From contig JAEKNW010000286.1 of assembly GCA_016838885.1 (NCBI GenBank), positions 1-36,779 of the forward strand: DNA of 36,779 bases, written 5' to 3'. The translations under genes and the position numbers were made by a program. Positions 1 through 36,779 of this stretch are shown piece by piece. Position 1 is the first letter of the stretch. Every line of letters starts with the position of its first letter. This stretch comes from Candidatus Cloacimonadota bacterium. GTDB lineage: Bacteria; Cloacimonadota; Cloacimonadia; Cloacimonadales; JAFGVF01. The notes below the pieces were generated by a model. It made no database searches, was not told where the DNA came from, and saw only the letters and a list, made by a program, of their open reading frames with translations.

Positions 1-500
1 AAAAAGCCTGTAAAATCTGGCGACAAGGGTGGCCCCAGTCCATATTCCCCTGCTTCAGCTAGCAGGAGATTGATAGCTTGGTTAGATTCTGGCAATAGGC
101 GGCATGGAGTGGAAGCGTCCCGCTTCCACAACCAAGCTTGAAAAGCTTGTAAAATCTGGCGGCAAGATGCCCTCAGTCCATATCCCCTGCTTCAGCTAGC
201 AGGAGATTGACACTCTGGTTAGATTCTGGCAATAGGTGGGCATGGAGTGGAAGCACCCTTGCTTCCACAACAGGCTTTAAAAAGCCTGTAAAATCTGGCG
301 GCAAGATGCCCCCAGTCCATATCCCCTTGCTTGAGCTAGCAGGAGATTGACACTCTGGTTAGATTCTGGCAATAGGTGGCATGGAGTGGAAGCACCCCTG
401 CTTCCACAACAGGCTTTAAAAAGCCTGTAAAATCTGGCGACAAGATGCCCCCAGTCCATATTCCCCTGCTTCAGCTAGCAGGAGATTAACAGCTTGCAAA
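1..500. repeat. 139-bp tandem repeat array, three full units plus a partial one
   Basis: The motif AAAAGCCTGT (AAAAGCTTGT in the second unit) recurs at 2, 141, 280 and 419, an exact 139-bp spacing. The fourth unit breaks off near 490, and the array may extend past the left edge. Each unit holds three short inverted repeats: CCTGCT/AGCAGG with a 6-nt loop, GTGGAAGC/GCTTCCAC with a loop of about 6 nt, and, at unit junctions, CAGGCTTT/AAAGCCTG with a 2-nt loop. The units differ by scattered substitutions and 1-nt indels. The array is visibly richer in G+C than the rest of the window. It has no conserved open frame and no variable spacers, so it is not a CRISPR. Function unknown. Confidence 0.93.
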
Positions 501-520
501 AGAATATAGTGCTATTCTCT
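494..520. repeat. Short dispersed repeat, left copy
   Basis: The sequence from TTGCAAAAG to GCTATTCTCT directly follows the 139-bp array and recurs, with one T-to-C change, at 36752-36777 on the same strand. It contains AGAATA/TATTCT arms around a 6-nt loop. Read on the minus strand, the hairpin is followed by TTTT, so here it could double as a weak terminator for the response-regulator gene that ends at 544. Confidence 0.7.
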
Positions 521-543
521 AAAAATCTACTGCCTTATTTGGG

Positions 544-1374
544 TTAATCAGGTTGAATAATCCCTACGATATAGTTTCTTCCATTTGATTCGCTACTATT
601 CTCTTTTAGCATAATAATTTTGACAGGTAGGGGGCTTTGTTTTATAGTAATGATATGGAGAAAGATTGTTTCCAGAAAGGTAATATCTACTTTAATTTTT
701 TTGATACTTTCGATTAGTTTAGCTTGATCATCGGGTGCTACAATGGAAAGGAAGGAATCAAAATCATGAAAAGAGCTTGTTTCATAACCAAAGAAGTCAG
801 TAGATTTAGTATAGATATTGAACAAGGTATTTTTTAAATCAAGTCTGAAGTAGAAAGCGTTAAGAGAGTCGCTTATGGTAAGAAAATTATCTTCTCTGAT
901 TTGATATTTATTTCTCATGAGGGAAAGAGAATTCTTCAAGGATTGAATTGTTTCCAGATTTTTTTGTTTTTCTAAAAGTAGATGCTGTTGGATTATACTA
1001 CATTTGACGACATTGACTAAGGAATTGATATTGAATGGTTTTTCTAGGATGAAGTCAACATCAGCGTTTGAGAGTAATTCTTGATATTTTTTCATTTCAA
1101 TATAGGTAGTTGTCAGGACCTTTATGCTGTTAGGGGAGAAGGTAGTAGTAAGATTTAGAAATTCAAAGCCGGTAATATTGGGCATTTCGAATTCACAGGA
1201 GATTAGGGAGATGTTTTCTTTTTTGATTGATAGTTCTTCGATGATATTAAAAGCAGAGGTAGAATTGTCGAAGGCTAAAATCGTGAATTGATCTGGGAAA
1301 TAGTTTGAAATTACCATCTCAAGGGTATCAGCAAGAAAGGGTTTTTTATCTACAATGATTATGATATCAGACAT
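544..1374 (-). CDS. Atypical receiver-PAS response regulator lacking the phospho-acceptor Asp
   Basis: A 276-residue protein. Residues 1-125 have a CheY-like receiver pattern: a hydrophobic beta1 (IIIIVDKK), the 'EMPNITGFEF' loop after beta3, T88-T90 at the switch Thr/Ser position and the conserved Lys in 'EKP' (K112). The residue aligned to the phospho-acceptor Asp is Glu61 (codon GAA, forward 1192-1194), and only one residue of the usual acidic pair is kept (D9, then K10). A helical linker (about 125-165) leads to a PAS-like domain (about 165-276) with a 'VAPDD' turn. There is no DNA-binding or enzymatic output domain. The start codon lies within the last 8 nt of the kinase gene upstream, with AAGGAG in front, so the two are translationally coupled. 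It probably acts as a constitutive or protein-binding partner of that kinase; this is inferred. Confidence 0.82.
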   Translation of the reverse strand: MSDIIIIVDKKPFLADTLEMVISNYFPDQFTILAFDNSTSAFNIIEELSIKKENISLISCEFEMPNITGFEFLNLTTTFSPNSIKVLTTTYIEMKKYQELLSNADVDFILEKPFNINSLVNVVKCSIIQQHLLLEKQKNLETIQSLKNSLSLMRNKYQIREDNFLTISDSLNAFYFRLDLKNTLFNIYTKSTDFFGYETSSFHDFDSFLSIVAPDDQAKLIESIKKIKVDITFLETIFLHIITIKQSPLPVKIIMLKENSSESNGRNYIVGIIQPD

Positions 1375-4300
1375 CTTTTCTCTCCTTGTTTATGTAGATG
1401 GATACTGAAGTTCCTTTGGGGCTTGAATCAATTTCCAGACTAGCTTTATGATTATCTGCAATATGTTTAGCAATTACCAGTCCCAGTCCAATTCCCTTTC
1501 CAATCTTTTTGGTAGTATAGAAAGGCTCAAAAAGGTGGTCTTTAGTGTAATTATCCATACCAATGCCATTATCGGTAATTTTTAAGAGAACTTTGCTATC
1601 AAAATCCTTCAAGGATATGGTTATCTTCCCCTTTTCATCCTCATCAATAGCATCAATGGCGTTTTGCATAAGAGTAGAAAGCAAGATTACTAAGTCATCT
1701 GGATTGCAATAAATATCCATTTGATGAGGTAAGTTGACTTCTAAGTCAATTCTGCTATTGATTTGATATTTGAAATAGGAGAGAGTTTTTTTAATAAGCT
1801 TGATAAGATCACATCTTCCCATGACTTTTGGTTTGGAAGTTTCAACATATTTGCGGAGGGAGTAGGCAATTCGAGTGAGATTATCTAAATCAAAATTAAT
1901 ATTATGTTTGATTCTTACCAGGTTTTTAATAGTCATTAAAAAAGAGAGAATAGTCTCATTTTGAGGATGTGAAATGAGGGGTTTTATGGCCTTGAGGTTA
2001 GCTTGAAGTCCAATATTGACAATCAATTGTGATACTTTGCTGATAGTGGAAAACTCAATCTCTTCCATATTACGTAAAGAGGGAATGATTTCTGTAATTT
2101 TACTTAAACTGCTAGAATGGACCTGATTAGTCTGGGTGATAATTTGGTTTGTGATAGATACTAAAATGCTCATTTCCTCCTCGTTAAGAATGGGAATAAT
2201 AGCACTAAGAGTCTCTAGCATAATCTCGATTTCATTAACAAAGAGCTCATTAGATAGTTTCAAAACTGACAGAGGTTCATTAAATTCGTGGGAGATGCCG
2301 CGAATTAAGGTCTCGATTTCAGTCATTTTACTTTGTTGTACAAGTAAATCCAAATTTGCTTCGAGATATGATTTATCATAGGCTAGTCTTTTAATTTTTT
2401 CTTGTAAATCTTTTTTTTCTGACATTAATTTTTGATTTAAAGAGAAAATTTCTCTGTTGTAATCACTTTTTTGAACTTCTAATTTCTGTTTTAATTCAAT
2501 ATTTAGTCTTTTTAAGCGAATTTCATCGGTGATATCTTTAATGAATCCAAAAGCTGTAATTACATTTGGAACTCCATTTTGATTATATCTTTTACCTTTT
2601 ATTCTAACCCATTTCTTTTCATCATTTATTGTGATGAAGACTAATTCAGCAGAAATTAGAGGCTTATTGCCTGTTAAGAAGGATTTAATCTCTTTCAAAG
2701 AAGAACTGTTGTCTGGAAAATCTAAGTTTCTCAGAATATGGGTGAGTGAATAAGAGTAATCATTAACATTTTCATCAATTATAGATCCAAAATTTTTGCT
2801 AAAAGTTATAATATTGGTTGATTCTTGATAACTCCAGGCAGAATAGTAAGGTAAGCTAGAGAAAAAATCAGCCATTTTATCTGTAAGCAGAGTTTTATTA
2901 GTTTGTGAATTAGACATACACTGTTCATTTATGATGATAAGTTGGGATTGATTTTCATCTGTGGTGTGTCCTAAAGGGATCAGTTTGCAAGAAAATTCCT
3001 TCTGAAAATCCTCAGACCAGAATGTGATTGCTTGGCTTTTTTTCAATTTTTCTAGATTCTTTTCTTCTTTAACTGAGGAAAGGAAAACTTGATTAATAAA
3101 CTGGTCATGGCTTAGTTTCTCATGGGCAGAATAAGGAAGCTGGAGAATCAGATCAACTGTGGCTTGATTATACCATTCAATTTCCCACAAACTAGAAAGA
3201 CATATAATAACTTCATCAATTGATTTTAGAAGAAGTCGGTTCAGGTGATTAGTTTTATCAAAGCTTTCAGTTAAATGAATTTTCTCAGAAATATCTGATA
3301 GCACTTTGATTCTAAAGTCCGGAGATGCTACGTTTATATAGCGATAGATTTCTTCACCTCCCTCCTCAGTTTTTCTGGTAATAGTTGTATCAAGATTAGT
3401 ATTTCCTTCTTCTATAATTGCATGAAGGTCCAAAAGCTTTATTAACTTATCATAATTATTGGAGTTAACAAGATTTTTATTCTGGGTTATTCTATAAGAG
3501 AAATGAAGATTAAACTTTGAAGTTATGGTCGTTAGAAGTTTGTGAATTATCATGATTTCATTTTGAGATTGTTTTGCTTGATTATGGCTCTTAACTAACA
3601 GAATAAGCAGGTAAATTGTGGTACTGAATAAGATAATGAGGGCAAAAAGATAGTAGATAGGTCTAATTCTTCGAATTTTGATTTGACGAGTAAAACGATG
3701 TTTGGGTGGTAGTTTGTTTATGTTTAAATTGAAATCTTCTATAGCTACTCTATTAAAGTAGTAATCATTATTCATATAAATCACTGGGCTATATGATGAT
3801 CGAATCCTATTATTAATTAAATCAAAAAGAGTCTCCATGGCTAACTTGCCATACTTTTGGTAATCAACAACATATCCACCGATGAAGTTATGCTTGATGT
3901 GATGCTTATACGTTGTAAAAACTCTTAAATTCTGATTCTTGGTTAAATAATAGGCCAGGTCATTATCATTAATCCGATGAGGTTCATCACTAAAGACATA
4001 ATCGGATAGTAAGATAATTGTCTCTTCATCAATAGCATTGATATAATCACCATATTCAGGTAAATTCATATCAGGTATGAAAGAAACAGGCATTGCTGAA
4101 AAGTAACGTAAATTCTTAGTGATGAGCCTATAATTACAGTCTACAACCGGTGATGTGTTATTAGAGATAATTTTAATTTGCTTAGCAGTTGGAAACAAAT
4201 CCAGAGCTAAATCTAAGGTTGGTGCCACATTTATATCTTCATTTAAGCAGATGTAGTTAGTAAAAGTATGTGTAACATTTGTTACAAGATCTGCATTGGA

Positions 4301-4687
4301 AAGAAAAAGAGTTGGAATGTGAGAAAATTTCTGGAATTCTTCTTTTATTAAAGTATTAAAGGCAGGCTTACCTATGATAATTAAACCATCAATTTGATCA
4401 AAAAGCTCTAGTTTTCTTAAAGTCCTGCGGGCAATTCTGGTGGGAGAAAGGGAGAATACATTAGCAGCATCTAAATAGATGCTATGGATATAGATATTCT
4501 GTGTTGTTGAATTTCGAGCATAATTCTCTATACTCTTGTCTATCTCTTTTGATACTGCCATTTCTGAATAAAATGAGTGAATCACTACTATGTGTCTTTC
4601 ATAAGTGTTTTCTGCTCTTAACAGGATTGGAAAGATAAACAAAATACTTAATGCAAATAATTTAATACTTAAAAATTCTCTCTTCAT
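1367..4687 (-). CDS. Membrane sensor histidine kinase with periplasmic ABC-substrate-binding-like domain
   Basis: An 1106-residue protein. A signal-anchor (about 7-24) is followed by a periplasmic region (27-340) resembling the ABC-transporter substrate-binding-like sensors found in some kinases ('HIVVIHSFYSEMAVSKEI', 'GLIIIGKPAF', 'GGYVVDYQKYG'). A transmembrane helix follows at about 343-365, then PAS-like segments (the clearest about 620-735, ending 'FIKDITDEI'), a coiled coil (about 735-790) and the kinase core. His800 sits in 'ISHEFNEPLS'; the N box is at N1009 ('QNAIDAI'), the G1 box at D1039 ('DNGIGM'), the F box is 'FEPFYTTK' and the G2 box 'GKGIGLGL'. The H-to-N distance of about 209 residues is roughly double the usual. 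The gene overlaps the receiver gene downstream by 8 nt. AGGTGGA lies just before the ATG. Its ligand is unknown. Confidence 0.88.
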   Translation of the reverse strand: MKREFLSIKLFALSILFIFPILLRAENTYERHIVVIHSFYSEMAVSKEIDKSIENYARNSTTQNIYIHSIYLDAANVFSLSPTRIARRTLRKLELFDQIDGLIIIGKPAFNTLIKEEFQKFSHIPTLFLSNADLVTNVTHTFTNYICLNEDINVAPTLDLALDLFPTAKQIKIISNNTSPVVDCNYRLITKNLRYFSAMPVSFIPDMNLPEYGDYINAIDEETIILLSDYVFSDEPHRINDNDLAYYLTKNQNLRVFTTYKHHIKHNFIGGYVVDYQKYGKLAMETLFDLINNRIRSSYSPVIYMNNDYYFNRVAIEDFNLNINKLPPKHRFTRQIKIRRIRPIYYLFALIILFSTTIYLLILLVKSHNQAKQSQNEIMIIHKLLTTITSKFNLHFSYRITQNKNLVNSNNYDKLIKLLDLHAIIEEGNTNLDTTITRKTEEGGEEIYRYINVASPDFRIKVLSDISEKIHLTESFDKTNHLNRLLLKSIDEVIICLSSLWEIEWYNQATVDLILQLPYSAHEKLSHDQFINQVFLSSVKEEKNLEKLKKSQAITFWSEDFQKEFSCKLIPLGHTTDENQSQLIIINEQCMSNSQTNKTLLTDKMADFFSSLPYYSAWSYQESTNIITFSKNFGSIIDENVNDYSYSLTHILRNLDFPDNSSSLKEIKSFLTGNKPLISAELVFITINDEKKWVRIKGKRYNQNGVPNVITAFGFIKDITDEIRLKRLNIELKQKLEVQKSDYNREIFSLNQKLMSEKKDLQEKIKRLAYDKSYLEANLDLLVQQSKMTEIETLIRGISHEFNEPLSVLKLSNELFVNEIEIMLETLSAIIPILNEEEMSILVSITNQIITQTNQVHSSSLSKITEIIPSLRNMEEIEFSTISKVSQLIVNIGLQANLKAIKPLISHPQNETILSFLMTIKNLVRIKHNINFDLDNLTRIAYSLRKYVETSKPKVMGRCDLIKLIKKTLSYFKYQINSRIDLEVNLPHQMDIYCNPDDLVILLSTLMQNAIDAIDEDEKGKITISLKDFDSKVLLKITDNGIGMDNYTKDHLFEPFYTTKKIGKGIGLGLVIAKHIADNHKASLEIDSSPKGTSVSIYINKERKDV

Positions 4688-4704
4688 TGTTCCACCTAGG
4701 TTAT

Positions 4705-4738
4705 ATTATAATTTTAGTTATCCTATTTTATAAGTCAA
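4705..4738 (-). promoter_or_regulatory. Possible promoter of the histidine-kinase operon
   Basis: Reading toward the kinase gene, TTGACT (4733-4738) is followed by an A/T-rich stretch and TATAAT (4705-4710). The 22-nt gap is too long for a classic sigma-70 pair, so either the -10 is a poorer hexamer inside the gap or TATAAT uses another -35. The rest of 4688-4867 is A/T-rich with no recognisable gene. Confidence 0.3.
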
Positions 4739-4867
4739 CAAAAAATTATTTTATTTTTTCAGAGAATTAGAACAGAGAAAAGGAAGGAAAAAAAGTAATT
4801 AGGTATGTTTAATTATAATAATGTTTTAAATCAAGTATGTAAATATCGGAAGCAAACTTTTTTTATT

Positions 4868-4921
4868 TTTTTTTCAAAAACCGGGACAAATTTGAAAAAG
4901 TGGACCCTATATACTAATGAA
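4868..4921 (+). repeat. 54-nt dispersed element, copy 1
   Basis: From a run of seven T through ACCGGGACAAATTTG and GTGGACCCTATATAC to ATGAA, all 54 nt match the reverse complement of 34576-34629 exactly. The element lies in the divergent gap between the kinase operon and the NTF2-like gene, 122 nt before that gene's ATG. Copy 2 is 133 nt before the uvrB ATG, in the same orientation relative to its gene. The GGGAC and GGACCC ends of the core recall insertion-sequence termini, but no transposase is near. Function unknown. Confidence 0.85.
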
Positions 4922-4976
4922 GGGTAACAAAAAAGAGTTAGAAATTACTGATTTAACCAACATTCGGGTTTAAATC

Positions 4977-5005
4977 TTGACAATAAATTAAGAGTTTTAT
5001 AAATA
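4977..5005 (+). promoter_or_regulatory. Promoter of the NTF2-like gene
   Basis: TTGACA (4977-4982), a 17-nt spacer and TAAATA (5000-5005) stand about 40 nt before the ATG at 5044. A Shine-Dalgarno-like AGGAAG lies just ahead of the start. The -35 is a perfect sigma-70-type hexamer and the -10 resembles those at 16876 and 17284. Confidence 0.5.
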
Positions 5006-5043
5006 TACTTAAAGTAAATAAAAACATATAGGAAGAAGTATTT

Positions 5044-6231
5044 ATGGTAGATAAAAAAGCACTACTTGCTAAAATAGAATACCTGCAAACTGCTTATCAA
5101 AAGAGAGATCTTTCAAAGCTTGATGAGTTTATGGATTATCTATATGGTGATAATGAAAAATTTTCTATGATTGGCACAAGTGATAATGAAGTATATTTTA
5201 CAAAAGAAAATGCTAAAAAGTTATATGCTGGAGACTGGCAGTATTGGGGTGATTTAGTACTCAATCTTGAGCAAGCAGAGATTCGGATAACTAGTGATAC
5301 AGGATGGATTCATGTTCCTGGAAGCGTGAAATATGTTTTCTCAACAGATGATAATGTGTATAAGAAATTTCTGGGCTTTATTGAGGAGTTTTATGATGGA
5401 AAGAGTTATGATTCTAGTAAACCAGTTCAGACGAAGCTGACAGAAATTAACTGGTTGCTAGCCCATTTGTTACATGATAGAATGAAAGATAAACCAAGAA
5501 AATACTTTTGGGAGTTGAGACTTTTTTTAATTTTTCAAAAGGTAGGAAATGATTGGTTTCTTCAACATTCGCAGTTTTCATTTCCCAAAGAAGGAAATTT
5601 TCCGGACGAGAGATTTTCTACTTCAACATATTATGAGAGAAGTTTTGAACGAGAATGTCTTTTGTATCAGCAAAATACCAACTACTCTCAGTTGGAGAAA
5701 GAGATTAAAAGTCAAGTGGAAAGCTTTGGAGATAGGCTTTTTTCACTTCAAGGAGAGGGGAAATGCAAGCAAGAGGACTTGTTTTCAGATAATGTATGGT
5801 TTATTAATTCAGATAAGCAGAAATTTTCAGGTCGGAGACAAGTTGCCCAGCAGATTGATAAGATAATGAAACAATTTACCAAGATCAAGTTAAATTTAGA
5901 AAACTCAATATGGGGTAAAGGTGAGAATGGGATATGGGTAAATTGCAATGGGTTGTACACCAAGAGAATAGAGAAGGATGATCTATTCATGATGACCGAG
6001 GAGCGAGTGAGGCAGATTTTAGCTTCCGATAGAAGTGAAGTTGATAAACTGTTTATGATTAGAAGAGATATTTCTACTGCTCTAAAAGAAGATTCATTAG
6101 GTGAAGATTATATCTATCCTTTCAGGTTTGATGCATATTTCATTTTTGAAGATAAACTACTTTTATGTGATTACCTCCAAATATCATTACCGCTTGATAA
6201 TATTTTAGAACAGATAAATGACGATTTTTAG
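5044..6231 (+). CDS. Protein with two SnoaL/NTF2-like domains
   Basis: A 395-residue soluble protein with no signal peptide. Residues about 1-185 resemble a SnoaL_3-type NTF2-like fold: an N-terminal helix, 'IGTSDNEVYFTKENAKKLY', then strands including 'GWIHVPGSVKYVF' and a late 'LFLIFQKVGNDWFLQHSQFSF'. Residues about 210-390 repeat the pattern: 'LFSDNVWFINSDKQKFSGRRQ', 'GIWVNCNGLYTKRI' and 'FRFDAYFIFEDKLLLCDYLQIS'. Such domains bind small molecules or act as isomerases or stress-related subunits; nothing here fixes a substrate. The gene stands alone, divergent from the kinase operon and convergent with the flippase, with its own TTGACA promoter. The 54-nt element upstream is the odd feature. 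Specific function unknown. Confidence 0.75.
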   Translation: MVDKKALLAKIEYLQTAYQKRDLSKLDEFMDYLYGDNEKFSMIGTSDNEVYFTKENAKKLYAGDWQYWGDLVLNLEQAEIRITSDTGWIHVPGSVKYVFSTDDNVYKKFLGFIEEFYDGKSYDSSKPVQTKLTEINWLLAHLLHDRMKDKPRKYFWELRLFLIFQKVGNDWFLQHSQFSFPKEGNFPDERFSTSTYYERSFERECLLYQQNTNYSQLEKEIKSQVESFGDRLFSLQGEGKCKQEDLFSDNVWFINSDKQKFSGRRQVAQQIDKIMKQFTKIKLNLENSIWGKGENGIWVNCNGLYTKRIEKDDLFMMTEERVRQILASDRSEVDKLFMIRRDISTALKEDSLGEDYIYPFRFDAYFIFEDKLLLCDYLQISLPLDNILEQINDDF

Positions 6232-6287
6232 AAGGAAAGTCTGGGACAATATGGAAGTTTATCTTATTCTTAACCTTTAGATAATGA

Positions 6288-7700
6288 TTAATTAAGTGTA
6301 ATGAATTTTAGTTTCCACCCCAGCAAGAGATAGATTCCAACAAGGCTAGTAACAATAAGCAAGTTTAGAGCAAAGTTAAGGTTACCTAAAAGCAGATAAA
6401 GAGCTATAAAGGCGAGAGTTGGAAGAGTCTTTAATAGTATTAAGGCCAGGGTGGATAAGATCTTTCCCTGGACCAAGCCAGTAACTAGGCCAATAAATCC
6501 TAAGTGGATAATTACTGAAACAAGAGCATAATAGGTGAGAGCTGTTTCAAAGCCTGAATAGTGGCCTAAGTAGATAGCAAGCGATTTTAGGGTGAGGCTG
6601 ATAATCATGAAGACCATTTCGACATGAGGTAATTCTAGTACATAGGGCAGGCTGGAGATAGGGTTCATAAGCATAGTTGTAGCTAGTGGGAAGGCTAGAA
6701 TTGCTACAATTGGCAGAGCTTCATTCCATTTATCTCCTAAGGCAAGCGGGACCAGGTTCATAATATAAATAACCAATAAGAACAGAAGTGGAAAAGCTAG
6801 GAGAGTAACAATACTAAAGAACTTGTGAAGTTTGGAGTAAATTTCAGAGTTGTTCATGAAGGTGAAAGTGGGGAACAGGACTTGCCGAAGAGAGTTGCAA
6901 GCAAGTACAACCGGTTGACCAATTAACTGATTTGCTAAGTAGTAGATACCTATAAATACAGGATTAAAGAGAATCCCCAGAATGATGACCGGTAAATCAT
7001 TGATCAGTTGGGAGATAATGTTATTGGAAGTAGCAGTTAATAAAAATCTAAAATTGTCTTTGTAAGTAGTAAAAAAATCTCGAAATAAATCACGTGTGAA
7101 AAGTCTTTTGCTAGTTTCGATAATTAAAGGTGTCTCAAAGCTGAGTAATAAGATAAATTCTACTAAATTACCAAAGTAGAAAATGATGATTAAAGAACTA
7201 ATATCAAGCTTAAAGAAGAAGAAAATGATAATGAGAGCTGAATAGACAAGAACATTAATAGTTTCAATAATAGATAATAGTTTGAACTTGAGTAATTTCT
7301 GGTAGTATGATCTAACTGCTATCCGCAGAATTTCTAGGCAGATTAAAGGACTTAGTCTGATTAACAGTGATGCTAAGAGCTCACTTTTATAGTATTTCCC
7401 TATTGAGGGTGCTACTAAAATTACGCCAATCCAGGCAACAATTGAGATGATTATAGAAAAGAGGAAAAGCTGTTGGAAGAGGGCTTTAGTGTCATCTTTT
7501 TTAACGATTAAGAGGTCTTTAAAACCAAAATAGGAGATACCGGTAAAGATAGCCAGAACAAGGGAGAATTCCCTAAAAATCCCCAAATCTTCTTTTGTAA
7601 TCGCTTTCGCAATGAGCAAAAATACCCCGAAAAGAATAACCTTCCGGAGTAACGCTGTAAAAAAAGACCATTGAAATGATTTTAAAGTATTTCTTTGCAT
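6288..7700 (-). CDS. Polysaccharide/lipid-linked oligosaccharide flippase (Wzx/MurJ-like)
   Basis: A 470-residue, very hydrophobic protein with about 12-14 predicted transmembrane helices spread over its length, as in the polysaccharide-biosynthesis branch of the MOP exporter superfamily. Typical cues are the N-terminal 'QWSFFTALLRKVILFGVFLLIAKAITKEDLGIFREF' pattern (helix, then a loop with a conserved E/D-G-F/R motif) and the mid-protein 'IYYLANQLIGQPVVLACNSLRQVLFPTF'. It would move undecaprenyl-linked glycans across the inner membrane. No glycosyltransferases lie nearby, so its glycan is not indicated. It is the last gene of the minus-strand run, 5 nt after the VOC gene, and converges with the NTF2-like gene across a 56-nt gap. 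Confidence 0.82.
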   Translation of the reverse strand: MQRNTLKSFQWSFFTALLRKVILFGVFLLIAKAITKEDLGIFREFSLVLAIFTGISYFGFKDLLIVKKDDTKALFQQLFLFSIIISIVAWIGVILVAPSIGKYYKSELLASLLIRLSPLICLEILRIAVRSYYQKLLKFKLLSIIETINVLVYSALIIIFFFFKLDISSLIIIFYFGNLVEFILLLSFETPLIIETSKRLFTRDLFRDFFTTYKDNFRFLLTATSNNIISQLINDLPVIILGILFNPVFIGIYYLANQLIGQPVVLACNSLRQVLFPTFTFMNNSEIYSKLHKFFSIVTLLAFPLLFLLVIYIMNLVPLALGDKWNEALPIVAILAFPLATTMLMNPISSLPYVLELPHVEMVFMIISLTLKSLAIYLGHYSGFETALTYYALVSVIIHLGFIGLVTGLVQGKILSTLALILLKTLPTLAFIALYLLLGNLNFALNLLIVTSLVGIYLLLGWKLKFITLN

Positions 7701-7705
7701 TATGA

Positions 7706-8065
7706 TTATTTGTAAGAATGAAGTCCTAATCTATTTCCTTCAGTATCGTGAAAAAGTGCATAGTAGCCATGTCCTTGTAAGGAAGTTTTTACTAATTCAA
7801 CTTTTCCACCTGCAGGTTCAATTCTAAGCAGAATATTATTTAGATCTTCTCCTCCTGTAAAATAGGGTAAAAATCCAATTTTGGAAGGGGTTAAATTTGG
7901 TCCGGAAACTAATGCTCCGGTAGCTCCTTCAGTTTGAAATATTCCCATTTTATATTCTCCGGCTTCTTGTCGTTGAATATCAATTTGAAAGATTTCACTA
8001 TAAAATTTACAAGCGCGATCCATATCAAGAACAGGTATATCATACCATGCTAATTTTCCAATCAT
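7706..8065 (-). CDS. VOC (glyoxalase/bleomycin-resistance-like) family protein
   Basis: About 119 residues with a glyoxalase-type layout of paired beta-alpha-beta-beta-beta modules: 'GKLAWYDIPVLDMDRACKFYSEIFQ' at the start, a central 'GALVSGPNL' and a terminal 'YYALFHDTEGNRLGLHS', typical of VOC proteins of the 'predicted enzyme related to lactoylglutathione lyase' group. I chose the ATG at 8065 over a longer frame starting at 8089: it forms a TAATG stop-start overlap with the lipoprotein gene and has GGAG at the right distance, whereas the longer version would run 25 nt into that gene. The substrate cannot be deduced. Confidence 0.85.
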   Translation of the reverse strand: MIGKLAWYDIPVLDMDRACKFYSEIFQIDIQRQEAGEYKMGIFQTEGATGALVSGPNLTPSKIGFLPYFTGGEDLNNILLRIEPAGGKVELVKTSLQGHGYYALFHDTEGNRLGLHSYK

Positions 8066-9171
8066 TATTGACTCCAATTTGAATACCAAAGGTTAACGGT
8101 TTCCTTGAGATAATCAGCTTCTTGTGTTGTAAGAGCATCAGGTAAATAAGTAACATCTTGGGCATTTGCTTGAATCAAGCTTTGAAAGAAGCAGAGAGAT
8201 GCTAAGTAAGTACCTTGCCATGAGGGATGTGAACCATCAGAAACATAGAGAGATATCTCAGAATTATCTTCGAATACGTAATTAAAAAGTTGACCCACCG
8301 GGACTACATCTGCATCAAGTTCTTCTCCAGCTTGTAAATAAGCTGAACTTAAGCCGGCAATTTGAGTCTGGTCATACTCCCTAGCCCAAGTCATAAAGAA
8401 GCAAGTTTGTGCTCCACTAAGGTCAATTAAACTGTCTAATTTAGCTGCGTAAGTTAGAAAAGTTGCTGTATCTAAAATGGGCATTTGACTTTGTTCTTGT
8501 AAGACAACAAGATCCCAATTTCCGTTCAAGATAGTAGCTTGAGTTGTTGGGTTGTTAAAATGATTTTCTAGGGTTAATCCACCCCCGGTTATTGCTTGAA
8601 CTTCAATTCTCAAGTTTTCATCTGTTGATTCAACAACATTTTTAAACATTTGGTCAAGTCCGTCATTATAGTAAGTGTAGCTATTTCCAAGGAAGAGAAC
8701 TCTTTGAGGGATTGGTTCAGTGATTTCCCAATCGACAATAATCTCGATGGAACCGGTAATATCGTTAATAGTAAGAGTTAGATGAACTAGAGATGTTTGG
8801 CCGGGAAAGACTTCAACATCAGTTTCACCAAAAGCAATGATATAAGTTCCAGAAAATAATTCGACTTCTAAGTGCCAGACTCCCGGATTTAAACCACTAA
8901 TAGAACCTGTAGCACTGTCCTCTGTAAGTGTTAAGCTCTGAGAAAACTCTTCATTATCTTTACTTACCCTAGCAATGGCTTCTGTAACAGTAACCTCTAA
9001 CTCTTGGAGAGGAGTTAGGGATATTGAGATGGGGATTAATCCTGTCTCAGAGTTGGAGTTATTAATAGGTGTAGTCTTATCAGAACATCCACTAGAAAAC
9101 ATTATGAGTATAATGCTTAACAGATGTAAGATGATAATATTTTTCTGTTTAAAGTTAACATAAACTTTCAA
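8065..9171 (-). CDS. SGNH-hydrolase lipoprotein (DUF4886-like)
   Basis: A 368-residue protein. The signal peptide ends in a lipobox (SSGC, Cys29), so it is probably anchored in a membrane facing the periplasm or the surface. Residues about 45-150 look like a beta-sandwich spacer. From about 156 there is an SGNH-hydrolase domain: block I 'VLFLGNSYT' (Ser164), a Gly block 'ITGGGLTLENHF', 'WDLVVLQEQSQ', and a C-terminal 'SDGSHPSWQGTYLA' with Asp312 and His315, as in the DUF4886 group. Such enzymes are esterases or acyl hydrolases of carbohydrates or lipids. It starts at TTG with AGGAG five bases upstream; that Shine-Dalgarno overlaps the stop of the nitrilase gene. The substrate is unknown. Confidence 0.85.
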   Translation of the reverse strand: MKVYVNFKQKNIIILHLLSIILIMFSSGCSDKTTPINNSNSETGLIPISISLTPLQELEVTVTEAIARVSKDNEEFSQSLTLTEDSATGSISGLNPGVWHLEVELFSGTYIIAFGETDVEVFPGQTSLVHLTLTINDITGSIEIIVDWEITEPIPQRVLFLGNSYTYYNDGLDQMFKNVVESTDENLRIEVQAITGGGLTLENHFNNPTTQATILNGNWDLVVLQEQSQMPILDTATFLTYAAKLDSLIDLSGAQTCFFMTWAREYDQTQIAGLSSAYLQAGEELDADVVPVGQLFNYVFEDNSEISLYVSDGSHPSWQGTYLASLCFFQSLIQANAQDVTYLPDALTTQEADYLKETVNLWYSNWSQ

Positions 9172-9179
9172 GGTTACTC

Positions 9180-9974
9180 CTAAGTTTGATACATATCAGG
9201 GCGACGATCAGTGAAAGCATTATTATGCTCAGTAACTTGTTTACTCAAGGCATCTGAAGGGTTAATTCTGACAAAGTTAATTCCTTCCTCAGTCTTAGTT
9301 AGAGATGTTAAAACTTCTCCTTTAGTGTTGAGAATTTGGCTCATCCCAGTGAAGTATAATTCTTTATCCCCATTAATTTCTGTACCTGTTCTATTGGATG
9401 TTATGCTAAAGACACGATTCTCTAAAGAGCGAATAGTCATAGCCTTCTGACACCAAGGTAAGACTAAATTTGAAGGATGTGCGATAATTTGAGCACCTCT
9501 AAGGGCTAAGGTTCGAGCAGATTCCGGGAATTGCCAATCAAAACAGATCATCATTCCTACTTTTACTCCACCTTTGGCTGGATAGACATTTAGTCCTGAA
9601 TCTCCTGGAGTAAAGAAAAGCTTCTCCTCAAAGAAGAGATGGGTCTTGCGATAAGTAAAAATCTCGCCATTGGGATTAAAAAGTGAGGAAGAATTATAGA
9701 GTTTACCTTGGTCATTTTCAGCAAATCCAACTACAAAACTACAATCAAGTTCTTGACTCAGTTGGGTGAAGAGTTGAGCTGTTTTCCCTGTTTTGGCATC
9801 TTCAGCTAGGCTTTTTACTTCATCCAAAGAATTAAAGACATAGCCGGAAGTTGCTAATTCTGGTAACACTACTAAATCAGCTTCAATATCTTCTAACATT
9901 TTTCTCAAATAGTTTAGGTTTTGATCAACTTGAAAAAGTTTAGGTTCAAACTGTAATACACCTACTTTATACAT
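9180..9974 (-). CDS. Nitrilase-superfamily carbon-nitrogen hydrolase
   Basis: A 264-residue cytoplasmic protein spanning the whole nitrilase/amidase fold. The catalytic triad is visible: Glu39 in 'VVLPELATSGY', Lys110 in 'YRKTHLF' and Cys144 in 'MMICFDWQFPE'. It would hydrolyse a non-peptide C-N bond, for instance an amide such as an omega-amide, N-carbamoyl compound or deaminated peptide; the subfamily is not settled by eye. GGAGA precedes the ATG. It lies 18 nt after dgt and 8 nt before the SGNH lipoprotein gene, so it is probably co-transcribed, though the neighbours suggest no shared pathway. Confidence 0.9.
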   Translation of the reverse strand: MYKVGVLQFEPKLFQVDQNLNYLRKMLEDIEADLVVLPELATSGYVFNSLDEVKSLAEDAKTGKTAQLFTQLSQELDCSFVVGFAENDQGKLYNSSSLFNPNGEIFTYRKTHLFFEEKLFFTPGDSGLNVYPAKGGVKVGMMICFDWQFPESARTLALRGAQIIAHPSNLVLPWCQKAMTIRSLENRVFSITSNRTGTEINGDKELYFTGMSQILNTKGEVLTSLTKTEEGINFVRINPSDALSKQVTEHNNAFTDRRPDMYQT

Positions 9975-9992
9975 ATCTTATCTCCTATATTT

Positions 9993-11138
9993 TTATAGTT
10001 TCCAAGGTAAGAGATAGTCTTTAATCTCTTCATTGTAGTATCTGTCTGTCATGGTTGCAATAAAATCACGGACTTTCTCGGCAGGTGAGAATGACTCTTT
10101 ATAGATTTCATTTTTATGATTAAGAAAATGCAAGAAAATCTTAGAATTTGTGTTCTTCTTAGTTAGATCTTCCATATATTTGGCAAAGAGAATATCCATG
10201 GAGCGGTTAATAATCTGGTTTGCATGCTTCACATTTTCATCAGTATAGATATATTTATAATTAAAATTCTTGAGCTTAAGTAAGTAGTGAGAAGTCTCTT
10301 CATCAAAAGCGATATGCTCATTTTCATAGCTGTTAACAATAACACTTTTTACTAATGTATCAATGATTTGAGAATTAGAGTTGCCTAAAAAATCAGTACA
10401 ATCTTGGGGAAGTTGGTCACTTTTTAAAATCTTAAATCTAACCGCATCCTCAATGTCTTGTCCGATGTAAGCTATAGTATCAGAGATTCTAACAACACAT
10501 CCTTCCATGGTGGCAGGCATCCAAGCAACACTTTGATCATGACTTTTCTTCTCAATATAATCTTGAATATCAGCTTCTGTTTTGTCTCTTTGAGGTCTTA
10601 ATACTGTATTATGCACCTCACCATCATGAGAAATTATCCCATCTCGAACTTGGAAAGTAAGATTCATTCCTTTCCCTTTTTTGGCGATATGATCAACAAT
10701 CTGCAAAGATTCAATATTGTGATGAAAAGAGCCGATACCGTGAAGACGGCATACCCGGGAGAGGGCTTTTTCACCATCATGACCAAAAGGGCAATGGCCT
10801 AAATCATGACCTAAGGCAATGGCTTCAATCAGCTCTAGATTTAGGCTAAGTGCTTTACCGATAGTGCGCGAAATCTGAGACACATAAGTAGTATGCAAGT
10901 TTCTATTAGTCATCTCTTCATCGATTAGGTTAGTAAAAGAGAAGACTTGGGTTTTGCCGTGATACCTACGATAAGCCCCACTATAGAGAATCCTGTCACG
11001 ATCTAAGGCAAAGTTTGTGCGGATATGTTCTTTAGGTTCAGGTTTCAAACGATAGGCTTCAGTGTCTTTGAAAGCAAAAGGTGAGAGATTCTCAAACGTA
11101 GTTGCTGCAATCTTCTTAAAAATATCTTTTTTGTTCAT
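9993..11138 (-). CDS. dgt: Deoxyguanosinetriphosphate triphosphohydrolase-like HD protein
   Basis: A 381-residue dNTP triphosphohydrolase of the short dGTPase-like class. The HD metal ligands are visible: His82 ('NLHTTYVSQISRTIG'), His111-Asp112 ('ALGHDLGHCPFGHDGE') and Asp220 ('VRISDTIAYIGQDIEDA'). The N-terminal 'DRDRILYSGAYRRYHGKTQVF' is typical of the family. The enzyme splits dNTPs into deoxynucleoside and triphosphate and so adjusts dNTP pools; some relatives act in phage defence, but nothing here points to that. AGAGGT precedes the ATG, and the gene follows trmB with a gap of only 2 nt, so the two are very likely co-transcribed. Confidence 0.93.
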   Translation of the reverse strand: MNKKDIFKKIAATTFENLSPFAFKDTEAYRLKPEPKEHIRTNFALDRDRILYSGAYRRYHGKTQVFSFTNLIDEEMTNRNLHTTYVSQISRTIGKALSLNLELIEAIALGHDLGHCPFGHDGEKALSRVCRLHGIGSFHHNIESLQIVDHIAKKGKGMNLTFQVRDGIISHDGEVHNTVLRPQRDKTEADIQDYIEKKSHDQSVAWMPATMEGCVVRISDTIAYIGQDIEDAVRFKILKSDQLPQDCTDFLGNSNSQIIDTLVKSVIVNSYENEHIAFDEETSHYLLKLKNFNYKYIYTDENVKHANQIINRSMDILFAKYMEDLTKKNTNSKIFLHFLNHKNEIYKESFSPAEKVRDFIATMTDRYYNEEIKDYLLPWKL

Positions 11139-11140
11139 AG

Positions 11141-11797
11141 TTACCTCTTAAGTTGGTTGAGTTTTTGATAAAACATAAATCTCGGTTCAAATCCTTCAGC
11201 TCGTTTGACCTCTTCAAAATATGTTTCAATATGTCCGGCTTGTCTCTCAAAACTAAAACCATTTTCAAACAGAGCTTTGAAGTCTACTCTCTCTTGAAAA
11301 TGTTCTATAATCCATTCTGAATAACCAGGATGATCAGTTGCAATTTCAACTTTTCCCTCTGGAGTGAGCATTAAAGATAGGGCATCGATAAAGGGTTGAT
11401 TTATTAGCCGGTACTTATGGTGCCTGCGTTTAGGCCAGGGATCAGGATGTTGAATATAAATCACCGGAATAGAATACTGGGGTATAACCTTGATAATATT
11501 CTTGTCAACATAGTGATTTAATAATTTTACATTAGTATCTTCAGCTAAATCCAGTTTTTTCATAATTGATGTTATTCTATGGGGATTGAGCTCAATTCCA
11601 ATATAGTTAATATCTCTATTCTCACGACATTTTTGCGAGATAAACTCGCCTTTTCCTGAACCGATTTCTATATGAACAGGATTATTATTTCCAAAGATTT
11701 TCACAAAATCTAAGATTATATCCTCTTCTACATTTATCAAGAATTTTTCTTTTCTCTGGTCATAATCAGCAGGTTTTCTAACTGTTCTTCTACCCAA
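11141..11797 (-). CDS. trmB: tRNA (guanine-N7-)-methyltransferase
   Basis: A 218-residue SAM-dependent methyltransferase that forms m7G at position 46 in the variable loop of tRNAs. The SAM-binding motif is 'HIEIGSGKGEF' (42-52), followed by 'YIGIEL' and the TrmB signature 'HPDPWPKRRHHKYRL' (117-131). 'EIATDHPGYSEW' and a C-terminal 'TYFEEVKRAEG' complete the family pattern, where T and E/K contact the target base. The start is TTG, with AAGGAAG upstream; the downstream neighbour dgt begins 2 nt after its stop. It belongs with the other tRNA-modification genes nearby (queH, ttcA-like). Confidence 0.96.
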   Translation of the reverse strand: MGRRTVRKPADYDQRKEKFLINVEEDIILDFVKIFGNNNPVHIEIGSGKGEFISQKCRENRDINYIGIELNPHRITSIMKKLDLAEDTNVKLLNHYVDKNIIKVIPQYSIPVIYIQHPDPWPKRRHHKYRLINQPFIDALSLMLTPEGKVEIATDHPGYSEWIIEHFQERVDFKALFENGFSFERQAGHIETYFEEVKRAEGFEPRFMFYQKLNQLKR

Positions 11798-11826
11798 ATT
11801 CTATCTTCCTTTAAGGCTATTAAATT

Positions 11827-12444
11827 CTATAAATTATTATCATCATCATCATCATCACCATAATCATAAGCTACTTGAGTTTGGGCTTGAGGTAATTCAA
11901 AGAAGAGAAGTCCTAGTGCTAATGCTAATCCTATCATTAAGTAAAGGTTAAATCCACTATGAATAATTTGCTTTATTCTTGCTAAATATAGCTCTTCTTT
12001 ATTAATTAACAAAATTCCCATCAAAGAAATTGTATGAATCATTACACCACCAACAATAAATACCAGATTTTTTAACTTAAATCCATTCACTAAGAAATAA
12101 GCTAGATAAGTTAATCCCAAAAACAAGCCAAAATATAGGAAATTCATGATATATAATAAGTAGATATTGTTATTCTCTAGGTCTGCTACAGGTAAACTTC
12201 TTACAAAAAATATAGTTGCTAGACCTGTAATGATAAGTCCCCAATAAGATAACTTGTATTTATGTAAGATGATATATAAGGCACTAGGTATCACAAAAAT
12301 CAACATTCTTAAGGTAGACGTGAGGGGAGATGAATCCCCTAATTTACCTGTCAAAGCTAAAATTTGGTTTATTATATATAATACAACTACAGGTATAATC
12401 ACTAACAAAATGGCCTGAAGTATTGGATGTAATCTATTCTGCAT
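11827..12444 (-). CDS. Multi-pass membrane protein with acidic tail, unknown function
   Basis: About 205 residues with roughly six transmembrane helices ('AILLVIIPVVVLYIINQIL', 'MLIFVIPSALYIIL', 'YWGLIITGLATIFFV', 'LYIMNFLYFGLFLGLTYLAYFLV', 'LVFIVGGVMIHTISLMGILLI', 'GFNLYLMIGLALALGLLFF') and a short hydrophilic tail with six consecutive Asp. I chose the ATG at 12444, with GTGAGGA as its Shine-Dalgarno; a GTG five codons upstream sits inside that site and is a poorer choice. The tail is encoded by six GAT codons in a row, a slippage-prone tract. I do not recognise the family. It lies between queH and trmB. Confidence 0.72.
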   Translation of the reverse strand: MQNRLHPILQAILLVIIPVVVLYIINQILALTGKLGDSSPLTSTLRMLIFVIPSALYIILHKYKLSYWGLIITGLATIFFVRSLPVADLENNNIYLLYIMNFLYFGLFLGLTYLAYFLVNGFKLKNLVFIVGGVMIHTISLMGILLINKEELYLARIKQIIHSGFNLYLMIGLALALGLLFFELPQAQTQVAYDYGDDDDDDNNL

Positions 12445-12510
12445 CTTGATTTTCCTCACTAATTTTAAATTTATTCCAATTATAGTTAATCGCTGAATTA
12501 TGGCAAGTTT

Positions 12511-13044
12511 TTATTTCTTAGGTCTATAATAACGATCTCTTTCAGAGTAGATACATCCACAATATTGCTGTCTATACATTCCTTCTTCTTTAGAGAGTTG
12601 GATACCTTCTTTCCAAAATTCTCTAAAGTCTTGATAGAAGAATTTAACTCCGTATTCTTTAGCAAGAGATTCAGCAATTTCAATCATGAGCTTGTGATTT
12701 TGGTGTTTGGAATAGAGTAGGGTAGAGGTGAAGGCATCAAAGTTGCCTTTTTTAGCAATTATTGCAGTGTATTTAAGCCTTTCATAGTAGCAAGAGATAC
12801 AACGCTTATTCTCCTTATAGACAGCATTTTGTAGGAATCTGTCTAAGTCATACTCATCTTTTTCTATATAAGAGATATTATTTTTAGCGATAAAATCTCT
12901 TAAGGTATCTAATCTTTTCTGATATTCGGTATAGGGATGAATATTGTGATTAAACCAAAAGGCAGTTATATCATGATCATCTTTTAAATGAGTGTAGGGG
13001 GCGATAAAACAGGGAGCACAGCAAACATGGATAAGTAATTTCAT
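12511..13044 (-). CDS. queH: Epoxyqueuosine reductase QueH
   Basis: A 177-residue protein of the QueH family (formerly DUF208), which performs the last step of queuosine synthesis, reducing epoxyqueuosine in tRNA; it is the non-homologous substitute for QueG. The metal/cluster cysteines are all present: 'VCCAPC' (Cys8, Cys9, Cys12), 'KRCISCYYERL' (Cys82, Cys85) and 'YCGCIYSERDRY' (Cys162, Cys164). The length fits the family. AGAGGT precedes the ATG, and the gene starts 7 nt after the PP-loop ATPase gene, forming a tRNA-modification pair. Confidence 0.94.
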   Translation of the reverse strand: MKLLIHVCCAPCFIAPYTHLKDDHDITAFWFNHNIHPYTEYQKRLDTLRDFIAKNNISYIEKDEYDLDRFLQNAVYKENKRCISCYYERLKYTAIIAKKGNFDAFTSTLLYSKHQNHKLMIEIAESLAKEYGVKFFYQDFREFWKEGIQLSKEEGMYRQQYCGCIYSERDRYYRPKK

Positions 13045-13051
13045 AAAACCT

Positions 13052-13810
13052 CTATTTAAAAACCTTTATTGAATCATCTAATTCATCAGCAAGAATAAGA
13101 TCATAATATTTTTCTAAAGCTTTGATAACATTCTCTTCAAGACGATATTCCGGGAAAATTTCTTGAATTTTCTCAACTTTGGACCGAAAATCTTCTCTTA
13201 TATTAGTCTCTTCATAAGGGCATTGATAAGAGATTTTTGTCAAATTCTTTTTTTGGAAGAGATTCAAAATCCAGCTTTCATTCACAAAAATTATAGGTCT
13301 GATAACAGCTAAATCTAATTTTCGATAATGGAGAATAGGCGGGAAAGATTCAATATTTTGGTGAATAACCAGGTTCATGAAGAAGGTATCAACAGCATCG
13401 TCAGCATGATGTCCATAGGCAATTTTACGAATTCCACGACGATTAATCTCTTCCCACATAGCTTGTCTCTTTATTCTAGCACAAGAGTAGCAGATATGAG
13501 GGTAATTGATTACCTGCTCCATATCGATATGAAGGATAACAGACTCAATCTCAAACATTTCGCAAAGCTTGGTTATAGGGGATAAATCGTAATCTCCTGT
13601 CTGAACATGTAGCCCAATTAGATTGAATTTAAGATAGGAGTATTTGTTAATATACCAAAGCAGAAAGAGCAAGGTTGCACTATCTTTTCCACCTGAGAGG
13701 GCTACTGCTATTGTTTCATTCTCTTCTATAAGTTTATACTTCCTAATCGTTCTGATTATTCTACTAATAATTCTTTTTATCGATTTATCATAGGCTAAAT
13801 TATCTTGCAT
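13052..13810 (-). CDS. ttcA: TtcA-like PP-loop ATPase (tRNA thiolation)
   Basis: A 252-residue PP-loop ATPase. 'ALSGGKDSATLLF' (SGGKDS 39-44) is the ATP pyrophosphatase loop. A CxxC pair at Cys107/Cys110 ('ICYSCARIKRQAMW'), 'YGHHADDAVDTFFMN' and a third Cys197 ('QCPYEE') match the arrangement by which TtcA and TtuA-type enzymes hold a [4Fe-4S] cluster. TtcA makes 2-thiocytidine at tRNA position 32; TtuA-like relatives thiolate other positions, so the exact target base is less certain than the chemistry. It is the first gene of the minus-strand run ending at 6288 and has the heptamer array in its upstream gap. Confidence 0.85.
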   Translation of the reverse strand: MQDNLAYDKSIKRIISRIIRTIRKYKLIEENETIAVALSGGKDSATLLFLLWYINKYSYLKFNLIGLHVQTGDYDLSPITKLCEMFEIESVILHIDMEQVINYPHICYSCARIKRQAMWEEINRRGIRKIAYGHHADDAVDTFFMNLVIHQNIESFPPILHYRKLDLAVIRPIIFVNESWILNLFQKKNLTKISYQCPYEETNIREDFRSKVEKIQEIFPEYRLEENVIKALEKYYDLILADELDDSIKVFK

Positions 13811-13835
13811 TTTATTACTCTTTATATCTTATAAT

Positions 13836-13912
13836 CTAAACTCTAAACTCTAAACCCTAAACTCTAAACCCTAAACTCTAAACTCTAAACCCTAAACTCT
13901 AAACCCTAAACT
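13836..13912. repeat. Heptanucleotide tandem array (CTAAACT/CTAAACC)
   Basis: Eleven uninterrupted 7-nt units read CTAAACT (T) or CTAAACC (C) in the order T,T,C,T,C,T,T,C,T,C,T. Units 1-5 and 6-10 are identical, so there is a perfect higher-order 35-bp duplication (13836-13870 and 13871-13905). The array lies between the start of the ttcA-like gene and the end of the M28 peptidase gene. It could serve as a spacer, a binding array or a slippage site upstream of ttcA; I see no gene in it. Confidence 0.95.
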
Positions 13913-13951
13913 ATCATATCAAATCAAAGATTCAACACTATGAAAGACGCA

Positions 13952-16828
13952 TTATTTAAGCAGTACCATTCTCTTAGTTTGAGATAAGCCTGAATTAGTA
14001 GTGAGCTTATATAGATATACTCCTGAACTCAAGATGTTTCCTTTTTCATCTTCTCCCTTCCAAGCAATCTGATGGTTTCCAGAGTTCAGTCTTCCCTTAA
14101 ACAAGTTCTTCACAAGTTGCCCTTTGATATTGTATATTTTGAGATCAGTATGGCTTGGGGTGGGCAAAGTAAATTTTATGGTGGTAGAAGGATTAAATGG
14201 ATTAGGATAGTTTGATAGGGCCAAATTTGGAATAGGAGGGGTAGCTTCATTATCTTCAATATCTACTGCTTCCTCGAATAAGTTCAAGGCAGTTTCAACA
14301 AACTCTCTAGCTTGATGAGTCTTTATAAAATAGAGAGGAAGCGAGGTTATAACTGCTTTAGAATTAGGGAGTGTCTTGCAGATTGCTACGATTTTATTAT
14401 CAAAATAGTTCTGAGGTGCAGTATCTAAGTCAGATTGATAGCTTAGGATATTTTGCACAGAGTCATCATTATAAGTAGTATAGGCTTCTAGGTTAAATAA
14501 TCTATCATTAAAAGTTGGATAGATCTTATCCGGGTCAACTTCTAAATCGGAAATATCCCAAGAGAGAGCTTCAGCCCTGGCAAATTTAGCAGTACTATTA
14601 TTATCGACTTCATTGATTCCAAAAAGATTATTAGCTATATCATCATCAGAGAATGAAACAGGATAGGTGTCATTGTTCAAACCTAAGAACCTAATCGGAG
14701 CTGAAGCAGAAACTAATAAATTACCACCCAGTTCTGCATATCTCTGAAGAACATCAACTAGTTCAAGATTTGTATTATTAGTAAATGAGTTCTGGAAGAT
14801 TATAATAGTAGAATAGATACCTAAATCATCGATCCTAATTTCAGCTTGAGCATCATTATGAACAAGGTCATAATCGTAATTAATAAAGAGATTAGAGTAA
14901 AATTCCTCGACTGCTGATTGGGCTGGATAGAGGAGGTTAGCTTCAGAGAAAGTAGTAAAATCAAAGATACCAATTCCTGAGTTAAAGCTTAAGTGACGAG
15001 CAGTGATAACTTCAGATGGCTGACTTTCATTATTATCGTTGTCATAAGCTGTTATCATATAATTATACCAGACTTGATCTTCTGTTGATGAGTCCAAAAA
15101 AGATGTCTCATTATTGCTGAGATCAGCTATCTGAGTAAATTCAGTTTCTTCTAGATTCTTGCGATAAATGTTATAACCTGCTAAGTCTAACTCTATGTTT
15201 GCATTCCAGACTAGATTAATTTCATGATTAAGAGGTTCATAAGCTAACCCTTCCACTACTCTTGGAGTACTTTGTGGGGTTATGAATCTGCTTTCCCCAA
15301 AACTTAAAAAACTATTTAAACTGGTGTAAAGGGTAATCTCATAAGGTGTATTATCTGTTAAATTCTCAATAGAATAGAAGTTAGTATCGGTGTAATATGA
15401 TTCAACTTCATTACTATTAATATTCTTTACTTCTAACAAATATTCAATTCCCCATAAATTAATCTCATTCCAATAGGCATTAACAGTAGTTCCCTCTCCT
15501 AAATCCTCGACTCTGAAATCTTCTGCTGAAGGAGGTAGGTTTCCAACTGAAATTGCAGTCGAAGTAACTAATTTAATAAACTGGGCTGCATAGTCAGGAT
15601 TAGTATTTTCACTAATATCTTGAGCGGAGTGATAATAGGGACTGAACACTTCTTCCATGAAGAAAATTGCAGGAAAACCATTAACATGATAAGCCCAACT
15701 GTCAGAATTTGCTGAGGCAGTGTTTATGGTGTAGGTGTTCATCTGAAGCTCACTACTATTATCGAGCGTTAGTTCTGATAAAGCTTCAGCTCCAGGATAA
15801 GTACGTAGTGTAAAAGTAAAGTTATCTGTAGTACAATTAGATATCATATCACTATTGAGCATTCCAATTATATTCACATCATTTTCAGAAAGATATTCTG
15901 CATCATGATATGCTCCAAAAAGTCCAAATTCTTCCATTGCAAAAGTTACAAATCTAACAGAATTCTGAAGTTCAATATTATTTTGTTTTAACACACGGGC
16001 AGTCTCTAATACAGCAGATGTACCACTTGCATTATCATCAGCTCCAGGAGCATAAGTGTAAGCTTCATTTATATTTGGAGTAATAATAGAATCATGATGA
16101 CCTCCAATAACAACATACTGGTCAGGGAATAAAGTCCCTTCTTCTATACATACTACATTATATTGCCAGGTTTGATATTGGCTTACATAAAAAGAATCAA
16201 TCGCAACATTAGTGTAGCCAAACCTAGTAAATTGACTAGCAATCCAGTCCGAGACCTGTCTGCGGTTAGAGTGAAGAGCAAAACGAGTTCCAAAATCTTC
16301 TAAAGTCTGAATAAACCAGGCAACGCTATCAGCATTTACAGATTCTATGGCATCATCAAAATCTCTTGAAATCTCAGATATTTGTCTATACTTGCTTGCT
16401 TTATTTTCATATAGTTTGGAACTAATACGGACAGGGACGAATTTTATTCCTGCCTCAGGGAGATAAGCCTGTTTTGCTGAATTAGAACGCTCAAGTCTAA
16501 TAGCATCACTTATCAAGATTTCATCAAGATAGGGTTGAGATTTAAATTCGATTCCATCTTTGGCAGATATTATGTAAAGAGGATTTAGTTCAATATCTGA
16601 GGTAAGTAGCTCATAACTAATCTCTGCTTTATCAAGAAGTGATATGGATTGAGGAGAGACTATTACATAATCCTCCATCTCGAAACAGAGATTTACCTCT
16701 AATTTCTCTAGTTTGTTGAGGATGTTATGGTTAGTTTTACTGACTTGTACAACTGGTTGAGAAAAAATATATACTGGGATTAGTCCCACTATAATTAACA
16801 GTAATAGCCCTATTTGATTCTTATTCAT
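13952..16828 (-). CDS. Secreted M28-family metallopeptidase with C-terminal sorting domain
   Basis: A 958-residue protein. A signal peptide (about 1-23) precedes a propeptide-like region and an M28 aminopeptidase domain (about 165-425) with the complete di-zinc set: His244 and Asp246 ('GGHHDS'), Asp264 ('GADDNASG'), Glu299 catalytic and Glu300 ('AMEEFGLFG'), Asp327 ('LNSDM') and His400 ('YYHSAQD'). Fibronectin-III-like modules follow (about 430-615; 'GLAYEPLNHEINLVWNAN'), then a beta-rich region, then a terminal sorting/FlgD-like domain ('NPFNPSTTIKFTLP', 'LKIYNIKGQLVKNL', 'ILSSGVYLYKL', ending LLK). It is probably exported, then handled by a type IX-like system or surface-anchored, and degrades peptides outside. 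AGGAG precedes the ATG, and a TTGACA promoter lies in the 98-nt gap upstream. Confidence 0.92.
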   Translation of the reverse strand: MNKNQIGLLLLIIVGLIPVYIFSQPVVQVSKTNHNILNKLEKLEVNLCFEMEDYVIVSPQSISLLDKAEISYELLTSDIELNPLYIISAKDGIEFKSQPYLDEILISDAIRLERSNSAKQAYLPEAGIKFVPVRISSKLYENKASKYRQISEISRDFDDAIESVNADSVAWFIQTLEDFGTRFALHSNRRQVSDWIASQFTRFGYTNVAIDSFYVSQYQTWQYNVVCIEEGTLFPDQYVVIGGHHDSIITPNINEAYTYAPGADDNASGTSAVLETARVLKQNNIELQNSVRFVTFAMEEFGLFGAYHDAEYLSENDVNIIGMLNSDMISNCTTDNFTFTLRTYPGAEALSELTLDNSSELQMNTYTINTASANSDSWAYHVNGFPAIFFMEEVFSPYYHSAQDISENTNPDYAAQFIKLVTSTAISVGNLPPSAEDFRVEDLGEGTTVNAYWNEINLWGIEYLLEVKNINSNEVESYYTDTNFYSIENLTDNTPYEITLYTSLNSFLSFGESRFITPQSTPRVVEGLAYEPLNHEINLVWNANIELDLAGYNIYRKNLEETEFTQIADLSNNETSFLDSSTEDQVWYNYMITAYDNDNNESQPSEVITARHLSFNSGIGIFDFTTFSEANLLYPAQSAVEEFYSNLFINYDYDLVHNDAQAEIRIDDLGIYSTIIIFQNSFTNNTNLELVDVLQRYAELGGNLLVSASAPIRFLGLNNDTYPVSFSDDDIANNLFGINEVDNNSTAKFARAEALSWDISDLEVDPDKIYPTFNDRLFNLEAYTTYNDDSVQNILSYQSDLDTAPQNYFDNKIVAICKTLPNSKAVITSLPLYFIKTHQAREFVETALNLFEEAVDIEDNEATPPIPNLALSNYPNPFNPSTTIKFTLPTPSHTDLKIYNIKGQLVKNLFKGRLNSGNHQIAWKGEDEKGNILSSGVYLYKLTTNSGLSQTKRMVLLK

Positions 16829-16875
16829 CTCTTGCTCCTATTTGATTTAAAAGTTCTATTTTCCTACAAATCAAT

Positions 16876-16902
16876 TATTTATTTGAGGGTAAGATGTGTC
16901 AA
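16876..16902 (-). promoter_or_regulatory. Promoter of the M28 peptidase gene
   Basis: On the minus strand, TTGACA (16897-16902), a 15-nt spacer containing TTACCCT, and TAAATA (16876-16881) lie about 50 nt before the peptidase ATG. The block closely resembles the one before the TfoX-like gene. The region also forms a perfect 9-bp inverted repeat (TTTATTTGA at 16878-16886, TCAAATAAA at 16899-16907). Confidence 0.5.
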
Positions 16903-16926
16903 ATAAAAAAATATAGGAGCCAGCTC

Positions 16927-17253
16927 TTATTTTTTCTTCTTTTTAGGTTTAGGTGGAGGTAGTTCAGAAAGAGTTAATCTTATTAATTCGCTCAACCATT
17001 CACTATCTTCAAGTTTATCTTCAATTAAAAAGTAATTCTTAGCACCTGGATAGGGGGGAGCTTCAATAACATCATCAATAAACTCTCTCCCAATTTTTGT
17101 TGGTTTGATAAATAGTTTATTATCACAGATTAATCCAAAAATCTTACCATCTGAATAAATCCCATATTCACCAAACATCTTGATATATGTTATTTGGCCT
17201 GCATTTTCTATCTGTTCTACAATATATTCTATCATCTCTTTGTCTGTCGCCAT
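16927..17253 (-). CDS. TfoX N-terminal-domain protein
   Basis: A 108-residue protein covering only the TfoX/Sxy N-terminal domain: 'YIKMFGEYGIYSDGKIFGLICDNKLFIKPT' and 'EAPPYPGAKNYFLIED' are the family landmarks. It ends in a basic, proline-rich tail (PPPKPKKKKK). In gammaproteobacteria TfoX promotes competence, but stand-alone N-terminal-domain proteins are widespread and mostly uncharacterised, so a competence role should not be assumed. AGGAGA precedes the ATG. It has its own promoter upstream and a 98-nt gap with a second promoter before the peptidase gene. Confidence 0.9.
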   Translation of the reverse strand: MATDKEMIEYIVEQIENAGQITYIKMFGEYGIYSDGKIFGLICDNKLFIKPTKIGREFIDDVIEAPPYPGAKNYFLIEDKLEDSEWLSELIRLTLSELPPPKPKKKKK

Positions 17254-17283
17254 AATTCTCTCCTATAATATAGATTATTCATT

Positions 17284-17310
17284 TATTTAGTTTCAAGGGT
17301 AAAATGTCAA
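17284..17310 (-). promoter_or_regulatory. Promoter of the TfoX-like gene
   Basis: On the minus strand, TTGACA (17305-17310), a 15-nt spacer containing TTACCCT, and TAAATA (17284-17289) lie about 30 nt before the ATG at 17253. The shared TTACCCT and identical spacer length match the peptidase promoter at 16876-16902. Confidence 0.55.
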
Positions 17311-17379
17311 ATTAAAAATGAATCCCTCCCTTTGTTCTCTCTTTCTACTTAGCTATAAATAAAAAAAATAAAGAACATC

Positions 17380-17407
17380 TTGACAGTATAGAATAAAAAA
17401 ATAAAAA
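17380..17407 (+). promoter_or_regulatory. Candidate promoter of the rimP-nusA-infB operon
   Basis: TTGACA (17380-17385), a 16-nt spacer and TAAAAA (17402-17407) lie about 130 nt before the rimP ATG. The -35 is perfect and the -10 weak. A start here would give a leader of roughly 120 nt that contains the hairpin at 17479-17508. Confidence 0.4.
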
Positions 17408-17478
17408 TGAATAAGTATGAATAAAATAGATATATGAATTAGATAAAATATTGATGTAGAGAATTTTACAAAAAGTCT

Positions 17479-17521
17479 AACCACTGTGAAGGATTACTAA
17501 CAGTGGTTTTTAATTTATTTT
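17479..17521 (+). terminator. Terminator-like hairpin in the rimP leader
   Basis: A perfect 9-bp stem, AACCACTGT (17479-17487) with ACAGTGGTT (17500-17508), has a 12-nt loop and is followed by a T-rich tract (17507-17521). It lies between the candidate promoter and the rimP ATG at 17537. It reads as an intrinsic terminator or attenuator on the plus strand; no gene ends just before it, which favours a leader role. Confidence 0.65.
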
Positions 17522-17536
17522 TAAGGGTGTATAGTA

Positions 17537-18013
17537 ATGAATATTGAAAAGGAAAGAGTTTTAGAAGAAGTTGCTAAACGTGCGGCTCTAGAAGCAGGTG
17601 TTGCTCTCTATGATGTTGAAGAGAAGCAGACAAATCACGGTTTAGTAGCATTAATATATATAACCAAAATTGGTGGTGTATCAGTTGAAGATTGCATAAC
17701 TGTTAATCGCTTAGCAGGTTCTGAATTAGAGTTGTTAGATGTTTATAAGGATAAATATACCTTAGAAGTCTCATCTCCAGGATTAGAACGGGAATTGAGA
17801 TATAAAAAACACTACGCAAGTGCTATAAATGAAAAAGTTAAGGTGAAATACCAAGCTGAAGAAACTCGTGAAGTGATTCAAGGGATATTAGCAGAAGTTA
17901 CACCTCAAGCTATAAAAATTATAAAAGAAACCGAGGAAGAGGTAGTTATTCCTTTTACTTCGATCAAGAAAGCCAGAACAATATTTGACTTTTCAGATGA
18001 GAAGGAGAGATAA
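17537..18013 (+). CDS. rimP: Ribosome maturation factor RimP
   Basis: A 158-residue protein needed for maturation of the 30S subunit. The family core 'YTLEVSSPGLERELR' is present at about 75-90, with an N-terminal alpha/beta domain ('ALYDVEEKQTNHGLVALIYI') and a C-terminal SH3-like barrel ('VIQGILAEVTPQAIKI', 'VVIPFTSIKKARTIFDF'). The length is normal. It is the first gene of the translation operon; its last codons carry the AAGGAG Shine-Dalgarno for nusA, which starts 1 nt after the rimP stop. An AAGGG lies upstream of its own ATG. Confidence 0.96.
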   Translation: MNIEKERVLEEVAKRAALEAGVALYDVEEKQTNHGLVALIYITKIGGVSVEDCITVNRLAGSELELLDVYKDKYTLEVSSPGLERELRYKKHYASAINEKVKVKYQAEETREVIQGILAEVTPQAIKIIKETEEEVVIPFTSIKKARTIFDFSDEKER

Positions 18014-18014
18014 G

Positions 18015-19250
18015 ATGAGTTCCAATATATTAGCAGTATTAAATCAGCTTGCTAGTTTCAAACAGTTAGATAAAGAAATGCTAACTGAGATTATCAAAGA
18101 GAGTTTATACTCCACAATATCTAAGAAACTTGAGCCTGAAAACGAGTTGAAGATTCATTTAGATTTCACGACAAATGATATCTATGCTACCTTTAAGAGA
18201 GTTGTGGTCTTGATGGATTCAGAGTTAGGGGAGATTAGTTTGTCTGAAGCCAAAAAACAATATGGTAAAGGGATAGAACTTGGAGATACTGTTGATGTAA
18301 AGATGTACTTCCATGAGTTTGGTCCTAAGATTATCAAAAATGCCAAGAAGGCGATTCAAGAGAGAATTAAAAGTGAAGATGCTCATAAGACTTCTCTTCA
18401 TTTTGAAAATCAGAAAAACACTATTGTTACTGGAAAAGTAAAGACAGAAGGCTTCGGAGGTATCAGAGTAGATATTGGCTACACAACAGCCTTACTTCCA
18501 CCTGAAGAGCAAATCGAAGAGGAATATTATAAACAAGGTGATATCATTAAAGCTTATGTTACAAATATTCGCAGAAAAGAGTCTGGGGTTACTATTATTC
18601 TTTCAAGAACCAACCCGGAATTCGTAAAGAAGTTATTTGAAAATGAGATTCCTGAGATTTTCAACGGTGATATAATTATTAAAAAGATAGTAAGAGAACC
18701 AGGAATAAGAACCAAGGTCGAAGTTTATACTGAAAAAGATAATATTGACCCAGCAGGAAGCTGTCTAGGGACTAAAGGATTAAGAATCGATTCTATTAGA
18801 AAGGAGTTGCATGGAGAGCAAATTGATATAGTTGTTTCAACTCCTAACGATGATGAATACATTGCTAATGCTATTGGTAAAGACTTGGTTGAAAGAGTAA
18901 TTATCTCAGAGAGAGGTAAATTTGCTCGCGTTATTGTTAAAGAAAAAAATAAGAATTTAGCAATTGGTAAGAAAGGTAAAAATGTTAGATTAGCTGCAAA
19001 GTTAACTAATTATAATATTGATATATTTACAAAAGAAGAGTTTAATTCAAAGTTAGCCGAAGAGAGAAGAATTACGAATCATGTGTCCGAATTAGATGGA
19101 GTTACACCTAATACTGCACAGATCTTAAAATCACATGGCTATACTTCAGTTCAAGATATCTATTTAGCAACTGTTGATGAATTATGTAACTTAGGAAGTA
19201 TCGGAAGAAAGACTGCTGAGAAACTCAAAGAGTCTGCGGAGGCTTTCTAA
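18015..19250 (+). CDS. nusA: Transcription termination/antitermination factor NusA
   Basis: About 411 residues, binding RNA polymerase and nascent RNA. Domains in order: the NusA N-terminal domain (about 1-125, 'LEPENELKIHLDF'), an S1 domain (about 130-200, 'IVTGKVKTEGFGGIRVDIG'), KH1 and KH2 (about 205-345, 'GSCLGTKGLRIDSI', 'LAIGKKGKNVRLAAKLTNYNIDI') and a C-terminal helix-hairpin-helix module (about 355-411, 'LDGVTPNTAQILKSHGYTSVQDI', 'LGSIGRKTAEKL'). I chose the ATG at 18015 because AAGGAG stands right before it and it directly follows the rimP stop; a longer frame from 17985 would overlap rimP. NusA may act on the hairpin upstream of its own operon (inferred). Confidence 0.95.
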   Translation: MSSNILAVLNQLASFKQLDKEMLTEIIKESLYSTISKKLEPENELKIHLDFTTNDIYATFKRVVVLMDSELGEISLSEAKKQYGKGIELGDTVDVKMYFHEFGPKIIKNAKKAIQERIKSEDAHKTSLHFENQKNTIVTGKVKTEGFGGIRVDIGYTTALLPPEEQIEEEYYKQGDIIKAYVTNIRRKESGVTIILSRTNPEFVKKLFENEIPEIFNGDIIIKKIVREPGIRTKVEVYTEKDNIDPAGSCLGTKGLRIDSIRKELHGEQIDIVVSTPNDDEYIANAIGKDLVERVIISERGKFARVIVKEKNKNLAIGKKGKNVRLAAKLTNYNIDIFTKEEFNSKLAEERRITNHVSELDGVTPNTAQILKSHGYTSVQDIYLATVDELCNLGSIGRKTAEKLKESAEAF

Positions 19251-19252
19251 AG

Positions 19253-19486
19253 TTGTGTTGTGAAAGTCACAAACCAATCCGAACCTGTGTAGTCTGTAAA
19301 CAAAAGAGTTATCAAGAGAAATTAATAAGATTTCAAGTGATTGATAATGAAGTTGTTTATGATATGAAGCGAAGGCTTCCTGGTAGAGGATATTATGTTT
19401 GTGATAATAACCAATGTATAGAAAACGTATCTATATGGAAACAAAAGAAATTAAAGAGGTTGCAGAAGAAACAGAAGAGAAACTAA
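19253..19486 (+). CDS. ylxR: YlxR/RnpM family RNA-binding protein
   Basis: A 77-residue basic protein with the YlxR (DUF448) pattern: 'IRTCVVCKQKSYQEKLIRF' at the start and 'RLPGRGYYVC' in the middle, followed by a Lys/Arg-rich tail. In Firmicutes the family member RnpM binds RNase P RNA and modulates its activity. The gene sits between nusA and infB as in most bacteria. It starts with TTG 2 nt after the nusA stop, with GGAGG about 11 nt upstream inside nusA. Its 3' end overlaps the next gene. Confidence 0.92.
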   Translation: MCCESHKPIRTCVVCKQKSYQEKLIRFQVIDNEVVYDMKRRLPGRGYYVCDNNQCIENVSIWKQKKLKRLQKKQKRN

Positions 19487-19764
19487 TAAGACTTCTTCAG
19501 TTTGCCCAAAGAGCAGGTAAATTGAAGTTTGGTATCAGTATGCTCAAGACTTTAAATAGAAAGATAAAAGTGATAATAATAAGTAAAGACATATCGGAAA
19601 ATAATTTGAAAAAAATTGTTAAATTTAATGATTCGAAAAGTCCCGTTATTCAAATAAGGACTATGAAAAGTATTGGTGAGAGTATTGGCCATGAACCCGT
19701 GAGTGTGATTGTAATAACCGATACAGACTTTTCGAATGGGATATTGAAATTAATAACTCACTAA
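19435..19764 (+). CDS. Ribosomal L7Ae-like RNA-binding protein (YlxQ)
   Basis: About 109 residues of the L7Ae/L30e/S12e fold: 'LIRLLQFAQRAGKLKFGISMLKT' and 'VIIISKDISENNLKKIVKF' are typical of the bacterial YlxQ proteins found between ylxR and infB, which bind kink-turn-like RNA. The start is uncertain: ATG at 19435 and ATG at 19414 are both in frame, and neither has a good Shine-Dalgarno. Either start lies inside ylxR, giving an overlap of 52-73 nt, unusually long for this operon. It ends right before the infB leader. Confidence 0.88.
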   Translation: METKEIKEVAEETEEKLIRLLQFAQRAGKLKFGISMLKTLNRKIKVIIISKDISENNLKKIVKFNDSKSPVIQIRTMKSIGESIGHEPVSVIVITDTDFSNGILKLITH

Positions 19765-19776
19765 TTGGGAGGAATA

Positions 19777-22761
19777 TTGTCTAATACCAGAGTACATGAA
19801 CTTGCTAAAGAGTTAAAAATTTCTGCTTCTGCCTTGAGAAAGACTTTAGCCGATTTAGGTATTGTCGTTAAGAGTCACATGAGCTTGCTCGATGAAGACG
19901 TAACAACAAAGATTAGAGCTATGTTTAATGATCAGATATCAGCTAACAAAAAGCATGATAAAGATGAAGCACAACGACAACTGAAAGCTCAAGAAGATAA
20001 AGCAAGAGAACAAAAGAAAGAAATAGATGAGAAAAAAGCTATAGCTTTACAAGCAGAGAAAGAAGCAAAGGCTCAAAAAGCTGAGCAAGATGCAAAAGCT
20101 AAAAAAGCTGAGCAGGAAGCACAAGCTAAAAAAACTGAAATAAAAGCCCCAGAGCAAAAAAATGATAAAGAAGATTCTGCAGTCATTGAAAAAAAAGAAG
20201 ATGCTAAAAAAAGTGATAGATTTGCTTCTGGAGAAAAAAGAGGTAGAGATCAGGTCATTGACCGAACTCATAAAAAACATGATTTCAAACATGATTCTAA
20301 GAAAGAAAACACTTCTCACTCAAAACCTAAAAGTGAACCTGCCAAGCAGATGATACCTTTAGCTAGTACAGAGAGTATCTTAGCTCAGCTTAAGAAAAAA
20401 AGTCAGCCAGCTACTACTGATAGCTATTATCATGCAGACAATGTTGAGGAGAGAAAAGTAACTCAGCAAAGAAACAATCCTGCTGATAACAGAGATAGAA
20501 GACCAGGTGGATATAGAGGTGATAATAGACCACCTCAGCAAAACCGAGATAATAGAGATAATAGAGATAGAAATGCTCCGAGTACTTATCGTGGTAATTC
20601 AGATAATAGAAGACCATTTAATAAAGATGGCGGACGTCCTAGTTTTGATAAGAAACCAGGATTTGCTGGAAAAGATGGAGGCGGTAGAAGTTTTGATCCA
20701 AGAAAGAAAGATTCTCATAGCATCAAATCTACTGTTATAGATTCTTCTCTTGCTCCAAATGCTGAATTGGCTAAAAAAGCAGAAATCGCTAAGAAGTTTG
20801 GTAAGAATAAGAAATCTTCTAAAGATTTTGGTGATACTAGCAGACATCTACAAAATAAGATTAAATCTGCTAAGAAAAGAGATAAATATACTGATATCCC
20901 CGTGGAATTAGATGAATCTCAAATTTCAAAGAATATTAAGATGACTTTGAAAAAGACCAAAAAAGTCAAAAAATATCATAAAGAAGCTCAACAAGTCAGG
21001 ATAACAGACGATGGCAAAGTTAGAATTAGTGAATTTACTTCTGTAAGTGAATTAGCAAATATTCTTGGAGTTGCTTCGACAGAGATAATTACAAAATTCT
21101 TTGCTTTAGGTCAGATGGTTACGATTAATCAAAGATTAGATCGTGATTCCTTAGAGCTTATGTGTGCTGAGTTCGAAGTAGAATATGAGTTTGAAGATGA
21201 AGTTGGCGATGAAATTATCTACAAAGACCCCGAAGTATTCGAAGATGCGGAAGAAGTTGAAAGACCGCCTATTGTTACAATTATGGGACATGTTGACCAT
21301 GGAAAGACTTCAATCTTAGATTATATCAGACATGAAAATGTTGTTGCAGGTGAATCAGGTGGTATTACCCAACATATTGGAGCATACCAGATAGCTTATA
21401 ATGATAGGAAAATTACTTTCTTAGATACACCAGGACATGAAGCCTTCTCTGCTATGAGAGCACGTGGAGCTAATGTTACTGATATTGCAGTAATCGTAGT
21501 TGCTGCAACAGATGGGGTAATGCCTCAAACTGTTGAAGCTATAGATCATGCAAGAGCTTCTGGAGTAACTTTAATAATTGCTATAAATAAAGTAGATTTA
21601 CCCAACATTAATATAGACAAAACTATCTCTCAGCTTTTAGAAAGAGGAATATATCTAGAAGGCTATGGTGGAGATGTCTTATGGACAAAATGTTCAGCTC
21701 AAACAGGCCAGGGAATCAACGACCTCTTAGATTTAATTCTTCTTACCAATGATATGGAAGAGTATAAAGCAAAAGTAGGAGTTCCTGGTGAAGGTATCGT
21801 TATAGAATCTGAAAAAGATGCCAGTATGGGTACAATAATAACTGTGCTTCTCCGTCAAGGTACTATCAAAAAAGGAGACAGCATTATCTGTGGCTCCACT
21901 TACGGAAAAGTTAGGAAATTAGAAGATGAACGTGGTAAAGAACTAAAAGTCATAAATGCTTCTGATGTTGCCAGACTTTATGGTCTAAATGATGTTCCTA
22001 AAGCCGGTGATATCCTCAATGTAGTTGATTCAGATAAAATCGCCAAGAACATCTCATCAGAGAGAACAATTATTAGAAGAGAAAGAGAGAATTTCCAAAA
22101 TAAAGCAAGCTTACACAATATCTTTGATAGAATTAAAGAGAATGAAACTCTTACTATCGATCTAATTGTTAAAGCTGATACAGATGGTTCTGTTGAAGCG
22201 CTATGCGATTCTTTTGAAAAATTATCAACAGACCAAGTTAAAGTCCAGATTATCAGAAAATCTGTGGGTGGAATCAACGAAGCTGATGTTAGCTTGGCCT
22301 CTGCTTCAAACGCTATTATCTTAGGTTTCCATGTAAGAACAAACGGTAAAGCACAGAAGCAAGCAGAGTCAGATGGTGTTGAAATTAAACTATATCACAT
22401 TATCTACGATGCTATTGAAGATCTTAGATCTGCTATGGAAGGAATGCTAGCCCCTAAAATTGTTGAAAAAGCTACCGGCTCTGCCCGTGTTAAAGAAGTT
22501 TTCAAAATTAAAAAGGTTGGTAACATTGCAGGTTGTGCTGTTGAATCAGGCTACATTCAAAATAGTGGCAAAGCACGTATTTTCAGAAATGATGTTATGC
22601 TCTATGAAGGGAAACTTTCATCACTAAAGCATTTCTCAAATGATGTAAAAACTGTCAAAGCTGGTACTGAATGTGGTATAGGTTTTGAAAACTTCAACGA
22701 CCTTAAAGAAGGCGATGTGATTGAATCATTTATTGAAGTAGAAGAAAAACAGAAGTTGTAA
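19777..22761 (+). CDS. infB: Translation initiation factor IF-2
   Basis: About 994 residues. It delivers fMet-tRNA to the 30S subunit and promotes subunit joining. An IF2-N motif opens the protein ('[27 protein letters not shown]'), followed by a long charged linker: an Ala/Lys/Glu/Gln coiled region (about 55-130) and an Arg/Asn/Gly/Asp-rich stretch (about 225-300) with repeated NRD. A second IF2-N-like module is at about 425-465. The GTPase motifs are GHVDHGKT (504-511), '[11 protein letters not shown]', 'DTPGHEAF', 'NKVD' and 'SAQTGQ', then the C-terminal domains. I chose the TTG at 19777 because GGGAGG lies 4-5 nt before it; a TTG at 19765 is in frame but lies upstream of that site. Confidence 0.97.
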
Positions 22762-22762
22762 T

Positions 22763-23128
22763 ATGGCATCAATAAAAATATTAAGACTCCAGAAAGAACT
22801 AAAGAAAATGTTCAATACTGTTGTATTATATAATCTTAGAGACGAACGTCTGAGAAGTGTCTACTTCTCGGACGTAGAAGTCTCACCTGATTTACGTCAA
22901 GCTAAAGTTTACTTCTATGACAATAGCTCTGAGCTATCTATCGATGAACTAATCGAGTGTTTGACTAAAGCTTCAGGGCAATTTAAGAAACACATTGCTG
23001 ATGCTAAGATTATGAGAATTATTCCAGAATTAATCTTCTATTATGATAAATCACAAGATAACATAAATAGAATAGAATCTATATTTGATAAAATCAGTAG
23101 AGAGGAAAATGAGCCAGAAGAAGATTAA
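22763..23128 (+). CDS. rbfA: Ribosome-binding factor A
   Basis: A 121-residue KH-like protein that binds the 30S subunit during late 16S rRNA maturation. Landmarks are the N-terminal helix 'SIKILRLQKELKKMFNTVVLYNLRDERL', 'VYFSDVEVSPDLRQAKVYFY' and 'IMRIIPELIFYYDKSQDNINRI'. It starts 1 nt after the infB stop and overlaps the next gene by 20 nt. It has a normal length and an acidic C-terminus. Confidence 0.95.
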   Translation: MASIKILRLQKELKKMFNTVVLYNLRDERLRSVYFSDVEVSPDLRQAKVYFYDNSSELSIDELIECLTKASGQFKKHIADAKIMRIIPELIFYYDKSQDNINRIESIFDKISREENEPEED

Positions 23129-24119
23129 TACCTTAGCTTCCCTTCGCGAAAAGATAGATATTATGCTAGAGGCCACAAAGGCTAATGAATCCTTGGCAAT
23201 AATTACTCATAATAATCCTGATGGAGATGGTCTAGCTGCTTGCTTAGGTTTGAAAAAGTTGTTTGCAAGCCTAGGTATCACTCTTGACATAATACTTCAG
23301 GGAGAAAGCTTAGACAAGTTGGATTATCTCCAGGTTGCTGATAATGTTCTTGCCCTTACACCTGAGATGCAATATGATAATCTACTCATTATAGATTGCC
23401 ATGGTTATGACAGGATTGGCCAAGCTGAAATATTAGTCCCAAGAGCCAAAAGAGTTTTGATTATTGATCATCATATTATCACATCAGTGATAGCTGGAGC
23501 TGAATATTACATAGCTCCTGAAGTGGCATCAGTAGGTATCATCATCTATAATGCACTCAAAGATTTGCTTCAGAAATGTGATACAGAGACCTCAAACTAT
23601 TTTGCTACTGCCATTTACACAACCATCATAAATGACACTAATAATTTTCTTAATACCAATGTAGATGAAGAGGTATTTAAGATATCTGCTGAATTGCTTG
23701 AGTATGGGATTAACCCTGCTGATATAACCTTAAAGTTTCTCTTCCAAAAAAGTCCACAAGAGTTCAAAATGGTGGGACAATCTCTTTCAACTATTGAATT
23801 ATATCATGAGAATAGGACTCTTCTTTTTCATACCACTAGAGAATTCTTGGATTCCAACAAGCTAGATGATTCTGCTACTTCTAAAATGACTCAGTGGGTA
23901 AAAGGTGTAAAAGAAGTTGAGGTTGTTCTCTATTATTGGCAGAAAAGCAAAGATGAGTATAAGTTTAGTATTCGGTCTGAGATTCATAATGTTCAGCAAA
24001 TAGCAAGTATATTTGGTGGTGGTGGGCATGACAAGGCCTCAGGTTTTACTGCAGTAGGTGATATCAAAGAGATTACTGACAAAGTTTTAGCTGAGATTAA
24101 TGCAAAAATCTATGGATAA
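23109..24119 (+). CDS. nrnA: DHH-family phosphoesterase (NrnA-like nanoRNase/pAp phosphatase)
   Basis: About 336 residues. The DHH domain shows 'THNNPDGDGLAA' (34-40 region), Asp96 in 'IIDCHG' and 'IIDHH' (120-122), all metal ligands; the C-terminal DHHA1 domain carries 'GGGGHDKASGF' (about 303). Such enzymes degrade 2-5-nt RNA and 3'-phosphoadenosine 5'-phosphate. I chose the ATG at 23109, preceded by GAGAGG, over a frame starting at 23085. It overlaps rbfA by 20 nt and the truB start by up to 20 nt, consistent with coupled translation. This gene is common in the same operon position (rbfA-nrnA-truB). Confidence 0.93.
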   Translation: MSQKKINTLASLREKIDIMLEATKANESLAIITHNNPDGDGLAACLGLKKLFASLGITLDIILQGESLDKLDYLQVADNVLALTPEMQYDNLLIIDCHGYDRIGQAEILVPRAKRVLIIDHHIITSVIAGAEYYIAPEVASVGIIIYNALKDLLQKCDTETSNYFATAIYTTIINDTNNFLNTNVDEEVFKISAELLEYGINPADITLKFLFQKSPQEFKMVGQSLSTIELYHENRTLLFHTTREFLDSNKLDDSATSKMTQWVKGVKEVEVVLYYWQKSKDEYKFSIRSEIHNVQQIASIFGGGGHDKASGFTAVGDIKEITDKVLAEINAKIYG

Positions 24120-24969
24120 ATTGGGTATTCTATTAATAAATAAGCCTGTGGGAATAACTTCATTTGATATAATTAGAAAATTAAGACGGGTTTTAAATAT
24201 CAAACAATTAGGACATGCTGGCACCTTAGATCCTTTTGCTGAAGGTTTGATGCAAATCTTAGTGGGTAAAGCAACTAAGGTAGCTCAGTATTTAACCAGT
24301 TATGACAAAAGTTATCGAGTTACCATGCAATTCGGGATTAGAACCGACACAGGAGATGTAACAGGTCAGGTTATTGACGAAGTTTTTCTTGAACCAATTC
24401 AGATTGATACTCAAAAGTTAAAAGCCAAAGTCCAAAGCTTAACACAACAAATCCCTCCTATCTATTCTGCCATAAAGATTAACGGACAAAGAGCTTACAA
24501 GTTAGCACGTAAAAACCAAGATATAAGCATGGAAGCTCGTCCTATTAAAATATATGACTTTCAAGTTATCGATTACTCTTTTCCTAACCTGATCTATCAA
24601 TGTCATGTTAGTAAAGGAACCTATATTAGGGCTTTAACAGAGCAGATTGCGGAAATGTTTGGCACTATTGCTACAACAACTAAACTTAATCGTATCTCTG
24701 TTTCAGATATTCAAGTGGAAAGTGCTGTTGATTTGGAGAAAATTACCCCAGAGAACTGGCAAGAATACCTCTTACCTATTGATAAATTTATTGATTGTCC
24801 TATTATTAATTTAACTTTAGAGCAAGATCAAGATTTTTGGTATGGTCGTCCCATCAATTTAGATTCATATCCCTCAAGTGAATTAGTTATTGTAAAGTAT
24901 GGTGAGGAAACTAGAGGTCTAGGAAAGGTTGTAAATTCTGTTCTGCTTCCATCAAAGGTATTTAAATAA
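24100..24969 (+). CDS. truB: tRNA pseudouridine(55) synthase TruB
   Basis: A protein of 289 residues (285 if the ATG at 24112 is used; neither has a strong Shine-Dalgarno). It converts U55 in the T loop of tRNAs to pseudouridine. The catalytic Asp44 is in 'LGHAGTLDPFAEGLM'; 'GILLINKPVGITSFDIIRKLRR', 'SYRVTMQFGIRTDTGDVTG' and 'VSKGTYIRALTEQIAE' are further family motifs. The start lies within the end of the DHH gene, and its stop overlaps the ribF start (TAATG). Confidence 0.96.
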   Translation: MQKSMDKLGILLINKPVGITSFDIIRKLRRVLNIKQLGHAGTLDPFAEGLMQILVGKATKVAQYLTSYDKSYRVTMQFGIRTDTGDVTGQVIDEVFLEPIQIDTQKLKAKVQSLTQQIPPIYSAIKINGQRAYKLARKNQDISMEARPIKIYDFQVIDYSFPNLIYQCHVSKGTYIRALTEQIAEMFGTIATTTKLNRISVSDIQVESAVDLEKITPENWQEYLLPIDKFIDCPIINLTLEQDQDFWYGRPINLDSYPSSELVIVKYGEETRGLGKVVNSVLLPSKVFK

Positions 24970-25877
24970 TGAAAGATTTCGTTTTAACTGTAGGGAATTT
25001 TGATGGTGTGCATTTAGGCCACTGTAAATTATTAGAGAAGCTTCATCAAATAGCCGGGGCTTATTCCTGTGAACCACTCATCGTAACTTACCAAAGCCAT
25101 CCTAAGCATACCCTGAAGACCAAAATTGAGCCATATCTCCTAACTACAACAAGTCAGAAATTAGAACTTTTACGTAAATGTGGATTTAATCACATTGAAC
25201 TTCTCAACTTTACCAAAGATTTTGCTAATATGTCTCCTTATCAATTTTTGAAAGAAGAGTTAGTTGATAAATTTCATCCTAAAGCGATAGTGCTAGGTTA
25301 TGATACAAAGTTCGGTAAAGACAGAAAAGGGGATTATGATTTTATCCAGAAACATGAGCAAGAGTTTAACTATAAAACCTATCAAGTGGATCCTCTAGCC
25401 CTTGATGACCAAATTATAAGTTCATCCTTAATTAGAGGATTAATAAAATCGGGGCAACTTTTTCGGGCTAGTCAGTATTTAGGAAGAAGATTTTCTTTTT
25501 GGGGAAAGGTAGTCGAAGGTAAAAGACTTGGTCGCACATTAGGTTATCCTACTATCAATATTAATGCTTTAAATGCTTCCCAACTTACTCCTCCGGATGG
25601 AGTTTATTTATCCCAAACACTTACCCAAACCGGACTCTATTATAGTATTACAAATATTGGAAGTAATCCAACAGTGTGTAATTCTCTTGACCAGAAAATT
25701 GAAAGTTATATCTTGGATTTTAATCAAGAGCTTTATGGTCAAGAAGTGGAAACAAGCTTTTTAAAGAAACTGAGGGATGAAATGAAATACTCAAGTATAG
25801 AGGAATTAAAACAAGCAATTGCTTCGGATGTCTTAACTTCTAGAAGGATGATTAATGAAATTACTAAGATTTTATAA
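24969..25877 (+). CDS. ribF: Bifunctional riboflavin kinase/FMN adenylyltransferase
   Basis: A 302-residue enzyme that makes FMN and FAD from riboflavin. The N-terminal adenylyltransferase domain has 'VGNFDGVHLGH' (8-18), 'LGYDTKFGKDRKGD' and 'ISSSLIRGLI'; the C-terminal riboflavin kinase domain (about 175-300) has 'GKVVEGKRLGRTLGYPTINI', 'PPDGVYLS' and 'NIGSNPTV'. It shares 1 nt with truB and overlaps the secreted-protein gene by 23 nt. The usual next gene, rpsO, is absent here. Confidence 0.96.
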   Translation: MKDFVLTVGNFDGVHLGHCKLLEKLHQIAGAYSCEPLIVTYQSHPKHTLKTKIEPYLLTTTSQKLELLRKCGFNHIELLNFTKDFANMSPYQFLKEELVDKFHPKAIVLGYDTKFGKDRKGDYDFIQKHEQEFNYKTYQVDPLALDDQIISSSLIRGLIKSGQLFRASQYLGRRFSFWGKVVEGKRLGRTLGYPTININALNASQLTPPDGVYLSQTLTQTGLYYSITNIGSNPTVCNSLDQKIESYILDFNQELYGQEVETSFLKKLRDEMKYSSIEELKQAIASDVLTSRRMINEITKIL

Positions 25878-27765
25878 AATACTATTTATACTTTGCCTGT
25901 TGAATGTTAGTTTTTTGTTCTCAATTGAAAGGATTGAAACTGAAGAGATAATAAATAATGACAGAGATTATTCCCTGGCATATTATGAAGATGAAACTGC
26001 AATTTCTCATTGGTATGGATCTGAAACATGGGCTGTGAAGTTTGTAGCTGAAGACTTTATGGTTAATGCTACTTCTCTAACTATCAGTACTGTTAATCTC
26101 TTTTTCCCAACAATTCCTAGTTCTACTGTTAATATCAGAGGATTTACTTATACTGAAGATTCTCAGTATGACCCACTTTTCGGGGAGGAGGTAGCTGAGC
26201 TTAATGTACTGAATCACACAATTACTGAAGTAGGCTGGCATCAATTTACTCTTTCTATTCCCTACACAGCTGAAGGTTTGTGGGTAATTGTAGATAATCA
26301 AACAAACTTCTCTAACAACTTTATGGCTTCTGCCACAGGGAGTGGGAAGAATAGTTACTACAAAGTCAATAATGGATCTAGTGTATTTTTTTCTAACTTA
26401 TACGACATTAATGTTAGTCAGGAATTTCTATTTTCGATCGATGGTTACTTAAGCATTGATAATGATACTGATAGAGTTGTAATTAGAGATACAAGATTAG
26501 AATATAGCCATGAAGACTTATGGGAATACAAATATAATATTAGAAATTACTCTACGGAGTTAATCACTTCAGCCTTGTTAGAGATAGAGATACAACACCC
26601 TGACCCTGAAGTATATGATACAACATTTACATACATAACTTTAGATTTAGCTCCGCAGTCTGATATATCATCTGATGACCAAGAACCTCTTTATTTACCA
26701 TTGCCAATCATGGATTCTCAGTATCGAATTGCTACTAAATTAAAAAGAAGTATGGATAGTAATCATCTAAGTAGCAAAATAATCAGAGTATGTAATTTTC
26801 AAGCAGATTCTGATACTGCAATTATTATGAACTTTGTATCTGGAAACTATGATGTAACTGATATTATTTTAAATGTTCAAAGGAATATTGCTCAACCCAA
26901 TTGGCAAGTCATTAATTATGGAGTTGATGGTTCTGATCAGCTTTTCTATTCAGATTATGCTTATGATTATTATCATGATATAGGTGTCAATCTAATGCCA
27001 CTTACTTTAATAAATGGGACAAAGTATTTTAACAGTTATAATACCACCGCTATTGAAGATAATCTCCAGAATAATATCTATTATATACCAAAAGTGTTTG
27101 ATATTACTGAAGAGGGTTCTGAGCAAGATGGTTCAGCAATAACATACTATGCCTCATTTAATTATGGTAACAGATATGTGTTTAATAACTTCACTGATAA
27201 CTTAGCACTAGACGTTTTCATAACTCAAAAAACAAAACATTATTCTGAAACTGGAGATGAGTTTATTGTAAGTAAAATCGACAATGTAGATTACAACTTT
27301 GCTCGCTTAAGTGAAGATGGAGATGGTTTTTTCGAATTCACCTATGAATCAGATAATGTTGATAGTTTATTTACAACATCAAATGGTGAAAAGTATATAA
27401 ATGGGATAATCTATCGAGAAGATACAAATGAGATAATTAGCTATCATCGCTATTCCTTGCAAGATAATATTTTAGTGTCTAATCAAGATGAAGAAAATAA
27501 TCAAGTTGTTGACGCCTTTAATTTTACTCTTTATCCTAATCCGGTTAAGTCAGGTCAAACTTTGAATATATCTTCTACAGCGAAGATTAGTCCCCAATCC
27601 TATACTTTATATAATCTTCGCGGGCAGAAAGTAGATAAATTCGAGAATGATAATAATTCCATTAAAATACCAAAGAATATCTCAAGTGGGGTATATTTTC
27701 TGCGTCCATCACTAGCAAACAAGAAGCGTAGCCCTCTTGTTAAATTAATGATTATTAAGGAGTAA
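25855..27765 (+). CDS. Secreted protein with C-terminal sorting domain, unknown function
   Basis: A 636-residue protein with an N-terminal signal peptide (about 1-23, hydrophobic 'FILCLLNVSFLFS'). The body is beta-rich and aromatic, resembling extracellular beta-sandwich proteins; residues about 330-400 ('VQRNIAQPNWQVINYGVDG', 'VNLMPLTLINGTKYF') faintly recall thioredoxin-like modules of such proteins, but no Cys pair is present. The last 75 residues form a type-A sorting domain ('FNFTLYPNPVKSGQTLNIS', 'SYTLYNLRGQKVDKF', 'ISSGVYFLRP', ending MIIKE). The gene starts inside ribF (23-nt overlap) with AAGG upstream and is probably co-transcribed with it. I do not recognise a catalytic motif. Confidence 0.8.
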   Translation: MKLLRFYKILFILCLLNVSFLFSIERIETEEIINNDRDYSLAYYEDETAISHWYGSETWAVKFVAEDFMVNATSLTISTVNLFFPTIPSSTVNIRGFTYTEDSQYDPLFGEEVAELNVLNHTITEVGWHQFTLSIPYTAEGLWVIVDNQTNFSNNFMASATGSGKNSYYKVNNGSSVFFSNLYDINVSQEFLFSIDGYLSIDNDTDRVVIRDTRLEYSHEDLWEYKYNIRNYSTELITSALLEIEIQHPDPEVYDTTFTYITLDLAPQSDISSDDQEPLYLPLPIMDSQYRIATKLKRSMDSNHLSSKIIRVCNFQADSDTAIIMNFVSGNYDVTDIILNVQRNIAQPNWQVINYGVDGSDQLFYSDYAYDYYHDIGVNLMPLTLINGTKYFNSYNTTAIEDNLQNNIYYIPKVFDITEEGSEQDGSAITYYASFNYGNRYVFNNFTDNLALDVFITQKTKHYSETGDEFIVSKIDNVDYNFARLSEDGDGFFEFTYESDNVDSLFTTSNGEKYINGIIYREDTNEIISYHRYSLQDNILVSNQDEENNQVVDAFNFTLYPNPVKSGQTLNISSTAKISPQSYTLYNLRGQKVDKFENDNNSIKIPKNISSGVYFLRPSLANKKRSPLVKLMIIKE

Positions 27766-27771
27766 CACAAA

Positions 27772-28713
27772 ATGAAAAGAATAAATGTTAATGATTTAGC
27801 TAATTGTATTAATCAAGAGATTGATAGCTATTTTCTTGTAGTTGAAAAAGATTTGAGACAGGGAAATAAAGATTTCTTTTTAAGATTAAAGTTAGCTGAT
27901 AAAAGTGGATTTGTTGTAGCAAATATTTGGAAGAATGCTACTGTGAAATCTGATATGTTCGAAGTTGGTGATGTCCTTCAAATTAAGGGCATGGTGATTA
28001 AATATAATAAAAATATCCAAATAACAATCAATGATATTTATCCCTTAGAAGAAAAAGAGTATGATTTAGCTGAGTTGATACCAGCTTCCAAAAAAGATAT
28101 TACTGAGTTAACAGATAACTTTTTCGAATATGTTGATTCAATTCAAAACGAATATCTTTCTCAGTTATTAAAAGCCATCTTTGATAATAAACAGATTCTA
28201 AATCTCTTTATTAGTTCACCTGCAGCTAAAGGCTGGCATCATAATTATGCCGGTGGTCTATTAGAGCATACCTTAACAGTAACTAAAATTTGTGATTTTG
28301 CCTGTGCTTTATACCCGGTAGATCGCGATTTAACTATTACTGGTGCTATTTTGCATGACTTAGGAAAAATATATGAATATGATTCTGCTATTGGTATTGA
28401 TTTTTCGGATGAAGGGAGATTAATCGGTCATTTTGTTCTTGTCGATCAAATGATTACAGAACATGCCAGTAAGATAGACCTTTTTCCGAAAGAGCTTCTA
28501 ATGAAGCTTAGACACATGGTATTGGCTCATCATGGAGAGTATGATAAGGGCTCAGTGAGATTACCTCAAACTTTAGAGGCCCATCTCCTTCATCTTGCTG
28601 ATAATATGGATGCTCAAGTAACAGGAGTAAAACAAATTATTGAAGCAAGCTCGGATAATTCAAAGTGGTCTGAGTTTGATAAATTAAATCAAAAGTTCTA
28701 TTATAAAGGGTAA
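27772..28713 (+). CDS. YhaM-like OB-fold/HD-domain 3'-5' exoribonuclease
   Basis: A 313-residue protein. An OB-fold (about 15-95; 'YFLVVEKDLRQGNKDFFLRLKLADKSG', 'VLQIKGMVIKYNKNIQITI') is followed by an HD domain (about 150-285) with 'WHHNYAGGLLEHT' (His166), 'AILHDLGKI' (His195-Asp196), 'HHGEYDKG' and 'HLADNMDAQ' (Asp277). This order is that of YhaM/CbfA-type RNases that trim RNA 3' ends. AAGGAG precedes the ATG, 6 nt after the secreted-protein gene. Confidence 0.88.
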   Translation: MKRINVNDLANCINQEIDSYFLVVEKDLRQGNKDFFLRLKLADKSGFVVANIWKNATVKSDMFEVGDVLQIKGMVIKYNKNIQITINDIYPLEEKEYDLAELIPASKKDITELTDNFFEYVDSIQNEYLSQLLKAIFDNKQILNLFISSPAAKGWHHNYAGGLLEHTLTVTKICDFACALYPVDRDLTITGAILHDLGKIYEYDSAIGIDFSDEGRLIGHFVLVDQMITEHASKIDLFPKELLMKLRHMVLAHHGEYDKGSVRLPQTLEAHLLHLADNMDAQVTGVKQIIEASSDNSKWSEFDKLNQKFYYKG

Positions 28714-28716
28714 TAT

Positions 28717-29502
28717 ATGCTAAGGACATCTGTATTGTCTAGTGGAAGTAAAGGTAATGCTAATCTTATTTTTACTGATGACACTTATTTATTATTAGAT
28801 GCTGGGTTATCAGCCAAAAAATTATACAGTGCTATGGAAGCGATTGAAGTTGATCCCACTAAATTGAATGGGGTAATTATCTCGCATGAACATAGTGATC
28901 ATGTTAATGGTGCAGGTATTCTTAGTAGAAAACTGAATATCCCTCTATATTTTTCCCAAGAAACCTATTCACGTTGTTGTAGTAAAATCGGAAATCTTAA
29001 CCGCGAACCTGTCTTTTTTAAGGTTGGAGATGATTTCTTGATTCGTGATATTTTAGTAACTTCTTTTACTTCATCTCATGATGCAATTGACAGTAGTAAT
29101 TTTCTATTTGAGCAGGTAAATAATCCTAATCAAAAACTAGCAATTGCAACTGATTTAGGATTTGCTACTAAGCTATTGATCGAAAAGATTAAAGAAGCCA
29201 CAACCCTAATTATTGAAAGTAATCACGATGAGGTTGTTCTACTTACCGGATCTTATCCTTGGGAGCTAAAGCAACGTGTCAAGAGCACAAGAGGTCATCT
29301 ATCCAATAAGCAAGCTGTAGGAGTAGTTAGCCAAATTATCCACAATAGACTGGCTAATCTAATTTTAGCCCACTTATCAGAAATTAATAATACTCCTGAA
29401 TTAGCACTAAAAGAGATGACTAATTACCTCAATGAAATCAAATCAGAAGTCAAATTATTCGTAGCAAATCAACATAAGCCGACCCCGATTATTAAAGTAT
29501 AG
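28717..29502 (+). CDS. MBL-fold metallohydrolase (WalJ/YycJ-like)
   Basis: A 261-residue metallo-beta-lactamase-fold protein with the YycJ/WalJ opening 'SVLSSGSKGNANLIFTDDTYLLLDAGLSAKKL', the metal-binding 'SHEHSDHVNG' (57-62), 'IATDLGF' and 'ESNHDEVVL', and a late 'ILAHLSEINNTPELA'. Members have been linked to DNA 5' exonuclease activity and cell-wall control in Firmicutes; the role here is not shown by the sequence. It lies 3 nt after the YhaM-like gene and 8 nt before miaB. Confidence 0.88.
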   Translation: MLRTSVLSSGSKGNANLIFTDDTYLLLDAGLSAKKLYSAMEAIEVDPTKLNGVIISHEHSDHVNGAGILSRKLNIPLYFSQETYSRCCSKIGNLNREPVFFKVGDDFLIRDILVTSFTSSHDAIDSSNFLFEQVNNPNQKLAIATDLGFATKLLIEKIKEATTLIIESNHDEVVLLTGSYPWELKQRVKSTRGHLSNKQAVGVVSQIIHNRLANLILAHLSEINNTPELALKEMTNYLNEIKSEVKLFVANQHKPTPIIKV

Positions 29503-29510
29503 AGGATTTA

Positions 29511-30806
29511 ATGAGATTTTATATAGAAACTTATGGCTGTCAAATGAATATTGCTGACAGTGAACTGGTTACAACCATTTTAACAAATAGTGGCTACCAA
29601 GAAGCTGCAAGCATAGATGAAGCTGATATTATCATTTTTAATACTTGCTCTGTTAGGCAACACGCAGAGGAAAGAGTTTTAGGAAGAATCGCCAATGAAA
29701 AGTCTAGAAAAAGGACAAACCCAGGTCTTCGAATAGGAGTTATTGGTTGTATGGCTCAAAGGCTTCAAGATGAATTAATGGAGATTCAAGATGGAATAGA
29801 CTTTGTAGTAGGGGTTGATCAATATAGTGAAATCCCTTATATCTTAAGCTCTGCTTCTGAAAATATTAGTGCGAAATTTAACCAAAATGAGATTTATAAT
29901 GATATCTACCCAACCCGTCAAGGCAAGCTCAATGCTTTTGTTACTATTATGCGTGGTTGCAATAATTACTGTTCATATTGTATAGTCCCTTATACTAGAG
30001 GAAGAGAGAGGTCTAGACCAATTTCTGATATTCTCACAGAGGTCAAACAAGCCGGTGATAATGGTTATCCTGATATCACTCTATTGGGACAAAATGTTAA
30101 TTCTTATGATTATCAAGGCATTAAGTTTCCTGATTTAATCAGAGAGATTAATAAAATAGATTCAATTAGAAGAATACGCTTTGTAACTTCACATCCCAAA
30201 GATCTCTCAGATGATTTAATTATTGCTATGAAAGAGTCTGACAAAGTATGTCATAATATCCATTTTGCTATGCAGAGTGGTAATAGTGAAATTCTAAAGA
30301 GAATGAATCGTGGTTACACAGCTGATCATTTTTATGGTAGAATCTTGAAGTTACGTGAAGTGATGCCTGATATTGCTATCACAACAGATGTTATAGCCGG
30401 ATTCCCGGGAGAGACCGAAGAACAGTTTATGGATACATATAACTTAATGCAAAAAATTGAGTTTGATTACGCTTTTATGTATAAATATTCCCCGCGTCAA
30501 GGAACAAAAGCAGCAGAATTCACAGATCAAGTCCCTGAAGCAATCAGGCTCGAACGATTACAGAGATTAATCACATTGCAAAGAGAAATTACCTTGCAAA
30601 AATATCAAAATATGATTGGAAGAATAGTTGAAGTCTTCGTGGAAAACATTTCAAAAAAATCTATTGAAGAAGTATCAGGGAAAACTGATGACTTTAAAAT
30701 CTGCGTCTTTCCTGGAACAAAAGAATTAATAGGAAAATTTGTTAAAGTTAAAATAACAGATGCTACTGCAGGAACCTTAATCGGAGTACACTATGAGCAA
30801 GATTGA
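29511..30806 (+). CDS. miaB: tRNA-2-methylthio-N6-isopentenyladenosine synthase MiaB
   Basis: A 431-residue radical-SAM methylthiotransferase that adds ms2 to i6A37 of tRNAs. The N-terminal domain has the auxiliary-cluster cysteines Cys10 ('ETYGCQMN'), Cys46 ('NTCSVR') and Cys80 ('GCMAQR'); the radical-SAM CxxxCxxC is Cys150/154/157 ('RGCNNYCSYCIVPYTRG'). The C-terminal TRAM domain is at about 365-430. 'ETYGCQMNIADSE' and 'NTCSVRQHAEER' distinguish MiaB from RimO and MtaB. AGAGGA precedes the ATG. It overlaps the next gene by 14 nt. No miaA is in the window. Confidence 0.96.
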   Translation: MRFYIETYGCQMNIADSELVTTILTNSGYQEAASIDEADIIIFNTCSVRQHAEERVLGRIANEKSRKRTNPGLRIGVIGCMAQRLQDELMEIQDGIDFVVGVDQYSEIPYILSSASENISAKFNQNEIYNDIYPTRQGKLNAFVTIMRGCNNYCSYCIVPYTRGRERSRPISDILTEVKQAGDNGYPDITLLGQNVNSYDYQGIKFPDLIREINKIDSIRRIRFVTSHPKDLSDDLIIAMKESDKVCHNIHFAMQSGNSEILKRMNRGYTADHFYGRILKLREVMPDIAITTDVIAGFPGETEEQFMDTYNLMQKIEFDYAFMYKYSPRQGTKAAEFTDQVPEAIRLERLQRLITLQREITLQKYQNMIGRIVEVFVENISKKSIEEVSGKTDDFKICVFPGTKELIGKFVKVKITDATAGTLIGVHYEQD

Positions 30807-31389
30807 TATGTCCGAAGTTTTAGCCAATGATCATCCAAAAAAAACTAAAAAGAGAAAGCGATTTGTTTCAAAAAACACTCTTATTCTATTCGCCCTTATC
30901 TTCTTTGTGTTTGGCACAACAATCATTATTATTGTTAATAATCTTGTTGACCTTCCCTTTAAAGCAGGTAATAGAAATACAGGAAATGTTGCTCAAGATT
31001 CTGTGAATATAAAGGAAGAAAAAATTGATTATGTTCAAAGATCATTTCTTCTTATTCTGCCTAACTCCTTTTGGGATCATGAAAATTTTACTGATATTGA
31101 CTACAGTAACAGAACAATAGGTTTAGCTGTGAACAATGTCATGGGTTTTGATAAAAATCAAACTTGGAATTACTATATTGCTGACGATGAAGTCTCAGAA
31201 ATAGTCTCTGTAGTAGGAAAGATTACTCTTGATAATGTCAAATATGAAGCCAATATTCAATTCAATATTGTTAATAACTTTATCTATTTTTATGATTTAA
31301 GCCTTAAAGAAGAGCTTAGAAGAGCTAAATATTTGCCTGCTAATCCACGCCAAAAAATTATGCTGATTCAAAAGATGTATCGAGGGTAA
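30793..31389 (+). CDS. Single-pass membrane protein of unknown function
   Basis: A 198-residue protein. A basic, charged N-terminus (about 1-28, 'KKTKKRKRF') precedes one transmembrane helix (about 29-50, 'TLILFALIFFVFGTTIIIIV'), so residues 51-198 probably face the periplasm. The soluble part has 'RSFLLILPNSFWDHENFTDIDYSNRTIGLAV' and several beta-strand-like segments. No family is recognised. The start lies inside miaB (14-nt overlap), so it is likely co-translated; a palindrome cluster follows its stop. Confidence 0.72.
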   Translation: MSKIDMSEVLANDHPKKTKKRKRFVSKNTLILFALIFFVFGTTIIIIVNNLVDLPFKAGNRNTGNVAQDSVNIKEEKIDYVQRSFLLILPNSFWDHENFTDIDYSNRTIGLAVNNVMGFDKNQTWNYYIADDEVSEIVSVVGKITLDNVKYEANIQFNIVNNFIYFYDLSLKEELRRAKYLPANPRQKIMLIQKMYRG

Positions 31390-31474
31390 ATCCCCTCTTA
31401 ATCCTCAAGGGATGCTGAAGAGGTGGTTACTATCCCCCTTTGTGAGGGGACGCAAGGGGTGTTGCAAAACCCCC
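31390..31474. repeat. G/C-run palindrome cluster (REP-like) upstream of era
   Basis: In the 110-nt gap before era, alternating C and G runs can pair: CCCCTT (31435-31440) with AAGGGG (31454-31459), or CCCC with GGGG at 31446-31449, and GGGGTGTT (31456-31463) with AAAACCCC (31466-31473) with one mismatch. The alternative pairings are mutually exclusive. The last hairpin is followed by an A run, so on the plus strand it lacks a terminator U tract. The composition is unlike the A/T-rich gaps elsewhere in the window. Confidence 0.5.
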
Positions 31475-31499
31475 AAAAAAACTTAAAAAATGAGGAAAA

Positions 31500-32390
31500 A
31501 TGATAGATTTAGACAAATACAAATGCGGATTTGTTGCCATAATAGGCAAGCCTAATGTTGGTAAATCAACATTAATGAACCACTTAATTGGGACTAAACT
31601 CTCAATAATCTCTTCTAAGCCACAAACTACACGTCAGAGCCTTAAAGGTTTTTATTCAGATGAGCAAAAACAGATAATCTTTGTTGATACACCCGGCTTT
31701 TTAAAACCTCGTTACGAACTCCATAATCGAATGTTAGATATAATCAAAAGCTCACTTAAAGATTCAGATTTGATTGTCTTTATCACAGACGCTAATCACT
31801 TTCCTACAGATTATGATAAAGAGTTATTAGCTGAACTAAAACCTCTGAGAACTCCCAAAATTGCCCTGCTTAATAAGATTGATTTAGTAACCGATGAAGT
31901 TATAGAAGAGAAATTAACTATGCTCAGAGCAATTTTTGATCGTGCTGAGGGGATATCTGCCCTAAAGGGAGATAAAACAGGGGAATTACTCAATATCTTT
32001 GCCGATATGCTTCCTTATTCTCCTCCTCTATATGACCCGGAAAACCTGTCAGATTTACCCATGCGTTTCTTTGCTCAAGAGATTATCAGAGAAAAAATAT
32101 TTCTTAATTATGGTGATGAGATACCATATTCTACTGCAGCTCTTATTGAAAGTTATATTGAAGAAGAAGAAAGAGTTACTATCTCAGCTACTATCTGGAT
32201 TGAACGAAGCTCTCAGAAACCAATTGTTATCGGAAAAGGTGGTGCTTCTATCAAAAAGGTTAGATTAGATGCTCAACGTGATTTGAGAAACTTCATTGGC
32301 AAAGCTGTTACTATTGAACTCTTTGTGAAAATCAAAAAGAATTGGCGTAAGAACAATACTTCATTGAACGAGTTAGGCTTTAGGAGATAA
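31500..32390 (+). CDS. era: GTPase Era
   Basis: A 296-residue GTPase that binds 16S rRNA near its 3' end and checks 30S assembly. The G domain has GKPNVGKS (16-23), the 'TTRQS' switch region, DTPG (63-66), NKID (125-128) and 'SALKGD'. The C-terminal KH domain (about 200-296) has 'PIVIGKGGASIKKVRLDAQRDL'. GAGGA precedes the ATG. It is the last plus-strand gene and converges with uvrB across 48 nt. Together with rimP and rbfA it forms the 30S assembly set of this window. Confidence 0.97.
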   Translation: MIDLDKYKCGFVAIIGKPNVGKSTLMNHLIGTKLSIISSKPQTTRQSLKGFYSDEQKQIIFVDTPGFLKPRYELHNRMLDIIKSSLKDSDLIVFITDANHFPTDYDKELLAELKPLRTPKIALLNKIDLVTDEVIEEKLTMLRAIFDRAEGISALKGDKTGELLNIFADMLPYSPPLYDPENLSDLPMRFFAQEIIREKIFLNYGDEIPYSTAALIESYIEEEERVTISATIWIERSSQKPIVIGKGGASIKKVRLDAQRDLRNFIGKAVTIELFVKIKKNWRKNNTSLNELGFRR

Positions 32391-32400
32391 GTTTTCTTAA

Positions 32401-32442
32401 CCTCAACCTCAACCTTGACCTTGACCTTGACCTTAACCTTAA
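32401..32442. repeat. Hexanucleotide tandem array between era and uvrB
   Basis: Seven uninterrupted 6-nt units: CCTCAA twice, CCTTGA three times, CCTTAA twice. The last unit (32437-32442) contains the uvrB stop codon (minus-strand TAA at 32439-32441). The array fills most of the gap between the convergent genes, where one would expect a bidirectional terminator; I see no strong hairpin there. Confidence 0.9.
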
Positions 32443-34442
32443 ATCGACTCTAACTCGATTATCCTATCCCTTAAATTGGCAGCTTTCTCAAAATCTAGTT
32501 CAGATGCTGCCTCTTTCATCTCTTTCTTCAACAGATTTATGATTTTCTCTTTACTGTCTAAATCCAAATATTCCATAAAATCTTCTTTACTAGGCTTGGC
32601 ATTTTTCCCTTTCTTCCCTTTGGAGCTATACCCCTCATAACCTTCCGCTACAGCTGTTGATTCCATAATCTCTTCAATACTCTTATAGATTGTAGTAGGA
32701 GTGATATTATTTCTTTCATTGAATTCTAACTGCTTTTCTCTTCTTCTATTAGTTTCATCTACTGTACTCTTGATAGCAGCTGTAATATTATCAGCATAGA
32801 AAATAACCTTTCCATCAACATTACGTGCAGCTCTCCCCGAAGTCTGAATCAAAGCTCTTGCTGAACGTAAGAAGCCAACTTTATCTGCATCTAACACAGC
32901 CACCAAAGCAACTTCCGGCATGTCTATACCTTCTCTAAGAAGATTTACTCCAACCAATACATCAATTTCCCCAAGTCTAAGCTTTCTAATAACTTTGGTT
33001 CGCTCTATCGAATCTAAGCTACTATGTAAATAATCTGATTTTATTCCGGCATTCTTGAGATAAGTTGATAAGTCTTCAGTCATCTTCTTAGTCAAAGTAG
33101 TTACCAATACCCTTTGATTCTTTTTGGTATGAATTCTAATTTCATTAAGTAAATCATCCACTTGGCTTCCTACAGGTCTGATCATTATATAAGGATCAAC
33201 TAAACCGGTTGGTCTGATAACTTGCTCAACCACTTCACCATAAGTCTTATCTAACTCATAATCAGCCGGAGTCGCAGACATGAAAATCACGTTCTTGTGA
33301 TGCTTTTCAAATTCCTCAAACTTTAGCGGCCTGTTATCATAAGCTGAAGGTAACCTGAATCCATATTCGACTAAGTTCTTCTTTCTCGAGAAATCACCGG
33401 CATACATAGCTTTGGTTTGAGGTATAGTAGCATGAGATTCATCAATAACTAAGAGATAGTCATCAGGAAAATAATCTAATAAACAGAAGGGAGCTTGCCC
33501 GGGCATTGCTCCTGTCATGTGCCTTGAATAGTTCTCTATCCCTGAACAATGTCCTAATTCTTGAATCATCTCTAAATCAAACTCTGTTCTTTGCTTAATT
33601 CTCTGAGCTTCTACATATCTTTCATTAGCTAAAAAGAACTCGTGTTGAACTTCTAACTCTTCCCTGATGGAAACAGTTGCTCGTTTTAATCGCTCTTCTG
33701 ACATCACAAAGTGATTGGCAGGATAGATCGCATAAGCATCATGATTAGATATAATCTTGTTGTCTATAGGATTTAGTTTTTTAATAGCTGTGATCTCATC
33801 TCCAAAGAATTCAACTCTGACGCAAGTATCTAAGTAAGCAGGGAAAACATCGACAGTATCTCCCTTAACCCGAAAATTACCCCGCTGGAAAGCTATGTCA
33901 TTTCTACCATAATGAGCATTAACTAACTTAGCTAAAAAATCATTTCTCTCAATCTCTTCACCAACTTCTATCCTAACCAAGGCCTTACGATAATCTTCCG
34001 GAACTCCTAATCCATAAATACAAGAAACACTAGCCACAACAATAGTATCTTTTCTTTCCATCAAAGACATGGTTGCCTTCAATCTAAGCCTGTCAATCTG
34101 ATCATTAATACTGGAATCCTTTTCAATGAAGATATCTCTTCCGGGAATATATGCTTCAGGCTGATAATAATCATAATAACTTATGAAATACTCTACAGCA
34201 TTATTGGGAAAAAATTGCTTCAATTCACCATAAAGCTGAGCTGCTAAAGTCTTATTATGTGATAAAACTAAAGTTGCTTTCCCTAATCTTGCTATAGTAT
34301 TGGCAATAGTGAAAGTTTTACCAGATCCTGTTACACCTAACAAAACTTGATATTGCTTACCGGATTCAACTCCCGCTACAAGCTGTTCTATCGCTTCAGG
34401 CTGATCTCCTTGAGGTTGATATTTAGATACTAATTCAAACAT
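32439..34442 (-). CDS. uvrB: Excinuclease ABC subunit B
   Basis: A 667-residue helicase-like subunit of nucleotide excision repair. The Walker A motif is 'LLGVTGSGKTF' (36-43), the beta-hairpin region contains 'YYDYYQPEAYIP' (about 92-103), the DEAD-box-like motif is 'LLVIDESHATIPQ' and motif VI is 'QTSGRAARN'. A C-terminal UVR domain ('LKKEMKEAASELDFEKAANLRDRI') contacts UvrC. The length is normal. AGGGGA precedes the ATG, and a good promoter with a palindromic spacer lies just upstream. uvrA and uvrC are not in the window. Confidence 0.97.
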   Translation of the reverse strand: MFELVSKYQPQGDQPEAIEQLVAGVESGKQYQVLLGVTGSGKTFTIANTIARLGKATLVLSHNKTLAAQLYGELKQFFPNNAVEYFISYYDYYQPEAYIPGRDIFIEKDSSINDQIDRLRLKATMSLMERKDTIVVASVSCIYGLGVPEDYRKALVRIEVGEEIERNDFLAKLVNAHYGRNDIAFQRGNFRVKGDTVDVFPAYLDTCVRVEFFGDEITAIKKLNPIDNKIISNHDAYAIYPANHFVMSEERLKRATVSIREELEVQHEFFLANERYVEAQRIKQRTEFDLEMIQELGHCSGIENYSRHMTGAMPGQAPFCLLDYFPDDYLLVIDESHATIPQTKAMYAGDFSRKKNLVEYGFRLPSAYDNRPLKFEEFEKHHKNVIFMSATPADYELDKTYGEVVEQVIRPTGLVDPYIMIRPVGSQVDDLLNEIRIHTKKNQRVLVTTLTKKMTEDLSTYLKNAGIKSDYLHSSLDSIERTKVIRKLRLGEIDVLVGVNLLREGIDMPEVALVAVLDADKVGFLRSARALIQTSGRAARNVDGKVIFYADNITAAIKSTVDETNRRREKQLEFNERNNITPTTIYKSIEEIMESTAVAEGYEGYSSKGKKGKNAKPSKEDFMEYLDLDSKEKIINLLKKEMKEAASELDFEKAANLRDRIIELESI

Positions 34443-34470
34443 GGCTTCCCCTAATCATGATTTTTGTGCT

Positions 34471-34498
34471 ATTATATTAAGTTTTACTTAATTGGCAA
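34471..34498 (-). promoter_or_regulatory. uvrB promoter with palindromic spacer
   Basis: On the minus strand, TTGCCA (34493-34498), a 16-nt spacer and TATAAT (34471-34476) lie about 30 nt before the uvrB ATG: a near-consensus sigma-70-type promoter. A perfect palindrome, ATTAAGT / AAA / ACTTAAT (34476-34492), fills the spacer exactly, the usual place for a repressor operator. An SOS repressor site is possible but unproven. Confidence 0.65.
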
Positions 34499-34575
34499 GA
34501 AATATTTTCTTGAATAATAAGAGTATATATAAGAGGTTTATTTATCTCAAAAAATCTACCTCGATTTGCTGGCCT

Positions 34576-34629
34576 TTCATTAGTATATAGGGTCCACTTT
34601 TTCAAATTTGTCCCGGTTTTTGAAAAAAA
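34576..34629 (-). repeat. 54-nt dispersed element, copy 2
   Basis: This is an exact reverse-complement match of 4868-4921 over 54 nt, about 80 nt upstream of the uvrB promoter and in the same orientation relative to uvrB as copy 1 is to the NTF2-like gene. The sequence outside the element differs after GG on one side. The remainder of 34443-34808 holds the uvrB promoter and a terminator; no convincing gene is seen. Confidence 0.85.
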
Positions 34630-34728
34630 GTTTAAAAAATACCGAACGGTATGTTTACAAGTTACATCTATTTGATTAATATTTAGGTTAATAAATAACA
34701 TCAATAAAATTTATATCATATTTGAGAA

Positions 34729-34754
34729 ACAAGCCCGGAACTTGCCGGGCTTGT
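34729..34754 (-). terminator. Hairpin terminator downstream of the 438-residue secreted-protein gene
   Basis: A perfect 10-bp stem, ACAAGCCCGG with CCGGGCTTGT, and a 6-nt loop lie 55 nt after the stop of the gene ending at 34809. On the minus strand the stem is followed by TTTCTC, a weak U tract. It is the strongest simple hairpin in the window. Confidence 0.7.
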
Positions 34755-34808
34755 AACATTGTTATTTATACATCCTTAAGATTACCTATCAAAAGGGGAT
34801 GAATGATA

Positions 34809-36125
34809 CTATTTAGTTAACATTATCTTATAAAATGAATTAAACTCATTGGCCTGCATTCTCACGAAATAAATTCCTGATGAGCAACGTTTACCTTTGT
34901 TATCATGGCCATCCCACATGATTTTGTGGTTTCCACCAGCTTTGGTGTTATTCACTAAAGATTTGATTAATTGCCCTTTTAAATTGTAGATTCCCATTTT
35001 AACATTTGCATTTTCTCTAAGCTTATAGGATATCTCAGTATTTGGACTGAAAGGGTTAGGATAAGCACTTTCAATGCCTGTATATCCTTCAATAGTGGGG
35101 ATTACATCTTCATTATTGCTACCGGTAAATACACTTACAGGACCAAAGAAACAATTGTCATTGTTCATTTCTGAGGATTCTAACCAATAGTAATAAGTAG
35201 AATTTGTTTCGAATTCACTGTCTGAGTAGCTATAAGTTTGTTGAAGAGAAGTATTAGTACCTTCAATTATTCTGGCATTAACTCTAATTGCACTGGCAAG
35301 GTCGGATTGTTCTGACCGATAAACATTGAATCCAAAAATGTTTGATTCAGATTCGGTAGTCCATTGCAGATTTACTAACTCTTGAGATGTTACTGTAGCA
35401 GTAAAAGAAGAAAGAGTTACAGGGAGGGTTTGATCATGATAGGTGAAAGAAAAATTGTCAACATTATCAACTCTATGACCGGCACTAGCAAAATATGGAT
35501 ATACCATTCCATCAGCAAAGGTTTCATTTACGAAAGTTGTTGTTCCGCTCTTTAAAGGTGTGGGTGAAATTGATCCTGAAGAATTACTTAAGAACAACTC
35601 ATACTTTACTTCATATTCATCATTCACTAAGGGAGTAATAGTTAATACAACTTTGTACCAACTAAGTGCTATATCAGGAAAATAACCATTATCTAGTGCT
35701 ATCGATCCATTGTTATAAATACTGGCACCACTGCTGTAAAACCTCATCCCAATCGAAGGGACATTGGAAATCATACCCCCGTCTGTACTAGTGTTAGTTG
35801 ATGAGGAAGAAAAACCTAAACCTGCATAACCACCATCCCGTAAATTTTCAATAAAAGCACTAACAACAATAGGTTCATTCTCTTGGGTGATATTATAACC
35901 GGTTGTATAGGTAACAATTCTGGTGTTAAAAATACTAGGGATATAGGGAACTTTTACAGAACCGGTATCATCAATACCATTTGCAGTATCATAAACTACA
36001 TCATCAAAACCTGCTAAATCAAAATCATTCATATCACCTGCATTATTGAAGTCAACATCTACTTGACCTGCACTCAAACCTAGAACTACTAAAATCATAA
36101 ATAGTCCAATCATAACTTTTTTCAT
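34809..36125 (-). CDS. Secreted protein with LamG-like N-terminal region and C-terminal sorting domain
   Basis: A 438-residue protein. A signal peptide (about 1-20, 'MIGLFMILVVLGLSAG') precedes a beta-sandwich region (about 25-230) with 'VVSAFIENLRDGGYAGLGF' and 'WYKVVLTITPLVNDEYEVKYELF', resembling a LamG/concanavalin-like fold; 'LPVTLSSFTATVTSQELVNLQWTTESESNIFGFNVYRS' starts a fibronectin-III-like module common before sorting tails; a type-A sorting domain closes it ('YPNPFSPNTEISYKL', 'GIYNLKGQLIKSL', 'CSSGIYFVRM', ending MLTK). GGAG precedes the ATG. The start overlaps the stop of the small gene upstream by 4 nt (ATGA). It is probably an exported adhesin or glycan-binding protein; the ligand is unknown. 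Confidence 0.82.
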   Translation of the reverse strand: MKKVMIGLFMILVVLGLSAGQVDVDFNNAGDMNDFDLAGFDDVVYDTANGIDDTGSVKVPYIPSIFNTRIVTYTTGYNITQENEPIVVSAFIENLRDGGYAGLGFSSSSTNTSTDGGMISNVPSIGMRFYSSGASIYNNGSIALDNGYFPDIALSWYKVVLTITPLVNDEYEVKYELFLSNSSGSISPTPLKSGTTTFVNETFADGMVYPYFASAGHRVDNVDNFSFTYHDQTLPVTLSSFTATVTSQELVNLQWTTESESNIFGFNVYRSEQSDLASAIRVNARIIEGTNTSLQQTYSYSDSEFETNSTYYYWLESSEMNNDNCFFGPVSVFTGSNNEDVIPTIEGYTGIESAYPNPFSPNTEISYKLRENANVKMGIYNLKGQLIKSLVNNTKAGGNHKIMWDGHDNKGKRCSSGIYFVRMQANEFNSFYKIMLTK

Positions 36126-36358
36126 TTTTTTTTCTCCTTAGATTTATTGTTATTTATTATTTGTTCTCGCTCCTCAGTTAAAACCCCAAAAACTTGGGCA
36201 TAGTTTTCTTTAGAGAAGTAACGTAGAACGTTATAAAATCCTTCTTCACTATATTGAACTGTAAAGCCAAGAGCAGTCCTGCCGTCTTTATCGATAGTCT
36301 GGACAATTTGACTTACACTCGGATATTTAATATAATTAATGTTTTTTTCTGTTTTCAT
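36122..36358 (-). CDS. Small protein of unknown function coupled to the secreted-protein gene
   Basis: About 78 residues if the ATG at 36358 is used (AAAGAG upstream); a longer frame from 36412 is possible but has no visible ribosome site. The protein is soluble, with a central 'VSQIVQTIDKDGRTALGFTVQYSEEGFYNVLRYFSKENY' and a charged C-terminus ending KSKEKKK. There is no signal peptide or membrane helix. Its stop overlaps the start of the secreted protein (ATGA), and its final codons supply that gene's GGAG, so the two are translationally coupled. I do not recognise the family. Confidence 0.55.
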   Translation of the reverse strand: MKTEKNINYIKYPSVSQIVQTIDKDGRTALGFTVQYSEEGFYNVLRYFSKENYAQVFGVLTEEREQIINNNKSKEKKK

Positions 36359-36419
36359 GCTCTTTATATATGCCAAGCGTGTTCCAGAAAAAATATTTTG
36401 GGAAAATAGCATATCTGAT

Positions 36420-36449
36420 TATTTATCAATATGATATAAAGAATTGCAA
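36420..36449 (-). promoter_or_regulatory. Possible promoter of the small-gene/secreted-protein operon
   Basis: On the minus strand, TTGCAA (36444-36449), an 18-nt spacer and TAAATA (36420-36425) lie about 60 nt before the ATG at 36358. The -10 matches the TAAATA seen at the other candidate promoters of this window. Supported by pattern only. Confidence 0.25.
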
Positions 36450-36608
36450 AAATACAAAAATGGTGATTATTTCAAAAAGAGGATTTCAAGGGTGGAATTG
36501 AAATTTCAAATGAAAAGAGAAAAGAGAAAAATGAAAAATTGTGGTGAGGAAAAGAAATAGTATGCGAAATACTTTTCAACCCGAATGGTGCAGTAGAGCT
36601 TTAGTAAT

Positions 36609-36644
36609 ACTTCGCTAATACATTCTACATAGCTTTAGCGAAGT
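36609..36644. other. Inverted repeat in the right-hand intergenic region
   Basis: ACTTCGCTAA (36609-36618) and TTAGCGAAGT (36635-36644) form a perfect 10-bp inverted repeat with a 16-nt loop; a second, overlapping pair (TAGCTTT / AAAGCTA) could compete. The 36413-36779 region otherwise holds A/T-rich sequence, the possible promoter above and the terminal dispersed repeat; I see no gene. Confidence 0.5.
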
Positions 36645-36751
36645 AGAAAGCTACGTATCACAGGCGAAGAGTGCAGATTTTTTTAGCAAAATAACTTACA
36701 GAATTTGAAGGCATATAATATATATATTCCTGAAAATTATGGAAGTTACTT

Positions 36752-36777
36752 TTGCAAAAGAATATAGTGCTACTCTC
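36752..36777. repeat. Short dispersed repeat, right copy
   Basis: A 26-nt direct copy of the repeat at 494-519, with one T-to-C change inside the right arm of its small hairpin. It stops 2 nt before the window end, so a longer homology may continue outside. Confidence 0.7.
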
Positions 36778-36779
36778 AA

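Follow-up and report, generated by a model that had tools for sequence, protein, structure and literature searches.

What is a G+C-rich array of 139-bp units doing at the edge of an A+T-rich contig: is it a structured RNA, a protein-binding array or a repeat family of its own? The window, that is, the whole stretch of DNA analysed (36,779 bp), is the entire contig C286 of a Candidatus Cloacimonadota genome (3.34-Mb, 350 contigs). Tandem Repeats Finder (TRF) assigns to positions 1-491 a period of 139 bp with 3.5 copies and 90% matches, and a repeat search of the array places one 27-nt stretch at 1, 140, 279 and 418 (spacing 139, 139, 139). A preliminary sequence-only reading of this DNA had given the exact 139-bp spacing, which holds, and unit starts at 2, 141, 280 and 419, each one base further on than here. 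A longer stretch is spaced by 137 and 140 bp, small indels within units cancelling out, and TRF detects a half-unit similarity as well (period 68, 56% matches). The contig begins at window base 1, which truncates the array on its left side. The same reading was right about the base composition (50.5% G+C in the array vs ~29-38% per kb in the rest of the window) and about the lack of spacers, the units abutting directly. A hairpin scan (stem of at least 6, loop of 3-8) yields 9 perfect hairpins in window 1-500, vs a mean of 0.8 and a maximum of 4 in 200 order-1 Markov controls. The features of this end of the window are as follows.

1..491, + strand: tandem array of 3.5 units of 139 bp (units from 1, 140, 279, 418), cut on the left (TRF, repeat search)
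17..38, + strand: hairpin A of unit 1 (CTGGCGACAAGGGTGGCCCCAG), from the folds; equivalents at 156-176, 295-315 and 434-454
49..66, + strand: hairpin CCTGCTTCAGCTAGCAGG, part of long arm B (hairpin scan); again at 186-203 and 465-482, mutated in unit 3
109..129, + strand: hairpin C, GTGGAAGC-GTCCC-GCTTCCAC (hairpin scan, genome pattern); again at 247-268 and 386-407
131..150, + strand: junction palindrome P, version ACCAAGCTT-AAGCTTGT (hairpin scan, P stem comparison)
270..289, + strand: junction palindrome P, version ACAGGCTT-AAGCCTGT; also at 409-428
495..549, no strand assigned: right half of the MITE-like repeat M1 (...CTACTGCNTTATTTGGGTTAA), into which the array runs
544..1374, - strand: response-regulator gene (ORF, PF00072), whose 3' end points towards the array at a distance of 51 bp

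Several familiar kinds of array can be set aside directly. A protein-coding repeat is rejected because 139 is not a multiple of 3 and no frame is kept between units, in agreement with the initial description; in addition, no ORF of at least 100 aa is listed inside the array. A CRISPR array is excluded by the abutting units, which leave no unique spacers. Integron attC arrays have conserved GTTRRRY / RYYYAAC ends around cassettes; here there are no cassettes, and GTTAGAT is found in part of the 41 near-full units analysed, the others having GATACATT or GTTATGAAT.

Folded together with the palindromes on either side, a unit forms the P arms, hairpins A and C and a long arm B, and its predicted fold energy is below that of all 200 dinucleotide shuffles in all three folds run (z of -8.1 and -5.7 for the two RNA strands and of -7.2 for the + strand as DNA). 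Transcripts of either strand would form hairpins, as had been proposed. Of the three inverted repeats per unit originally described, one is the junction palindrome; the others are CCTGCTTCAGCTAGCAGG, which is mutated in unit 3, and GTGGAAGC-GCTTCCAC. A fourth, CTGGCGGC-GCCCCCAG, is present as well. Solitary copies elsewhere in the genome (e.g., L044 and L045) carry P at both ends, and their flanks are often other repeats, with no target-site duplication read there; units within arrays share one P with their neighbor.

The stems of these hairpins are preserved through substitution. P occurs in at least three versions, all of them paired (ACAGGCTT/AAGCCTGT, ACCAAGCTT/AAGCTTGGT and CAAGCC/GGCTTG), and at 26 distinct P sites the two arms of a site pair at 6.6 of 8 positions, vs 5.9 (sd 0.14) when arms are re-dealt, with 0 of 1000 re-deals as high. 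Within hairpin A, pair 8/18 of A2 switches between G-C and C-G among copies. The unit body was compared across the 41 near-full units, 37 of which could be trimmed cleanly; 31 entered the pair count and 6 with irregular ends or length were omitted. Its 24 pairs are standard in 96.8% of cells, vs 37-44% when the partners are slid by 1-3 columns, and 15 cells are changed on both sides, vs 4.6 in shuffles (0 of 500 as high). The number of double-change pairs and the number of pair types are not above those of shuffles (383 and 410 of 500 reach them), two-sided change being found in 2 of the 24 pairs, in 9 and 6 of the 31 units, while the other pairs hardly vary. Since most stem positions of the body are invariant, the covariation rests on these two pairs and P; it is real but narrow, and it could reflect a few inherited events or self-templated repair of palindromes.

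The repeat is dispersed widely through its own genome. A BLAST search with two units returned at least 75 matches on at least 35 of the 350 contigs; copy numbers are lower bounds, 40 of 63 candidates having been scored. The copies are singles or head-to-tail arrays, mostly at contig ends, and a directional pattern for hairpin C finds 69 sites vs 0 for the reversed control pattern. Inside arrays the matches run head to tail; the lone minus match within an array, overlapping with a plus unit at L033 9285-9444, is due to partial self-complementarity. Among the sequences examined there are 43 array sites, overlapped by short ORFs only. Neighboring genes were taken as open frames of at least 90 codons rather than as gene-caller output, and contig ends often remove one of them; among the ten arrays that do have genes on both sides, a small number, there is no preference for gene 3' ends. 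Unit direction agrees with that of the right-hand gene in 23 of 30 cases and with that of the left-hand gene in 14 of 23. The inspection of flanking genes suggested at the outset has yielded intergenic placement, without a consistent gene context.

Beyond this genome the repeat disappears. The search of a unit against related genomes and the covariance model over units that the sequence-only reading had proposed were both carried out: unit BLAST matched its own genome, 0 of 57 relatives and 0 of 123 other genomes of the phylum, and a covariance model of the unit body matched 0 of 120 other phylum genomes (Infernal, stricter filters). The directional pattern for hairpin C, with 67 sites in the own genome in this comparison, was found in 0 of 54 relatives, as was a pattern of hairpin A plus its neighbor, which occurs 38 times in the own genome. 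A 21-base core pattern had 0 matches both in the genomes of 84,980 named species and in viral contigs, sets from which the own genome or its nearest kin may be absent, and a plasmid search with the repeat gave no match; a plasmid or viral source is rejected on these zero counts. As far as sampled, and judging from sequence comparison with a set whose two nearest genomes belong to another genus, the repeat appears limited to this species. The literature searched, in which subscription journals are thinly covered, contains no description of a 139-bp repeat of this sort, so the repeat is apparently undescribed, yet familiar in kind. Of the options first offered, an undescribed repeat family is the one that fits dozens of copies here, none elsewhere among the genomes searched and no published report. 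It had also been argued that a unit found at a single location, with no compensatory substitutions, would speak against such a family; the unit is on at least 35 contigs and compensatory changes occur in both P and the body.

Units are joined to other hairpins. Flanking modules include R (ATCCC..GGGAT), S (a G+C-rich hairpin followed by GTCCGACAGAAGAGG), T and a CAGTGT..ACACTG hairpin, and their order recurs between sites, e.g., R-P-unit-P-S, with the general form R-P-(unit)n-P-S. The background for module densities was a sample of the window plus 60 regions (575,649 bases) taken by contig number, about every fifth, which included C286 as the window and passed over C221 and C251; 15 of the 60 regions drew an invalid-sequence warning from BLAST. 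In the 200 bp next to arrays, module S is ~31x denser than in this sample (0.87 vs 0.028 per kb), module R ~23x (0.87 vs 0.038 per kb, the two-strand count of R being halved) and module T ~40x (0.29 vs 0.007 per kb).

Intergenic palindromic copies in large number, mosaics of several hairpins, stem changes that keep pairing, tandem reiteration and frequent limitation to one species are all described for REP and BIME elements and their RAYT transposases, as far as the sections of the two sources used here extend (PMC3733652; PMC2817692). There are also differences: the unit here is 139 bp with four hairpins, whereas a REP is 20-40 bp; its copies are head to tail, which is rare for REPs, without alternating orientation of neighbors; and, unlike REPs, they are in no excess at gene 3' ends. 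According to the available portion of one source, one end of a REP hairpin is marked by an unpaired tag, either GTAG (or GTGG) or CGTC (PMC3733652). Examination by eye of 41 aligned units revealed no unpaired GTAG, GTGG or CGTC tag by hairpins A, C or P, the GTGG at hairpin C lying inside the stem, and because the tag is missing the repeat is not classed as a REP; by analogy, it would work like a BIME. BrickBuilt, a minisatellite within a MITE in Porphyromonas gingivalis, is likewise a spacer-free tandem repeat that is intergenic, multi-copy and narrow in host range, but in the parts of its description drawn on here it has a 23-nt unit and defined MITE ends (PMC4596501), in contrast to a hairpin-built 139-bp unit whose element ends are undefined; moreover, other arrays show no enrichment of M1, the MITE next to the array of the window. 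The STAR elements of Staphylococcus aureus are also G+C-rich intergenic direct repeats scattered genome-wide, but they are 14-bp direct repeats spaced by recurring sequence, and the portion of the source consulted includes no comparable hairpin unit (PMC3532100). On this comparison both would be looser parallels than REP/BIME.

This dispersed, intergenic repeat, joined into mosaics, with stem-preserving substitutions and greater likeness within arrays than between them, is probably a non-coding interspersed palindromic mosaic, REP/BIME-like, which spread non-autonomously and lengthened locally in this species as sampled. Each unit strings together hairpin A, the long arm B and hairpin C and is bounded by a P common to neighbors; units and modules R, S and T are joined between genes in recurring composites. 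The composites may have spread as non-autonomous DNA, and arrays would gain or lose length through recombination or replication slippage among units that are nearly identical. A benefit to the cell is not required by the data.

A possible mobilizer is a single-strand, hairpin-recognizing transposase of the IS200 type, whose own gene is flanked by R. The sole PF01797 gene of the genome (155 aa; locus L069:2022-3073, contig C151) encodes a protein that scores above the NCBIfam cut-off for IS200/IS605 (57.3 vs 55) and far below that for REP-transposase (26.4 vs 80). Inverted hairpin blocks (105 nt, 84%) lie on either side of the gene and include module R and ATCCCTgaaAGGGAT hairpins, an arrangement analogous to the layout of REP-transposase systems. 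The gene falls below the RAYT cut-off, however, and has the unit on neither side: R and Y are present in its flanks, whereas P, A, B and C are not. All 34 of 34 nt of a stretch of the flank block recur 17 bp downstream of the array in L033. Relatives of the transposase are present in 51 of 120 other phylum genomes (E 1e-20), and five homologous loci in other genera were inspected: L212 and L213 are flanked on both sides by hairpins of their own, different in sequence and with TTC or GAA loops, L211 has repeated but weaker elements, and L214 and L215 have repeats of another type. These comparisons suggest that transposase and flanking hairpins diverge together, two of the five loci combining different hairpins with the same TTC/GAA loop. 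Because the unit is absent at the transposase, mobilization in trans would have to be inferred. That the repeat represents a new class, in which a 139-bp multi-hairpin unit moves as folded single-stranded DNA through an IS200-type transposase acting in trans on the neighboring R and then grows head to tail at shared palindromes, is a speculative and unlikely extension. The repeat offers a natural system in which to ask whether hairpin modules near, but not identical to, transposase ends are carried along.

The absence of the unit from the transposase flanks would also suit a repeat that needs no mobilizing enzyme, an old sequence copied by gene conversion and varied as a by-product of recombination and slippage. 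Mosaic junctions inside units fall at short shared words such as CTGCTTC, and units are locally alike, body identity being 90% within arrays (23 pairs) vs 83% between arrays (797 pairs; 0 of 2000 permutations as high). Composites of the same order at different sites, however, are not easily seeded by conversion alone, and this explanation, though worth keeping in view, is rather doubtful.

The very stable folds of both strands, the pair-preserving changes in P and the body, and the agreement of unit direction with the right-hand gene (23 of 30 cases) could instead indicate that arrays are transcribed and that their hairpins function at the RNA level, e.g., as a leader, as a processing site or as an array of small RNAs. 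A strong fold is, however, predicted alike for DNA and for either RNA strand, and the ten two-sided arrays lie between five co-directional, four divergent and one convergent gene pairs; these mixed orientations imply no consistent transcript. Distances to genes vary from less than 30 to more than 1000 bp. Rfam models applied to window 1-1400 gave best scores of 20.1 of 54 and 16.7 of 41 bits, no family reaching its gathering score, which excludes a known Rfam RNA. The structured RNA array first envisaged is thus quite unlikely, and its divergent-gene sites and variable gene spacing count against it.

Hairpins that are G+C-rich and regularly phased, in a genome rich in A+T, would befit sites that bind gyrase, IHF-like or other chromosome proteins, by analogy with the BIMEs of E. 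coli, which bind gyrase and IHF according to the part of the source consulted (PMC2817692). Against such a role, no clear strand rule emerges (unit on the G-rich strand by GC skew at 25 of 38 loci, p 0.07, and at 17 of 24 strong-skew loci, p 0.06), and uneven array length and mosaic decay do not resemble a strictly phased site; a protein-binding array is improbable. An artefact of metagenome-bin assembly, which had been named as a possible refutation and to which the position of most copies at contig ends might point, is scarcely credible because ten arrays are internal to contigs and flanked by genes on either side, and units differ by ~17% between arrays.

The preferred reading, a palindromic mosaic spreading non-autonomously, extends REP/BIME-like elements to an uncultured lineage, in a form that lacks the usual tags and has long units arranged head to tail. 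Among marker comparisons, UvrB has its best relative in a Candidatus Cloacimonadota MAG (60% identity), with others close behind at 57-58%, and one neighboring gene matches that MAG record too; taken alone, this places the lineage only weakly in Cloacimonadota. Together with hundreds of MITE ends, the hairpin repeat may help to explain why the assembly is in 350 contigs. The MITE-like M1 has the terminal repeat TTTAACCCRAATNRTGCAGTAGANCTTT, a length of about 90-200 bp and many deletion forms; its terminal motif (at most 1 mismatch) has 553 matches in the genome vs 2 for a reversed control, and both ends of the window contig are in or beside M1 (495-549 and 36573-36779). A BrickBuilt-like arrangement, in which arrays generally lie inside M1, was dropped, M1 being about as dense near arrays as in the background (0.73 vs 0.59 per kb). 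Other repeats were encountered as well. Short tandem arrays of TCTAAAC and CTTAAC occur in the window at 13835-13912 and 32396-32442, and the dispersed repeat TATAGGGTCCACTTTTTCAAATTTGTCCCGGTTTTT has two inverted window copies (4858-4925 and 34576-34637). Elsewhere in the genome there are tandem units resembling TTGTTTAA or AACAATCA (L104, L107 and L085) and dispersed CACAAAGAACACAAA / CACGAATTAAAACGAATT repeats (L108, L119 and others), some of which adjoin hairpin mosaics.
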